From a virus: a stretch of 53,263 nucleotides of DNA. The number at the start of each line of letters is the position of its first letter. The first letter of the stretch is position 1. Both the position numbers and the translations under genes were made by a program. The stretch spans positions 1-53,263 of the IMG/VR virus record IMGVR_UViG_3300025736_000033; one strand, written 5' to 3'. Of this stretch, positions 1 through 53,263 are shown one piece after another. The notes under the pieces are model-generated. The model had not been told where the DNA came from, searched no databases, and was given only the letters and a program-made list of their open reading frames with translations.

Positions 1-2133
1 CGGGACCGCGTTGGGGACGGTCGCCGGCTCTGCAGGTGCAGGCTGGAGCGATGGCTCTCCGGCCTCTTGCGATTCGGAAGGCAACTGAACATCGGTAGGC
101 GCTGCGGGATCGACGACACCGGCGGTAGATCCAGTCGATAGGATATGGTTGATCTTGGCATCGAGTATATCGTTGTCGACAGCTTCCTCGGTTTCAGTGA
201 GCGGCCGGCCCACCTCTGCCATACGCATCTCGCGGGTCTCAGGTAAAGTGAGCGGAATCCCCTGCTGCTGTTTCTCGCGCAAAGCCGCACCATTTGCGGC
301 CACATCGAATGCCTGTCCAAGCTGAGCCCTATCCTGCGCACCCTGCTTAACCTCAGTCATCAGCCCAGATGCTTCAGATTGTAGATCGTCTTTGAGATTA
401 GCATTGTCGGTATTCGCCGCCCGCCCCCATAGCTCATGGGCACGCATGACCTTTTCGGCATTTTCAAAGCTAATATCGTATTCAGCGGAGATATCAGCGG
501 CACGCTTGCCCTGGATAACGGTATTCGCACCGCCTCCAAGCAGGGTCAGGAAGGCTACGGACGGCAAACTCTGTAGACCCTCCATGCCAACCTGCTTTAG
601 ATCGAACCGCTTATTGCCGGCGCTCGTGTCCTGAAGACGTGCCCATTCTACAACGGCAGCCTGCCCAGTCTCTTCCGCGCCTTCGCCAGCGGTCCTAACA
701 ATCCACTTAATCAACGCTGCTGTGCCAGCATTCGCCAGCTTATTATCGGTAAGTATCGCCTTGACGAATTTCTTCCTCAACACATTGCGGGCCGCGCCAG
801 TTGCCCAGTCCTTACCGAAGAACGTGGCCGCTGGCCCCACGCTGTTGCTCAAATACTCAACTGCACCGTATGCCGCACCAGCTACATTAGCAATATTCTG
901 AAGGTTCTGCATTTCTGCGGCAGGTACCTCGCTCGGCTTCTGGCCACGTTGCTTCAGTATCTCATACAGTATCTCACCACGGCCAAGCCCTACCCAATAA
1001 GCCTTATCACCAACGCCGAACGTAGTTGCACCAAGACCGATCGATTCAAGCATTGGGGCAGCCGATTGCATCGCGCCGTGCCAGCCTCGCATTACCTGTC
1101 CATCTTCCACACCTAATTTGCCGCCAGCCTCATCTAACGCATTAAGATTCTCATACAGCCTATCGGACATCTTCTGATTCGCACCAAACTGAATAGCTAG
1201 ATCCTGAGTCGTATGGCTACGGAGTTGGCCCATTCGAAGATGCGTAAGAGAATCATTCTTGATCTGGCCTTTTTTAGCCAAATCCAAGAAGTGAGGATCG
1301 GGCAGATCCAAGAACTTGCTCTCCTCGAACTTCTTAAGTACCGTCAAATCCTGCGCGGCCTGATCAATACTGTCCTGCAATACCTGCTCTTGTCCAGTAG
1401 GCTGCTGGCCCGGTAGCGAAATGCCACCTTTCAACTTCGCCAACTGATCTGTCCGGAAATCAAGTATAGCCTCTGCATTAGCCCTTGAACTCGCCGCCTG
1501 GTCGTACTGGCCGCGTGCCTGAAAACGCAACCGAGTATCGCGGAGAGCGTCTGCCGGATGGCGGGGGGAAGGGATGCCTTCAACCTCTTCGATAAACGCC
1601 TCGGCCTCACCAGCGCTCCCGCCACGGCGCCGCACTTCATCCGGTGATAGACCCATACGTGGATCATCGCTGAATGCAGACGGGGTCGACAGCAGGTCCA
1701 GTCGCGGAGTGAATTGCGGTTCGCCAGTAATCGTATCAATGCCATCAACGAAGCGGTTGGGGTGATCGGGGGTCTTGTGCTCGCTCGGCCAATGGTAGCG
1801 CCCATCTTCTTTGCTGATTGCTGGCTCTTGGCCATTCCTGTACGCAGCCCTATAATCGTACTTGTGGCCCGGTGCATCGGGGTCCGTACTGATTCCTGAC
1901 TTACGCGCCCAGCCCTGATACCAGTCTTGGAAGTTCTGCTCAACCTGGCCGTTGTCGAAGGCTATGCCCGTGCGCTTCGAATCGATCGGGTCCAATGCCG
2001 GATCGTCGTCGAACTCGAGAGAAGGTAGTGCTTCATCGAACTCAAGGGATGGCAGTATGCCAAAGTTGTCCTCTTCATCGAATGTGAGGGAGGGCAGTTG
2101 CCCAGAGCCTTCGTCGTATATGCCGCGCGCCAT
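1..2133 (-). CDS. Large polyvalent / internal virion protein, truncated by window edge
   Basis: An open frame of 711 codons runs from ATG at 2133 to base 1 with no stop, so the gene is incomplete. The N-terminus (about residues 10-50) is acidic and contains imperfect LPSLxFDE repeats. A middle segment is alanine/glycine-rich and helical, and includes the pattern GEGAEETGQ followed by a hydrophobic Leu/Gly stretch. The 1,244-aa protein at 11552-15286 has the same plan: acidic FDE repeats, then an EEGTQE segment before a Gly-rich hydrophobic stretch. I infer a virion-internal, possibly ejected, polyvalent protein of the kind found in podoviruses. It sits directly after the 511-aa gene in a leftward operon. 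The C-terminus, and any enzyme domain there, is not visible. If the window is circular, the frame continues into 53263-53144. Confidence 0.7.
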   Translation of the reverse strand, partial: MARGIYDEGSGQLPSLTFDEEDNFGILPSLEFDEALPSLEFDDDPALDPIDSKRTGIAFDNGQVEQNFQDWYQGWARKSGISTDPDAPGHKYDYRAAYRNGQEPAISKEDGRYHWPSEHKTPDHPNRFVDGIDTITGEPQFTPRLDLLSTPSAFSDDPRMGLSPDEVRRRGGSAGEAEAFIEEVEGIPSPRHPADALRDTRLRFQARGQYDQAASSRANAEAILDFRTDQLAKLKGGISLPGQQPTGQEQVLQDSIDQAAQDLTVLKKFEESKFLDLPDPHFLDLAKKGQIKNDSLTHLRMGQLRSHTTQDLAIQFGANQKMSDRLYENLNALDEAGGKLGVEDGQVMRGWHGAMQSAAPMLESIGLGATTFGVGDKAYWVGLGRGEILYEILKQRGQKPSEVPAAEMQNLQNIANVAGAAYGAVEYLSNSVGPAATFFGKDWATGAARNVLRKKFVKAILTDNKLANAGTAALIKWIVRTAGEGAEETGQAAVVEWARLQDTSAGNKRFDLKQVGMEGLQSLPSVAFLTLLGGGANTVIQGKRAADISAEYDISFENAEKVMRAHELWGRAANTDNANLKDDLQSEASGLMTEVKQGAQDRAQLGQAFDVAANGAALREKQQQGIPLTLPETREMRMAEVGRPLTETEEAVDNDILDAKINHILSTGSTAGVVDPAAPTDVQLPSESQEAGEPSLQPAPAEPATVPNAVP

Positions 2134-2141
2134 CGCTGCTC

Positions 2142-3677
2142 CTAATTTGTTAAAGCACCATACTTCTTAAGCCATTTTTCGTCACCCATTTTCTCACGCA
2201 GGACACGAAGCCGGTCCTCGACCTCTTTGTCAGTCTTGATCCCCTGCGACTCTGCTTGGGTTGAACCAGAGAACCTACGTGCGGCATTCTGAATCATGCC
2301 ATCGGTAACCTGCGATGCGGTCTTACCCGGCGTAACTTCAAGGGCAGGTGCAACGGCCTGTGGCCGAATACCACCTACGCCCTGTTGCGCTGGAGCGGCA
2401 GGTCTACGAACTTCAGGCGGCAAACTCGTTGGGTCCGGCTCTGCCGCAATCCTTACTCCAAGCGATTCATCAGCCTCACCGAAGAATGACTGAATCGATG
2501 TAACATGATCACGTAGATAACGCTGGCGGTCGGCCAACCCAGCGCGATCTGTAAGAGCCTCATCCTCTGGGAAAGCCCCCTCTTCATACGAGTTACGCCT
2601 AAGCCCTTCTACTTGTTTGCCACGCGAAACTAGCCCCTCGGTTTCTTTTATCTGCCGCTGTAAACTCGTCAATTCGTTGCGGAGCTGGCTATCGCTCATC
2701 AAAGAATAAAGCTCTTCACGGCTTGCGCTGGCATTTGCAAATCGGCCAGTACCCTCAGCCTTTATGATATCATCCCGAATAGAATCCATGCGTTTCGTAG
2801 ACGCTTCGGAGCTTAAGCCGCCCCGCTCAGCTTTTGCCCTCGCCGTCGCAATATCAACCGTATGCTTCTCCTGAGCCCGCGTCTCTCCGGCAGCCGCACG
2901 AGTACGCTGTGCGCCACGCTCTATAGCAGCGGCAGGTAAATCTGCGGCCTTGTCTTGAGCCTGCTGGATACCCAAGCCTCGCTGTGCGCCAGCCAGCTCC
3001 TGTTCTTGCGCAACGGCGCCAGTCTCTGCCCTGATGCCCAACGCGGACTGATCTTCAGCGGCTTGTCCTGTCCGGACACCAAGCTCTGCTGCACCAGCTT
3101 CAGCCACCTTGCCAGGAATGCCAGCATCGATCTTGGCTCCCGCAGAGAACTGATCAAGGGCAACGGTAGGATCCAGAGAGCCGCGGAAGATGGCATCGCT
3201 CGTGAAACCCTTACCGCCGCCGATTGGTTTGCCGTCAAACTCGATAGAATACACATTCTCGCTTACAGGCTGGCCATTCTTATCGACACCCTGCTGCACA
3301 TCAATGACAGTAATGTTGGGCTGAAACTCTTTAGGTAAACCCTGTCCTATCTGAGCACTTACCTGAGCTGCATCACCACCAGCATTAATCAAGCGAACGC
3401 CCTGATGTAACCGTTCAATGCTCAGGTCGTACAACTTAGCTTCGCGATCCTGCTGCCCCTGGTTGAAAGTCGCAGTATCGCGCTGATCCTTGAGTGCCGC
3501 ACGCCTTTCTTTGGCCGCATCCTGCCTGTCCTGACGCGTAGCACTGCGTTGCGCTGCCGTATCAGCCGCAGTCTGCCGCTTCTCCTGTAGATCCAATGCG
3601 TGATCACGTTGCCTTCGCTGTGTACCGCGTTCAAACCCTGCTGAAAATCCCCGCAATCCATATCCTATCGATGACAT
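2142..3677 (-). CDS. Coiled-coil internal virion protein (putative)
   Basis: This 511-aa protein is rich in Ala, Gln, Arg and Glu. Residues about 20-90 form a highly charged helix with many RQ/DQ/KE pairs. Residues 190-320 are another long Ala/Gln/Arg-rich segment, and the C-terminal third is Pro/Ala-rich before a short helical end. There is no catalytic motif or membrane segment. Its place between an Ala/Gly-rich 402-aa protein and a giant polyvalent protein resembles podovirus internal-virion clusters. The 319-aa gene at 15296-16255 holds the matching position before the other giant gene. Eight bases separate it from the 711-codon gene. Real gene with good confidence; role inferred from context only. 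Confidence 0.6.
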   Translation of the reverse strand: MSSIGYGLRGFSAGFERGTQRRQRDHALDLQEKRQTAADTAAQRSATRQDRQDAAKERRAALKDQRDTATFNQGQQDREAKLYDLSIERLHQGVRLINAGGDAAQVSAQIGQGLPKEFQPNITVIDVQQGVDKNGQPVSENVYSIEFDGKPIGGGKGFTSDAIFRGSLDPTVALDQFSAGAKIDAGIPGKVAEAGAAELGVRTGQAAEDQSALGIRAETGAVAQEQELAGAQRGLGIQQAQDKAADLPAAAIERGAQRTRAAAGETRAQEKHTVDIATARAKAERGGLSSEASTKRMDSIRDDIIKAEGTGRFANASASREELYSLMSDSQLRNELTSLQRQIKETEGLVSRGKQVEGLRRNSYEEGAFPEDEALTDRAGLADRQRYLRDHVTSIQSFFGEADESLGVRIAAEPDPTSLPPEVRRPAAPAQQGVGGIRPQAVAPALEVTPGKTASQVTDGMIQNAARRFSGSTQAESQGIKTDKEVEDRLRVLREKMGDEKWLKKYGALTN

Positions 3678-3682
3678 AATTT

Positions 3683-4891
3683 CTATCCTCCAAATCCAAA
3701 ATCAAACATGTTTAATACATCCCCCGTCAGTTCGCCCCACCCCGCCGCTTCTGCTCGTTTGTCAGCGGTCATCTGCGCCCCCTGATTCAACCCGATCCCC
3801 CGCGCAGTACTCGCCTGCTGGCGGAACATCCCTGCCCGATTCAGCAAAGAGTTCCCATACCCCTGCGCACCATCACCCGCGATACCTGCCGCGCCACTCA
3901 ATGCGCCAGCCGAAGCATTCAGGAGATTGGCACCGCCGCCGAACAACCCGCCAGCCGTTGCAGCCTGACTCGCAGCCTCGCTCGGAAGCCTGAGCCCTAG
4001 CCCGAGCGCGACCTGCTTGCGCGCGAAATTCTCGCTCTCAGTAGCGCGACGGGCCTGGTCTGCCGCCGACACCCTGCCAAGAGCCTCGCCGATGCCCAAC
4101 CCTCGCTGTGTCGATACCGACTGTGGACTATCGGAGGATATGCCCCGACCGCGGAACCCTTCTTCAGACGCCTCTCGCGCACGATTAAACTGCTGGGTGA
4201 CGCCGGCCATTGCACGCTCTGCCGCAACACCTGGATCTTTGCCAGCACGCGCCTCGCTTACAAACTCCTTCTCGAAGTCGCCGTAGATCGTATTGAAGCG
4301 GTCGCGGTCTTGCTGAGACCAGTTGAGCATGATATTGCCTATCTGCTCCTCCATGTCGAGACGACGAGTGGCAATCAACCTATCTGCCGCAGCTGAATCC
4401 ATCATTCCATCCGCAATCAGACGCGTGAAATCAAAATAGTCACGAGTCAGATCGGTATTCGCCGCCGTATCACGCCGCGACTGCTCATCGCCGGTGTATG
4501 CATCTAAAGCCTGCCGAAGTTCATTCTGCAAAGCGTGACTGCCCTGCGAGCCACCAGACGCAGTGAAGTCTCCAGACTGTGAGTAAATCCGCTGCGCCGC
4601 GTCATGGCCAATAAAACCACCCCACGGCGCAGGCGTATTTGCTAAAAATTCAATCGCAACTGACCGCGGGATTCTTTCCCCGCTTGGGAGATCGTATAAA
4701 TCACCACCAGCCGTCCACCACGCCCCGTTGCTGTTGCGGCTCCCTGGATCATTGCCCGGATTGACGGCCGGGACGCTGGACTGTGGCCCAGTAAACGTGA
4801 TCGACTCGTGAGCCGCATCGGCTCTACCCTGAAAGTCATTGCGCTGGTCATCGGTCATATCAGCCCATTCTTGATTGCTTATCTCAGGCAT
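3683..4891 (-). CDS. Ala/Gly-rich structural protein, probably internal virion or tail
   Basis: This 402-aa protein has a Gly/Asn/Trp-containing N-terminal part, including GAWWTAGGDLYDLPSG near residue 60. A helical middle has repeated charged segments (about residues 130-260). The C-terminal third is very rich in Ala, Gly and Ser (residues 280-370), with segments such as GGLFGGGANLL and GALSGAAGIAG that could insert in or span a membrane. That composition recalls T7 gp14-type internal core proteins, which is a similarity of style, not shown homology. The ATG at 4891 follows an AGGAGATAA-type ribosome site. It is followed at 5 bases by the 511-aa gene, suggesting co-translation. Confidence 0.55.
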   Translation of the reverse strand: MPEISNQEWADMTDDQRNDFQGRADAAHESITFTGPQSSVPAVNPGNDPGSRNSNGAWWTAGGDLYDLPSGERIPRSVAIEFLANTPAPWGGFIGHDAAQRIYSQSGDFTASGGSQGSHALQNELRQALDAYTGDEQSRRDTAANTDLTRDYFDFTRLIADGMMDSAAADRLIATRRLDMEEQIGNIMLNWSQQDRDRFNTIYGDFEKEFVSEARAGKDPGVAAERAMAGVTQQFNRAREASEEGFRGRGISSDSPQSVSTQRGLGIGEALGRVSAADQARRATESENFARKQVALGLGLRLPSEAASQAATAGGLFGGGANLLNASAGALSGAAGIAGDGAQGYGNSLLNRAGMFRQQASTARGIGLNQGAQMTADKRAEAAGWGELTGDVLNMFDFGFGG

Positions 4892-4962
4892 TGCTTTATC
4901 TCCTATTTCCTATTGGCATCACTGGCAGTATGTCGATCAATGGTGTTGGCATGATGGTTTCT

Positions 4963-5628
4963 CTATGGTGTCATGACATCCTTCGTTACCCAGACTCCGC
5001 TTTCACGCCGCTCGTGCACAAAGTTATTGGAACTGATTCCCTGTCGCCATGAGCCGTCTGCTGCTGGGGGGCCGAAGTAGGTGAAGTTGTTGGTGCTAAC
5101 GATTTCAAGATTACCATCATTGATCTTGACGGTATCTGCTGTAGTGGACATGGACGCTTGGTTCGTCCCGGATGTGAACCTTGCCGCGTGGAGCGTAGTG
5201 AGCGGACCACCTGCCTCGGTAAAGTAGAACCCATTAGACGAAAGCAGGTCCGACGCGTATATCTTGAACTTCTCTGGACCGTCAGGAAGCCCACTGTTAT
5301 TCCACTCGATGAATGAGCTTGAATCTGACTTGAGGAAAATCGTCTTACCTGCCGTCACGAGGATATTCGTTTCTGTGACATTGCCATTCGCCATTACATC
5401 CGAGAGCGTGTTGGTTATTGATCCCGATGCAGTATCCCATCGAGTCGTATCTGCCGCAGTTATTCCACTCGCAACACTTGTGCTATAGTCGGTCTGCTTT
5501 ACCCCATCAGCCCATCTATCGGCCGCGTAGGCGTAGTTGCCAAGAGCGCAGAGGAATGCTGCCGCCACTAAAACTATGACGAATACCGTGGCTGCCAGCG
5601 GAAGCCCTTCTTTGATTCTCTGTTTCAT
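4963..5628 (-). CDS. Fibre-like protein with N-terminal membrane anchor or signal peptide
   Basis: This 221-aa protein has a basic start (MKQRIKEG) followed by a hydrophobic run of about 22 residues ending in an AYA-type site, so a signal peptide or N-terminal membrane anchor is predicted. The rest is Thr/Ser/Asn-rich, with short beta-type segments such as GKTIFLKSDSSS and DTVKINDGNLEI that resemble repeats in phage fibre shafts. It is the last of four consecutive fibre-region genes with export signals. AAGGAG lies 5 bases upstream of the ATG. It may be a surface or virion fibre accessory; assignment is by composition and neighbours. Confidence 0.55.
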   Translation of the reverse strand: MKQRIKEGLPLAATVFVIVLVAAAFLCALGNYAYAADRWADGVKQTDYSTSVASGITAADTTRWDTASGSITNTLSDVMANGNVTETNILVTAGKTIFLKSDSSSFIEWNNSGLPDGPEKFKIYASDLLSSNGFYFTEAGGPLTTLHAARFTSGTNQASMSTTADTVKINDGNLEIVSTNNFTYFGPPAADGSWRQGISSNNFVHERRESGVWVTKDVMTP

Positions 5629-5636
5629 GTTACTCC

Positions 5637-6056
5637 TTATTTCAGTTTGGCCTTGGCCGCTTTCAGAAGCGACTTCTGTAGCTTAGATGCAAAGTCGGGC
5701 GCGTCGATGCCCATCGAGGTGAGTACCTGCTTCCACTCAGCGAGCGTAATTTGGATGGCGGGCTTATCAACAGTCTCACCATCAATAACCAGAGGGACCG
5801 CCTTGCCGCCCGGCAATGGAATCGTGATACCGTCCGCGCACATATTTTCAGCCTTCAGTTTTTTGATGATCGTATCCGGCACGGCAAAAATCATTTTGGA
5901 GGACGCGATGTTATGCTCGATATTCCAGATGAGCGCATCAGCTAGGGCGTTGTGCGCCATGTCGCCGTTGGTTGCGTCACGTTGTAATCTGTCAGTGATC
6001 GCCTTTGCGTCACGCTCTTCCAACTCGATCCATGTTGCCGTCATGCCCTCGCTCAT
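5637..6056 (-). CDS. Hypothetical protein, 139 aa
   Basis: An unrecognised 139-aa protein. The N-terminal 60 residues look helical and charged, starting after MSEGMTATWIELEE. The middle holds a GITIPLPGGK turn, and the C-terminus is Lys/Ala-rich. No membrane segment or motif was found. The 28 nt encoding part of DGITIPLPGG (5804-5831) recur exactly at the very end of the window (53236-53263), where they again encode GITIPLPGG. AGGGAG precedes the ATG with good spacing. It lies between the lipoprotein and the membrane-anchored fibre-like gene, so a part in lysis or tail assembly is possible but not shown. Confidence 0.5.
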   Translation of the reverse strand: MSEGMTATWIELEERDAKAITDRLQRDATNGDMAHNALADALIWNIEHNIASSKMIFAVPDTIIKKLKAENMCADGITIPLPGGKAVPLVIDGETVDKPAIQITLAEWKQVLTSMGIDAPDFASKLQKSLLKAAKAKLK

Positions 6057-6103
6057 GTTGCTCCCTGCTTTCCAGTGTTGCTCGTTGTCAATTTGTGTTG
6101 GGG

Positions 6104-6301
6104 TTATCTTTCAAGCTGTATCCATAGCAGGGCAAGTGTCATCGCATACGTTGTAACTATGCCCCACTCTTTGGTCTCGCGATATTCAACTGTTTCGAGA
6201 TTATAGTAGCGGCCATTGTCGTCAACCATGCGCTCTACCTTTGGTAGGCTCACACAACCAGTCATCAGCATAACCGAGATTATCAATAGGGTCTTTCCCA
6301 T
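6104..6301 (-). CDS. Short lipoprotein, candidate unimolecular spanin
   Basis: This 65-aa protein begins MGKTLLIISVMLMTGC, a lipoprotein signal with a Leu-Met-Thr-Gly-Cys lipobox. Cleavage before Cys16 would leave a 50-residue lipoprotein. The C-terminal 20 residues include the mostly hydrophobic stretch IVTTYAMTLALLWIQL. An outer-membrane lipid anchor plus a C-terminal membrane segment is the layout of unimolecular spanins such as T1 gp11. This one is much shorter than that 131-aa protein and may be too short to span the periplasm. An Rz1-like outer-membrane lipoprotein is the main alternative. It starts in a TAATG overlap with the 542-aa fibre gene. Confidence 0.5.
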   Translation of the reverse strand: MGKTLLIISVMLMTGCVSLPKVERMVDDNGRYYNLETVEYRETKEWGIVTTYAMTLALLWIQLER

Positions 6302-7929
6302 TAGAAACTACTCCATAATTTATTCGTACCGTTAACGCGGAAAGTGTAGTCGGTCACAATACCAGCCGCGTTGGTCGTTGCTGTTATCCATGAATCAGTA
6401 TCGAGAGCAGAAAGGTATATTTTTTCTCTTACGGTTGCTGAGCCTGCTACGTCCAATGTGGTAGTGGGACTAGCTGTTCCAATACCTACCCTATCATTAG
6501 CAGCATCGGTATGAATTAGGTCAGTATCGCCTGTTCCTTCTACTTTGAAATCGATATCTGAACCATTATTGTTAATCGTAATACCAGCACTACTCCCATA
6601 TATAGCACCGCCTAAAGTTTCCCTCGTCATTTGCAAAGGTACGGCACTACCAGTAATATTTTGAATAAGGAAATCTCCGGGAACTCCAACCTTAGTCTGC
6701 CAAGAGTAATCATCGGTGGTATAGTACATTCCCACAGCCCCTCCAACCGTAGTGTTCTCAATCTTAAGCGGTATAGAATTTATGCTTGATACATGTAGCG
6801 GGTTAGCAGGACTATTTGTTCCGATTCCTACATTACCCACCGTGGTAAGGCTTACCCCTGCCGCATTGGTGCCTGTGATGCTGGCATAGCCGACGTTGGT
6901 TATGCTGTAGCCGCCGCCGCTGAGATTGCCGCCTAGCTGTGGGGTTGTGTCCTCGACTATGTTTTGCAGGTAAAGATTAGACACCCCGCCCCATATCGGG
7001 TCAGTTTCCGCGTCAGCGGAGATGTATGATACGTTACCCGTCCATGCGATCTGAACATTCGCTCCAGCATAATTGGTAGCAAAACCACCACCACCTAACA
7101 GGCTCGATATATCAACAAGTCCGCCGCTGGTGATTGCGTTTGTGGTGCCAGCCGCGCCGCTAATCACGTCCCCAGCATCTACTGCACCTGTGGCCGTCAG
7201 CGATACGCCTGCCGCGTTGGTGCCAGTGATGGATACATCACCGCCAGCCAAATGATATCCACCAGCAAACTGAGCGTTGAAAGTGTTTGTTCCGTGGGAA
7301 CCATAATCACCAGACCCATCTGACAGCACTACGCTATGTGTATTGGTTACTTGTGCCCCATCACCAAAGGCTAGTGAGCCATCGCAGTTGTTTGTGATAA
7401 CAGCATCAGTTCCACCAAGGATGGTAGAGCCATCACAGTTGGTGTATATCGTATTGTTCCAGCCGCCAAGGATCGAGCTATACTCTGAAGCATCGTCTAT
7501 CTTGTTGGATGTACCGCCGCCTATGAAGTTGTAGGACGTATCATGCTCAATGGAGTTCAGGAGACCAGCGGCTATCCCACCGAACCTTGAGTTGTTCTTA
7601 ATATCATTATCCCAGCCACCACCTATGATGGAGTAGTCAGCATCGTAATGAAGCTTGTGACCTCTACCACCAACTATCACTGAGTACTTTGTCTCCTCTG
7701 TTGTGCTGGACTGGATGTCGTTGTTACGGCCACTTACGATAACCGAAGCAGTTGCGTTCGTCTGGATGACGTTGTTCGTACCAGACAGCACAGCGGCCTG
7801 AATTAGCCCTGAGTAATTAGCCCCACCAGATGTCCTGGATGGAGCATTTGACAACTCTATATTCATTTGGTCTGCGATAAGCAATGCAGGGAATGCCATG
7901 AACGCCATGACGAAAATAATGTACTTCAT
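6301..7929 (-). CDS. Exported fibre/adhesin with YadA-head-like repeats
   Basis: This 542-aa protein starts MKYIIFVMAFMAFPALLIAD, a clear signal peptide. Residues about 55-200 carry repeats of the type SxIxGGxxNxI (VIVGGRG, SIIGGGWDN, FIGGGTSN, SILGGWNN), spaced roughly 14-24 residues apart. These resemble the left-handed beta-roll head repeats of trimeric autotransporter adhesins (YadA-like), which also occur in phage fibres. The remainder has fibre-shaft-like segments (VGIGTNSPANPLHV, RVGIGTASPTTTLDV) typical of phage fibre and peptidase-S74-associated proteins, but no S74 chaperone catalytic region is visible. A stretch of 37 residues is shared with the 1,202-aa fibre. Likely a receptor-binding fibre or surface adhesin. 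Confidence 0.75.
   Translation of the reverse strand: MKYIIFVMAFMAFPALLIADQMNIELSNAPSRTSGGANYSGLIQAAVLSGTNNVIQTNATASVIVSGRNNDIQSSTTEETKYSVIVGGRGHKLHYDADYSIIGGGWDNDIKNNSRFGGIAAGLLNSIEHDTSYNFIGGGTSNKIDDASEYSSILGGWNNTIYTNCDGSTILGGTDAVITNNCDGSLAFGDGAQVTNTHSVVLSDGSGDYGSHGTNTFNAQFAGGYHLAGGDVSITGTNAAGVSLTATGAVDAGDVISGAAGTTNAITSGGLVDISSLLGGGGFATNYAGANVQIAWTGNVSYISADAETDPIWGGVSNLYLQNIVEDTTPQLGGNLSGGGYSITNVGYASITGTNAAGVSLTTVGNVGIGTNSPANPLHVSSINSIPLKIENTTVGGAVGMYYTTDDYSWQTKVGVPGDFLIQNITGSAVPLQMTRETLGGAIYGSSAGITINNNGSDIDFKVEGTGDTDLIHTDAANDRVGIGTASPTTTLDVAGSATVREKIYLSALDTDSWITATTNAAGIVTDYTFRVNGTNKLWSSF
6974..7084. repeat. 111-bp block shared by two fibre genes, copy 1
   Basis: This block in the 542-aa fibre gene is identical to 9244-9354 except for one base (position 7002 g versus 9272 a). 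It encodes the same peptide in both proteins, including NVQIAWTGNVSYISADAETD. The flanking sequence is unrelated, so the edges are sharp. Confidence 0.95.
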
Positions 7930-7943
7930 TATGTTATATCCTC

Positions 7944-10900
7944 TTATAGTTTATTGATTGTAAATGTTGAATATATTGATGTATCACCCGCATTAGTCCA
8001 TACAGGCAACTCCCATATACCGACAGGTCCACCAGCGGTCATATCGATATATACTGTATCTCCAGCAGTAAGATAAACAACGGCATTGATGCTCATAGAG
8101 CAATAAGCTATGGCTATGCCTTCATCGAAAACCGCACCCTGATTTGCTGGATTTTTGTGATCGCCATTTATATTCAGCCATATACGTATTGTGTTTTGCA
8201 CTCCAACACCAACACGCCCGTTCACTTGAGCATTGATTAAATAATATCCGGTCGATGGCGCAGTGAATGTGCTATCTGCAAACGCACTAGCGGTATCAAC
8301 CTCTTCTACCATCACTACTTTGTAGAACTCGCCGCCATTCGCATACTGCGTGACGTTGTTACGAGCTATCACTATAACCGCCGTGCCACCCAAACCATCT
8401 ATCTCAACCTGTTGTGCATTGTTGGAAGCCAGATTGGCCGCAATGGATATATCCTGTAGGGCGTTAGTGGAAATAGCCGCCGCTATAGATGTATCCTGCA
8501 ACCCATTGGTGAGGATGGCCGCTTGCGCCGCCGCCTCTACCGCATCAATCAAGTTAGTATGCGCCGCAAGGCTAGCGGCATGATCTGCAATCGTTACGTC
8601 TTGCGTCCCGTTAGTTGCAAGGTTGGCCGCAATAGCCGTGTCCTGTATCGCATTAGTAGATAAGTTCGCGTCAATGCTTATGTCTTGCAATGCATTAGTG
8701 GATAGGTTCGCCGTAATAGCTGTATCTTGTATCGCATTAGTAGAGAGATTCTCCGCAATAGCTGTAGCCTGTGCGCCATTCGTAGTGTTAGCCGCATCTG
8801 CCGATGTCTGAGCCGCTTCAGCAGTGTTGCTGATTGCTATATCATCTCCAACCAACACAGCTATCTCACCATCGATTCCCTGCAAGTGGCTGGACACATC
8901 GCCAGCCGCCGCAGTGTAGTTTGTCGGGGTGAAGTTTGCCGCTATGGCGTTGGCATTCGTGGTGCCTGAGCCAGAAGGCGCATTTGTCAGAAATGAATTA
9001 CCGTCAACCGTAGGCACTGTCGCAAATGTATTGTTTTCCCAATTGAAAACATTTGCCCCATTTGAGCTGGTCACAGTGCGGCTATCCCAATCAAGAGACT
9101 CCTGCCCATATTTTGTTTTAAGGAAACGAGTTGACCAATTAACTGACTCTAAATCAGCAGAGTCTCTGAGTTGGTACTGGTTCCAATTGACGGATATCTT
9201 ATTCGCATCCGTTCTAAGCGTTCGGTTACTGATACCGCCATAGAGATTAGACACCCCGCCCCATATCGGGTCAGTTTCCGCATCAGCGGAGATGTATGAT
9301 ACGTTACCCGTCCATGCGATCTGAACATTCGCTCCAGCATAATTGGTAGCAAAAGCGCCAGTGCCCGCTACGGAATCTACATACGCCTTGTTAGCTACAT
9401 CCAGTGCATCTACAGGAGTCTGGACCACATACATATTGTCAGCATAGATAGCATCTGCCCACAGGTTGCCCTTGGTTATCCGCTCAATAGTGATGTTGTC
9501 CAGTGTGATGTTGTTAGACAAAGCCGTGGCCGTGAGGGAAAATCCGCTCTGATTGAAGGCAGGGACCGTAAGCGTGTTAGTGTAGGTGATATCGCCTGTA
9601 TCAGCCGTGCGCCTAAAGACATTTGTGTACCCGCCCAGTCGCAGCGTGATGATCTCGTATGAATCATTAACATCAACTTCGTAGCTCACTGTATACATGT
9701 AGCCAGTTGTAATAGATATGGCATTACTAGGAACCAAGAACCCTGCATTCCCACTGAGCACCGTGATATTACTCAGCGCGGCATTCCAAATAAAGTTGGT
9801 TGCTACCCAGCCATCAATCCCATTCGTGAAGCTTCCGTTGTGTACCAGATCAATACCAGTTTCAGTATCGTCAGCTACTATTAACTCCCTAAATACGTTA
9901 GTGCCCGCCCTAAGGTATCTGGCGTCTGTGTATGGGAGGTCAAGGCTGAACGTGACATCATTTGTGAGCCAAGGGTCACCTATGGTAATGCCTGCTCCCT
10001 CTAGCATCTTTCTGCTCTCCAACACGACGTCGGTAGCGCCTACTTGCAGGCTGTTGCTAAATATGCCATCGTCGGCGTATATATCTTCTATGCCCGTAAT
10101 GATAGTATCGCCATCGCCATAGATATGACCATTCGCCAGAATGTTGGATGTTATTGTGATATTGCCTGTGAACGTAGCATCCTGTGCAGTCAAGTCGGCC
10201 AGTGTGGTATCGCCGCCAACAACAAAGTTCGTGGATGCCTCCACATTCCCATTGGTATTGAACGAAAGCAACTGTTCCCATGTAGCAGTGGCGCCCCGGT
10301 AGTACCAGAACTCAAGACTGAAAGGGGCTCCGGCCTCCTGCTCTATGCTCCAAATATTCGTCGTGCCAGTATCCCAGAAGGCAAGGCTCTTGGTCTTGCT
10401 TGTTGTAGTACCATCCTTGATTATTACTGAAGGGTGTCTGGCTCCATCTGCCTGCACAGTCAGCAATGCTGAGTTCCCGAAGGTAGGTAGCGTAGGGATC
10501 GTTTTTGTATTGATAGCAACAGCTCCATTGTTGGAGCTCACGTAGATACCTTCCCCCTCCGTATCTCCAATGAAGAATCCGCTCATGTCGAGATTGGTAG
10601 ACGCTTCGTTTCCTACTGCCATAACACTGGCTAGATCCACTGAGCCCGTAGCTAAGTCCGTGTAGGCGTTGGCATTAGATACAGCCAAATTGGTTGCCAC
10701 TATATCTGCAGCAGTAGCGAAATTGGTCAACGATATGTAGTTAGCATTCGTTGCAGTAGACAGTTCTATATCCGTAGCAAAGACTGCATCTATAGCATTG
10801 GTCGTAAGCGTGATTACAGCGTCACCTGTGTTCGTTCCACCGCTTAGGAAGCCACCATCCACAGTTACAGAAGTGATGTCGCCGTCCTGTGAGTTGGTAT

Positions 10901-11552
10901 TGAGCCCTATGATAAGCGTAGGTGAAGTGAAGTCCACGTAGTTACTGGTTGATTCAACCATCGTGAAGTTCGTATAGCCTTCTGCTCTCGGCAGGTACGT
11001 AGCGAACGCAGCCCCGACAGTCAGGTAGTTAGCCAGGTTCGTAGGCGTTACCGGGAAAGGGTATACATTGGTGTCATCGTACAGTGAGTAGCTGACCGCT
11101 ATTTGGCCCTGGGCCAGTGTGCGTGCGATATTAGTAGTCGCTCCATCGTAAGCCCATACTTCCATCTTATAGTTGGAATCAGGCGGGATGTTGGTACGCG
11201 CTACGGAAAAGCTTATCGCATTGGCTGCTATGGTGATGTTCGTAGTGATATTGGTTGTGGCGCCCGATACCGAAGTAGAGGTATATGGTATGTCGATATA
11301 CGTGGTCTTGTCTTTGCTGACCCGTGCATTGACGTTGTAACCTGCAACGCTAACCGTATCGCCTGTGTTGTCTGCATAGAATGAGAGCTCTACACGCTGG
11401 TCATTCTGGCCTATCCACTTCCACCTAAAGGAATCCCAGTTGCCGGTGATACCGTTAATGTCTACAGAAGCACTCTCAGTGTTCGTCGGAAAACCGTAGC
11501 AGTTCAGTGCCGCTACAGCAAGTAAGGCTATGATTCCAATGAGTTTTCTCAT
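7944..11552 (-). CDS. Long exported fibre protein with C-terminal C1q-like domain
   Basis: This 1,202-aa protein begins MRKLIGIIALLAVAALNCYGF, a signal peptide. The N-terminal 150 residues look like a beta-sandwich, followed by a long Thr/Asn/Ala-rich shaft. Near residues 920-1065 are tandem 14-residue units such as ANLSTNAIQDTAIA, predicted to form a coiled or beta stalk. The last 135 residues (YKVVMVEEVDTASAF, FTAPSTGYYLINAQVNG, then alternating beta strands) match the C1q/TNF-like jelly-roll pattern found at tips of some phage fibres. It shares a near-identical 111-bp block with the 542-aa fibre. Its ATG overlaps the stop of the giant gene (TAATG). Likely the main receptor-binding fibre. 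Confidence 0.75.
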   Translation of the reverse strand: MRKLIGIIALLAVAALNCYGFPTNTESASVDINGITGNWDSFRWKWIGQNDQRVELSFYADNTGDTVSVAGYNVNARVSKDKTTYIDIPYTSTSVSGATTNITTNITIAANAISFSVARTNIPPDSNYKMEVWAYDGATTNIARTLAQGQIAVSYSLYDDTNVYPFPVTPTNLANYLTVGAAFATYLPRAEGYTNFTMVESTSNYVDFTSPTLIIGLNTNSQDGDITSVTVDGGFLSGGTNTGDAVITLTTNAIDAVFATDIELSTATNANYISLTNFATAADIVATNLAVSNANAYTDLATGSVDLASVMAVGNEASTNLDMSGFFIGDTEGEGIYVSSNNGAVAINTKTIPTLPTFGNSALLTVQADGARHPSVIIKDGTTTSKTKSLAFWDTGTTNIWSIEQEAGAPFSLEFWYYRGATATWEQLLSFNTNGNVEASTNFVVGGDTTLADLTAQDATFTGNITITSNILANGHIYGDGDTIITGIEDIYADDGIFSNSLQVGATDVVLESRKMLEGAGITIGDPWLTNDVTFSLDLPYTDARYLRAGTNVFRELIVADDTETGIDLVHNGSFTNGIDGWVATNFIWNAALSNITVLSGNAGFLVPSNAISITTGYMYTVSYEVDVNDSYEIITLRLGGYTNVFRRTADTGDITYTNTLTVPAFNQSGFSLTATALSNNITLDNITIERITKGNLWADAIYADNMYVVQTPVDALDVANKAYVDSVAGTGAFATNYAGANVQIAWTGNVSYISADAETDPIWGGVSNLYGGISNRTLRTDANKISVNWNQYQLRDSADLESVNWSTRFLKTKYGQESLDWDSRTVTSSNGANVFNWENNTFATVPTVDGNSFLTNAPSGSGTTNANAIAANFTPTNYTAAAGDVSSHLQGIDGEIAVLVGDDIAISNTAEAAQTSADAANTTNGAQATAIAENLSTNAIQDTAITANLSTNALQDISIDANLSTNAIQDTAIAANLATNGTQDVTIADHAASLAAHTNLIDAVEAAAQAAILTNGLQDTSIAAAISTNALQDISIAANLASNNAQQVEIDGLGGTAVIVIARNNVTQYANGGEFYKVVMVEEVDTASAFADSTFTAPSTGYYLINAQVNGRVGVGVQNTIRIWLNINGDHKNPANQGAVFDEGIAIAYCSMSINAVVYLTAGDTVYIDMTAGGPVGIWELPVWTNAGDTSIYSTFTINKL
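8360..8790 (-). repeat. Tandem 42-bp units coding 14-aa shaft repeats
   Basis: Within the 1,202-aa fibre gene, about eight degenerate units of 42 bp encode ANLSTNAIQDTAIA-like 14-mers, with variants ANLATNGTQDVTIA and AAISTNALQDISIA. They are separated near 8500-8580 by a short Ala/His segment. The period and the conserved Asn/Gln/Asp positions suggest a regular stalk whose length could vary by unit gain or loss. Confidence 0.75.
9244..9354. repeat. 111-bp block shared by two fibre genes, copy 2
   Basis: Second copy, inside the 1,202-aa fibre gene and in the same reading frame as copy 1 at 6974-7084. One mismatch in 111 bases while the rest of the two genes differs implies recent copying or homology-driven exchange. 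Confidence 0.95.
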
Positions 11553-14500
11553 TAACGTGTTCCTCTAGTTCTTGCATTTCTGGCCCTTGACCGGCCATAA
11601 CTACTGTTAATCAATTCTGGTTTGCGAGACTTGCCCCTACGCCAAAGCCTTTGACGTTCTTTAACGTCCTCTATATTAGCCGAAAGCCATGCCCGATAGC
11701 CAGACTTAGTAGCATCTCTGCTGCGTAGGTATGTATCGGAAGACACATTGTTATCCTGCCTATCGTCCGACTGCTCTATTCTTGCTACCTTAATATCAGT
11801 CAGTATCTCTTGCTTTGTCTTGCCTTCAATGGATATACCAAACTTGTCTGCGTCATCTTTTAACTCTTCCCTGATATCTGTAGGCTGGCTGAACCGCAGG
11901 AACCGGCGCAAGCCAGGTATCTTCCTAGACATCTCAACCATCGTAGCGTTTCCTTCCGGAGTCTTACAAAGCTCATATAGGTCAACAAGCCCAGCGGCTA
12001 TAGGATTAGACCACGGAATCAGTTTAGAAGTGGCTCTTGCAAGACGATCCGGAGATATTTTCACTTTCATCTTTGCCGCCATCTCTGAAATATCTTGCGC
12101 TATCTTAGGTGATGTTACTGTAAATTCCTTATTAGCTGAAACATCAGAATATCCACTCCATATCTTCTCTTTTGTCCACGTATCATAATTGCCGTGATAG
12201 GCTGTGCATGCATTCCATACAGGAGGAGTAATCGTTGCTGATTCTACTGGTAGCAACTGGAATGTAGCATCCAAAAGCTGCCCGCTCCAAGGTCTACCCG
12301 CCATTGCATCTGACAACGACTGGCCAATAGCACTAAACACTTGCTGCCCTTGATCTTTAGCTATCGCTATATATGCATGTCGCTTGTTGCCTTCCTTGTC
12401 TGTCTTCGAAAACCCTAACGGAATTATCCATTTAGTTGCTTTCTCCCTATCGGAAACAGCGTCATAGCCTTCTTCATCGACAGCTCTAAATCCTTGTCCG
12501 TTTGCATAACCTAGAGCTATTAGTTGAATTATCTTTAGCGCAGACCCCCCAGGATCTGTCTTCATTGTGCGCAGGGTACCTCTTGTACCCTGTATGGCTG
12601 CGTTGAAGTAAGGTAGTATGTTGTCCGCAAATTTAGCTGTCCGACCTCCCTGTGCAAAATCAAGCATGTTCCTAGCAATGAAAGTAGCTTCCCTTGGGGT
12701 AGATCCATTCTTTATAGCCCTGTTCCGGACTGCTAGACGCATTGCAGTTTCAGAAGTCTCACCCAAATATGCCAAGGCGTCTGACAACTGTGCCAATGCT
12801 GTAGTTCCACGTCCGCGTGCGGTCCACGGTTTCGTCAGCAGTTTGCCCTGTGTTGAAAGATAATCCATGCCGCCGCCTTCTTTAAGATAATCATTATATG
12901 CACCTGTACGCATGAATGAATCCTTGGCTACGGCGCCTAGATCAGATAGCTCCTGCACAAAAGCACGAGGAATAAACTTTGAATACTGTCCTGAATTGAA
13001 CCATGCGAAAGCCATATCACGAGGTAGATTGGACAAAGCAAATTCAGGATTGGCACCAGTAGCAATAAACTTCAGAGGCTTTGTTCCAGTTATCCACTGA
13101 GCGAGATTTGCTACATCCCTGCCCAGTGCCGGCGTAAGCCCATTCCACTGTTCTGCCAATTTGCGCGGCATAGCCAACTGAATTTCGCGGCCATCTTGGA
13201 ATGCTGTTACAATACCTTCATCGTTTTTGAGTTTGGATTTGCCAACTTCTTTGAAGCCCGTTGGATCGTTGGGGTCAGAAACTGTCATTCTATGAATACG
13301 ACCAACTTCTGAATCCGGATTGGCTCTGATAAAATCAGCCAACTCAGAATTTGCCTGGTTCTTGAATACTCGAGACTGTGTGCGACCGATAACTTGGGCC
13401 AGTAGGAAGTTAGGGTCATTGACCATTGCGCTTTCGCTGCCCTCTTTGAGAGAGTCTATGCCGCTATCCAACTGCCTAGCGCCCTTGGTGTCTGTTCCCA
13501 CCTCTGGATCTATGAACTCAACAAATTGACGGGGAGAATAGAAAGGCTGATTCTTACTCAATTCAGCATGAGTCTCTTTCGATATAAGTCCTGCATCGCG
13601 TAACTCAGTGAGCTGGCCTCGTAACACAGTCCAATATTCCTCTGCCGCGTCCTTAACGCCTTGCTTAATAACGGGGTCTGTATCAGCTTCAAATTTAGCA
13701 AGCCATTCTTTGCTCTGTTCTGGCGTTGTGCCTTGACGACTCTTGAGTTTCACACCTTTGTCAGCCTGTATCCCTGTAGCCTCTATGTTACGAGTGAACT
13801 CAATGTATTTGCTCAGAACCTTGATCTGCCCGTTCGGCAACACATCTGTAACGGATTTCCATGCGTCTTTATGAACCCTATTTGCCCACGCACTTGCGCC
13901 CTGGGCAAGAACCTTTGACCTGACCACATCTTCAGCACCGGCATTCTTCAGCACACGTTTCACATCTGCTTCTTGGTCAACTATCTGTCGAGCCAGAAAT
14001 TGCAATACTGGTTCTCTTTGCTTCTTTATGTTCGCCGCCAATTCAACATCATTCTTATCAAACGCTGCATCAGCCTTTGTCCCAAAATTGCCAGCTTCTT
14101 CTGGGACCGCTTTGGCGGCTGTACGGGAACCTATGACCCCACCGGCAGCTCCTCCTAAAATTCCACCAGATACGATAGCATTAAGGAATTCATCCATCGT
14201 CAAAACAGCACGGTCTTTATCAAACCCAAACTTCTCTATAAGATTAGTTCCTACGGTCTGGATAAGTTCCTGAGTACCCTCTTCAACTGCGCCTTGCGCG
14301 ATACGCTTTACGGCTTTCTGCCCAGCTCTACCAAGCATTCTTCCAAATGGTAGAGCCTCTGTAGCAGCATTCCACGCTCCATTCAAAAGCCCCATCACAT
14401 CAGACTCTTCTACTGTCTTACCGGCTTCTCTCGCCTTGCTGAAACTCCCTGCTCCCTCGGTAAGCCCAAATATGATAGCGGCGGGAACGGGGCTCTTGGT

Positions 14501-15286
14501 CGCTATTGTCGCGGCCATTGCCGTTCCAAATAGAGGCAGAGCTTCGGATGTGACCGATAAGGCATTGGCTACTGGGTTACTCTTCCAAGTAAGGTTCTTA
14601 GGTTTAGCTATTGCTTTGCCCTCTGCCTTCTCGTTGAACCATGTGCTAAACTCTTTGCTTGCTTGTGCGGCCTTCTCTTGGGAAGGCTGTGCGATACGAG
14701 CCAACGGGAATGAGCCTATTGTACTACGCGGAGATACAAGCCACTCAGATATATTACCGAGACTCCCTACCGTGCGTAGAGTGCCACGAAGGAAGCCTGC
14801 AAATGGATCGAGTATTTCTCTGGCCGCTATACCCGCAACTGATTCTGAAAGTCCTTCACCTAACTGTTCTACTTTGTCCCTATCTTCCTGAGTGACTTGA
14901 GGCGGGGGTGGCGGCACTGTAGTAGCTTCTATTGCTTCGTCAAAGAGCTTCTGAAGTTCTGGATCCTCATGCTCCGGAAGGATACTGCGCTTATCAGGAT
15001 CGGCGCCTAGATTAGCCATGCCGTCTACCGCCTGTGTGATAGGAGAGGGGTCTTTGGGCTCATCGAATTCCGCAAGAATATCCGAAATATCGTCATCATC
15101 TGTACCAGTAGAAACCGCATCAACTTCAGCGAGGATATCATCTACACTCGGTTCTTCTGTTATTGCTGGCTCATCAAACTCAGCAAGGATATCTGAAACA
15201 TCGTTGGGACCAGCAGGAACTACAGGGGTTGCCGCTTCCGTAGGATCTTCGAACTCATCTAAGATATCTTGTACTGAACTAGCCAT
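11552..15286 (-). CDS. Giant polyvalent / internal virion protein with LPD38-like segment
   Basis: About 1,244 aa from ATG 15286. A GTG at 15295 is possible, but AAAGGTGTAGG is better spaced for the ATG. The first 80 residues contain repeated DILAEFDEP/DILDEFEDP motifs. Residues about 255-390 have hydrophobic and Gly-rich segments with AVEEGTQELIQT. Residues about 735-880 contain SNLPRDMAFAW, then REATFIARNMLDFAQGG and ILPYFNAAIQGTRG. I recognise this pattern as the large-polyvalent-protein-associated domain LPD38 found in podovirus internal virion proteins. The C-terminus is basic and Ser/Arg-rich. It is probably carried in the capsid or tail and ejected. The following fibre gene starts in its stop codon. 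Confidence 0.7.
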   Translation of the reverse strand: MASSVQDILDEFEDPTEAATPVVPAGPNDVSDILAEFDEPAITEEPSVDDILAEVDAVSTGTDDDDISDILAEFDEPKDPSPITQAVDGMANLGADPDKRSILPEHEDPELQKLFDEAIEATTVPPPPPQVTQEDRDKVEQLGEGLSESVAGIAAREILDPFAGFLRGTLRTVGSLGNISEWLVSPRSTIGSFPLARIAQPSQEKAAQASKEFSTWFNEKAEGKAIAKPKNLTWKSNPVANALSVTSEALPLFGTAMAATIATKSPVPAAIIFGLTEGAGSFSKAREAGKTVEESDVMGLLNGAWNAATEALPFGRMLGRAGQKAVKRIAQGAVEEGTQELIQTVGTNLIEKFGFDKDRAVLTMDEFLNAIVSGGILGGAAGGVIGSRTAAKAVPEEAGNFGTKADAAFDKNDVELAANIKKQREPVLQFLARQIVDQEADVKRVLKNAGAEDVVRSKVLAQGASAWANRVHKDAWKSVTDVLPNGQIKVLSKYIEFTRNIEATGIQADKGVKLKSRQGTTPEQSKEWLAKFEADTDPVIKQGVKDAAEEYWTVLRGQLTELRDAGLISKETHAELSKNQPFYSPRQFVEFIDPEVGTDTKGARQLDSGIDSLKEGSESAMVNDPNFLLAQVIGRTQSRVFKNQANSELADFIRANPDSEVGRIHRMTVSDPNDPTGFKEVGKSKLKNDEGIVTAFQDGREIQLAMPRKLAEQWNGLTPALGRDVANLAQWITGTKPLKFIATGANPEFALSNLPRDMAFAWFNSGQYSKFIPRAFVQELSDLGAVAKDSFMRTGAYNDYLKEGGGMDYLSTQGKLLTKPWTARGRGTTALAQLSDALAYLGETSETAMRLAVRNRAIKNGSTPREATFIARNMLDFAQGGRTAKFADNILPYFNAAIQGTRGTLRTMKTDPGGSALKIIQLIALGYANGQGFRAVDEEGYDAVSDREKATKWIIPLGFSKTDKEGNKRHAYIAIAKDQGQQVFSAIGQSLSDAMAGRPWSGQLLDATFQLLPVESATITPPVWNACTAYHGNYDTWTKEKIWSGYSDVSANKEFTVTSPKIAQDISEMAAKMKVKISPDRLARATSKLIPWSNPIAAGLVDLYELCKTPEGNATMVEMSRKIPGLRRFLRFSQPTDIREELKDDADKFGISIEGKTKQEILTDIKVARIEQSDDRQDNNVSSDTYLRSRDATKSGYRAWLSANIEDVKERQRLWRRGKSRKPELINSSYGRSRARNARTRGTR

Positions 15287-15295
15287 ATTAAACAC

Positions 15296-16255
15296 CTACA
15301 CCTTTGCGTCGAGTATCTTCATTTTCCGCTCAAGTCTTATGCGCTTTGTCCGACTCAAACCTTTCTTCTTTTCAGGGTTTGATAGAATAGCATCTATCTT
15401 TTCCAGCTCATCAGTCTCGGCAGGAGTGATCGTACCAGCTAAATCTCCAGAAGCCGTTGCGCTTTCATCCGTAGTTACAGTTCCATCGGTTAAAGCCGCT
15501 TCCGGTGTTTCCGCTTCAGGAGCAACAGAGAAACCGGGTACTGCTTGGGCAGCTGCAAGCCCTTTCTTGGCCATTGATTCAATAGCTGGGCTTTTAATAT
15601 CTTGTACAAATGTAACACTTTCTGCAAGTGAAGCACTATAGTCTAAAGCCAGTTCAAGAGCATTGAAAGCGCGGTCTGCATCCTTTTCGGATCTTGCCAA
15701 TTTCGCCTCTTCCTTAAGCGCATTGATATCATTGGTGCCCTGCTGAACCAATCGGTCCATTTCGCCTTTGTCCACTGCTGTTTGCTTACCAAGGTTGCCA
15801 GTGTTCACAAGTTTTTGAAGAGCAAGCGCATTAGTAGCCGCTGTTTTTGCTGCATCTGTCTTTGCTGTAGCTTGGAAGGTTGCCACGCGCTCATTTACCT
15901 CTGCTACTCCTAATCCAGCGTCACGTGTGCCTATATTTTTTACCTCTTGTAGCCGAACAGCATTATCGGCATCTTGCTGGCGGCGACCCACATTCCTTTG
16001 CCCCGGAGTCTGGAGTCCGGCATTCGAAGCTTCTCTACGCAAAGCCCGCGTCTCAGCAAGTCCAGTTGTACGTTCGCCGGCCACTATCTTACTCTTACGC
16101 AAGATGGATGCAGGGGAAGGCTTGCTTGCCAGATCTCTCGTTGTGTTCTGCTCACGGAGCAATCTAGCTGCCGGGCTTTCTACAGCATTACGGATGGCAG
16201 GTATTGCCGCCGCATCTATTCCTCGGGGTTTCAATTCAAATCCAGCCTTAGCCAT
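15296..16255 (-). CDS. Helical virion protein upstream of the giant gene
   Basis: This 319-aa Ala-rich protein has a basic N-terminal 80 residues. A long predicted helix with Ala/Lys/Glu/Gln spans residues about 90-210, then there is a Thr/Ala/Glu low-complexity linker (about 235-285) and a Lys/Arg-rich C-terminus. No motifs or membrane segments were seen. It occupies the same relative position as the 511-aa gene before the other giant gene, suggesting paired functions such as internal core proteins. Its start overlaps the end of the 82-aa gene by 8 bases. Confidence 0.55.
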   Translation of the reverse strand: MAKAGFELKPRGIDAAAIPAIRNAVESPAARLLREQNTTRDLASKPSPASILRKSKIVAGERTTGLAETRALRREASNAGLQTPGQRNVGRRQQDADNAVRLQEVKNIGTRDAGLGVAEVNERVATFQATAKTDAAKTAATNALALQKLVNTGNLGKQTAVDKGEMDRLVQQGTNDINALKEEAKLARSEKDADRAFNALELALDYSASLAESVTFVQDIKSPAIESMAKKGLAAAQAVPGFSVAPEAETPEAALTDGTVTTDESATASGDLAGTITPAETDELEKIDAILSNPEKKKGLSRTKRIRLERKMKILDAKV

Positions 16256-16496
16256 TTTCCAGCTCCTTATGTCCTAGACATTTGCAATAGTTTCTAAGTT
16301 TATCTTCTAATCGTTGTTTAATCCAGCCTGCATCTCCACCACCGCAACATTTTGGTTCGCCTTCGAACCGTTTACGTCTTCGGAGATTCCTTCTCGTATA
16401 GAGCATCTGTTCCGCAAATGCTATCAGCAATCGGGTAGCTTCGTCCTTTGGGTCTAGCTGCCTGATCTTCTCTACGAGTTTTGTAAATGCTGTCAT
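16248..16496 (-). CDS. Small basic Cys-containing protein, 82 aa
   Basis: Starts in a TAATG overlap with the 426-aa gene. An upstream in-frame extension to 16544 exists but would lie inside that gene. The protein is Arg/Lys-rich in the middle (RRNLRRRKRFEG) and has Cys residues in a KCCGGGD segment and a later CKC. It may bind metal or be virion-associated. Not recognised. Confidence 0.55.
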   Translation of the reverse strand: MTAFTKLVEKIRQLDPKDEATRLLIAFAEQMLYTRRNLRRRKRFEGEPKCCGGGDAGWIKQRLEDKLRNYCKCLGHKELENG

Positions 16497-17776
16497 TATC
16501 CACCACCTTGATGATCGGCTGGACCTGACCCGTCGAGACCGCAATCATCCTCATACGGGAAGCCACTATCAACTCCACCCGACTTGTGGTAATGATCGGT
16601 GAAGTAATCCCAAGGCGTGAAGCATGTAGGACTACAGAGACTGGCACCATAGATGCACTCGAGCGTATCAGTATCAGGATAATCCTCAATACCATCAGCA
16701 TCCGTGCAATGGTTCCACTGCCATACAGGACAGTAGATATCAGAAGCGTGCCAACGTGGAGCCCACTTCTCTATACGGGTTGCGGTACTGCCGTCATTGA
16801 CTCCGATTGTAAGCGTTCCAAGTATGAACTTGCCTACGAGTATGTCTTCCTTCTTTTCGCCACTAGCTTTCAGGTCCATCCCGCGAGGATTGATACGAGT
16901 ATATGGATTGACACCACCAGCCAAAGCGCACCAGCCCAGATCGTCTGCCTGTGTGTGGTCGCTGATGCTGTAGCTCTGATCCGGATATGTCCCTGCTCCA
17001 GCAGGAGCACTCTTGTGCGCCCGTAGGATAGGAATGTATCTGCTACCATCATTGGCACCTACACCCCAAAGTGAATCGCATTTTGTTGCAGCAGGAAATA
17101 CAGCTACTTCTATATAGACTATCCAGTTGCCGGCAGCCCCTGAAGGACTTTTGGCGAGTGTTGAATGATCGAATTTGAAATCTACATACTCAGGAGCACT
17201 CCCTAAATCACCACCAGGCCATTCCCAAGAGCTATTGCCAGCATACACAACACCGTTGTAGACCCGAAGGATATTGGAATATCGTTCTTTGCCTGTTAGG
17301 TTGGCATTGTGCTTCGGCTCTGCGTAGAAGGGGCCATTGTATCTGCCGAAGATCTCAAAGCCGCCACCTGACTTGTCCCGTACTCCAAGGTTGTAGCCTG
17401 TGCCTGTGATACTACGGATGGCCTCTGCGATAGCTTCGTCATTGTTCTGGCCAGCCTCTATGATATCTACCTTCGGTTCCTCTTCCTCTTTGATAGAGTC
17501 TTCGACTTCGCGGATATCCAGCTTGGTCTCGAGTATCTTCAACCGGTTCAGCAGATTCGAAGGGTCCAGCTCGGCTGCTGCTGCACGCTGTTCCTTCCAT
17601 GCTGAGTCCTGCTCACCAGCTACGAAGTCTTGGAAGTCCTGACGGATACCAGCAGGCATAGTGGCGTTCTCTCCAAAGAACATCTCAGAAAGTTGTTCAC
17701 GCTCCTTGGGATCAGCCTTGGACGCAAGGAAACTGTTGATTGCGTCATTAGCTGGTTTGTCAAAGTCTTCATCCAT
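16496..17776 (-). CDS. Putative tail protein with Cys-rich C-terminus
   Basis: This 426-aa protein has an acidic helical N-terminal third (residues 1-120), with coiled-coil-like Glu/Lys/Asp around residues 75-105. From about residue 125 the sequence becomes a beta-rich domain with Trp, Tyr and Gly (FGRYNGPFYAEPKHNANLTG). The last 80 residues hold eight or so Cys among Asp/Gly/His (for example YCPVWQWNHC, CIYGASLCSPTC), which could bind metal or form disulfides. It may be a tail-tip or short fibre subunit. TAATG overlaps on both sides show translational coupling. Confidence 0.55.
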   Translation of the reverse strand: MDEDFDKPANDAINSFLASKADPKEREQLSEMFFGENATMPAGIRQDFQDFVAGEQDSAWKEQRAAAAELDPSNLLNRLKILETKLDIREVEDSIKEEEEPKVDIIEAGQNNDEAIAEAIRSITGTGYNLGVRDKSGGGFEIFGRYNGPFYAEPKHNANLTGKERYSNILRVYNGVVYAGNSSWEWPGGDLGSAPEYVDFKFDHSTLAKSPSGAAGNWIVYIEVAVFPAATKCDSLWGVGANDGSRYIPILRAHKSAPAGAGTYPDQSYSISDHTQADDLGWCALAGGVNPYTRINPRGMDLKASGEKKEDILVGKFILGTLTIGVNDGSTATRIEKWAPRWHASDIYCPVWQWNHCTDADGIEDYPDTDTLECIYGASLCSPTCFTPWDYFTDHYHKSGGVDSGFPYEDDCGLDGSGPADHQGGG

Positions 17777-19218
17777 TAAGGTATCACCGGGTTGTCTGGG
17801 AGAATTACAGCGTAAGTATTGAGATAGCCATCCGTAGCGTCATTTGATGTAATTGTCAACCATGTCTCACGCATCGCTACCCACAAGCCAAGATTGGAAA
17901 GATAGTCAATCCTACCGCCCTTATGAGCCTTCAAGTTATTCAGCAAAGGGCGATCAGAAGAATCGTTTGCCCAGTTGACTGCTGACTGTTCGCTCGTGGT
18001 TACACGCCTGCCGAATATAACACGCCATACAACGCCTTCATCTGAGGTCCGTATCTCCTGCTTGAAATTGTAGATGTCACCAACAGCACTGTTATTGCCT
18101 ACCGTCGAACCAGTACCCGCCATCTTGCCTATGATAAATAGATCAGACAACCCAGAATCATGTATCTTGCGTCTGACACCGCTATTCCTATAAGCTGTAT
18201 TGTCTATGTCGAGGATGGCCTTGTTACTCAACGTCGTCAATAATGCGTCAGAAGTCTCCTTAGTAAGATTCGGAATCACGACAACAGCACGTTTCGGAAG
18301 TCCGGAAGATATATCCATATCTCGTTCTACAACGAAAGCAGCAGATAGGCTGGTATTCGTATTGACCACTTCGATATCGCGTGACATGAATACTTCGCCA
18401 TCGGCCCGCTGCAGCACCGTTACATTCTTGGTAGCGATACCAGTACCGTCACGATCCTCTGCACTACGCCATGCATTCAGCATACCTTGAGCACTGTCGA
18501 TAGGTACGCCGAATGCTGTCTGGTGATCTACCCTCATATAGTCATGGAAGTTCACACCAGCAAAATAGGAATCCTCGCCCATAGTTCTAACAGATACAGG
18601 CAGGCTGGTCTCTGAATTCACATTCGTCCAAGTGACCTTGCGCTGGAACACATAGAAGGTGCAGGTACGGTCTCCACGAGGTTCTGTACCCCATCGCCTA
18701 GCTTCTATCGTGTAGCCAGAAAGCTCCAAGTCAGCATCTGCAATGCTTATTTCGCATACGCCTCGTGAGCTCCGGTCAAGGTATCGGTACTCCTGAACAA
18801 CAGTATCTCCAGAACCAGGGTTATACTGAAATGACCTGTAGACTTCTACGCGCTGACTGTTAACTGGCTGGGGAAGTGTAGCCGCCGCGATAACACTTGT
18901 GGCGCCTGCAACCGTAGTCAGCCTTATCAGCTTCTGGCGAATAGTCACCCATCTGCGGTTGTTCTCTATAACGATCACATCAGCGTTCGAGTAAACGCCT
19001 GTATAGGTCTCACCGTCTACTGTAGGGCCCGTAATCTGTGCGACCCCCATCAAGGTATTGCTCAGAGACTTAGCGACAGATGCTTTGATCTGAGTCCATT
19101 CACGCCACATTGTGCGGGAGTTGGCATCAGAAGTGGCATGTGTAACAGCCTCGTCAGCATCAGACCGAACGAATCTGGCTTCGCTCTCCGGTATCGTGGT
19201 TCTAAGTTTGCTTGCCAT
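17776..19218 (-). CDS. Tail or neck structural protein, 480 aa
   Basis: Predominantly beta-type sequence with regularly spaced Val/Thr/Tyr strands, a few helices near the N-terminus, and a basic/acidic mix without motifs. It has no signal peptide, no membrane segment and no Cys clusters. Position after the 353-aa protein and before the Cys-rich tail protein makes a tail-tube, nozzle or hub role plausible. Not recognised at family level. The following gene starts in its stop (TAATG at 17774-17778). Confidence 0.55.
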   Translation of the reverse strand: MASKLRTTIPESEARFVRSDADEAVTHATSDANSRTMWREWTQIKASVAKSLSNTLMGVAQITGPTVDGETYTGVYSNADVIVIENNRRWVTIRQKLIRLTTVAGATSVIAAATLPQPVNSQRVEVYRSFQYNPGSGDTVVQEYRYLDRSSRGVCEISIADADLELSGYTIEARRWGTEPRGDRTCTFYVFQRKVTWTNVNSETSLPVSVRTMGEDSYFAGVNFHDYMRVDHQTAFGVPIDSAQGMLNAWRSAEDRDGTGIATKNVTVLQRADGEVFMSRDIEVVNTNTSLSAAFVVERDMDISSGLPKRAVVVIPNLTKETSDALLTTLSNKAILDIDNTAYRNSGVRRKIHDSGLSDLFIIGKMAGTGSTVGNNSAVGDIYNFKQEIRTSDEGVVWRVIFGRRVTTSEQSAVNWANDSSDRPLLNNLKAHKGGRIDYLSNLGLWVAMRETWLTITSNDATDGYLNTYAVILPDNPVIP

Positions 19219-19225
19219 AAGTTAC

Positions 19226-20287
19226 CTACTGACTGGGGCTGTCTTCGTCTGTGGTCATATTTGTGAGCACCCATATCTTCCTGACATGGATGTGTGAACT
19301 CAAATCAGTTATCCGCAAAGCGAACTCGTGGCTCTGTGGTGTGGTCTCGAGATCAATCGTAATACGGTTATAGTTTTCTTCGAAATTGTCTATAACTGCT
19401 GTGTGCTCGTTACCGAAGTCTCCGGTATCCAACTTCACATCAAATACTATCTCGCCTCGTGCAGCAGTCGTATTGTCGAATTCGAATGCTACCTGGCGTA
19501 CAGGGAACGGACGCTGGTTAGAATCAGTCAGAGTCCGAGTTGTATAGCGGAAAGCTGTATTGTCTTCAAGGTACTTAAACAGCTTCTTCTTCTGGAGTGC
19601 GTATACGAAGTTCACGACATCCGTGCTGGGGTTAGAACCTATGACCCTGCGCTTATCCCTACCTATACGTAATACCTTGTTTGCGAACGTACTGAGTGCT
19701 GTACGGACGTTCACTGAAACCTCTGTGACCGCTCCACCAGCCCATGAGTACAATCCGTTGGTATTGGATGTGTAGGCTACTTGGTCCAAAGGCGTAGCCC
19801 GATTCGCCGCTGTAGCGAACATCTGTTCTTCTACCTTGATATGGCGGTAGTCGCCATCAAATGATAAAGCATTAGGAATCCAGTATCCACCACCGGCGCT
19901 GGCTACATACATATCAGTAGTCCCAGCAGGGAAGAATGCTAATAGGCTATCGGCTGTCTCATCGAAAGCTATACCGTCAAGGTCTTGAGGAAAGATGACA
20001 TCATCATATTCAGGAGACCCGTACAGTAGGGTTGTGCCATCAATGCGCCAGTTCCTACGAAAGAACCAAGTCCAGTCATCGCCTGATATCGTGTTCTGTT
20101 TGGCCGTGTAAGCATCGCCTGTACCGAGCTGTGCCGTATTGGCTACCAGTCGGCCAGGGTACTCTATATCGAAGCCGTACCCATCAGGAGTAAAGCCATC
20201 TTGTAGTTGCTGCACAGCCGTTTCAGTGTCCAACCCAGCAGGGAAGACAGAGGCGATTGGCAACCAGCGCATATCGGATCCAGCCAT
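19226..20287 (-). CDS. Neck or tail structural protein, 353 aa
   Basis: Beta-rich 353-aa protein with Trp/Tyr/Phe clusters (DDWTWFFRRNWRIDG near residue 70) and a C-terminal domain of alternating strands (RITIDLETTPQSHEFALRI). An Arg/Lys loop (RIGRDKRRVIG, about residue 210) may contact nucleic acid or a partner. It lies just downstream of the small 128-aa gene in the usual place for neck or tail-tube components. In podoviruses a nozzle (T7 gp12-like) protein is found here, but no specific motif confirms that. Confidence 0.5.
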   Translation of the reverse strand: MAGSDMRWLPIASVFPAGLDTETAVQQLQDGFTPDGYGFDIEYPGRLVANTAQLGTGDAYTAKQNTISGDDWTWFFRRNWRIDGTTLLYGSPEYDDVIFPQDLDGIAFDETADSLLAFFPAGTTDMYVASAGGGYWIPNALSFDGDYRHIKVEEQMFATAANRATPLDQVAYTSNTNGLYSWAGGAVTEVSVNVRTALSTFANKVLRIGRDKRRVIGSNPSTDVVNFVYALQKKKLFKYLEDNTAFRYTTRTLTDSNQRPFPVRQVAFEFDNTTAARGEIVFDVKLDTGDFGNEHTAVIDNFEENYNRITIDLETTPQSHEFALRITDLSSHIHVRKIWVLTNMTTDEDSPSQ

Positions 20288-20299
20288 AACCGCCTCCTG

Positions 20300-20686
20300 T
20301 TAGTCTTCGTCGAATGATGCTATGACTTCGGAATCTGTAGCTGCCGCCGCCGCTTTCTGGTCTCTATCCAGCAAGGCGCGTCTGAGCGCACTGGCGAATT
20401 CAGCCTTTACCGTGTCCAAGTCCTGATCGCCTGTCTTGTGCCCGTACTGAGTCAAGTATCTGTCGATACCTGCTTCAAGCACAAAGCCATGATCGGCGTC
20501 TATCGCAACAGTATCGTCAGTCGCTGTTACATGTGCAATAGCTGCAGAGAGGTTCGTATCAATCGAATAGATGTTTAACGCATTATTCGTTGCCCGGATG
20601 AAGTCATGCTTAAAACGATCAGAGCTGGCCTGCATGTTGTATTCATACAGTTTGGTTGCCCAAATCTTACCAAGGTTGAGTGCCAT
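20300..20686 (-). CDS. Possible head-tail adaptor, 128 aa
   Basis: Mostly helical 128-aa protein with an N-terminal amphipathic helix (MALNLGKIWATKLYEY) and an acidic tail (ASFDED). Size, helical character and position between the capsid region and large tail proteins fit a head-completion or adaptor protein. No diagnostic motif was seen. GGGGGCTGCG precedes the ATG at 20686. Confidence 0.45.
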   Translation of the reverse strand: MALNLGKIWATKLYEYNMQASSDRFKHDFIRATNNALNIYSIDTNLSAAIAHVTATDDTVAIDADHGFVLEAGIDRYLTQYGHKTGDQDLDTVKAEFASALRRALLDRDQKAAAAATDSEVIASFDED

Positions 20687-20695
20687 CGCAGCCCC

Positions 20696-21136
20696 CTAGT
20701 CGTCCCAAAGTTGCAGGAACGCTTTGACAGTCTTATTCGAATCAGTAGCACTGTGACCACGAAGCTCAACACGAGTCCGGACAAGCAACATAGGCTCAAA
20801 GCCGTTTGTGGCCGAACCAAGCTGTACACCCGAAGTATCGTGAACAGGTACGCGAGGATAGATAGGAGCCGATGAAACAAATGCACCGTTCGAATAGATC
20901 GTCTGTTCCGTATCACAGTTGACGTTCGTGAGACATACGAGAGATACATTACCAGTGACAACTGCTTCGTCAGCACTGAATGTGAGCCCTACGATGTAAC
21001 CGTCAATAGGCTCAGTGGTGTAGGTAGTGTTCGTTGTGTCTTCTGATACTTCAATGACTAACGGAATACCGTCAGCTCCAGCGTAGACCAGACCAGCAAC
21101 TAGACACACTACGAATGTGAGAAGTAGATTACGCAT
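20696..21136 (-). CDS. Predicted secreted protein in head-tail region
   Basis: This 146-aa protein starts MRNLLLTFVVCLVAGLVYAGA, a classical signal peptide with an AxA-like cleavage region. The mature part is a beta-type domain (TGNVSLVCLTNVNC, RTRVELRGHSATDSN). AAGGAG lies 6 bases before the ATG. Its neighbours are the 223-aa membrane protein and the 128-aa putative adaptor. An exported protein inside a head/neck gene block is unexpected. It may be displayed on the host envelope or be a virion component assembled there. Confidence 0.55.
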   Translation of the reverse strand: MRNLLLTFVVCLVAGLVYAGADGIPLVIEVSEDTTNTTYTTEPIDGYIVGLTFSADEAVVTGNVSLVCLTNVNCDTEQTIYSNGAFVSSAPIYPRVPVHDTSGVQLGSATNGFEPMLLVRTRVELRGHSATDSNKTVKAFLQLWDD

Positions 21137-21186
21137 CGTTTGCTCCTTAAAGGGCAGGGGGGTCCGAAGACCCCCACATCCCTAAA

Positions 21187-21858
21187 TTAGAGTTCCGCGC
21201 CAAGCCACGCATTCGTGGTAGGGCCGTCACCGTTCGGGTTGGAATACAGGATAGCCTGTTCACCAGCGTCTAGTTCGACTGCCGAAGAATTCCACGAGCC
21301 AGAGGCTGCAATAGCCAACAGGTTCGTAGCATCAATGCTGTTCTGTATATACGCAACCGTTACACCAGTACCGGTAGGACGCGCAAGTACAATCGTGTTT
21401 GTTATCGCAGTAGCAGAACCACTCGATGTAAACACATTAAGACCAGCTGCAATCGTATTCGTTGATCCTTCGATCACCGCAACACTAGCCTGTGCATTAA
21501 CCGACATGCCAGCAGATGTGATGCTGCCTTCGGTAATGATATCGCCGTTGTACTCTACTGCCATTGTTTCAACGTAGATACGATCAGGGTTTTCGCCTGC
21601 ACCCTTTTTAGCCAGTACGCCGTAACAGAGACTCGAAACGAACGTGACCATTACCATCAGTCCGACTGCGATTGCCAGGCCGTTACGAACGAACCCACCT
21701 ATTGCGCCATCACGATTCAGGTCAATACCCATCTGCTTCTCCAATATACGTACTACTGCTTCAAGGCGAGTAACGCGCTTCTCTAGCCCGCTATTCTGTT
21801 TCTTCTCAGCTTTCGGCTCTGCCGGCTCGCTGGTAGCTTTATTTTCAGCCTTCGCCAT
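21187..21858 (-). CDS. Membrane-anchored protein with coiled-coil N-terminus
   Basis: This 223-aa protein has three parts. The first is a Lys/Glu/Ala-rich cytoplasmic-type N-terminus of about 50 residues, with a short coiled coil (LEKRVTRLEAVVRILEKQ). Then comes one hydrophobic helix at about 58-80 (GLAIAVGLMVMVTFVSSL). The rest is a 140-residue beta-rich Thr/Ala/Ser/Asn domain that would lie outside the inner membrane. It follows the capsid gene directly. It could be a host-envelope protein, a fibre-like appendage, or a virion protein using the helix for membrane insertion. Confidence 0.55.
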   Translation of the reverse strand: MAKAENKATSEPAEPKAEKKQNSGLEKRVTRLEAVVRILEKQMGIDLNRDGAIGGFVRNGLAIAVGLMVMVTFVSSLCYGVLAKKGAGENPDRIYVETMAVEYNGDIITEGSITSAGMSVNAQASVAVIEGSTNTIAAGLNVFTSSGSATAITNTIVLARPTGTGVTVAYIQNSIDATNLLAIAASGSWNSSAVELDAGEQAILYSNPNGDGPTTNAWLGAEL

Positions 21859-21930
21859 TTGTTTCTTCCTTCTTTTAAGTTAAGGGAAGGGCTGTTTCCA
21901 ACCCCTCCCTCAACGATGTGTTCTTGTGGA

Positions 21931-22878
21931 TTAAGCTCCGCTGTTTCTGTGAACGTTCTTGGCCTGTGATCCTGCTACTGCGAACTGCACGTAGGCTTCC
22001 CAGCCTGCGACGATACGCTTGTACTCAGGACTCGGATAACCAAGGGATACAACCTGGGGACGGGTAAGGAATGCAACGTGCAGACCCCACATGTCTTCCA
22101 TTAGATCGCCCCAGCCATACCAGCCAGTCGTGCTCGTCAGGTAATCGTAAACGATTACATCGAAGCGGTTTTCCCATACGTTCTTGGCATTCGTCGATGT
22201 CTCAGGCGTCTGGGATGAACCACGGATCTCAAGAGCCTTCTGCTCGTTGTCCGGAGACACGATCAGTTTCTTGAGAGTGATAGGGGCAATCATGCCCTTC
22301 TCGTTTTTGCGCTTACGCATGTTGACCCGCATGGTGTTGTAGGTCGTTGACGTAAGTGCCGCTGCAGTTTCAACATTACTCCATGTTCCCGCACTCGGGT
22401 CTTCATGGTAGTGATCGTTAGCGAACAGGAAAGAGCCATCAGCTCCTGCCGTGGTCGTTCCGTTGTTGAATACATCTGCGTATGCGTATTCCAGCGTACG
22501 TGCCAGACTGTCCGGGAGCCCCTGCATCGCCATGCGGCGAATCTGCCCAGAACGATCAATCTTCTCAATCGTCTGAGTGAAGCGGGTTCCCATACGGAAT
22601 GTACGTATGTCGAGTGTCTTCGAATAACCGTCTGCCGGCTGCTCGAAGGGGAGTCTGTCGGAATCATCAACCCGGCGAAGGGACTTAAGAACACTACCAT
22701 AGGTAGCAATCTTATGTTCCAGCGTCTCGGCTGTCTCTTCCTGGAAGAACTGAGCTCCCTGAATTGGTACGTTATCAGCACGCCTGTTGTACGTATCCTG
22801 TGTCTTATCATACAGATTAGGATACTGAGGATGCTGAATGAGGCCCGTCTGGCCCATGAATAGCTGTGTTGCTGCCAT
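21931..22878 (-). CDS. Major capsid protein (putative)
   Basis: This 315-aa protein lies after scaffold- and decoration-like genes, the usual capsid location. Residues about 30-100 look like an extended N-arm and E-loop region. A central helix-rich part includes RMAMQGLPDSLARTLEYAYADVF. The strand FLFANDHYHE and a C-terminal part with KLIVSPDN and FDVIVYDYLT have the look of Mu gpT-type HK97-fold capsid proteins. This is by general resemblance, not by search. A strong AAAGGAGC site precedes the ATG. Confidence 0.7.
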   Translation of the reverse strand: MAATQLFMGQTGLIQHPQYPNLYDKTQDTYNRRADNVPIQGAQFFQEETAETLEHKIATYGSVLKSLRRVDDSDRLPFEQPADGYSKTLDIRTFRMGTRFTQTIEKIDRSGQIRRMAMQGLPDSLARTLEYAYADVFNNGTTTAGADGSFLFANDHYHEDPSAGTWSNVETAAALTSTTYNTMRVNMRKRKNEKGMIAPITLKKLIVSPDNEQKALEIRGSSQTPETSTNAKNVWENRFDVIVYDYLTSTTGWYGWGDLMEDMWGLHVAFLTRPQVVSLGYPSPEYKRIVAGWEAYVQFAVAGSQAKNVHRNSGA

Positions 22879-22890
22879 TGTTCAGCTCCT

Positions 22891-23400
22891 TTAGCTTGAC
22901 TGTACGTTAATAACTGAATCCAGTACCTTCACGTAGCCACGGGCATACGTGTCAGCCGAATCGTCGATGTACGGCGACTCAACCCAAGAGGGTTCGACCA
23001 CGATGAAGCAGTCGTTGTCAGGGTCATCAACGTCGCACGAGCAAATATTGCTCGCAACATAGAGTGCATAACGCTTACCAATATCGGTCTCCGCAAAAAC
23101 TGCGGTGGCGACTGAAGCGCTGAATGCGTTAATTTCGAAGATATCGTTAGCGTTAATAACGCCTACGATCTTCCGGGTAGTGTCGTTCCCAATAGCTGTT
23201 GCCACGTTCTCAAGCGCGAAGTACTGGAAGTCAACAGAGTTACTTGCCTCTGTATAAACCAATCCATCACTGTCATGCCTAAGAAACTGGCCAGCCTGGA
23301 ACGTAGCTGCGCCGTCGATCTGAACGCGGCGTGTTGCCATAACGTCCGGACCAGCTGCGTTATATCTACGCCTCGGGTTGACTAATGTCTGCTGAGTCAT
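22891..23400 (-). CDS. Capsid decoration-like protein
   Basis: This 169-aa, beta-rich, acidic protein has an AGQFLRHDSDGLVYTEAS segment near residue 37, typical of small head-decoration or stabilising proteins encoded just before the capsid gene. There is a Cys cluster CSCDVDDPDNDC near residue 130. It sits 13 bases before the capsid gene in transcription order. It lacks a protease motif. Confidence 0.55.
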   Translation of the reverse strand: MTQQTLVNPRRRYNAAGPDVMATRRVQIDGAATFQAGQFLRHDSDGLVYTEASNSVDFQYFALENVATAIGNDTTRKIVGVINANDIFEINAFSASVATAVFAETDIGKRYALYVASNICSCDVDDPDNDCFIVVEPSWVESPYIDDSADTYARGYVKVLDSVINVQSS

Positions 23401-23430
23401 TTTAGACTCTCCTTTGCATCAGATGTTCAA

Positions 23431-24123
23431 TTACATCTGTGCCAGCATTTCCGCTTCATGTCGCTCTCTTGCGACTGTTGCGGCCATCTTCGCATCACTG
23501 CGTTTGATCTTCATACTGTCTTCACTCAACGATTCTCCGTCCTTAGCCAAGGTGTCGTCAGACTCCTTCTTGAGATCTTCAATTCGCATACGTGATTCAA
23601 GTCCAGCACGTTTCTCTTCCGCATAGTGAATTACCTCATCAATGAAGTACAACCGAACATCGCCGTGGTCTGTTAATTCCCCGCCTTCAATAGCAGGAAC
23701 ATAACCACTGCCAATATACTGGCTGTGTTTTATCTTATCACCCCAAAAACGATGTACGTTTGGAGGAATAATACCTTCTTTTATCAGGTGATTCTCTATT
23801 TCCGTGAGCGCATCCGTTTGCGGCACAGGGTTTGCTATAATATCAGGGGCTGCGGCTCTGCGTGAAACCTTGGCTTTCATAGCCCGTTCGTAATCAGCCT
23901 GAATCTGCGGATTGTCTGAGACTTTCTCAAACTTCATTGCATCCTTCTTAGGTGCTTCAACGGTTGTCGGTGGCGTAGTTGCCATCGGCGTTATGGTTGG
24001 AGCATCGCCAGATGTAGTATTCGCGTTCTTCATTTGGCACGCCACTTGGTGTGCCTTTCTGCCTGCTACGTGTGTGGTCACTTCTTCGCCACAAAACTCA
24101 CAAGGTGTTTTTGGAAATGCCAT
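23431..24123 (-). CDS. Zinc-finger-containing structural-region protein
   Basis: The 230-aa protein begins MAFPKTPCEFCGEEV and has HxxxC downstream (AHQVACQ), giving a probable C2-H-C zinc site in residues 8-30. A Thr/Pro linker follows, then a mid domain (about 75-180) and a charged helical C-terminus (KKESDDTLAKDGESL). It starts directly after the scaffold stop, TAA then ATG. The role is unknown; it could bind DNA or a portal/scaffold partner during head assembly. Confidence 0.5.
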   Translation of the reverse strand: MAFPKTPCEFCGEEVTTHVAGRKAHQVACQMKNANTTSGDAPTITPMATTPPTTVEAPKKDAMKFEKVSDNPQIQADYERAMKAKVSRRAAAPDIIANPVPQTDALTEIENHLIKEGIIPPNVHRFWGDKIKHSQYIGSGYVPAIEGGELTDHGDVRLYFIDEVIHYAEEKRAGLESRMRIEDLKKESDDTLAKDGESLSEDSMKIKRSDAKMAATVARERHEAEMLAQM

Positions 24124-24903
24124 TTAACTTGCCTTCCTTCCGGATCTTTTGAAATCTTCAATTTCTGCTGGCGTTGCATTAGGCACCATCTGCCTGAACT
24201 TCGCCATATCTTCATTGCTCCACCCACTGCCACCTTCTGTACCGTGACCTCCTGTACCGCTACCGCCCGTACCAGCTGGTGCTGGCATTGCCGGCGCTGT
24301 ACTAGGTAAGACCTTAACTGCTGTCAAAGCCTGTGCCCTAGTGAAACCTTCCGCTTGAAGTTTATCAATACGATCCTTATTTTCCTTGTATATCTCGCTG
24401 TTGGTATCCCGGTAGTCAGTGAAGCCGCCTTTCAGTTCGGCTATCTCCGCATCCCGTTTCTCCAACTCAGCCCTGTACTTCGAGTCTATGTTCGCTTCGA
24501 CATCGTTTGCCATACCGGCCATAAGGTCGATAACAGCTTCGTTGCCTCTTTCGTCCAAGTCTCTCAGTACATTATCACGGGCCTGCTGCTTCTCTGCTTC
24601 TGTCTGTTCGGGAGTTGCTGTCTTCGCTGCCGTTGCTTCTACGAGCTTCTGAAGCAGAGGATTCTCTGCCTGCTCGATCCGTTTCAGCATCGCTGCATTT
24701 TCCTGTTCAGCTTTAGTCGCACGACTCTGCATTTCCGTGTATGACTTTTCTGCCATGCTCGAGTCATCAAATTCGCGTCCTGCGAACTTGAATTTGTCAC
24801 CCGTATCGCCACCGGCGGGGGGTGTACCTTTGCCTTCGGTATCAAGGGCAGGCGGCGTGTTGCCGTCTGGTATCTCTACTCCGGTGATGGGGTCTATTGC
24901 CAT
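24124..24903 (-). CDS. Scaffold-like head assembly protein
   Basis: About 259 aa from ATG 24903, which has AGGAGG 6 bases upstream. An upstream TTG frame is less likely. The Pro/Gly/Asp-rich N-terminus (PPALDTEGKGTPPAGG) precedes a long charged helix (residues about 60-190), a Gly/Thr-rich linker (GTGGSGTGGHGTEGG) and a short helical C-terminus. Flexible ends with a long central coiled coil, placed between portal and capsid genes, is the pattern of phage scaffolding proteins. No protease domain is seen. Confidence 0.6.
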   Translation of the reverse strand: MAIDPITGVEIPDGNTPPALDTEGKGTPPAGGDTGDKFKFAGREFDDSSMAEKSYTEMQSRATKAEQENAAMLKRIEQAENPLLQKLVEATAAKTATPEQTEAEKQQARDNVLRDLDERGNEAVIDLMAGMANDVEANIDSKYRAELEKRDAEIAELKGGFTDYRDTNSEIYKENKDRIDKLQAEGFTRAQALTAVKVLPSTAPAMPAPAGTGGSGTGGHGTEGGSGWSNEDMAKFRQMVPNATPAEIEDFKRSGRKAS

Positions 24904-24930
24904 TGCTGGCCTCCTGCTTATGATCTTTAC

Positions 24931-24974
24931 GGGCCTGACACCATGCCAGGGTATCGCTCTAATCAACGTAAATT
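24931..24974. repeat. 44-nt direct repeat, copy 1
   Basis: 41 of 44 bases match 25197-25240 in the same orientation. It lies in the spacer between the 54-aa basic gene and the scaffold gene. On the minus strand it contains a short hairpin-forming CCTGGCA/TGTCAGG. Confidence 0.9.
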
Positions 24975-24995
24975 CTACATCTTGTTCTATTCTGG

Positions 24996-25160
24996 CTATT
25001 TGGGCCTCTTGGCTGATTGCAGCTTGGACTTCTTTACAGCCTGTTTCGTCAATTCTATCTCGCGGTTTAGTCTAGCCAAAGATTGGTTCAATTTTCTAAT
25101 TGTTATTGCCGTCCTTGGCTTTACGGATTTTCCTGTTACTCTCTTTACCTTAGTCGCCAT
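24996..25160 (-). CDS. Small basic protein, 54 aa
   Basis: ATG at 25160 follows GAGGGGAAAACA. The protein is Lys/Arg-rich with one long predicted helix (ITIRKLNQSLARLNREIELT). It lies between two copies of a 44-nt repeat. It may be a minor virion or DNA-binding protein. Not recognised. Confidence 0.5.
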   Translation of the reverse strand: MATKVKRVTGKSVKPRTAITIRKLNQSLARLNREIELTKQAVKKSKLQSAKRPK

Positions 25161-25196
25161 TGTTTTCCCCTCATCTAACTCTATGCTGGCTATTGC

Positions 25197-25240
25197 GGGC
25201 CTGACACCATGACAGGGTATCGCTCTAACCTACGTAAATT
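25197..25240. repeat. 44-nt direct repeat, copy 2
   Basis: Second copy of the element at 24931-24974, directly after the stop of the 67-aa gene and upstream of the 54-aa gene. Both copies fill a similar slot: after a stop and roughly 30-70 bases before the next start. Confidence 0.9.
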
Positions 25241-25442
25241 AGCTGACTGGCATCTTTGATCGCTTGATCTTGAACAACCGGTTCTCGCCACAATCTATGG
25301 GCTTTCGGTTCTTCAATACTGCCTTATAGCCTTTAAGCTCAAGCTCTGGCTGCGTATCTGGTGTTCCCCAGAAGGCATGTTCAGTCTTGCTCTTAATCAA
25401 GCCAATGTCTTTTGCATCTTGTTCTAAAAGTTCTAGCCCGGT
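25239..25442 (-). CDS. Hypothetical protein, 67 aa
   Basis: Begins MTGLELLEQD at ATG 25442 with GGAGAGACAA upstream. A longer frame to 25484 would start inside the TGTCTC repeat block and is rejected. Helical N-terminus and basic C-terminus (LFKIKRSK). Unknown role in the portal/scaffold block. Confidence 0.45.
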   Translation of the reverse strand, partial: TGLELLEQDAKDIGLIKSKTEHAFWGTPDTQPELELKGYKAVLKNRKPIDCGENRLFKIKRSKMPVS

Positions 25443-25446
25443 CATT

Positions 25447-25498
25447 TGTCTCTCCATGTGTCTCATGTGTCTCAAGTGTCTCATTAGTTAATGAGACA
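25447..25498. promoter_or_regulatory. TGTCTCAt tandem block with inverted partner
   Basis: Three units spaced exactly 9 bases apart (starting at 25459, 25468 and 25477), plus a partial unit at 25447, are followed by the inverted ATGAGACA at 25491-25498. A related pair occurs at 28675-28709. It lies in the leader of the 67-aa gene. Candidate operator or RNA element. Confidence 0.5.
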
Positions 25499-25509
25499 TG
25501 TCAAGGCAT

Positions 25510-25767
25510 TCAACGCTTGCGGCGCCTTTTCATTTCTTTCACAACTTTGGGGCCACTCTCTAAAAGCAAAGATTTTTTAGCAGGGCCAGGATGACGCCGC
25601 TTCATTTCTGCATGTACTTTTTGAGGACTAGCCAAAAGCAAAGAACCAAATGTCTTCTTAGCTATACTAGCTGTTTTTGGAATAACTCTCTTTGCAAGAG
25701 GAACGCCCGGTCCGATTACCGCAGCCCTAACAATCTTCTCTACCTTACTACGTTTTTTCTTAGCCAT
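25510..25767 (-). CDS. Highly basic small protein, 85 aa
   Basis: Lys/Arg-rich (MAKKKRSKVEK at the start, KEMKRRRKR at the end) with an internal repeat: HAEMKRRHPGPAKKS followed by VKEMKRRRKR. It could coat DNA or be a minor head protein. It follows the 103-aa gene by 9 bases. Not recognised. Confidence 0.5.
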   Translation of the reverse strand: MAKKKRSKVEKIVRAAVIGPGVPLAKRVIPKTASIAKKTFGSLLLASPQKVHAEMKRRHPGPAKKSLLLESGPKVVKEMKRRRKR

Positions 25768-25776
25768 ATTGAACTC

Positions 25777-26088
25777 CTATGCTGGTACTTCTGTTTCGGC
25801 ATCCTTGTCGATACGTTCTATTGCGTCGTCAATGTCGCTTTCAAGGTCTTCCTGAAGGCCAATAGACTGCCAGTAAGCACCTACGTACTGGTTCCGCATC
25901 TCAACGCAAATATCTGTCGCCATCCCAAGCCGTACCAAATCAGCCTGGCCTTGCTTCAATATTCTTCCCAGTATCTTGAACCCCGGCTTTGTAGTTATAG
26001 CCTTCAGTTCCAGTAACTCGCGCTTCGTCATCTCTGTGACTGTGCCACAGATGTTCGGAGCGTATACCACTTCATCTAGTTTGCTCAT
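25777..26088 (-). CDS. Hypothetical head-region protein, 103 aa
   Basis: A mostly helical 103-aa protein with a C-terminal acidic helix (LESDIDDAIERIDKDAE). Its ATG overlaps the portal stop (ATGA). Small helical proteins next to the portal are common, but no family was recognised. Confidence 0.5.
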   Translation of the reverse strand: MSKLDEVVYAPNICGTVTEMTKRELLELKAITTKPGFKILGRILKQGQADLVRLGMATDICVEMRNQYVGAYWQSIGLQEDLESDIDDAIERIDKDAETEVPA

Positions 26089-28271
26089 TGGATTGATCCC
26101 GCTTCCCCTGCTATTATATCGCCATCGCCCTCACCTATTGTACGGGGCGGTGCCGCCCCTTCTTGTCCTGTTCCTACCCCTCCAGGAAGCTGTGGTGCGC
26201 CTGCCTGTGTGGCTGAGGCGAACTCTGCTTCCTGCATCTGCTTATGAATCTCAATATGTGCGTTAATCAGGTTCATAGCATCTTCTGCTATATCGCCATC
26301 AGGCATCATCTTGAAAAGGTTACGAGCATTGCCGTGGATTGCCATGTGTACTTCGTGGTTCTGATCAGGTTTAGGCTGATCCCATATACCGTTCTGGAAT
26401 GCCCGATTCTCTGAAGTAGCAATATGAGCTGCATCGCCCTCTTTCTCTGTCTCAAATATCTCGTCAACAGGGAAGTCCCTTGCACGGTAGATCCAGCGCA
26501 GAAGGTTGTTGGCGTTACGCTTGCCCATAGTGTCTTTGACTGCCGGGAAGGTATCGCGTATGAATGCATCCTGCTCACGCTGCACCATTACGTTTGTCTT
26601 GTAATCGTCAATAGCTGTGACCTTGACCCGTAGCGGTCCCCATATCTCAGCTGGCTTGATCTCTTCCAAGCTGCCCTGGTTGACCAACGAGAATGTAAGC
26701 TTCGGATCTGCAAACATACGCCACATCCGCATATCCCAAAGTGCTATCCACTCGAGTAGGCGGGACATCATGCGTAGACGGTCATTGGATGGCTTCATAG
26801 ACTGTTCAAATGCCTGTCGAGCTTCTGAGGCGCTGGTTCGTGAGCCCATAGGCTGACCAAGGAACGGGTCTGTGGTGCCGGCTGTCTCCTTAATACGTGC
26901 TTCTATATAGGCTATGAACGCCTGCATATCGCCAGTAACAGAGGGGACTTCGATACGCTTGAGCTTATCAATCATGCCCATCTGCATTTCCATCAGGCGT
27001 CTTGGCCCGAATGTCTTATCAGATGTATGGATAGCTCCGCGCTCGGTTATCCAGTTGGCGTTCAGCTGCAGATTCTTGTTATCAAACCACTGATCCAGTG
27101 TGGTCTTGTATTCTTGATAGGCCGGCCACAACAGATGAACGAATCCAAGGCTGTATGCGCCCTTGTTTTCCTCATCCCAATGCGAAGACTGCCAGAAATA
27201 GGGGATTTCGCCATTATCATCAGGATCATAGGCGTTGGGGTTGAGCTTGACGCATACGGGGTTGCTCTGGGAGATATGGCCTTCGAACGTAGCCATGATA
27301 CGCCTTGGGAAAATAGTGTCATCCCACTTGCCATCTGTGTCAATAGGAGCAAACATCACTACATCCCACTGGTCAAACTCACCAGTAGGCACATCAGAGC
27401 TACCGCCTGTATCAGCATTATCATGTACGTCCTGCTGTACGTTGGATGGCTGTTCGGTCTTAAATAGCTGATCGTTGGTAAGCTTGCTGATATTCTTGTA
27501 GGCGCCAGACTTCTGCTTCGAAAGCAGATCTGTCAGGACCGGGTAGGACCGCATCAAAATACATTGCTGTTTCTGGATATCCTTTATCATTGCATCCAGC
27601 CAAACATTGTCTATTCCGTAGGTGGTAAAGTGAGGATGCTGCCTGATTACCTTCTCTGTAACCCATTTACTGCCATTCGGCTTGCCTTCTTTGTCATAAA
27701 TAGGCTTGCGGTAACGGTCTATCTTCTCATCATAGAGCCATTCCATACCGACCATGCCGTTACAGTTCTTGTTGACATACCACTGGAAGTCTTGGAGCGC
27801 TGCTTTACGGTTATCTATCTCGAATGAGTACTCAAGCAAGACCTTCTGAAGATTGGCCCGGTACATAGCATCGTCCCGGCTGTCGCCATCTATCGTATCA
27901 AGAGGCTTATAGGAAGCTCCTATCTCGTCTTGAGCATAAAGTGTCTCATTATCATTCGCCGTGACAGCTCTGAGAGCTCTGAAGAATGCATCAGGAACGG
28001 TATCAATAGCATCGCGTGTCTTGTTCTCGTCCTGCTTAGTCTGGCCTTTTGCCATCCGGAACATCTGATCCGAATGTTTCAGGTCTTCTTCCATCTTGTC
28101 ACGGTTCGACTGTGAATCAAACTTCGTAAAGTAGGTCTTGGCACGCTCCAGTACCTTCTTGACGGTCTCTTCGTTATCAGCCCAGTTGGCTACTTTGAGA
28201 GAAGGGTCTATATCTTTTTCGGGGGGTGCTGCCTTTTCGGGTTTCTCAGGAAGATCAACTGGTGCCGCCAT
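26085..28271 (-). CDS. Portal protein
   Basis: 728 aa, in the size range of podovirus portals. A helical N-terminal clip/stem region is followed by conserved-looking segments: MVGMEWLYDE (about 165), NVWLDAMIKDIQKQQ (about 230), and near residue 490 FLGQPMGSRTSASEARQAF, a segment typical of phage portal proteins. A charged Gln/Ala/Gly C-terminus follows. It sits two genes downstream of the terminase, before scaffold and capsid. The dodecameric portal forms the DNA entry channel at the head vertex. Start ATG 28271 overlaps the GroES-like gene by 17 bases. Confidence 0.8.
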   Translation of the reverse strand: MAAPVDLPEKPEKAAPPEKDIDPSLKVANWADNEETVKKVLERAKTYFTKFDSQSNRDKMEEDLKHSDQMFRMAKGQTKQDENKTRDAIDTVPDAFFRALRAVTANDNETLYAQDEIGASYKPLDTIDGDSRDDAMYRANLQKVLLEYSFEIDNRKAALQDFQWYVNKNCNGMVGMEWLYDEKIDRYRKPIYDKEGKPNGSKWVTEKVIRQHPHFTTYGIDNVWLDAMIKDIQKQQCILMRSYPVLTDLLSKQKSGAYKNISKLTNDQLFKTEQPSNVQQDVHDNADTGGSSDVPTGEFDQWDVVMFAPIDTDGKWDDTIFPRRIMATFEGHISQSNPVCVKLNPNAYDPDDNGEIPYFWQSSHWDEENKGAYSLGFVHLLWPAYQEYKTTLDQWFDNKNLQLNANWITERGAIHTSDKTFGPRRLMEMQMGMIDKLKRIEVPSVTGDMQAFIAYIEARIKETAGTTDPFLGQPMGSRTSASEARQAFEQSMKPSNDRLRMMSRLLEWIALWDMRMWRMFADPKLTFSLVNQGSLEEIKPAEIWGPLRVKVTAIDDYKTNVMVQREQDAFIRDTFPAVKDTMGKRNANNLLRWIYRARDFPVDEIFETEKEGDAAHIATSENRAFQNGIWDQPKPDQNHEVHMAIHGNARNLFKMMPDGDIAEDAMNLINAHIEIHKQMQEAEFASATQAGAPQLPGGVGTGQEGAAPPRTIGEGDGDIIAGEAGSIQ

Positions 28272-28650
28272 CTCGTTCTCCTAAAGCTACAACGCATTCA
28301 GGTACAGCTTCATCAATAAACCGCTCATCTTCAGCGTAAGGAGATAGTTTGATGCCCCAAGGATGGTCGTCTGGCAATAAAATTATATCGTCAACCCTGT
28401 AGCAATCGCACATGCATCTTGAAACTTTACGCTCTTTGAGCAATTTAAAAGGCCAGCGTCTTTCGCGGCCAACCTCTGTACCGATAGCCAAAACTTCGAA
28501 CCAAAGAGAATAGTCACGAGTCCATTCAGGTAGTATAAGTCCTTCTGGTTCAGGCGTTTCGCACCTTCGGCAATAAAGCCAATGACCATCAAGCCTCTTT
28601 ATATGCACATTACATTTTGTGCCTACCCATGCAGAATGTTTACTATTCAT
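28255..28650 (-). CDS. GroES-like co-chaperonin (putative)
   Basis: The 131-aa protein has the GroES element order. An N-terminal basic strand (HIKRLDGHWLYCRRC) leads to EPEGLILPE, equivalent to the mobile-loop/GGIILP region. Then FEVLAIG is equivalent to the GxVVAVG strand. An insert follows with Cys residues (SRCMCDCYR). VDDIILLPDDHPWGIKL is equivalent to VGDxVLF, and the end is PECVVAL. Phage co-chaperonins such as T4 gp31 replace GroES to fold capsid protein. Location between terminase and portal supports a head-folding role. Assigned by pattern, so moderate confidence. Confidence 0.6.
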   Translation of the reverse strand: MNSKHSAWVGTKCNVHIKRLDGHWLYCRRCETPEPEGLILPEWTRDYSLWFEVLAIGTEVGRERRWPFKLLKERKVSRCMCDCYRVDDIILLPDDHPWGIKLSPYAEDERFIDEAVPECVVALGERDGGTS

Positions 28651-28666
28651 TTCATTACCCCCGAAT

Positions 28667-28710
28667 GTATCATGTGTCTCATAAGTGTGTCAATAGCTTA
28701 AATGAGACAT
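28667..28710. promoter_or_regulatory. TGTCTCAT...ATGAGACA inverted repeat with possible promoter
   Basis: Arms at 28675-28682 and 28702-28709 form a dyad upstream of the GroES-like gene. On the minus strand a perfect TTGACA (28693-28688) lies within it, followed about 17-18 bases later by a weak TACATT-type -10. The same arm sequence is found as tandem units at 25447-25498. Confidence 0.45.
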
Positions 28711-28711
28711 A

Positions 28712-30445
28712 TTATATTACTCTTCCATTGCGAATATATCCCGTATATTCGTTCCCGGACTCCGCTCCTGCTCCAAGTGCGAGTTGGCTTCCCGAAGCCT
28801 CACCATCGTACCGTGGGTTCTGTAACATCAAATATTTCATGGCTGTCATCAAATGATCGTTGCCGTCTTCTGGTTCATCACGGCCTGGCTTCTTGCAGTA
28901 TGATTCAATCTCTGTCCGGAACCGGTACAACGTATTGAATATATACAGCCGTGGGGCTCCTGTGATGGGATTGCCATTCACATCCATGATCGTGCCTGCC
29001 TTGATCTTCTTCATGCGCTCGAGGATATGCGGCCTATCAGGTATGGGCTCAAACCATTCCTTCACGATAGGGACAGCATTACGGTTGTGCATCCCGCTGC
29101 CTGGGATAGCCATAAGCCCATACGCAGCAAACATCTGACCTTGGGTTATGACAGTCTGTGGACCTGGAGAGTTGAACGTACGTGGATCCATTACGGTGAA
29201 AGCATATTGCTCTGCCTGCTGTATTTCCTCGAATATCTTACGGATATTGCCGTATTCGTCACGGTCTTCGTCTATCTCTGCACGCTTGTTGCCGCACGCT
29301 TCTATCAGTGCCACGGCATTATCTTCCATCCCACCACCTGCATTGTAGTATTCCCGATAGAACACAATATCACCCCAAGGCGCCACAGCAGCGCATATAC
29401 ACCCAAACACATCCTTACGTCCCGGATCAACACCACGGAACCTTGTCCAGCCCGTCGGTATCTCAAATGGGTCTATCCATTGCAGAGATCTATCCCAGTT
29501 ATCGTATACAAGCCCCTCAGAGGACTCAGGGAGCCCGTAATACCTTGACCTACCCTCACGTATCTTCTTCTGGTTTCCGACCTCTTGTGGCTTCAGTATG
29601 TACTTCTCATAGAGTTTCTGGCGCTTAGTCTCAGAGATCAATGCTACAGGTACGTCGTCAAGTGAGATATGGTACTTCTCCCACGTTATACCCTTATCCA
29701 GTAGCCCGCCTGTCATACGTGTGACCCAGCAGTGTGCCCCAGTGTCTGGCCGGCCTTGAACGTAATGTGGTGTCATTGCGGTAGCGCACTGAAAATCGTC
29801 AATCGTTGTGCCACGAGCGTAGGCGCCGTCGAATTGGTCTTCCGGTACCTGCTCATCGAATGCCCACACATCGTAGGGATTGGACTCAAACGCCTGTTGA
29901 TCCTGCTTATAGGCAAAGAAGTCGAGCCTAGAACCGCAAGCGAGTGGCAAATCCGGTGCGCTATTCCATGAAGGATGCTTGCGCTTCATGCGCTTGTCTT
30001 TGGGGTGCCAATGCGCTGAGTACTCTCTGAGCTCGTCCATCGGCCATACTTCGGAGATGACAGGCCAAATCATGCGCTGTACCTGCTGGGTCATAATGTA
30101 ACTGGCGATTGCGCCTTTGCGTGGTCCGGTCCAGTCCTTCGGCTTTAAGCCATGCTCCCGGCAACTGTGCCAGTAATCGTGAATCGGCATCATACGCCTT
30201 GCAAGCCAGCATATAAGGGCCATGCTCTTGCCGTACTGATTACCGGCATAGATGATTCCCATATCAACTTTATCGTTGTTGATGAAATCCATCTGGGGAC
30301 CGTGACCCAGCAGGAACCCCAGCCGGTTCTCTTCATACTGCCGAAGGATCTCGCGCAAGGGCTCAGACTCTTCAGGCGGCATAGCCAGCAAGTCCTTATC
30401 GCTAAAGACATGCCACTGGTTATTAAATGGAAGTTTGTAGATCAT
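28712..30445 (-). CDS. Terminase large subunit
   Basis: 577 aa with an ATPase N-terminal half and a nuclease C-terminal half. The Walker A-like segment is YAGNQYGKSMAL (about residues 65-77). The Walker B region is YDVWAFDEQ (about 190). The nuclease domain begins near residue 335 with RFRGVDPGRKDVFG (first Asp) and continues with FTVMDPRTF and EDGNDHLMTAMKYLM (late Asp). It packages DNA through the portal. Its ATG overlaps the stop of a 57-aa zinc-ribbon gene (ATGA). No small subunit is adjacent in the usual form. Confidence 0.85.
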   Translation of the reverse strand: MIYKLPFNNQWHVFSDKDLLAMPPEESEPLREILRQYEENRLGFLLGHGPQMDFINNDKVDMGIIYAGNQYGKSMALICWLARRMMPIHDYWHSCREHGLKPKDWTGPRKGAIASYIMTQQVQRMIWPVISEVWPMDELREYSAHWHPKDKRMKRKHPSWNSAPDLPLACGSRLDFFAYKQDQQAFESNPYDVWAFDEQVPEDQFDGAYARGTTIDDFQCATAMTPHYVQGRPDTGAHCWVTRMTGGLLDKGITWEKYHISLDDVPVALISETKRQKLYEKYILKPQEVGNQKKIREGRSRYYGLPESSEGLVYDNWDRSLQWIDPFEIPTGWTRFRGVDPGRKDVFGCICAAVAPWGDIVFYREYYNAGGGMEDNAVALIEACGNKRAEIDEDRDEYGNIRKIFEEIQQAEQYAFTVMDPRTFNSPGPQTVITQGQMFAAYGLMAIPGSGMHNRNAVPIVKEWFEPIPDRPHILERMKKIKAGTIMDVNGNPITGAPRLYIFNTLYRFRTEIESYCKKPGRDEPEDGNDHLMTAMKYLMLQNPRYDGEASGSQLALGAGAESGNEYTGYIRNGRVI

Positions 30446-30615
30446 TTACGCCAGCCGCAGGTACTGCATCGATTGTCCTCTATCTCGCTAGTGCAGACCG
30501 GGCATAGTAGTGCCGCCTTTCCCTCTTTCTTTTTGCTGGTTTTCCAGGTGATAAAATCGTGGTTATCGTCGAACCGTGATTTATTCACTCGCTGGTCCGT
30601 ATTCTTGATCGTCAT
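30442..30615 (-). CDS. Zinc-ribbon protein upstream of terminase, 57 aa
   Basis: Starts MTIKNTDQRV at ATG 30615 and ends in ATGA with the terminase. The basic middle (KTSKKKEGK) is followed by CPVCTSEIEDNRCSTCGW, a two-CxxC zinc ribbon in the last 25 residues. Coupling to terminase suggests a possible packaging accessory or DNA-binding role; it is too short for an ordinary TerS. Confidence 0.55.
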   Translation of the reverse strand: MTIKNTDQRVNKSRFDDNHDFITWKTSKKKEGKAALLCPVCTSEIEDNRCSTCGWRK

Positions 30616-30655
30616 TTCCTCTTGTCTCCTGTTCTCGTTCTGTTACTATATCCCT

Positions 30656-31042
30656 ATGCCTAAACACGATGATTACGATGTAGCTATGAGAGCCCTTCGG
30701 AGGAAGAACATCCACGAATCCAAGGTCTTATTCAGGCCCATAGAGCGTAGCAAAGACAATACACTCATATTCAGAGTGCGTAGATTTGCTGGCCCAATGG
30801 CCCAGTGGCGTGAAGTCCCTATCTGGCAAGCCCAGCAGAACAAGGATGCTCTGATAGGGTTTATCTTCCCTGACGGTACGCTCCGCTCTGACGCTGAAAT
30901 ACTATGCTCTGAATTCGGTGGCATCAATCTTCCTATCTACGTAGCCTTCTGGAAGCCTCATGTTCCTCTCAACGAACGCAACTTTGTTGCTGATGGGAAA
31001 CAGACAAGGCTTCAGGAACGTCCTACTATCCTTGTGCGGTAA
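30656..31042 (+). CDS. Isolated plus-strand hypothetical protein, 128 aa
   Basis: Begins MPKHDDYDVAMRALRRKN at 30656. No clear ribosome site is seen, and the frame stays open upstream. The sequence looks like a folded basic protein (REVPIWQAQQNKDALIGFIF, ILCSEFGGINLPIYVAFWK). It is head-to-tail with a minus gene (17-base overlap at the 3' end) and opposes the 57-aa gene upstream. A reversed gene amid a minus operon is consistent with an inserted accessory gene. Not recognised. Confidence 0.45.
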   Translation: MPKHDDYDVAMRALRRKNIHESKVLFRPIERSKDNTLIFRVRRFAGPMAQWREVPIWQAQQNKDALIGFIFPDGTLRSDAEILCSEFGGINLPIYVAFWKPHVPLNERNFVADGKQTRLQERPTILVR

Positions 31043-31274
31043 CTTTCTTCTTCGCTGGTTTCTTGCTTGCTACCTTCTTCGGCTTATTCGAATCTTCCAT
31101 GTACCCGCCATTGATTGCCATCGCTGTTGCCCAATCCATAGCCCCCTGCTCTGTATCAAAAGCAGAAGATGCATACTGAATCTTCTCCCCTATGAATAGA
31201 GTCGCTTTATACTTCTCTTTGCCTTCTGGCCCGGTAGCCTCTATCTTCACTTTCGCGTCACCCAGCGTCTTCAT
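31026..31274 (-). CDS. Small Lys-tailed protein, 82 aa
   Basis: Starts MKTLGDAKVKIEATG. The first 60 residues look like a small alpha/beta fold, and the tail is KKPAKKKVTAQG. Overlaps the 80-aa gene by 17 bases. Not recognised; the basic tail suggests nucleic-acid contact. Confidence 0.5.
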   Translation of the reverse strand: MKTLGDAKVKIEATGPEGKEKYKATLFIGEKIQYASSAFDTEQGAMDWATAMAINGGYMEDSNKPKKVASKKPAKKKVTAQG

Positions 31275-31500
31275 TTCTTCTCCCCAACTGATGTTTGATT
31301 ACGTGTGGTACGCCTTCCGTCCACACTACACCCTGATCATAAAGTTTCAGCTTCTTATCAGGGTGTTTCTCATGCCGCCTGTCGAGCACTGCGTTAAGCA
31401 ATGCCATACTCGTAGTCGTTACACAAATACCGCCCGAGTCAGACTCTTCGAGCCTGAACGGGACCGGTCTTGTTTCAGTCTTTTTCTTTGCTATTGTCAC
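31258..31500 (-). CDS. Hypothetical protein, 80 aa
   Basis: Basic 80-aa protein starting MTIAKKKTETRPVPF, overlapping its upstream neighbour by an ATGA (31497-31500). No motif. Part of the small-gene run upstream of the terminase. Confidence 0.5.
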   Translation of the reverse strand: MTIAKKKTETRPVPFRLEESDSGGICVTTTSMALLNAVLDRRHEKHPDKKLKLYDQGVVWTEGVPHVIKHQLGRRNEDAG

Positions 31501-31841
31501 CCAACTCTTTTCCAGTTACCAGGCACTACAGAATCATGTTCCGGTAGCTCTACTAACCGGTAACATAATAGTTCGTCTTTGCCCTCAAGTACAGCCTTAA
31601 CAACACGATGGCACCCGTCATATATCTTGTTATCGGGTCCGAGTATGATCGGTATTCGTGTCACGCATTTCATTATGCGCTGGCAGTGATGAATCATATC
31701 CGTCAGCCTGGCACCGGGAAATCGCTTCATGTTCATGTCGAGATCGTCCAACTTGACTGTCTCTATTTCAAGCCCCTTGCACGCTTCCTGCAGCGTTCTG
31801 TCTGTCCAGCGCCTACCTGTTGCAACATCTATATATGCCAT
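31497..31841 (-). CDS. ParB/sulfiredoxin-fold protein (putative)
   Basis: This 114-aa protein has the segment RIPIILGPDNKIYDGCHRVVKAVLEG at about residues 62-87, interrupted here only by description. The DGCHR box corresponds to the DGxHR motif of ParB-like/sulfiredoxin domains, which can bind nucleotide or cleave DNA. No helix-turn-helix region follows, so it is the small phage-type version rather than a partition protein. It is preceded directly by the 56-aa Cys protein. Confidence 0.55.
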   Translation of the reverse strand: MAYIDVATGRRWTDRTLQEACKGLEIETVKLDDLDMNMKRFPGARLTDMIHHCQRIMKCVTRIPIILGPDNKIYDGCHRVVKAVLEGKDELLCYRLVELPEHDSVVPGNWKRVG

Positions 31842-31842
31842 A

Positions 31843-32013
31843 TTAGTTTCCTTTCGTCCTTCTTGCTTTCCTTCGTACGTTGCACCGTACTTCTTCCTGA
31901 ATCTCAGGACAATATATAAGCTCTATGCAGTTTTGAGCCTCTTTGTGATCCTGCTTGAAATGATAACATTCCTTCCAGGTACACTTTGCCTTACCCGAAC
32001 AGTTCATCTTCAT
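31843..32013 (-). CDS. Cys-rich small protein, 56 aa
   Basis: Starts MKMNCSGKAKCTWKECYHF in an ATGA overlap with the 36-aa gene. Five to six Cys and a His in the first 40 residues suggest metal binding, and the C-terminus is Arg-rich (RRKARRTKGN). The stop lies one base before the ParB-like gene ATG. Confidence 0.55.
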   Translation of the reverse strand: MKMNCSGKAKCTWKECYHFKQDHKEAQNCIELIYCPEIQEEVRCNVRRKARRTKGN

Positions 32014-32120
32014 CTCTTAGCTTTCTTACGTGACTGCCTAACCGTCCCCTTGTTGCCCTTGCCGCCGCCTGATCCGTCTTTCCTCGGTGTCCCGCCACAA
32101 CTACCTTTTCGCTTTGCCAT
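32010..32120 (-). CDS. Gly/Lys-rich small protein, 36 aa
   Basis: Begins MAKRKGSCGGTPRKDGSGGG and ends KKAKR. AAAGGA precedes ATG 32120. An in-frame ATG at 32150, overlapping the previous stop as ATGA, would add ten residues. The CGGTPRKDGSG pattern is shared by many tiny phage and bacterial proteins of unknown role (from memory). Confidence 0.5.
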   Translation of the reverse strand: MAKRKGSCGGTPRKDGSGGGKGNKGTVRQSRKKAKR

Positions 32121-32146
32121 TTGCTCGTTCCTTTCTGTTGCGTTAC

Positions 32147-32377
32147 TCATTGGTTGCCTTTCTGCGCTTTATAGACATTAACAACCTGCACCATAGACTC
32201 GTCTGGGATTACCTGTTTGATCCAAGTGTTGCGGATAGCCGATCTAGCCTTCTTCTCACTGGCGTACACCATCAGCCTTGGTGTTGTACTAGACCCGCCG
32301 CGAGTGTACATAACTTCGCCATCCTCGTTGACTACTGCCCATAGTTGCGTCTCGGTTTTATCTCGGTTGTAGCTCAC
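32147..32377 (-). CDS. Hypothetical protein, 76 aa
   Basis: Starts MSYNRDKTETQLWAVV. Looks like a small alpha/beta protein with a central helix (SEKKARSAIRNTWI). TGA of this gene overlaps a possible ATG of the next. Not recognised. Confidence 0.5.
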   Translation of the reverse strand: MSYNRDKTETQLWAVVNEDGEVMYTRGGSSTTPRLMVYASEKKARSAIRNTWIKQVIPDESMVQVVNVYKAQKGNQ

Positions 32378-32429
32378 TTCTCCCCCCTCTCCAAGTCAAT
32401 AGCCCTGTCTTGCTCGGTGGTGCGGTCGG

Positions 32430-32648
32430 TCATCCTTGCGCCCATGCCTTCTGCCTAGTGGTCTTGCCGTTTTTCCTTGCATTGCGCTTGATCTTCTTTA
32501 GCTCGGCCTGTGATTGCGCCAACGTAATCTCACCCGAACGCACTCTCTCTATCAATGCCATCCGCACGTCAATGCTATCAGCAACACCCCCAGCATCTTC
32601 CGCGTTGTTCACTGCTACCCGTTTTCTATTTCGGTCCCAGAAGTCCAT
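32430..32648 (-). CDS. Small charged protein, 72 aa
   Basis: Starts MDFWDRNRKRVAVNN in a TGATG overlap with the 200-aa gene. Helical and basic in the C-terminal half (LKKIKRNARKNGK). Possible DNA-binding accessory. Not recognised. Confidence 0.5.
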   Translation of the reverse strand: MDFWDRNRKRVAVNNAEDAGGVADSIDVRMALIERVRSGEITLAQSQAELKKIKRNARKNGKTTRQKAWAQG

Positions 32649-33250
32649 CACAGCTCACCATCTTTCTCTAGTTGTATAGCGCGGTCCATCAAGGCCCGCC
32701 ATGTCTTGTCGTCAAATGACTTACCGTAAGGTATGTAACACCTCCATAACTCGGCGAATGTGTCCAAATCGGCATACGCTCCCATTATCCCCAGCCTTGC
32801 TACCATCGCTATCCGCTCCCCATCCGTATTCGCAGGGATTGCTTGCGGGTGGGCTTCTCTCCAATCATCGCACACATGGATATTCATGTTCTTGACCTGT
32901 GTGGTATGGAGCAGGCAATAGTGGTTATCCTCTTGACTGTCGCAAGTGTCACAGCTCTTGACTACTTCTGCCTTCCCCTCTCCCTCTGGCGGGTGGGCTT
33001 CGGGTTCTACTTCGGTATTAGGCAGTGTGTCCCTTGACGGAGACACATGGCCCCTCTCGCAGTGGTCATTCCCATTCAGCCTTCGCTCACGACTCTTTAC
33101 AGGATCACCACATATAGGGCATCGGCCATAGCTGGACGCCACCCCCTCTCCCTCAGGCTGGGCGGTGGGGTCCTGTGCTTTCATGCAAGCCAAGCAGAGG
33201 CCACCCCAAAGTGCCATAAACTTTCCCTTGCATTTAATACATATTACCAT
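32648..33250 (-). CDS. Multi-zinc-ribbon protein, 200 aa
   Basis: From ATG 33250, which follows AGAAAGGCGGCAGAGG. The N-terminus has CIKC...CLAC (about 4-27), then CPIC (about 48), a second Cys/His set in CERGH, and later CDTC and HYCLLH. The C-terminal 70 residues form a separate helical part (AMVARLGIMGAYADLDTFAEL). A longer frame to 33304 crosses a repeated 40-nt cassette and is not used. Two or three zinc sites suggest nucleic-acid or protein binding. Confidence 0.5.
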   Translation of the reverse strand: MVICIKCKGKFMALWGGLCLACMKAQDPTAQPEGEGVASSYGRCPICGDPVKSRERRLNGNDHCERGHVSPSRDTLPNTEVEPEAHPPEGEGKAEVVKSCDTCDSQEDNHYCLLHTTQVKNMNIHVCDDWREAHPQAIPANTDGERIAMVARLGIMGAYADLDTFAELWRCYIPYGKSFDDKTWRALMDRAIQLEKDGEL

Positions 33251-33465
33251 CCTCTGCCGCCTTTCTCTTCTGCTGTCGGGGTGGGGGTTTGTGCCGCTAT
33301 CCACTCACTAGCACACTGCATGGAGCAGAGGTCAAACTCTGACTCACACCCAACACTCGCTATAATCTTGACCCATCCCACCATCCCATAGCCGCCATAC
33401 CGCGATGGCTTGGTTTGGAATTTTTCTCCACAGTTATCACAGACTCTATATGCCACTTCACTCAT
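33244..33465 (-). CDS. Zinc-ribbon protein, 73 aa
   Basis: Starts MSEVAYRVCDNCGEKF at ATG 33465, in an ATGA overlap with the DUF551-type gene. The first CxxC pairs with CSMQC near residue 55. The C-terminus QTPTPTAEEKGGRGW is encoded by a junction repeat also used by the PAPS-reductase-like gene. Confidence 0.5.
   Translation of the reverse strand: MSEVAYRVCDNCGEKFQTKPSRYGGYGMVGWVKIIASVGCESEFDLCSMQCASEWIAAQTPTPTAEEKGGRGW
33248..33287. repeat. 40-nt gene-junction repeat, copy 1
   Basis: 39 of 40 bases match 34014-34053. On the minus strand it codes the C-terminal PTPTAxEKGGRG of one gene, and it carries the ribosome site and ATG of the next. Confidence 0.9.
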
Positions 33466-34016
33466 ACCCTGCCCTCCCCTGCGGTGGCGGTGGGCAAAGG
33501 CATCCAGTGAGTGACCTTGCTTCTTTGCGTGCTTCCAAACTCCAATGCCCACATCTGCGTGGTCATGTTTGACGGGATGGAATATCGCGACACGTTTATG
33601 CCCCCGCGCCCCCATTTCTCGCTGTAATACTTCACCACTTTCAGATTAGCATCTTCTGGCAACCCATCCTCAACGCTGATCCACTCCCCCGCCGCCTGCT
33701 GTGGGGCGCGGGTGGCAAGCTCTTGCTCAAGTTCAGCTATTCTCTGAGCGGGTGTTTTGCCGTATCCACGCCTGACAGTAACCTCAAATGTTTCACCCTC
33801 GCTCCTCATGTCTAACGTGATGAAATTTGGAGCGGAATAATGCGTCAACACCTTGCCAAGCTCGTAAGCCATCTTAGCAAATATAGGATGTTCAGTAATG
33901 ATCTCGCACCCGTTCTTATCCATGTGGACGCTGTGAATAGTCGCATCCTCCTTCAACTCACCCGCCCCCTTGCAGAGATTGTCGCCGCTTACACTCGTTG
34001 TCTTGCTATCACTCAT
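33462..34016 (-). CDS. DUF551-type protein, 184 aa
   Basis: From ATG 34016 in an ATGA overlap. The N-terminal 90 residues are a separate alpha/beta part. A linker ATRAPQQAAGE follows near residue 110. The rest fits the DUF551 pattern: EWISVEDGLPED at its start, a middle strand section, then VTHWMPLP at the end. DUF551 proteins are common in phage accessory regions and have no known function. The same linker and domain recur in the 235-aa gene. Confidence 0.6.
   Translation of the reverse strand: MSDSKTTSVSGDNLCKGAGELKEDATIHSVHMDKNGCEIITEHPIFAKMAYELGKVLTHYSAPNFITLDMRSEGETFEVTVRRGYGKTPAQRIAELEQELATRAPQQAAGEWISVEDGLPEDANLKVVKYYSEKWGRGGINVSRYSIPSNMTTQMWALEFGSTQRSKVTHWMPLPTATAGEGRV
33668..33719. 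repeat. RAPQQAAGE linker repeat, copy 1
   Basis: About 50 bases encoding ATRAPQQAAGEWI-type residues. It matches 35310-35352 and 35471-35504 with few differences. Confidence 0.85.
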
Positions 34017-34768
34017 CCTCTGCCGCCTTTCTCTGCTGCTGTCGGGGTGGGGGCTGTCATTGCTTCGCACATTGCCCCGCATTCGGGCAAAATGATTTTG
34101 CAGTCTCGCCCCGCTTCTGCGTCTAGCTCATCAAGAAACACGCCATTGATACACGAATGGCCTATGTCGCGCTCCATCAGTGATCGTGATTTGAACACAT
34201 CAGGGAAATCAATGCGTATCTTATTCCAATACCCCATGCCGCCCTTGACACATCCCACGCAGTTATTATTGGGGTAGCCCTTGTCATACATTACGGGCCT
34301 CGCTATGCCAGCCTGCTCAAGAATGCCGTGAGCATCGGCCTTTGAAAGCCCTGCCTCTATCAGCGGAAACTCATGCCTTTCTTCTGGCATTGAAGCCTCA
34401 AGGCGTTCTGCCCTTTTGCGTTCCCCGTCATCAAATCCCCAGACATAGCGGAAGGTGTTGAAGAATCGCGTTTGCCCCTCCCACTCTTGGCGCACCCTGC
34501 GCTTGAGCAGCCTAGAGCAAGCTGCGCCATGCGGACTACTCACAAAGGCCATGCCCCGGCACGCATTTTCAACAGACTTATATGGTGACTCCGTAACCTG
34601 AATCACCTTGCCAAACCATTCCTCACATTCCCTGACAAAGCGCATTGTATCGGGGTGTTGATCTTCAATGTGCTGATATATGATCGTGTCTATCTGGCTA
34701 ATCATTAGCTTTGTCGCTACCGCTGACGAAACGCCCGCGCTGAACCACGCTACAGTTTGCTCTTTCAT
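34013..34768 (-). CDS. PAPS reductase-like ATP pyrophosphatase, phage type
   Basis: This 251-aa protein has AWFSAGVSSAVATKL at residues 7-21, matching the PP-loop SGGxxS motif of adenine-nucleotide alpha-hydrolases. QHPDTMRFVRECEEWFG follows. Later NNCVGCVKGGMGYW gives a CxxC like those in PAPS-reductase-like phage enzymes, and CSRLLKRR is typical of the family. These enzymes activate substrates with ATP; in phages they may act in DNA or RNA modification, but the substrate is unknown. Its end is made of the 40-nt repeated cassette. Overlaps both neighbours by ATGA. Confidence 0.65.
   Translation of the reverse strand: MKEQTVAWFSAGVSSAVATKLMISQIDTIIYQHIEDQHPDTMRFVRECEEWFGKVIQVTESPYKSVENACRGMAFVSSPHGAACSRLLKRRVRQEWEGQTRFFNTFRYVWGFDDGERKRAERLEASMPEERHEFPLIEAGLSKADAHGILEQAGIARPVMYDKGYPNNNCVGCVKGGMGYWNKIRIDFPDVFKSRSLMERDIGHSCINGVFLDELDAEAGRDCKIILPECGAMCEAMTAPTPTAAEKGGRG
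34014..34053. repeat. 40-nt gene-junction repeat, copy 2
   Basis: Second copy, spanning the end of the PAPS-reductase-like gene and the start of the DUF551-type gene. See copy at 33248-33287. Confidence 0.9.
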
Positions 34769-34959
34769 CCCCTGCCCTCCCCTGCGGCCTTCTGCGGCAA
34801 CTCTATACAGTGTCCAACAGCATCAGCCCCCGGCGTTGGAAACGTGGCACCAGTACACCATTTCCAGCCCCGAATGACTCTTGTCCAAAAGCCACCATTT
34901 ATGGCATGGGCCTTTGTGCCAAGCGGATAGCAACACCACGGCTTGTCTCTCTCTTTCAT
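34765..34959 (-). CDS. Small Trp/Cys-containing protein, 64 aa
   Basis: Starts MKERDKPWCCYPLGTKAHA and ends LPQKAAGEGRG, the same kind of tail as other genes in this cluster. ATGA overlaps at both ends. Four Cys and four Trp hint at a small folded or metal-binding unit. Not recognised. Confidence 0.5.
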   Translation of the reverse strand: MKERDKPWCCYPLGTKAHAINGGFWTRVIRGWKWCTGATFPTPGADAVGHCIELPQKAAGEGRG

Positions 34960-35663
34960 GACTTATCCTCCCCTGCGGTGCTTACTTCGTTTCCGCAGTC
35001 ATTGCAGACATACGCCATGCCCTCTGTGCCGTCTGATCGATGGCTAATAGTCCTATCGAACCAGTTGCCGCTACTGGCAGCGCATTTGCAGATTTGATCG
35101 TCACCCGCCTCCCCTGCGTTAGCGGTGGGCTTAGGTAGTGGCATCCAGTGGCTGACAGGATCGCCATTGAACTCATACCCTCGTGGGTCTACCGTGTTCC
35201 AGTTCGTTGGGTGTTGTTTGGTGATGTACACCTTACCAACCGCGTCACATACGAGCCACCCAAGCTCTATAGGCTTACGGGCTATCTTGGCTTCAGGTGG
35301 TAACTCACCCTCAACGCTGACCCATTCCCCCGCCGCCTGCTGTGGGGCGCGGCCTACATATCCTGCATACTGATCCATCAGCTCGGATATTGCCAGTGGC
35401 GTCAGCGTCAGCGTGTTCATGTTGCCACCAAGAGCTACCCTAAGATACTCCGCGCCTGACATCTCCAACTCACCCGCCGCCTGCTGTGGGGCGCGGGTGG
35501 CAAGAGCTACGTTAATAATCTCCTGCATCTCGCTTTCGAGCGGCGTGATGCCGTGCTCTTGATACAGCAGATCAAATAGAGGCTGGTATCGCGCAACCTG
35601 TTTCGCTACCGCTGTCTCCGTGCGGAGATTGCCGCCCGATTCGATTTTAGTTTCGTTGGTCAT
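34956..35663 (-). CDS. Modular DUF551-type protein with zinc ribbon, 235 aa
   Basis: Four parts can be seen. A helical N-terminus (1-55) is followed by a first RAPQQAAGE linker and a short helical module. A second RAPQQAAGE linker leads into a DUF551-type domain from EWVSVEGELPPE to SHWMPLPKPTA (about 115-185). The C-terminal zinc-ribbon-like part has CKCAASS and CNDCGNE. Duplicate linkers suggest modules were joined by recombination at repeated DNA. Function unknown. Confidence 0.55.
   Translation of the reverse strand: MTNETKIESGGNLRTETAVAKQVARYQPLFDLLYQEHGITPLESEMQEIINVALATRAPQQAAGELEMSGAEYLRVALGGNMNTLTLTPLAISELMDQYAGYVGRAPQQAAGEWVSVEGELPPEAKIARKPIELGWLVCDAVGKVYITKQHPTNWNTVDPRGYEFNGDPVSHWMPLPKPTANAGEAGDDQICKCAASSGNWFDRTISHRSDGTEGMAYVCNDCGNEVSTAGEDKS
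35310..35352. repeat. RAPQQAAGE linker repeat, copy 2
   Basis: Includes the same acccattcccccgccgcc-type core as copies at 33668-33719 and 35471-35504. Confidence 0.8.
35471..35504. repeat. RAPQQAAGE linker repeat, copy 3
   Basis: About 34 bases, identical in the core to copy 1 through the GGTGGCAAG end. It encodes ALATRAPQQAAGE. Confidence 0.85.
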
Positions 35664-35672
35664 ATCTATCTC

Positions 35673-35906
35673 CTAGTTATTTGCTTCTCTTAATTTACGT
35701 TTAGCCCGTATCTTCTGCAGCCACGGATCCACCCAATTTGGCAGAATAATATCTACAGTGCGTTCCGGAATGTAAGCTACAATTTCTCTCACAAGCCCGG
35801 TCCCGTCGGAGCCTCTTCTGAATCGAGAGACAGGGAAGAAGCCAGGGATTGTCTGTTGAGTCTTGAGCTTCTTGGACTTCTTTACTTTCTTGCGTTTAGT
35901 TTTCAT
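35673..35906 (-). CDS. Basic small protein, 77 aa
   Basis: Starts MKTKRKKVKKSKKLKTQQ and ends RAKRKLREANN, with a short beta-type middle (GLVREIVAYIPERTVDIIL). Probably nucleic-acid-binding by charge. Not recognised. Confidence 0.5.
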   Translation of the reverse strand: MKTKRKKVKKSKKLKTQQTIPGFFPVSRFRRGSDGTGLVREIVAYIPERTVDIILPNWVDPWLQKIRAKRKLREANN

Positions 35907-35940
35907 GTCATCCTCCTAGTCATTTTCCAGCGCAAAAGGG

Positions 35941-35998
35941 AAGCCCCCGGCTGATAAGGCGCACATAGGAACCTTGCCCGTAAAGGCACCGGGGGCTT
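35941..35998. terminator. Hairpin, possible bidirectional terminator
   Basis: AAGCCCCCGG at 35941-35950 pairs with CCGGGGGCTT at 35989-35998 across a 38-nt loop that can itself fold (CCTTGCC..AAGG). It lies between the 81-aa and 77-aa genes, where spacing is unusually wide. The T-tract is weak, so it may instead be a structured RNA element. Confidence 0.5.
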
Positions 35999-36062
35999 GA
36001 GAGTGGGTTTGTATGTCGTGCTTCTATCATGGGAATCAGAATATCATTGTGGATTGGGGTTG

Positions 36063-36308
36063 TCAATCGCTATCTTCACCCGAACCAGCGCACTCCCCAT
36101 CTCCCTCGTAACCAGCCCTACTTCTAACTCGCCAGGGGAACAACGGACAAAGGGGCACACTGCACTCTGAAGGATTCTCCTCCCACCCCATACACTCAGT
36201 ACACATCAACGCCATAGCCAGCGACCTGCCCAGCTTCAGCGTCTTCGTCCCGCCATCCTTCGTCCGGATCGTGTGCTTGATAACGCCTGTCTTCTTTACC
36301 TTTTTCAT
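36063..36308 (-). CDS. Cys-rich small protein, 81 aa
   Basis: The segment MCTECMGWEENPSEC followed by CPLFPWR is a familiar small phage family of unknown role with a probable zinc site. The N-terminus is basic (MKKVKKTG) and the C-terminus is acidic (EGDGECAGSGEDSD). Confidence 0.6.
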   Translation of the reverse strand: MKKVKKTGVIKHTIRTKDGGTKTLKLGRSLAMALMCTECMGWEENPSECSVPLCPLFPWRVRSRAGYEGDGECAGSGEDSD

Positions 36309-36309
36309 C

Positions 36310-36453
36310 CTACTCCCCTCCCTTACTCAGCCAAAGCCGCCACCAAGCCCGGTGCAAGAACCGACGCCAGCCAAATTCGTACTCCCACATCAGCAGTCCA
36401 GCCCAGCGCCAGAACCCCGTGTAGCTGTCTTTTGGGCAATCATTCTTCGTCAT
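36310..36453 (-). CDS. Trp/Arg-rich small protein, 47 aa
   Basis: Begins MTKNDCPKDSYTGFWRWAG with GAGGAAAAC before ATG 36453. It contains about eight Trp, several in WRW and AWWRLWL. The stop abuts the next start. Could be membrane-active. Not recognised. Confidence 0.5.
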   Translation of the reverse strand: MTKNDCPKDSYTGFWRWAGLLMWEYEFGWRRFLHRAWWRLWLSKGGE

Positions 36454-36505
36454 GTTTTCCTCATTTCCCATAAAGTAGCCTGACTACAGCCACTTACACA
36501 TATTC

Positions 36506-36607
36506 CTAATCACAGAGCGAAGTAGTCATGTTAAGACTGTACTTGCCCTTGCCATACGGTGAGCCACTAGCATATTTGCTCAGTGTTTTTGCGTTTTTGG
36601 TCAGCAT
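36506..36607 (-). CDS. Very small protein, 33 aa
   Basis: MLTKNAKTLSKYASGSPYGK start, ATG 36607 inside the end of the 57-aa gene with GGGAGGGCAGG just before it. Overlap and ribosome site support translation. No function can be inferred. Confidence 0.4.
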   Translation of the reverse strand: MLTKNAKTLSKYASGSPYGKGKYSLNMTTSLCD

Positions 36608-36774
36608 CCTGCCCTCCCGTATCTGAATGTGAGATGATTGTAGCACTTCTGGCATAATGGCCGCACGTTAACGGGAATCAGCTTCTCCCCATTTGCAACA
36701 TTCTTGATATACGCATAAGTCTCCATATATGGTGTTTGATCGTCACATCTTACGCATTCTACCTTGTCACTCAT
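36601..36774 (-). CDS. Zinc-binding small protein, 57 aa
   Basis: Starts MSDKVECVRCDDQTPYMETY with an AAGGAGGATATAGGG site. CVRC near the N-terminus pairs with LCQKCYNH near residue 42, giving a zinc-ribbon-like fold. First gene after the noncoding region, so perhaps early in its operon. Confidence 0.6.
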   Translation of the reverse strand: MSDKVECVRCDDQTPYMETYAYIKNVANGEKLIPVNVRPLCQKCYNHLTFRYGRAGC

Positions 36775-37484
36775 CCCTATATCCTCCTTACAGCCTTAAT
36801 ACCATCCTAGAAAGCCCTATCGCGCTCAGCCCCAGCAATGACCTACATCCCACGGGTTAGCCCCGTACAGAACACAACCATTGCTCCTATCGTGTCTGCT
36901 GGGGAAGTGTGTGGCTTTCATCATGTTGTATATATTACAGCCCCGTAGCTGTAGGGTCAATAGCTATCTCAGCTTATTTAAGCCTATCCCGCAGATCTTA
37001 TCCCTATATACAGCAAACCTTATTAAACCTTAACGTTTTGCCTCTTTCCTTATCTTGGCTTACCCCCTATAGCCCGCTATATTTTTGGCCTTGCCGGTTC
37101 TGTGGGGTTGGGTAGCCCAAACAAAGCCCCAGTTGAGGCAAGTATAGAGCCGTATCGTGACCGGCCGCTGGGCTGTGCTGTGGGTGGTTGACCAAGCCAA
37201 GCCCCAGTAAGGTAGCTCTAACCCCCCAAGCCCAGAATGTTAGAGATGCATATATATAGCATGACGGGGGCGGGCAGGGGACGGGGCTCCCCCCTGGCTA
37301 TTGGCTGTGCAGGCTGCGCGTATGCTGCGCGCTCGTGCTTGCTTGGCTGTGCCTACGTCCGATAATACCTAGTATGTCTACTCGCATACACGTTGACTAT
37401 CAACGACTTAGGACATATACGCTGTTATTGAGGGGGGAGAATAGGGTATGAATATAGGCAATGTCTACATGTAGTGGTATCCTG
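36775..37484. other. Noncoding region, candidate origin or control region
   Basis: No supported gene in about 700 bases. It includes repeated GCCCCAG-type motifs near 36825, 37127 and 37202 in the same orientation, a GC-rich block at 37262-37350 with GGGGG/CCCCCC runs and a GCGCGTATGCTGCGCGC partial palindrome, and an AT-rich stretch at 36950-37075. The mix of iteron-like motifs, AT-rich DNA and strong secondary structure would suit a replication origin, a packaging site or a promoter region. None of these is proven. Confidence 0.45.
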
Positions 37485-38270
37485 CTACTTGCCCAGCTTG
37501 CCCAGGGCCGACAGGCTAGCTTGCTCGAGTGCCTGCTGCCCGGCTGTGTCTGGGGCTTTGGTGGGCGCCGGTGCCTCTCTGACTACCTTTGACAGTTGCG
37601 TAACCATGCTTGTTAGGAAGCTGGCGTCCTTCACGGATTCTACTGGTATCTTCCCACTTCTCACACTTTGCAGGAATTGCTTAATGATCATAGTACCATC
37701 CACGGCCGCTCCCTCGGCTAGTCTTGGCAGGATCTGGTCACGCTCCCTTAACAATGCCCGCCAGTATTGAGGATGCTTGGCTCTGACATATGCCACAATG
37801 CTACTATCCTTGTACTTGTGAAGCTTGGATGCTTGTTCATCGCTGCGAAAGAGGCTGTCTATCAGGAGTTGATTGTGCTTATCGCTGAGATTTGGCGGTC
37901 TCAGCTCTATTGCCGTTTGCGTTGCTCGTGCTAGTGGCAGAGGCGTCTCTTTGCATACATGGTCTGCTTTCCCTTTGCTTATGTGGTGATTGCGCTTTAT
38001 AGCAGGTATCACTGTTGCGCTTGTTTCGGTCTTGTTACCCCCTTGTCTAGGTATGGGTTGATCCTGTTTAGGCCCTTGTGTGGCATCCTCGCGGCCTTGT
38101 TTTGGGCTGTTATGCTCTAAATTGGCTATATCGGGCTGTTTAGCTGCTTTGGCCGGTGTCGGGCTGATTGCGTCCTGGGGCTCTGCGGGCTGACCAGGCC
38201 GGGTTTCTGGTGCCGGTATCGGATCACTCTCTCCCTTATAGATTGCTTTGCCTTTCCTAGGGTCTGTCAT
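37485..38270 (-). CDS. Hypothetical protein with disordered N-terminus, 261 aa (possible small terminase)
   Basis: From ATG 38270 with AAAGGTGCCCAGA upstream; the longer frame to 38348 is not favoured. The first 125 residues are Pro/Gln/Lys-rich and likely disordered. Residues about 140-235 are helical (KLHKYKDSSIVAYVRAKHPQ, YWRALLRERDQILPRLAEG). The rest is Ala/Pro/Leu-rich. A DNA-binding helical domain with flexible ends could be a small terminase subunit or a regulator, but no signature confirms either. It is the first gene of the leftward transcription unit beside the divergent promoter region. Confidence 0.5.
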   Translation of the reverse strand: MTDPRKGKAIYKGESDPIPAPETRPGQPAEPQDAISPTPAKAAKQPDIANLEHNSPKQGREDATQGPKQDQPIPRQGGNKTETSATVIPAIKRNHHISKGKADHVCKETPLPLARATQTAIELRPPNLSDKHNQLLIDSLFRSDEQASKLHKYKDSSIVAYVRAKHPQYWRALLRERDQILPRLAEGAAVDGTMIIKQFLQSVRSGKIPVESVKDASFLTSMVTQLSKVVREAPAPTKAPDTAGQQALEQASLSALGKLGK

Positions 38271-38448
38271 TCTGGGCACCTTTCTTTTGCGCTTGTTTTG
38301 ATCTTGGTCACAATTGGCATGATACATGTACCAATATGGCCTAGTCAATACCCCTGATTATTTATGCAAATAATTATTGCATAGCGGTATAGGATAGTGC
38401 AGTATCTAATCAGTGAAGAGGAAAACACATAATGAAAGGCGCAAGACA
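38271..38448. promoter_or_regulatory. Divergent promoter region with dyad
   Basis: The spacer between the leftward 261-aa gene and the rightward small-gene operon. It holds ATGCAA/TTGCAT arms at 38364-38382 around an AT core, and a TTGG..CCAA dyad at about 38317-38337. A 6-residue ORF at 38432-38452 overlaps the first plus gene (ATGA). Clear -10/-35 boxes cannot be fixed by eye. Confidence 0.45.
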
Positions 38449-38577
38449 ATGAAGAGATATAGAGTCCGCGACGCACAAACATTAGGCATATTGACTATCC
38501 ATACGTCGGCTCAAGCGGCCATTGCAGATCAAGGCAATTGGCTCGCGCCCACATTTATTGACGTAGTGAGGAGCTAA
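38449..38577 (+). CDS. Small protein, 42 aa
   Basis: MKRYRVRDAQTLGILTIHTS start. AAAGGCGCAAGACA before the ATG is the same leader type as the clamp-like gene. First gene of the plus-strand operon. Not recognised. Confidence 0.5.
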   Translation: MKRYRVRDAQTLGILTIHTSAQAAIADQGNWLAPTFIDVVRS

Positions 38578-38606
38578 ACCGCAACACAAGAGAAGGAAAA
38601 CAGACA

Positions 38607-38873
38607 ATGAATAAAACATACCACGTTGAACAGCATGATCAAAACTCCTGGACAGTTGACAGTGACGGCCATTGTCACGCAATTGTAATCTGGGATTGCG
38701 GACACAAACACAGGACGGTCGGCGCAGCATATAAATGTCTGCAAAAACTGAACGGTTTTACCCGCTCAATCGGCGCAGAGATAAAGCACACTGATGGAGA
38801 TGATTTAACGGGGGCTGAGGAGCGCGATCTCGATGAATACATCCTGTCGAATGATTGGCACTGGAACCCGTAA
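38607..38873 (+). CDS. Small protein, 88 aa
   Basis: Begins MNKTYHVEQHDQNSWTV with AGAAGGAAAACAGAC before it. The sequence GHCHAIVIWDCGHKHRTV (about 22-39) has Cys/His pairs that could bind zinc, followed by a helical and acidic C-terminal half. Not recognised. Confidence 0.5.
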   Translation: MNKTYHVEQHDQNSWTVDSDGHCHAIVIWDCGHKHRTVGAAYKCLQKLNGFTRSIGAEIKHTDGDDLTGAEERDLDEYILSNDWHWNP

Positions 38874-38895
38874 TTGACGCAACACAAGAAAAGGA

Positions 38896-38920
38896 ATGCA
38901 AGACCATGAGTAAGAGCACA
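38896..38920 (+). repeat. 25-nt start-region repeat, plus copy
   Basis: ATGCAAGACC then ATGAGTAAGAGCACA is identical, on the opposite strand, to 47816-47840. It spans the ribosome-site spacer and first codons of two unrelated genes. Confidence 0.9.
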
Positions 38921-39601
38921 GTAAACGAAGAGACCAAAACCGCAATTCCACTAAAAGTTAAAATGCCGACAGAGGAAACACCGGCGCCAGTGATGTATCC
39001 GGTATATGGGCCAAGAGCTCGGGCGGTTGCGGTTGCTGCGAGTACAGACGAAACACGGTTTATCCTACAGAGTGTATACTTCTCGGAATCGCGTATGGTT
39101 GCAACTAATGGCCGGATCTTGCTATATGCCGATGTTGACACTGTCGAGGGCGGTGAACTGCCCGAAGGTGTAACCGGTGAACCGTTGGAAGATGATACGA
39201 TTATTCCAACAGAGGCGCTTTCGTCAGCCTGGAAAGGTCGGAAGGTCAGCAAGTCAATAGCAATACTGGGCAATCCCATTATCAGCAAGAATGAGATTGT
39301 AAGCACGGATCGCTCGGTTTCCAGCAAAACGGAATACAAGCCGATTGATGGAACATATCCAAACTATAAGCAGGTTATACCGGACATTTCAAAAGAGGAT
39401 ACTGCGCAGTTTACTCTTTCCGGTATCATGCTGGAAGATATCGCGAAAGCTTGCAAGGCGCTAGAGCCTGGCAAGAATTCCGGGGCAATGGTGGATTTTA
39501 CCATTGATAAAACAGTACCATCATTAACGCCACTAAAGATCATAATCAGAAGCAAAGCCGGGGACGTTTACGGCGTTGTAATGCCTTGCCGTAAGTACTA
39601 A
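38906..39601 (+). CDS. DnaN-like sliding clamp (putative)
   Basis: This 231-aa protein has ATNGRILLYAD near residue 68, like the beta-clamp ATDGHRLA segment, and IDGTYPNYKQVIPD near residue 148, like the clamp GRFPDYxRVIP segment. The rest alternates strands and helices, and the protein ends in YGVVMPCRKY. It is shorter than bacterial clamps (about 370 aa), consistent with a two-domain phage version or a divergent clamp. No phage DNA polymerase is visible, so it may bind the host polymerase, a host clamp partner or a regulator. Assigned by motif only. Confidence 0.6.
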   Translation: MSKSTVNEETKTAIPLKVKMPTEETPAPVMYPVYGPRARAVAVAASTDETRFILQSVYFSESRMVATNGRILLYADVDTVEGGELPEGVTGEPLEDDTIIPTEALSSAWKGRKVSKSIAILGNPIISKNEIVSTDRSVSSKTEYKPIDGTYPNYKQVIPDISKEDTAQFTLSGIMLEDIAKACKALEPGKNSGAMVDFTIDKTVPSLTPLKIIIRSKAGDVYGVVMPCRKY

Positions 39602-39718
39602 TGCAGAGTGACGGCGCCTATAGGCTTTTTAGCTTGTGGGCGCCGGTAATGCAGCTTATACCCGGTCACAAGTCCGGGAAGGGATAAACCGAAACACAAA
39701 CAGGAGAGGGATAAGGCA

Positions 39719-39886
39719 ATGAAAGCCTGCAGAGTATATCTTGAGGACGGCACGGACTACATAACGAGCATTAACGGAACTGATAAAGAGATTAGGAAAT
39801 ATTTTATTGGCCGCACGTTCAATTACGGCATTGAGACTGATATCATGATCAAGTGCATCAACGTTGAAATAGTGAAAGGCGAATAA
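39719..39886 (+). CDS. Small protein, 55 aa
   Basis: MKACRVYLEDGTDYITSING start with AGGAGAGGGATAAGGC upstream. It appears as a small alpha/beta protein, RTFNYGIETDIMIKCINVEI. TAATG overlaps the next gene. Not recognised. Confidence 0.55.
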   Translation: MKACRVYLEDGTDYITSINGTDKEIRKYFIGRTFNYGIETDIMIKCINVEIVKGE

Positions 39887-40209
39887 TGAAAACCTATGCA
39901 GATAGACAATTTGCTGAGAGTACACTCCAGGCTGCAGATAACATGGGGGGGATGTGCGAAGCTATGGAATACACCGGGCATAAGACGCTTGGCAATATGG
40001 CACGCAATCCCGAAACGGCCCGAATGGTGAACCGTGCACGGGCTATTTCTTCAAAGGCGCGTTACCAAGAGCTAAACACCGGCGCCAGTAGGATCATGGG
40101 GGGAATCGAGCCCACAGAACCAGAACGGGCATCGATCAAGGCCGTTTGGGATACATTGCCGGGATATACATGCTTTATAGACGCTTTGGCGATAACCGCC
40201 AGGTGGTAA
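39886..40209 (+). CDS. Hypothetical protein, 107 aa
   Basis: Starts MKTYADRQFAESTLQAADNM in a TAATG overlap. Helical with many Ala/Glu/Arg, and Cys at GMCEAMEY and GYTCFIDAL. Not recognised. Confidence 0.5.
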   Translation: MKTYADRQFAESTLQAADNMGGMCEAMEYTGHKTLGNMARNPETARMVNRARAISSKARYQELNTGASRIMGGIEPTEPERASIKAVWDTLPGYTCFIDALAITARW

Positions 40210-40309
40210 CACTCCCCCCCTGCTGCCGTTGTAGCTTTATTTGCTCCGGTAGTAGGGGGGTAATTCTTTTGCGCTGGATAATGACTACATAACAAAGGGG
40301 AAAAGCGAT

Positions 40310-40543
40310 ATGACGCCAACACTAACGGACAACATACAAGAGGCACTGTGGCAAGAACAAGAGGCGCGTAATGCCCTGGCATTGGGTCTGCGGGACGTAA
40401 TAACCAAGCAGGAACTAGTCCAGACTATCCGCTTTATCATGCGGAAACCTGGGGGAAAGCTGCCAACACGAACAAACAGGAGATCACCGGCGGTCAAGGA
40501 TAGGTATCACCAGGACGCTGAACTTGCACGGGCTGGGGTATAA
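40310..40543 (+). CDS. Hypothetical protein, 77 aa
   Basis: MTPTLTDNIQEALWQEQEAR start after AAAGGGGAAAAGCGAT. Helical N-terminus and basic C-terminus (GGKLPTRTNRRSPAVKDR). Overlaps the next tiny ORF by TAATG. Confidence 0.5.
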   Translation: MTPTLTDNIQEALWQEQEARNALALGLRDVITKQELVQTIRFIMRKPGGKLPTRTNRRSPAVKDRYHQDAELARAGV

Positions 40544-40632
40544 TGCCCGGCTACAGCATCACGGCGGCAATGATATTGCTGTTAATTATAAGCATCATAA
40601 TAGAAAAGGGGGCGAAAAATGCAGGTGAATAA
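40543..40632 (+). CDS. 29-aa membrane peptide
   Basis: MPGYSITAAMILLLIISIII forms one hydrophobic helix, then EKGAKNAGE. TAATG coupling to the upstream gene and overlap of 14 bases with the next gene support translation. It could be a micro-holin, toxin-like or membrane-tethered peptide, but function is unknown. Confidence 0.45.
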   Translation: MPGYSITAAMILLLIISIIIEKGAKNAGE

Positions 40633-40777
40633 TAGAACGGTACGGTTCCAGCCCGGTTTGCTGGATCAACTGGAGAAGCTGGCAGCTAAGAAAAACGTGG
40701 GAAATGACGGGCCAACGATCACGATCAACTACCTGGTCAACAAGGCTGTATCTAAACTGCTCGAAAAAGGGCAGTAG
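40619..40777 (+). CDS. Ribbon-helix-helix-like protein, 52 aa
   Basis: VRFQPGLLDQLEKLAAKK and ITINYLVNKAVSKLLEK resemble the strand-helix-helix of Arc/CopG-type DNA-binding proteins. AAAAGGGGGCGAAAA precedes the ATG. As the last gene of the operon it could autoregulate. Pattern based only. Confidence 0.5.
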   Translation: MQVNNRTVRFQPGLLDQLEKLAAKKNVGNDGPTITINYLVNKAVSKLLEKGQ

Positions 40778-40803
40778 GGGAAAAGGCATATCCAGACAAG
40801 GGT

Positions 40804-40842
40804 AAGCCCCCAGTTGGAGCTTCTAGGCTTCACTGGGGGCTT
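40804..40842. terminator. Strong hairpin between convergent operons
   Basis: AAGCCCCCAGT at 40804-40814 pairs perfectly with ACTGGGGGCTT at 40832-40842 across a 17-nt loop. TTT follows on the plus side. It separates the plus-strand small-gene operon from the end of the minus operon at 40889, so it can serve both directions. Confidence 0.7.
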
Positions 40843-40888
40843 TGTTGTGGCTGGTTGGGGAAGCTATTGGGATAATCGCACCGGGGTT

Positions 40889-41068
40889 CTACTCAATCCT
40901 CTCTTTCCGCTTGAGAAAAGCATATTGCTCATCTACCTCTGCCATAAACTCAACGCTCATGGGCTGATCCAGTACATCGGCCTGGTTTCGAAGGATATAC
41001 AGTTCCTCCTGACAGTTGGAGCAAACGCCGTTTGATGTCCTTCCACCGCATTCTGGGCAATAGCTCAC
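40889..41068 (-). CDS. Zinc-ribbon protein, 59 aa, GTG start
   Basis: Begins at GTG 41068 in a GTGA overlap with the 91-aa gene. It reads MSYCPECGGRTSNGVCSNCQ, a two-CxxC zinc ribbon, followed by an acidic helical tail (VEFMAEVDEQYAFLKRKER). Last gene of this minus operon before the hairpin. Confidence 0.6.
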   Translation of the reverse strand: MSYCPECGGRTSNGVCSNCQEELYILRNQADVLDQPMSVEFMAEVDEQYAFLKRKERIE

Positions 41069-41340
41069 TCCCCTATCTCCTTATCACCGGTGTAGGGGGC
41101 TGACGCTTTTGCGCTGGTTTTGGTGTTGATTGGTGCTTCTTTGCCAGGAAAAACGAGCCAATCGCCAGTTACTTGTATTACCTTATGGCCCGGTTCACAC
41201 GTTGTCGTCCCAACATCGGCGCACGGCATAAGATCACCAACTATGCAACCACATTCGATTGTGGAGTCACACAGCCCTGTGTAGCCATTTTCTGTCAGCC
41301 ATGTCTCTGTTATCGTGCGTATTGTTTTGGGTTCGGTCAT
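41065..41340 (-). CDS. Cys-containing small protein, 91 aa
   Basis: The segment LCDSTIECGCIVGDLMPC near residues 23-40 and CEPGHKVIQV after it form a probable metal site. I know this type from many phage accessory regions, with no function known. ATGA and GTGA overlaps on its sides. Confidence 0.6.
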   Translation of the reverse strand: MTEPKTIRTITETWLTENGYTGLCDSTIECGCIVGDLMPCADVGTTTCEPGHKVIQVTGDWLVFPGKEAPINTKTSAKASAPYTGDKEIGE

Positions 41341-41549
41341 TTCCTCACCTCATAATGGGGACAACTGAATCCCTCTCCGAACATACAGCCCTCGTATCCG
41401 GGCAATGCAACATCCTTCCGCACATTCTTGTGATTGTTGGCCTTCTCCCCATTTGTCAGCGGGTTGCTACATTCCGCGAAATGGACTGCGCCTATCTTCA
41501 GCGTGTGTTGGAAATCCCATGTTAGGCATGTGTGGCATTCTGGCTTCAT
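41337..41549 (-). CDS. Small Cys protein, 70 aa
   Basis: Starts MKPECHTCLTWDFQHT at ATG 41549 with GGAGGGCGCAAGCC upstream. CxxC, later FAECSN, EGCMFG and FSCPHY make a likely zinc fold. ATGA overlap with both the next gene and the 33-aa membrane peptide. Confidence 0.5.
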   Translation of the reverse strand: MKPECHTCLTWDFQHTLKIGAVHFAECSNPLTNGEKANNHKNVRKDVALPGYEGCMFGEGFSCPHYEVRK

Positions 41550-41647
41550 GGCTTGCGCCCTCCGCTCCAGATCACCAGCCATTCTACCAGCGCCGCCAGC
41601 ACTATGAAGATGATTGCGCCGCCGAATATTATCTGTGATGGGGTCAT
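41546..41647 (-). CDS. 33-aa membrane peptide
   Basis: MTPSQIIFGGAIIFIVLAAL followed by VEWLVIWSGGRKP is a single hydrophobic helix. ATG 41647 overlaps the stop of the 91-aa gene, and TGA overlaps the next ATG, so it sits precisely in the operon. Function unknown. Confidence 0.5.
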   Translation of the reverse strand: MTPSQIIFGGAIIFIVLAALVEWLVIWSGGRKP

Positions 41648-41919
41648 TGTGTTGCCTGCTTCGCGACCTTATCAATATGCTTATACCACCGGCAAAGCCG
41701 CGCCTGCAACCTGACAAGGTAATCATAATCCGTGTGATAGCGGCAACAATAATGCATATAGCCCGTCTTAAAATCTGCATCATCTACTGGTCCACAGTCG
41801 CATCTGCTCTTTATTTTCTCGCGTGCTGCGTGATTATAGGCCGCATTTTTTGTAAAAAAGCGGCGTGACCCTGCGCGGTATACTTTTGCTTGCTCGCTGG
41901 TGACAACTGTGTTGCTCAT
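41644..41919 (-). CDS. Cys/His small protein, 91 aa
   Basis: MSNTVVTSEQAKVYRAGS start with AGGAGGCAGGG before it. A basic helix leads to CDCGPVDDADF, then YMHYCCRYHTDYDY, giving several Cys/His positions. Possibly zinc-binding. Not recognised. Confidence 0.5.
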   Translation of the reverse strand: MSNTVVTSEQAKVYRAGSRRFFTKNAAYNHAAREKIKSRCDCGPVDDADFKTGYMHYCCRYHTDYDYLVRLQARLCRWYKHIDKVAKQATQ

Positions 41920-41926
41920 CCCTGCC

Positions 41927-41953
41927 TCCTAAAACTCTGCCACTTCATCTCCA
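41927..41953. repeat. EMKWQSFR-coding repeat, copy 1
   Basis: CCTAAAACTCTGCCACTTCA and the next bases match 42478-42503 except one or two positions. On the minus strand both encode EMKWQSFR. Copy 1 is not in a complete gene (about 10 codons to a TGA at the next ATG). Confidence 0.75.
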
Positions 41954-41985
41954 CATAATAAATATACACAACCCACTAACACACA

Positions 41986-42170
41986 ATTACCAACTCCTAC
42001 TTCCACTCCAACTCCAACTCCTACTTCCACTCCAACTCCAACTTCCACTCCAACTCCAACTCCTACTTCCACTCCAACTCCAACTCCTACTTCCACTCCT
42101 ACTCATACTCCTACTCCTACTCCAACTCCCACTCCTACTCATACTCCTACTCCTGCTCCTACTCCATCTC
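41986..42170. repeat. Hexanucleotide repeat array, about 185 bp
   Basis: Imperfect units of 6 bases, on the minus strand GGAGTN and variants such as GGAAGT. Reading frames give Ser-Arg/Trp repeats or Gly-Val/Glu repeats. The Gly-Val/Glu frame is continuous with the preceding 85-aa gene but is blocked by three TGA codons. It lies directly downstream of that gene. A second array of this style lies at 51495-51663. Confidence 0.85.
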
Positions 42171-42186
42171 CTGCTATTAACTGGCA

Positions 42187-42444
42187 TCAACATTTTGCCG
42201 GACCCCAGCTCTCAATGCCTGCCAGCATAACGCGCCACGGAGACGGCAACGACTGTGCGTCAGACCAATCTCCGGTGTCGAGCGGGCCTGTCTCATAAAC
42301 CAGCTTTGCGTCTGCCAACTCGATATGGTTTGCATTTACGCCTGCGAGCGTGCCGGTGTAAATATACACTCCGCAAAACGTTGTAATCTTTTCGCCCAGC
42401 ATTGCATCCATTCCACCGTCGTCTGTCTCTACTACTCGTTTCAT
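42187..42444 (-). CDS. Small phage protein, 85 aa, next to repeat array
   Basis: [21 protein letters not shown] start with AAGGAGATAGCAGA upstream. A small beta-rich domain ([23 protein letters not shown]) ends in [14 protein letters not shown]. From memory, this kind of protein accompanies DUF6948-type proteins in phage genomes. A hexamer array starts a few bases after its stop. Confidence 0.55.
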
Positions 42445-42448
42445 TCTG

Positions 42449-42526
42449 CTATCTCCTTGTTGCGTTGGGGGTTATTCCCCTAAAGCTCTGCCACTTCATC
42501 TCGATTATCCCGCTGTCCTCATTCAT
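42449..42526 (-). CDS. Tiny protein, 25 aa
   Basis: [20 protein letters not shown] with a near-perfect AGGAGGTAGAG before ATG 42526. It ends just before the 85-aa gene. It contains the EMKWQSFR stretch that is repeated in a broken form at 41927-41953. Function unknown. Confidence 0.45.
   Translation of the reverse strand: MNEDSGIIEMKWQSFRGITPNATRR
42478..42503. repeat. EMKWQSFR-coding repeat, copy 2
   Basis: Partner of 41927-41953, inside the 25-aa ORF. The duplication flanks the 85-aa gene and the hexamer array, suggesting that the segment between was copied or inserted as a unit. Confidence 0.75.
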
Positions 42527-42535
42527 CTCTACCTC

Positions 42536-43447
42536 CTAAAACCCCGGTCCTGTTATGTCATCATCATCATCATCAGGGGGTATCCAGTCCTCGGTTGTGC
42601 CTGTCTGGTATGTTCGCTCGGTGATCCGCATGGTCTTACCGTCGAAATCACACCGGACCTCATGGCCCCCACCATCCTTTGTACTTTTCAGGCACTTGAC
42701 CCGCAGTAGGTTGCTGTCTTCGTCATCACCGCGCATCAGACCGAACACTATGCCGGCGCTTTCCTCAATCTCACCGGCATTCCGCGCTGAGTGCAGTCCT
42801 ATCTCACCTGTATTGCCGTCTTCGCCGCTTCTGTGGACCTGTGAAGCACAGATTATGATGGTGTTAGTGGCCTTAGCTGTGCGCTTGAGCTCCTGCGCTG
42901 CCTGGGCTATCCGTTCGTAACGCTTGGCGCCTTTGCTGTTCATCAGCCCAATGTAATCGACTATGACTATCACCGGTTTGTGCCCGTACTTCTCTGGGTA
43001 GTCCACTTCGATGATCTCAGACAGTGCCGTTTCGTCTATTCGGCTTTCGTCACATACAATGATGTGTTCCAGCCCTTCGAAGTAGGGACGTAGCCTTTCA
43101 AGATCCTCGTGGGTGCTGGATTGCTTGTAGTCGGCCTGTATGCTCTTGCAATCCACGCCTGAGTGCATCGCGGCGAACCGTTCGTAGGCCAGTGTGCCGG
43201 GTAGCTCCATCTCCATGAACAGCACAGGGAGCGGGTTAGCGGCCTTGGCTATCGCCTGTAATACGGCTGTTTTCCCCGTTCCCGTGTCACCTAAGAAGAA
43301 TATCAGCTCACCGCGTAACGCCGGGCGCATCTTTTCTCCTAACGATGGGAGCCACTTGCCCCAGTCGAGTGAGAACTTCTGTGAAACCAGCGAGTCAATC
43401 ATGTACTGCTGGTGTAGGTCTTCAAGGTTTTTCAGTTCGTGGGTCAT
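42536..43447 (-). CDS. DnaB-type replicative helicase (C-terminal domain only)
   Basis: 303 aa. Walker A is FLGDTGTGKTAV (about residues 50-62) and Walker B is VIVIVDYIGLM (about 158-168). HSARNAGEIEESAGIVFGLM near residue 220 is like the DnaB arginine-finger region, and a short C-terminal Asp/Gly tail follows. It lacks the DnaB N-terminal domain, so a separate loader or the initiator protein may recruit it. Fits phage RecA-fold helicases that open DNA at the fork. Its start overlaps the methyltransferase stop (ATGA). Confidence 0.8.
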   Translation of the reverse strand: MTHELKNLEDLHQQYMIDSLVSQKFSLDWGKWLPSLGEKMRPALRGELIFFLGDTGTGKTAVLQAIAKAANPLPVLFMEMELPGTLAYERFAAMHSGVDCKSIQADYKQSSTHEDLERLRPYFEGLEHIIVCDESRIDETALSEIIEVDYPEKYGHKPVIVIVDYIGLMNSKGAKRYERIAQAAQELKRTAKATNTIIICASQVHRSGEDGNTGEIGLHSARNAGEIEESAGIVFGLMRGDDEDSNLLRVKCLKSTKDGGGHEVRCDFDGKTMRITERTYQTGTTEDWIPPDDDDDDITGPGF

Positions 43448-44073
43448 AGTGCTAATACCTCTTGCTGTAGGCGAATCGCAGCTATCTCGCAGTACTTCTC
43501 TTCCAGCTCAATGCCGATGCACTTGCGCCGTAGGTCTTTCGCGGCCCGTAGCGTTGTGCCTGAACCCATGAACGGGTCAAGGATTGTTTGCGCCTCGGGG
43601 TAGAACCCCATACACCACTTCATCAATGCTTCTGGTTTTTGTGTCGGGTGAACACGCGGAATCCCGCGCTCCGACTTTCTATTAAACCCATCCCAGTAAT
43701 GCCGAAACATCCGGTCAACGCCCTTATCTGAACACCATGCAAGCTCACAGTCGGCTTGGTCACGCTCTGGTATAACGCCCTCGCGCTTGTCCCACACGAG
43801 CCATCTTCCCCCGTCAGGAATCCTCGCGTGGTAATGGTTTGCGCCCCAGACAATCATTGGGCGCGGTAGGAATGCCGGATCGAACGGAGTATCATCACCA
43901 GCTACCGCATCAATTACCGTGGGTGCGTTTGCGTAATTCCCCCCGCCATGCTTGTACGCTATCCCATAAGGCGGGTCAGTCAGCACAAGGTCAACCTTGT
44001 CCAGCGTTGGCAGTACCTCCCGGCAATCCGCGTGGAATATGGTTGCATAATCGTCTTTGTAGTATGGCTTCAT
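43444..44073 (-). CDS. DNA adenine/cytosine-N4 methyltransferase, phage type
   Basis: 209 aa. VLTDPPYGIAYKHGGG at about residues 30-46 holds the DPPY catalytic motif. HPTQKPEALMKW at about 143 and ILDPFMGSGTTLRAAKDL at about 165 form the AdoMet-binding motif. This order (catalytic motif first) is the beta class used by many phage methyltransferases. It likely protects phage DNA from host restriction or marks it. Target site not deducible. ATGA overlaps with the initiator-like gene and the helicase. Confidence 0.85.
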   Translation of the reverse strand: MKPYYKDDYATIFHADCREVLPTLDKVDLVLTDPPYGIAYKHGGGNYANAPTVIDAVAGDDTPFDPAFLPRPMIVWGANHYHARIPDGGRWLVWDKREGVIPERDQADCELAWCSDKGVDRMFRHYWDGFNRKSERGIPRVHPTQKPEALMKWCMGFYPEAQTILDPFMGSGTTLRAAKDLRRKCIGIELEEKYCEIAAIRLQQEVLAL

Positions 44074-44864
44074 CGCTGTACGAAGCCTCCCGTTGGTTTT
44101 GCTGGTAGCCAGCCTCGGGCGCGGTCAACTTCACTCTGCCAGTTATTGAGTACTGTTTCAAGGTTGAGCCGCTTCGGATGAAATTCGTCCTTCACCACCG
44201 TATGCAGATAATATTTTTCCACTACGTCAACATCATCTTTTACGAGTGGCCGCAACATCGCAAGCGATTCTTCTTCGTAGATTGTCCAGAGGGTATAATC
44301 CTTGCGGTTAAACCATTTGCCGATCCGAACCATGAGAGGGCTGTTTATCTCAACACGCTTTTTACGTTTGTCAGACTCCTTCACGATGGCCCGAACCTTC
44401 TTCTCTTTCCCCTCCCCCTTCTCCTTCCCATTCCCCTTCAGGCTTTCGAAGTCCTTTGTACGTTCTTTATAAGCCGTTTGGAAGCGCTTTATAAGTGAAG
44501 AGTTCTTGTCGTAGAACTCCTGCCACCACGGAAAGTCTGAATCTTCTAAAGCAGAGAGGGTTCCCAGCACGCTTTTAACCATATTTATGTGTGGAACACT
44601 AGGAAACTGCCTAGCAAAATAGCCTGGAACCCATATCCAGCCTGTCTTCTCGTCGTACCTGAGTTTAACGCCAAGCACTTTGAAAGCCCTTTCTAGGTCT
44701 TTTCTCTCTAATCGGGTTTCGTGTGTAGCTTTCCTATAAGAAAACCTATAAGCACCTATGCAAGTTACATCGCTGTTGCTGATGCAGTACAAGTAAAATG
44801 CCAAGGGGTTAAGGTCTTCAATGTGGTCGAAGTCGGGGTCATTCCAATACGTAGGTTCTATCAT
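44070..44864 (-). CDS. Replication initiator-like protein
   Basis: 264 aa from ATG 44864 with AGGTGAAAGCG upstream; GTG 44873 is less likely. Residues 1-110 look like a helical winged-helix type domain (NPLAFYLYCISNSDVTCIG, then RKDLERAFKVLGVKLR). A Lys/Glu-rich linker (KGNGKEKGEGKEKKVR) is followed by a C-terminal helical domain. A DNA-binding N-terminus, a flexible linker and position before the methyltransferase and helicase suit a phage origin-binding or helicase-loading protein. Not recognised by family. Confidence 0.6.
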   Translation of the reverse strand: MIEPTYWNDPDFDHIEDLNPLAFYLYCISNSDVTCIGAYRFSYRKATHETRLERKDLERAFKVLGVKLRYDEKTGWIWVPGYFARQFPSVPHINMVKSVLGTLSALEDSDFPWWQEFYDKNSSLIKRFQTAYKERTKDFESLKGNGKEKGEGKEKKVRAIVKESDKRKKRVEINSPLMVRIGKWFNRKDYTLWTIYEEESLAMLRPLVKDDVDVVEKYYLHTVVKDEFHPKRLNLETVLNNWQSEVDRARGWLPAKPTGGFVQR

Positions 44865-44911
44865 CGCTTTCACCTTTTATAGCTCCAAGCCTCTGTCCGT
44901 CATACCCAAAA

Positions 44912-44973
44912 CAAAGAAAAAGATCCCCGCCGGTGATGAGACCAGAACACACCATAGGCGTGTGACGGGGATC
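44912..44973 (-). terminator. Rho-independent terminator
   Basis: On the minus strand GATCCCCG (44973-44966) pairs with CGGGGATC (44929-44922) across a 36-nt loop, and TTTTTCTTTG follows directly. It lies between the 56-aa gene and the initiator-like gene. A loop that long is unusual, but stem plus T-tract is clear. It may partly reduce or regulate read-through. Confidence 0.65.
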
Positions 44974-45127
44974 GTATTATTAAGTAGGAACTCGTGTGTC
45001 TGTATCTCATCATGTTGAGAAGAATACCACGACCAATCCCAAGTTGTCAACCTCTTCTGCAAAGCCCCCAGAGAACACGCAACGGGACGCAAGACCAAAC
45101 GCTGCAATGTTCTCGTGAGGGCCATTG

Positions 45128-45298
45128 TTAATCCTTCAGGAACAGATTTGTCTTCTCCATGCATACGCCCTCTAGGAGCTCAACACGGTCGTTCTCTACC
45201 ATAGCCGTACAGTGAGGGTGGCAATTCTCGTTCAGCCACGCTATCAACGGCTTAGACGCCTTCAGCAGTTCATCTCTTTGTTCTTTCGTCAGTATCAT
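45128..45298 (-). CDS. Small phage protein, 56 aa
   Basis: MILTKEQRDELLKASKPLIA then WLNENCHPHCTAMVENDRVE resembles a recurrent phage small-protein family of unknown role. ATG 45298 sits one base from the end of the nucleotidyltransferase gene. The 254 bases after it hold the terminator and no supported gene. Confidence 0.55.
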   Translation of the reverse strand: MILTKEQRDELLKASKPLIAWLNENCHPHCTAMVENDRVELLEGVCMEKTNLFLKD

Positions 45299-45299
45299 C

Positions 45300-45818
45300 C
45301 TATCCCCTCCTATTCCAAGGCTCAACCCATTCAAGGCCAAGCAATTCAAACAAGTATTCTTCCTCTGGTACTGGATGGATCTGACCCAAATGAGTCAGGT
45401 TCCCATCCACACCATGAAAGTTCTTACCTACCCAGCCTCGGGCCAGTACCTTGTGCGAGTATTCCGCTGGTCCGGTACGTATTGCTAACTGATAGCCCCA
45501 GTTGATCGGAGTAGCTGTGAATATATCTACCTTGATCCCTGTAGATGTCAGCCGTTGCATGTACCTGCCCTTAACAGCATCGCCCTTCAGTGTCTTCATG
45601 CAATCAACAGCAGCTATGAAGCGAATATCACGCTCTATTCCCACCACCTCCCCCAACAGGTCCAGTATAGGGATTGTCTTCGGAATACATACTATCTCTA
45701 TGTCGCCCGGATTTGGCTTACGCCTTCGTACACTCCCTGCAATAGCGATCCTGTCGCAACCTGGTTCTATCAGGTAAACAAGGTGCTCTGCTGCCCCTTT
45801 GGCTTCATCTAAGTTCAT
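45300..45818 (-). CDS. DNA polymerase beta-like nucleotidyltransferase
   Basis: 172 aa. IAIAGSVRRRKPNPGDIEIV at about 24-43 holds the GSxRR turn and the first Asp pair (D-I-E) of the polymerase X palm. KVDIFTATPINWGYQLA at about 97-113 gives the third carboxylate Asp. The short length means palm plus part of the thumb only, as in small phage PolX-like proteins. It may fill gaps, repair ends or modify nucleotides; the lyase and fingers domains are absent. Confidence 0.75.
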   Translation of the reverse strand: MNLDEAKGAAEHLVYLIEPGCDRIAIAGSVRRRKPNPGDIEIVCIPKTIPILDLLGEVVGIERDIRFIAAVDCMKTLKGDAVKGRYMQRLTSTGIKVDIFTATPINWGYQLAIRTGPAEYSHKVLARGWVGKNFHGVDGNLTHLGQIHPVPEEEYLFELLGLEWVEPWNRRG

Positions 45819-45830
45819 ATCCTATCCCTC

Positions 45831-46205
45831 CTATACTGCTAGCAAATACTGGTTCGATTCTTGCGCTGGTTCTTCCCTTGTTAGAGTACGTCTGTTCATG
45901 GCTGTGATGGCAGACCGTACCTGCTCCAGCCTGGCACTGCTCCTGACAGCCCACTTATACAAAGGCCGGCCATGCTTCTGCTTTTGGGTAGGCTTCACCC
46001 GCTCTTCTGTCTGATACAGCCCGCAAGCTCTAAGCCTCTTGAAACAGCACCCGATTAGGTTGGGCTCCATCGGTGGGTGCTTGATATCTTCAGCCGTACA
46101 CCAGCCCTTCCCCCACGCAGCATCCAGCAAGTCCCTGAGTACTTCCATCGCCTCACGCTCATGCTTGTTCAGTGTCCCGGTCAGCCAGCTTGGTAGGTTA
46201 GTCAT
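45831..46205 (-). CDS. Hypothetical protein, 124 aa, possible winged helix
   Basis: From ATG 46205 with GGGGGGTAACA upstream. MTNLPSWLTGTLNKHEREA start, then a helix-turn-helix-like stretch (CTAEDIKHPPMEPNLIGCCF) and RPLYKWAV, which looks like a wing strand. The C-terminus is Arg-rich and helical. DNA-binding is likely but not proven. Confidence 0.5.
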   Translation of the reverse strand: MTNLPSWLTGTLNKHEREAMEVLRDLLDAAWGKGWCTAEDIKHPPMEPNLIGCCFKRLRACGLYQTEERVKPTQKQKHGRPLYKWAVRSSARLEQVRSAITAMNRRTLTREEPAQESNQYLLAV

Positions 46206-46283
46206 TGTTACCCCCCTTATCGCATTCATTGCCTCTTAAAACCTTCTGAATCCCTGAACCCTTATCTGTACCTGTCTTTTCCA

Positions 46284-46949
46284 TTACCACGGCTTTGCAG
46301 CTTCATAGGCTGTCTTGTAAGCACCTGTTGAACCGTAGGAATACGGCGAGATAGGCTCTGGCTCATCATATTCAAACTCGTAGTCGTTCAGCATCTCTAT
46401 CGCCTTCTCCAGTACCATAATCTCTTTCTCAGCAGATCCTATGGCTACGGTCAGCCACTGGATGGTGTCGGTCAGGCATGTTTTCAGGAACGAACCATCA
46501 GTATTACTGCATTTCAGCCTCTTATTCACACCTTTAATGAACTTGATCTGCTTCTTCATGCCCTTGATCTTGTCCTTCTCACCTATGATACCGTTCCGGA
46601 ACGTATCGTTTATGCTCCCGATCACATCCATCTTCGTAACACGTTCGCCTGACAGCTGGATGATCGACATGAGTGAGCCGGCCATCTTCTGACAAGCCAG
46701 TTGCTCGGTATTGTCTACTTCACGCTGACCAGTCCGGTCATAGTAAGCACGCTCCTGTGAATTGCTCAGTATCTCGTAAGCTATGGCTATCTGTACGAAC
46801 TTCTCAGCAGCACCGCCATCAGGGTTCTGATCTGGGTGATATTTGAAAGCCAGCTTACGGTAAGCGGCCTTGATTACAGCATCGTCTGCGTCCCTTGCTA
46901 CTCCCAGCACCTCGTAAGGGTCAGGTGGTCTAACGATTGGAGTGCTCAT
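46284..46949 (-). CDS. DnaJ-like J-domain protein
   Basis: About 221 aa from ATG 46949. Residues about 10-75 form a J-domain with [12 protein letters not shown], the diagnostic His-Pro-Asp in [10 protein letters not shown], then [18 protein letters not shown]. The rest is a helical acidic region without the Gly/Phe or zinc-finger parts of bacterial DnaJ. It could recruit host DnaK to free the helicase or initiator, as lambda does with host DnaJ. The start overlaps the 66-aa gene end by 20 bases. Confidence 0.8.
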
Positions 46950-47130
46950 TGGTATTAACATCCCTTCCCAGTGCCTTGCGTGCTTGTATAATGAACCAGT
47001 AAGCAGTGTGATGTTTGGCCAATGGTCCCTGATCTGCCATCTTTATCAGTGCATCCTCCAGTGCTGTGATCTTACGCTTCAGGTTGAGTACTTCTGTGCG
47101 GTGGGCTATCAGTGTCAGGTTGCGGCTCAT
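46930..47130 (-). CDS. Small helical protein, 66 aa
   Basis: [20 protein letters not shown] start, mostly one coiled-coil-like helix ([19 protein letters not shown]). It overlaps the J-domain gene and may interact with it. Not recognised. Confidence 0.5.
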
Positions 47131-47143
47131 TTGGTTGCCATCC

Positions 47144-47341
47144 TTATATCCTATACCCGTGTATGTGGTTTTTCCTTTGATAGCAGCCCGACGCTAGTTC
47201 CATCCAATCGCTGCTGCCGTTTACAATATGGCCCATCTTACCGACGCTTGCCCATCGAATGCTGTCGCATTTTGGGCATCGCTTAGGCCGCACGGTGAAT
47301 GTTTCCCAATCATGCCCGCACTTATTACAATGCCTATCCAT
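47144..47341 (-). CDS. Zinc-ribbon protein, 65 aa
   Basis: From ATG 47341 with GGGAGGTGTCCA upstream; the longer frame to 47422 is not favoured. MDRHCNKCGHDWETFTVRPK then RCPKCDSIRWA is a compact two-CxxC ribbon. The remainder is short and unremarkable. Confidence 0.6.
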   Translation of the reverse strand: MDRHCNKCGHDWETFTVRPKRCPKCDSIRWASVGKMGHIVNGSSDWMELASGCYQRKNHIHGYRI

Positions 47342-47552
47342 TGGACACCTCCCGCAACTCACGGTGCTGCTTACAGTGATCTGCACAGCAGTACCCGCCA
47401 TTGTGGGTGTGCCTGACTTCACAGCCTGGTAGTAGGCAGTCGCGTTCCTTACTGGGTGCTGGGTGGTAGTTGTGAATTGGTGGTGGCAACTTGCCCCAGA
47501 GTGCGTATGTGAACATTGCCGAAGCCACTGCGTGTACTGTTTTCTTACTCAT
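47334..47552 (-). CDS. Cys/His small protein, 72 aa
   Basis: MSKKTVHAVASAMFTYALWG start. CLLPGCEVRHTHNGGYCCAD then HCKQHRELREV has the spacing of a CCHC/HNH-like or zinc-binding knuckle (about residues 39-65). ATGA overlap with the 93-aa gene. Confidence 0.5.
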   Translation of the reverse strand: MSKKTVHAVASAMFTYALWGKLPPPIHNYHPAPSKERDCLLPGCEVRHTHNGGYCCADHCKQHRELREVSNG

Positions 47553-47830
47553 TTGCCTATCTCCTGATTAGGCACATAATAAGCATCAACAAGATCTATT
47601 ATGGTCGCAAGTTGATGGTTGATAGTTGCATGGAATAACTGACATTCCATGTCAATTTGATTTGGCCGTTGGTTATGCCGGCCGTTGTAGTAGTCCACGG
47701 CAGCATCCCTGCGCTCTTTGAAGTCGCTCGGCTTGGCGCAGGTTTTTGGTCCGAACTTAATCATGTACCCACCAAGTATCAATGCTTCTAATATTGGCTG
47801 GTAGATTTTATAGTGTGTGCTCTTACTCAT
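47549..47830 (-). CDS. Hypothetical protein, 93 aa
   Basis: From ATG 47830 with AAAGGATGCAAGACC, a start region shared with the clamp-like gene. Begins MSKSTHYKIYQPILEALILG. Helical, with a His-rich middle (HATINHQLATIIDLV). Not recognised. Confidence 0.5.
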   Translation of the reverse strand: MSKSTHYKIYQPILEALILGGYMIKFGPKTCAKPSDFKERRDAAVDYYNGRHNQRPNQIDMECQLFHATINHQLATIIDLVDAYYVPNQEIGK

Positions 47831-47840
47831 GGTCTTGCAT
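47816..47840 (-). repeat. 25-nt start-region repeat, minus copy
   Basis: Exact partner of 38896-38920 on the opposite strand. It covers the start of the 93-aa gene, whose protein is otherwise unlike the clamp-like protein. Confidence 0.9.
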
Positions 47841-47927
47841 CCTTTCATTGAGTTACCAGTCTCTCCTGGCTGTCACGCCTTAATAACCGGTGGCGTCCCC
47901 GGTATTGAGGGTATATATGTTTTTGGA

Positions 47928-48386
47928 TCAGCTAAATTTCATAGGCTTTTCCTCCCATGTCATTTCTTTCAGACGTTCGTATGATGCCCGGTAATCTATC
48001 TTGCCCTTATCGTGACAGTGATCTGTAGCCCACTGTGCCTGCTCTGGCTTCTTCTCGCGCATCCAATCTATGAACGCGGCCACTACTGCCATGCTTGAGC
48101 TATGTGCGGCGAGTGTGTTGCCCATCGTGTGATGCGACGGACATAGGATTACAATGTTTTCCTCGATGTTGTGGCGGTGTACCCCGCTCCTGCTTTTCTC
48201 GATTAGATGATGGCCGCAAGTCCCGTTGACTGAGCAACAGACCTCGCATGGATGGCCCTTGGTCAGCCGCGTCAATTCCGTATCGGCCAATTTCTTCCAG
48301 TGCTTATGGTTGCGCGGATAAGACTTTGGCTTTGCAGGCTTTTTCTTAGCCTTCTTAGGCTTACGAGCTATACCAGAACGCTTCAC
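47928..48386 (-). CDS. HNH endonuclease-like protein (NinG/HNH type)
   Basis: About 152 aa from GTG 48386, chosen because it overlaps the preceding stop as GTGA. A Lys-rich N-terminus (KPKKAKKKPAKPK) is followed by HPCEVCCSVNGTCGHHLIE, then HRHNIEENIVILCPSHHTMGN. This is the Cys-x2-Cys, His-His, N, Cys-x2-His-His order of HNH/NinG-type nucleases. It may process recombination intermediates or act in DNA packaging. C-terminus helical. Confidence 0.7.
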   Translation of the reverse strand: MKRSGIARKPKKAKKKPAKPKSYPRNHKHWKKLADTELTRLTKGHPCEVCCSVNGTCGHHLIEKSRSGVHRHNIEENIVILCPSHHTMGNTLAAHSSSMAVVAAFIDWMREKKPEQAQWATDHCHDKGKIDYRASYERLKEMTWEEKPMKFS

Positions 48387-49414
48387 TCCGACAGCTCCGT
48401 TACCGCAGTCCTCAGACACTTCACAGCACCATTCAGGATACCACGTAGCTGCTGAACAGCCTTCAGTGCAACATCACTTGAAACTGGTGGGATCTGTAGA
48501 GCGCAGAGATCAGTAGCCAGAGATTCAAGCTTGTCCTTGTCCGGAGCAGCGAGTGCTTTCTGTTTGGCTTCCTTCTCAGCTTTGAGTCTAGCTACTTCAG
48601 CATCCTTCTCTGCCTGCTCAGAAGCAAGACGTAACCGTTCCTCTTCGAAGTCCCGGTCCTGTGCTTCCTTCTTCATACGTTCAGCTTCTGCCTCTACTGC
48701 CTTCTTCTCAGCTTCCAGCTTCTTACGAGCCAGCTCTGCCTTCTTCAGTTCTGCCTGGGCTTTCTTCTGTGAAGCCAGATTAGCCGCCTTGAGCTTGGCG
48801 TTCTCAGCTTCTATTCGCTCACGTTCCGCTTTTTCAGCAGCACGGGCCTCTTCGGCAGCCTTTTCCTTGGCTTCCTTCTCAGCTTCTATGCGCCTAGCTT
48901 CTGCCTGTTCGGCTTCCTTGGTGGCTTTGTAGCGTAGCTGGAATGTCTCGTGTAGCTTGCTGAAGTCGTCTTCGCTCATCTCGCCCAGATTGAAGTGCTG
49001 ACAGTCAACACCCAAAGCTTCCAGCTTAGATGTACGTTCGGCAACAATCATAAAGGCACGTTCAGCCTCAAGCCTCTTTATAAAGTTCTCTTGCTCCTGC
49101 AAGCCTTCTTCGACAGGAACAATAACGAACTTGATAACATTCGCCATGCCATCAATCGCCTTGCCCTCACGTAGACAACTCTCTTTAAGCCTCTTCCTTG
49201 TGTTTTCTACGTCACTTCTGATCTTCTTCAGCCCAAGCCGTGTGACCCTGGCTGTCTGCATTGCGTCTATGTCATCAACGCTCGTGACCTTAACGGTCTT
49301 GGCAGTTTCCAACAGCCCCTGCACTTCTTCCATGAAGGGGTTGAAGGTTACTGCCAGTGCGTTGTGCTTCTCAGGCTCTAACCCTGATTCGTATTTCTGC
49401 ATCTCTTCGGTCAT
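48383..49414 (-). CDS. Long coiled-coil protein of recombination cluster
   Basis: 343 aa. An N-terminal globular-looking part (1-150) is followed by a charged Ala/Glu/Lys coiled coil from about residue 165 to 275, made of heptad-like EAEKKA/AEAERM units, and a C-terminal domain (KLESLATDLCALQIPPV). TolA-like composition is only superficial because no membrane anchor exists. It lies between the SSB-like gene and the HNH gene, where phages often carry DUF1351-type or Erf-associated proteins, so a recombination role is inferred. Confidence 0.55.
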   Translation of the reverse strand: MTEEMQKYESGLEPEKHNALAVTFNPFMEEVQGLLETAKTVKVTSVDDIDAMQTARVTRLGLKKIRSDVENTRKRLKESCLREGKAIDGMANVIKFVIVPVEEGLQEQENFIKRLEAERAFMIVAERTSKLEALGVDCQHFNLGEMSEDDFSKLHETFQLRYKATKEAEQAEARRIEAEKEAKEKAAEEARAAEKAERERIEAENAKLKAANLASQKKAQAELKKAELARKKLEAEKKAVEAEAERMKKEAQDRDFEEERLRLASEQAEKDAEVARLKAEKEAKQKALAAPDKDKLESLATDLCALQIPPVSSDVALKAVQQLRGILNGAVKCLRTAVTELSE

Positions 49415-49455
49415 CGCATTATCCCTATGCTACTTTGTTGCAGTTTTCGTTCAGA

Positions 49456-50169
49456 TCAGAACGGGAAATTCTCTTCCGCTTCAGGCTCACCACTTACCGG
49501 ATCAATACCCGCTGGCGGTTCTGACTGTTCAGGACCAGCAGGAGCAACGTCACGTATAATCTCAGGCTCGTTAGTTGCTTCTGGTATCCTGTTCGATGCT
49601 TCCTTGCGTTCCCCATATTCCTTGGACTCTGCAATAATCTCGCGTAGCCAAGTAGGCAGATCAGCAGGGAGCTCGTCTGTCTTGCAGTCATCAAAGCTGA
49701 AGTACACCAGCGGATTCTCTGACTTTGGTGCTTCCATCCCACCGGGCAGTCCCATGATAGCCTTGACATTGGAGTACACCTTCTCACCATCTGCCGATGT
49801 GTTGTGAATCACCTGAAGCTGGCAAGCTGCTCCTAGTACAGCCTTCATATCAAACCCATCAAGGTCAGCCTTCGTGAACGCTTTGCCGCGCCATGCTTCC
49901 AGGTCTTTCCGCAGTGAAGCCTTCTTGTGCAGGCTCTGTGTGTACTTATTGCTGATAGCACGTGGGAGATTAACCATTGTCCCATCGCGTTCAAACTCAG
50001 CACGTACATGAGGAAGTTCCCATGTTACCATTACTTCACGCACGTACTTGTCGTAGTGCCTATTGTGCTGAGTGCCAAGATCCACAAGGCTGTAACATAC
50101 CGCTACATGCACGCCTTCCGGTATCGGGTCATAAGTCTTGCCGCCTTCTGCTTTTACTATTAGTCCCAT
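49456..50169 (-). CDS. ssDNA-binding-like protein with acidic C-terminal tip
   Basis: 237 aa. N-terminal half is beta-type (EGVHVAVCYSLVDLGTQH, EVMVTWELPH). SLRKDLEAWRGKAFTKADLDG near residue 85, and CQLQVIHNTSADGEKVYSNV, follow the pattern of a phage protein family that replaces SSB. The C-terminus is Pro/Glu-rich and ends EAEENFPF, like the acidic DDIPF tip of SSB that recruits partners. It lies next to an exonuclease gene, so a role with recombination or replication of single strands is likely. Confidence 0.65.
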   Translation of the reverse strand: MGLIVKAEGGKTYDPIPEGVHVAVCYSLVDLGTQHNRHYDKYVREVMVTWELPHVRAEFERDGTMVNLPRAISNKYTQSLHKKASLRKDLEAWRGKAFTKADLDGFDMKAVLGAACQLQVIHNTSADGEKVYSNVKAIMGLPGGMEAPKSENPLVYFSFDDCKTDELPADLPTWLREIIAESKEYGERKEASNRIPEATNEPEIIRDVAPAGPEQSEPPAGIDPVSGEPEAEENFPF

Positions 50170-50173
50170 CTTC

Positions 50174-50539
50174 CTACTCCTTCTTCCCTACTGGTGTTTT
50201 ATCCAACTTCGTGTACTGTTCAAATACTTCCTTGAATCCCAATGATGGTCCCGTTGCCATCCCTACTGTTGCATCTACCGTGTCAATACCTACAACAACA
50301 TGATTGGCTATCTCATATAAGTGAGTCATACCAGCAGATAATTCTGCGATAAACTCTTCCTTAGTGTATGGCCTGTATGAAGCCTGTGCCACTACTCGGT
50401 AATCACAATGTGTCCAATCCCATGAAGGATCATCTTCACGGCTCCATGATCGTGCATCCGTGATAGCGCCAGATGATTCTATCCGCGAGCCAAGCCCAAA
50501 AGATTCCATGATAGCGATACGTTCTGCAAGTGATTTCAT
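50174..50539 (-). CDS. Hypothetical protein, 121 aa
   Basis: Starts MKSLAERIAIMESFGLG at ATG 50539 in a TAATG overlap with the exonuclease gene. Includes SWDWTHCDYRVVAQA and a helical C-terminal half with a VVVGIDTVDATVGMATG stretch. Possible small partner of the exonuclease. Not recognised. Confidence 0.5.
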   Translation of the reverse strand: MKSLAERIAIMESFGLGSRIESSGAITDARSWSREDDPSWDWTHCDYRVVAQASYRPYTKEEFIAELSAGMTHLYEIANHVVVGIDTVDATVGMATGPSLGFKEVFEQYTKLDKTPVGKKE

Positions 50540-51429
50540 TATGCGTTCAGATCCCTCCATTTCGGTAACACCATCTCCATCACTTCAGGACTATGACCAG
50601 GCCATACACCTGTCTCAGTACATTCCTTGATAGTCTTGAGCGCGTTCTGGTATGCATCGCGCCCGTTCATCAGGTAGCCACGAGGATGTGTGGTTTCGTT
50701 GGCTTCATCATACGCTGCCAGCCCATCACATACACTTACCAGATGAGGCCATGCGCTTTCTACGAAGATGAAACTAAATGGGCAGGGTGTCTGCACTGGG
50801 TCTATCCCGTGCAGGATGCTCCAGCCATCACCGTAGAATGCTACCTGTGCATCCAAGCCATGATCGTATGCTGCCCTTACTGCTATGTACGGGTCCGACT
50901 TGCCCGTAGTCTTCAGGTCAGCCATCTCACAAGGATCATCACCGGCCATATCAGATCTCGCCTTGCACCTGATACCTGTTTCCGGATCAGTCCAGACAAA
51001 GGACACTTCACGGTAAGGTAGCCGGTCAAGGATAGCCTTGGCTTCAGCATGAGCATTCACGTTCTCAGCTACACGGAGAGCTGAAGAGATACCGTCCTTC
51101 ATCTCCGACCATTCGCCAGCAGGTAGGTATGTAACTTCTGGGTTCTCAGCACAGAGTAGTTCGTATTCTGCACCAGCCCTTCGCTTTATTGTAGAAGGCA
51201 GTGGAAAGTACTCATCCTGCTTGTCAGGTTCGAGCACAGCAGAGTGAGCCCGAGTCCCGAAGGTCATAGCCTTGGTTGCCACCATAGGCTTCTCAAGCCT
51301 GCCCTTGTAATGAGCCGCCGTGAGCCCACGGCATAGAGGCGTCAGGCTCGAGCGTGATACGAATGGCAGAGCGAAGTATTCTTCCGCTGGCATGTCGTAG
51401 TAGATACCGTCTTTAATTTCTTTGGTCAT
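50539..51429 (-). CDS. PDDEXK exonuclease VIII-like (RecE C-terminal type)
   Basis: 296 aa. FGTRAHSAVLEPDK near residue 60 is the GTxxHxxxLEP motif. ETGIRCKARSDMAG near residue 168 supplies the catalytic Asp, and CEMADLKTTGKSDP near residue 185 has the Asp-Leu-Lys of the PDDEXK core. These belong to the phage RecE/exo VIII (DUF3799) type that resects double strands 5' to 3'. With the ssDNA-binding-like gene it forms a recombination module. No Erf, RecT or Rad52 annealase is recognised. Confidence 0.75.
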   Translation of the reverse strand: MTKEIKDGIYYDMPAEEYFALPFVSRSSLTPLCRGLTAAHYKGRLEKPMVATKAMTFGTRAHSAVLEPDKQDEYFPLPSTIKRRAGAEYELLCAENPEVTYLPAGEWSEMKDGISSALRVAENVNAHAEAKAILDRLPYREVSFVWTDPETGIRCKARSDMAGDDPCEMADLKTTGKSDPYIAVRAAYDHGLDAQVAFYGDGWSILHGIDPVQTPCPFSFIFVESAWPHLVSVCDGLAAYDEANETTHPRGYLMNGRDAYQNALKTIKECTETGVWPGHSPEVMEMVLPKWRDLNA

Positions 51430-51488
51430 TAGTTATCCTCCTAGAAATTCTCCGCGTGAGTAAGTATGCGCGGCCCACTGTTTGCTAA

Positions 51489-51695
51489 TCAGCCATCGCC
51501 AGCGCCATAGCCAGAGCCATAGCCAGAGCCATCGCCATAGCCAGAGCCATAGCCAGAGCCATCGCCAGAGCCATCGCCAGCGCCATAGCCAGAGCCATAG
51601 CCAGAGCCAGAGCCATAGCCAGAGCCAGAGCCATCGCCATAGCCAGCGCCAGAGCCATAGCCAGATGCTTTGCCCCGCATGTCTACTTTTTCCAT
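51489..51695 (-). CDS. Gly-X repeat protein, 68 aa
   Basis: MEKVDMRGKASGYGSG start, then almost pure Gly-Tyr/Ser/Asp/Ala dipeptide repeats to the stop. It overlaps the end of the DUF6948-type gene by 13 bases. Low-complexity Gly-Tyr-Ser segments are flexible and can phase-separate or act as extended linkers. Function here unknown. Array at 51495-51663 underlies it. Confidence 0.5.
   Translation of the reverse strand: MEKVDMRGKASGYGSGAGYGDGSGSGYGSGSGYGSGYGAGDGSGDGSGYGSGYGDGSGYGSGYGAGDG
51495..51663. repeat. Hexanucleotide repeat array, about 170 bp
   Basis: Units of 6 bases (GGCTAT, GGCTCT, GGCGAT, GGCGCT on the minus strand) in a semi-ordered pattern encode Gly-X. The array style is comparable with the GGAGTN array at 41986-42170. 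Confidence 0.9.
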
Positions 51696-52057
51696 ATCGC
51701 CACCCCGTCAATACTCGCCTTTGCCGCCGCTGTTGCGGGAATCACTTCGATAGCCTCCGTCAGCGTGATTGAGCTAACCTCGCAAGGGAACTTACAATCG
51801 CTAGGACTCTTCACACCCTCCATAGCCAACTGCGACAGCGTAGCCGCGCCCTTCCAAAACCAAAGCCGCCGTGCATTAACCAGTACTACCTCTTTGCCAG
51901 AACGAGATTTAAGATACCCAGCATGTACGCCCGCTGAATATGTACGGACAATCACATAGTCCATACCATCCACGCTTTCAGCCTTTGTCGGCTGAACGCT
52001 ATCCGCTGGAACGTACTTCTTGCCGTTGATGTCTATTACGTCTGCCGTCATGTTCAT
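51683..52057 (-). CDS. DUF6948-type protein, 124 aa
   Basis: MNMTADVIDINGKKYVPADS then YVIVRTYSAGVHAGYL near residue 34, EVVLVNARRLWFWKGAATLS near 56 and ITLTEAIEVIPATAAAKASI near 97 match the pattern I know for DUF6948 (a widely spread phage/bacterial protein of unknown role). An AGGAGGCTAAGGC site lies before the ATG. It overlaps the Gly-X repeat gene after it and the 40-aa gene before it. Confidence 0.65.
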   Translation of the reverse strand: MNMTADVIDINGKKYVPADSVQPTKAESVDGMDYVIVRTYSAGVHAGYLKSRSGKEVVLVNARRLWFWKGAATLSQLAMEGVKSPSDCKFPCEVSSITLTEAIEVIPATAAAKASIDGVAIWKK

Positions 52058-52176
52058 GCCTTAGCCTCCTTGTTTGTTGATTGCACATCATTACCCAGCA
52101 AGCCAGCATGGGGGTCACTGTCTACCGAAAGAGTCTTATCAGTGATAGCTCCTTCGTAAATAATGGTATCCGTCAT
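52054..52176 (-). CDS. Tiny protein, 40 aa
   Basis: MTDTIIYEGAITDKTLSVDS start in an ATGA overlap with the 85-aa gene, and ending in ATGA with the DUF6948-type gene. Acidic, no motif. Confidence 0.45.
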   Translation of the reverse strand: MTDTIIYEGAITDKTLSVDSDPHAGLLGNDVQSTNKEAKA

Positions 52177-52430
52177 GCCAGCTCGTCAGGGTTGCTTAAT
52201 TTATCCTGCTCAGCTTCTTCAGTAGAGAGGATGTTGAATATTAAAGGTCTGAGTAATTCGGATGTGCTGTTAATCCAAGACCGCTGTTCAGACAGTGCAT
52301 CTAGTCTAGCCCAGACGGATGCTCTCATGCCGATTGATCTCTGTTCGATAGGGTCTATAGGTTTGGGCTGTGCTTTCATCTGATTGAGAGAATAGCTCCA
52401 CATGAATCCGGTGTAAACAACTTTCTTCAT
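52173..52430 (-). CDS. Possible ribbon-helix-helix protein, 85 aa
   Basis: MKKVVYTGFMWSYSLNQMKA start. RSIGMRASVWARLDALSEQR (about 31-50) is a plausible RHH strand-helix, with a second helix SELLRPLIFNILSTEE. The ribosome site is weak, so an internal ATG at 52376 is an alternative. First gene of the early operon after the terminator, so a regulator would fit. Confidence 0.5.
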   Translation of the reverse strand: MKKVVYTGFMWSYSLNQMKAQPKPIDPIEQRSIGMRASVWARLDALSEQRSWINSTSELLRPLIFNILSTEEAEQDKLSNPDELA

Positions 52431-52501
52431 TTATTTAACCAGAGCATTTGTGGGTTCTGCACGGGCCTATCGTGTATGGGGTAGGCCAAGGTATACCCCG
52501 A

Positions 52502-52544
52502 CAGCAAGAAGCCCACGCTAGGGGAGCGTGGGCCTTGCTTGCTG
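52502..52544 (-). terminator. Strong terminator after the papain-like gene
   Basis: GCCCACGCT (52511-52519) pairs with AGCGTGGGC (52525-52533) around a 5-nt loop, with outer arms CAGCAAG and CTTGCTG extending the stem. On the minus strand TTCTTGCT follows. It separates the hydrolase gene from the early operon start and likely ends the late transcript. Confidence 0.75.
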
Positions 52545-52583
52545 ACCTACTGGAGAGAGATGAACTCCAGCGGGATAGTCAGG

Positions 52584-53144
52584 TCAGGTAGCGGGGGTGT
52601 TGGTGGAGGATGCGAAATATTCCTTGCTGCCCATTCCGTCGTTTAAGTGCTTAAATATGCCTTCCGGGGTCCACGTCCAGTCAGCCTCTGCAAATTCAGC
52701 GCATAGCCCGTAGCAGATTTTAACGTCAAGCTCGTTGCATGTTACGCGGTTAGATTTGGCCGATAACTTTTTCAGGAAGTCTGAGTCACGCCGCTTCCAA
52801 AGCTTGACCCATGCCGAGTAGATCAGGAGCTGGCCCCAGTCGTAGCCGGCACCGTGTTCTAGGAGTGCGCGACGGTACATGCTGGATCTCTGCGGCGGGA
52901 GCGTGTGGAGCTCCACCGTATGATACCTGTTGATTTTGCCTGCCTCCATAGCACGGTCGATATGCTCGCGTGGTGTCCAAACTACGCCCTCATCCAGCGA
53001 CTCAACAAGCAGGGTCACATGCGGAAATTGGAACTCGATGCCCGTGTGGCTGATAGCGGAATCCTCAAGGTACATGATGGCCTTCGACATACGCGCTGTG
53101 CCCGCTGTCCAGAATACGGAAACCTTGTCTATCTTGTAGTCCAT
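52584..53144 (-). CDS. Permuted papain-fold (NlpC/P60-superfamily) hydrolase, putative
   Basis: About 186 aa from ATG 53144, in a TAATG overlap with the partial gene before it. SAISHTGIEFQFP near residue 30 has a His typical of permuted NlpC/P60 (YiiX/YaeF-like) enzymes. NRVTCNELDVKICYG near residue 135 supplies a Cys, and AGYDWGQLLIYSA in the middle is also typical of this group. In this permuted order His precedes Cys. It may cut peptidoglycan or act as an amidase during entry or lysis; no signal peptide. A strong terminator follows. Confidence 0.6.
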   Translation of the reverse strand: MDYKIDKVSVFWTAGTARMSKAIMYLEDSAISHTGIEFQFPHVTLLVESLDEGVVWTPREHIDRAMEAGKINRYHTVELHTLPPQRSSMYRRALLEHGAGYDWGQLLIYSAWVKLWKRRDSDFLKKLSAKSNRVTCNELDVKICYGLCAEFAEADWTWTPEGIFKHLNDGMGSKEYFASSTNTPAT

Positions 53145-53263
53145 TAAATCACTCCATGGATTTTCATCAGCCCGTACACCGTGGCAACAGATAAGACGCA
53201 AAGCACACCGCCTGTGCCCGTTGCCTTGATCGACCTGCCGCCCGGCAATGGAATCGTGATACC
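53144..53263 (-). CDS. C-terminal end of a gene cut by the window edge
   Basis: A 39-codon open frame GITIPLPGGRSIKATG...KIHGVI ends in TAA overlapping the hydrolase ATG. It contains a hydrophobic helix (GGVLCVLSVATVYGLM). The first 9 codons repeat part of the 139-aa gene (5804-5831). If the window is circular, it is the in-frame C-terminus of the gene at 1-2133; otherwise it is an independent short, perhaps holin-like, protein. Confidence 0.4.
   Translation of the reverse strand, partial: GITIPLPGGRSIKATGTGGVLCVLSVATVYGLMKIHGVI

What the first reader, a model, noticed from the sequence alone, without database searches (positions are those of the whole stretch)
38906..39601. DnaN-like clamp in a phage with no visible DNA polymerase
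Motifs like ATNGRIL and YPNYKQVIP suggest a sliding clamp relative of only 231 aa. The window holds helicase, initiator-like and J-domain proteins, but no polymerase, so the clamp may hijack the host polymerase or block host clamp partners.
Basis: partly seen in the sequence, partly recalled or inferred. Interest (0 to 1): 0.6.

Follow-up and report, generated by a model that had tools for sequence, protein, structure and literature searches.

The report
Ringless DnaN fragment in a phage
This phage gene encodes a shortened copy of the bacterial DNA sliding clamp that keeps the groove where partner proteins dock but lacks the parts known to close the clamp into a ring, so it probably competes for or redirects the host's replication proteins; many other phages carry similar genes, and I found no report of anyone testing one.

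Summary
The ORF at 38906-39601 (+) is a real gene for a DnaN (beta clamp) relative: PHROG short-clamp family E 1.7e-20, clamp profile E 2.6e-11, fold matches only to sliding clamps. It is not a small version of the whole clamp. It is E. coli DnaN domain II plus the C-terminal half of domain III. Domain I and the first half of domain III, which carry the known dimer interface, are missing. What is kept is the groove that binds clamp-binding peptides: 11 of 15 aligned groove residues match E. coli, against 12% elsewhere. The same architecture recurs in a large, database-named but functionally untested phage family (539 of 600 candidate stretches). It includes Bcep781 gp15, whose record says 'Pol III b subunit fragment'. 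Many records misname it 'RusA-like resolvase'. 'No DNA polymerase' is only partly right: no A, B or C family polymerase is found, but a PolX-like 172-aa protein lies at 45300-45818, and the record is a fragment. Best mechanism: a ringless groove module that binds host clamp partners, as competitor or redirector (about 0.45). Main rival: a mini-clamp that assembles differently.

The parts
38906..39601 (+). short DnaN-like protein, 231 aa (P0001)
38891..38895 (+). Shine-Dalgarno-like AAGGA, inside a leader shared with the gene at 47549-47830 (-)
   Evidence: sequence
38906..38992 (+). N-terminal extension, residues 1-29, not in most relatives, which start about 20 aa before the R-[YF]-x-L motif
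38993..39382 (+). domain II equivalent (residues 30-159), two beta-alpha-beta-beta-beta motifs
39056..39067 (+). groove residues R51 and L54 = E. coli R152, L155; invariant in 66 relatives
   Evidence: groove list from PMC11139829
39101..39121 (+). ATNGRIL: groove residues T172, G174, L177 kept; H175 is R and R176 is I
39356..39382 (+). YPNYKQVIP: groove residues P242, V247 kept; R246 is Q
39383..39598 (+). reduced domain III: C-terminal half only; about 57 residues of the first half missing
39575..39592 (+). VVMPCR: C-terminal groove strand (V360, M362, P363, R365 kept; M364 is C)
38413..40543 (+). plus-strand island of small genes holding the clamp fragment, inside an otherwise minus-strand genome
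45300..45818 (-). PolX-like protein, 172 aa (GSVRR, GDIEIV, KVDIF...WG..L..TG); bears on the 'no polymerase' claim

Best explanation
The gene encodes a ringless fragment of DnaN: domain II plus the C-terminal half of domain III, three of the six beta-alpha-beta-beta-beta motifs of a clamp protomer. These form the peptide-binding groove. I infer that the protein stays monomeric or forms a non-canonical oligomer and uses the groove to bind clamp-binding motifs of host proteins (Pol III alpha/PolC, the clamp-loader delta subunit, repair polymerases, Hda/MutS-type factors), competing with the host clamp and so stalling or redirecting host replication. Shown: homology, architecture, groove conservation, absence of interface regions, no phage clamp-loader delta found, no excess of phage clamp-binding motifs. 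Inferred: oligomeric state, partners, effect on the host.
For: Architecture: profile alignment of 66 short clamps to full-length clamps, probability 99.9%, E 3.3e-33, with a deletion of about 57 columns in domain III. Residue coverage of E. coli DnaN by the window protein and 10 phage relatives: domain I 5-17% (a few N-terminal residues, not a real domain), domain II about 78-87%, first half of domain III 5-10%, second half 89-100%. PF02767 (central domain) hits 55 of 58 family members and PF02768 hits none. Groove: mean conservation 3.29 bits at groove columns against 1.59 elsewhere, 0 of 100,000 permutations as high. Window protein: 11 of 15 groove identities against 12% elsewhere, P 4e-7; with the other alignment 11 of 18, P 5.5e-5. 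The interface residues Ile78, Phe106, Ile272, Leu273 named in PMC11139829 lie in the missing parts in the profile alignment. The clamp-loader delta subunit binds monomeric beta about 50 times tighter than the dimer (PMC11139829), so a ringless groove could be a strong competitor. No clamp-loader delta in 36 records searched, the window among them. The window's own proteins hold 2 clamp-binding-like motifs against 3.7 in shuffles, and the PolA-like ORFs of related phages hold 1 in 20, which points to host partners. A canonical 190-aa relative folds with pLDDT 96.5 and matches E. coli clamps at TM about 0.7 of its length.
Against: A conserved groove is equally expected of a working processivity factor. 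22 of 35 short-clamp records carry a PolA-like polymerase, so a role in phage synthesis is possible, although 3 of 9 arbitrary records of 30 kb or more also do (p 0.14). The family often has K at positions 148/149 near the DNA path. H175, R176, R246 and M364 of the groove are changed in the window protein. N320, Y323 and V344 could not be placed in the seeded alignment. In that alignment the Ile272/Leu273 columns are occupied, by K/E/A and L/A/I, so which half of domain III is lost is not beyond dispute. No binding, oligomer or toxicity data exist.
Confidence: 0.45

Rival explanations
1. A miniature sliding clamp: three motifs per protomer, closing DNA-encircling rings by a new interface (for instance four protomers, twelve motifs), loaded by the host loader and holding a host or phage polymerase on phage DNA.
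For: Compact, confidently folded clamp module (pLDDT 96.5); family keeps the polymerase-binding groove; PolA-like polymerase in 22 of 35 short-clamp records and 0 of 5 records with full-length clamps, p 0.009 for A or B family; BcepC6B has the gene next to its polymerase.
Against: The known interface regions are gone. Known clamps close with six domains, two or three whole domains per subunit, head to tail (PMC9690074); an odd number of half-domains does not fit this directly (inference). The PolA-like ORFs lack canonical clamp-binding motifs. K198 of the channel is D or E in 46 of 66. PolA enrichment is not significant against the small length-matched control.
Confidence: 0.28
2. A non-ring processivity tether of the UL42/UL44 type: monomer or dimer that binds DNA directly and holds a polymerase.
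For: Non-ring viral clamps exist and need no loader (PMC9690074); no phage clamp-loader delta found.
Against: Such clamps are strongly basic; the window protein has pI 5.46 and net charge -2, and the family median is pI 7.0, charge 0.
Confidence: 0.12
3. A decaying remnant of a full-length phage clamp, without function.
For: It is a fragment by comparison with DnaN; the Bcep781 record calls its relative a fragment.
Against: The same truncation recurs across many diverse phage records with intact ORFs, clean start sites and invariant groove residues.
Confidence: 0.03
4. A RusA-like Holliday junction resolvase, as phrog_3007 and many records name it.
For: Name attached to phrog_3007, E 1.7e-20.
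Against: Sequence, profile and fold are those of the clamp; Bcep781 has a separate Rus gene, gp22, besides gp15.
Confidence: 0.01

Closest known systems
Short phage 'DNA polymerase III beta, central domain' proteins (phrog_3007; Bcep781 gp15, BcepC6B, Skatevirus Bas77, Dhillonvirus, Obolenskvirus)
   Same: Length about 177-257 aa, domain II plus C-terminal half of domain III, same groove residues, in several cases in a counter-oriented small-gene island
   Different: The window protein is a divergent member (14-30% identity) with a 29-residue N-terminal extension and R/I/Q/C at groove positions 175, 176, 246, 364
Bacterial beta sliding clamp DnaN (E. coli, 366 aa)
   Same: Domain II fold and peptide groove
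   Different: No domain I, half of domain III, no known dimer interface; TIGR00663 29.5 bits against a cut-off of 137.65
Full-length phage DnaN clamps (Salinibacter M8CR30-2, Sinorhizobium AP-16-3, Paracoccus Pyei1)
   Same: Phage-borne DnaN homologues with the same groove
   Different: All three domains present; none of eight records with full-length clamps has a PolA-like polymerase
UL42/UL44 non-ring viral processivity factors
   Same: Clamp-fold protein without a closed ring (as proposed here)
   Different: Those are basic DNA binders; this one is acidic (PMC9690074)

Membership tests
Beta sliding clamp (DnaN) | homologous central domain (domain II) | tested here: met
   PF02767 in 55 of 58 relatives, though not in P0001 itself
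Beta sliding clamp (DnaN) | three complete domains per protomer | tested here: not met
Beta sliding clamp (DnaN) | dimer interface residues (I78, F106, I272, L273) | tested here: not met
   78 and 106 absent in all 66 sequences; 272/273 absent in the profile alignment, occupied by other residues in the seeded one
Beta sliding clamp (DnaN) | clamp-binding-motif groove | tested here: met
   11 of 15 identical; family conservation
Beta sliding clamp (DnaN) | NCBIfam equivalog cut-off TIGR00663 | tested here: not met
   29.5 bits against 137.65
Beta sliding clamp (DnaN) | forms a DNA-encircling ring loaded by a clamp loader | not testable with these tools
   no multimer prediction or biochemistry available
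Short phage DnaN fragments (phrog_3007) | profile match over nearly the whole length | tested here: met
   residues 39-230 to profile 11-186 of 190, E 1.7e-20
Short phage DnaN fragments (phrog_3007) | domain II plus C-terminal half of domain III, ending in [VI]MPxR | tested here: met
RusA-like Holliday junction resolvase | RusA fold | tested here: not met
   Foldseek hits of the P0001 model at E <= 1e-3 are clamps, PCNA or 9-1-1; the listed hits of the canonical relative are all bacterial clamps
UL42-type processivity factor | strongly basic, binds DNA without a ring | tested here: not met
   pI 5.46; DNA binding itself not testable here

The most novel reading that the evidence does not exclude
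A very common phage family made from only the peptide groove of the bacterial clamp acts as a soluble decoy that takes host polymerase III and clamp-loader delta away from the host clamp: a general phage tool for host replication takeover, hidden in databases as 'RusA-like' or 'Pol III beta'.
Probability: 0.35. Interest if true: 0.78.

Novelty: new variant of a known kind. Interest (0 to 1): 0.52.

Why it matters
If right, phages repeatedly cut the host clamp down to its docking groove, which would be a natural protein competitor of the groove that antibiotic designers try to block. The family has members in E. coli phages (Bas77-Bas80 and Dhillonvirus), so function can be tested directly in laboratory strains. 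It would also correct a common misannotation.

Tried and rejected
Single-sequence scans of viral contigs with the clamp, helicase, left-end protein and PolX-like protein found no relatives; the terminase returned only fragments of the same virus at 100% identity. Terminal repeats: none. Pfam on P0001 alone: nothing. PolX-like protein against phages and plasmids: no match. PolA enrichment as proof of a processivity role: rejected as unproven, because an arbitrary-15-mer control gave 3 of 9 records of 30 kb or more. Start at Met30 (the usual family start) considered; rejected because 38906 has a Shine-Dalgarno and a shared leader. Literature: searches found no functional study of short phage clamps; the BASEL paper does not mention a clamp; the Kazlauskas and Venclovas 2011 survey (cited in PMC9690074) is not held, so a prior description of such short clamps there cannot be excluded.

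Full report
Observation. The ORF 38906-39601 (+) translates to 231 aa with the motifs quoted. Its start has AAGGA 10 nt upstream and a leader shared with a second gene of the phage. It matches phrog_3007 at E 1.7e-20 over nearly its whole length, the PHROG 'DNA polymerase processivity factor' at 2.6e-11 and TIGR00663 dnaN at 3.6e-7 but far under its cut-off. Among solved structures its best sequence hits are beta clamps.

Anatomy. Aligned with E. coli DnaN and other phage proteins, the protein covers domain II and the C-terminal half of domain III. Domain I and the first half of domain III are missing. The same gap appears when a profile of 66 short clamps is compared with full-length clamps (probability 99.9%, E 3.3e-33). 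It also appears when the 58-member profile is searched against the PDB: 55 clamp sequences, best E 3.1e-30, plus a separate weaker match (8 bits) of the tail to residues 320-373 of the best chain. A seeded MAFFT alignment instead places the leftover helix on the first half of domain III. The exact ancestry of that helix is therefore uncertain, but one motif is lost either way and the last strand with [VI]MPxR is that of DnaN. The AlphaFold model of P0001 (pLDDT 77.6, pTM 0.77) and of a canonical 190-aa relative (pLDDT 96.5, pTM 0.89) show two motifs of domain II and one further motif. Foldseek matches are to sliding clamps.

What is conserved. The groove residues listed in the beta-clamp review PMC11139829 average 3.29 bits of conservation in the short family against 1.59 for other columns; none of 100,000 permutations reached that. 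R152 and L155 are invariant in 66 sequences. The window protein keeps 11 of 15 groove residues against 12% identity elsewhere. Of the channel positions I checked (chosen from my own knowledge of DNA-contacting residues), K198 is D or E in 46 of 66, while position 148 is K in 40, so the evidence on DNA binding is mixed.

Family. Nearly all of those read begin about 20 residues before the R-Y-Y-L motif. Named examples are Bcep781 gp15 ('DNA Pol III b subunit fragment'), BcepC6B, Dhillonvirus, Skatevirus Bas77, Obolenskvirus and Vibrio phages. Many records carry the phrog_3007 label 'RusA-like Holliday junction resolvase'. Bcep781 also has a distinct Rus gene, which together with the fold results shows the label is wrong. 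In the window, Bcep781, Bas77 and the Dhillonvirus the gene lies alone or in a small island on the strand opposite the structural genes.

Polymerase question. The window has no DNA_pol_A, DNA_pol_B or PolIII-alpha match. It does have a 172-aa PolX-like protein at 45300-45818 (-): Pfam thumb E 9e-5, palm E 0.003, weak PDB alignment to an X-family polymerase across GS-RR, GD-I, VD and TG motifs. All of these are below curated cut-offs or weak, so I call it likely, not shown. The record is a linear fragment with a 722-codon open frame at its left end, so absence of a polymerase says little about the virus. Across relatives, 22 of 35 short-clamp records carry a PolA-like polymerase and one a PolB, against 0 of 5 records with full-length clamps. 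An arbitrary control gave 3 of 9 at 30 kb or more, so enrichment is only suggestive. None of 36 records searched, the window among them, carries a clamp-loader delta.

Mechanism. A groove without the known ring interface, no phage loader subunit found, no clamp-binding motif excess in the phage's own proteins (2 against 3.7 in shuffles) and almost none in the PolA-like ORFs of relatives point to host partners. Because delta binds monomeric beta about 50 times tighter than the dimer (PMC11139829), such a module could compete effectively with the host clamp. This is inference; a mini-clamp with a new interface is the main rival. The protein is acidic (pI 5.46), which argues against a UL42-like direct DNA tether.

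Known or new. The family is in databases and was called a fragment in the Bcep781 record, but I found no functional study in the open library. One relevant survey could not be read. The window protein is a divergent member; the specific point that the family is domain II plus half of domain III, keeping the groove and losing the interface, is what I add.

Noticed in passing
45300-45818 (-): Likely PolX-like nucleotidyltransferase of 172 aa; no relatives found in phages, plasmids or viral contigs by tblastn
   Followed up: partly
upstream of 38449 and 38906 (+) and of 47830 (-): Near-identical gene leaders (AAAGG..GCAAGAC.ATG) before three genes on both strands
   Followed up: partly
41990-42172 and 51491-51665: Two tandem-repeat arrays (units of 12-42 bases) that open as low-complexity Ser/Arg/Trp and Trp/Leu/Arg frames
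   Followed up: no
49456-50169 (-): NCBIfam phage replication initiation protein, NGO0469 family, 199 bits against a cut-off of 75
   Followed up: no
34013-34768 (-): Phosphoadenosine phosphosulfate reductase-like gene (phrog_424, E 1e-35)
   Followed up: no
43444-44073 (-): DNA methyltransferase (phrog_67 E 2.6e-50; Pfam N6_N4_Mtase), next to the DnaB-like helicase gene
   Followed up: no
phrog_3007 and records such as NP_705641.1 (L012:7944-8525): DnaN-fragment family widely misnamed RusA-like Holliday junction resolvase
   Followed up: yes
window ends: Open frame of 722 codons runs off the left end on the minus strand; no terminal repeats, so the record is a fragment
   Followed up: yes
L002, L003, L004: Three other viral contigs carry the same terminase at 100% identity, so the same virus population is in at least three other samples
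   Followed up: no
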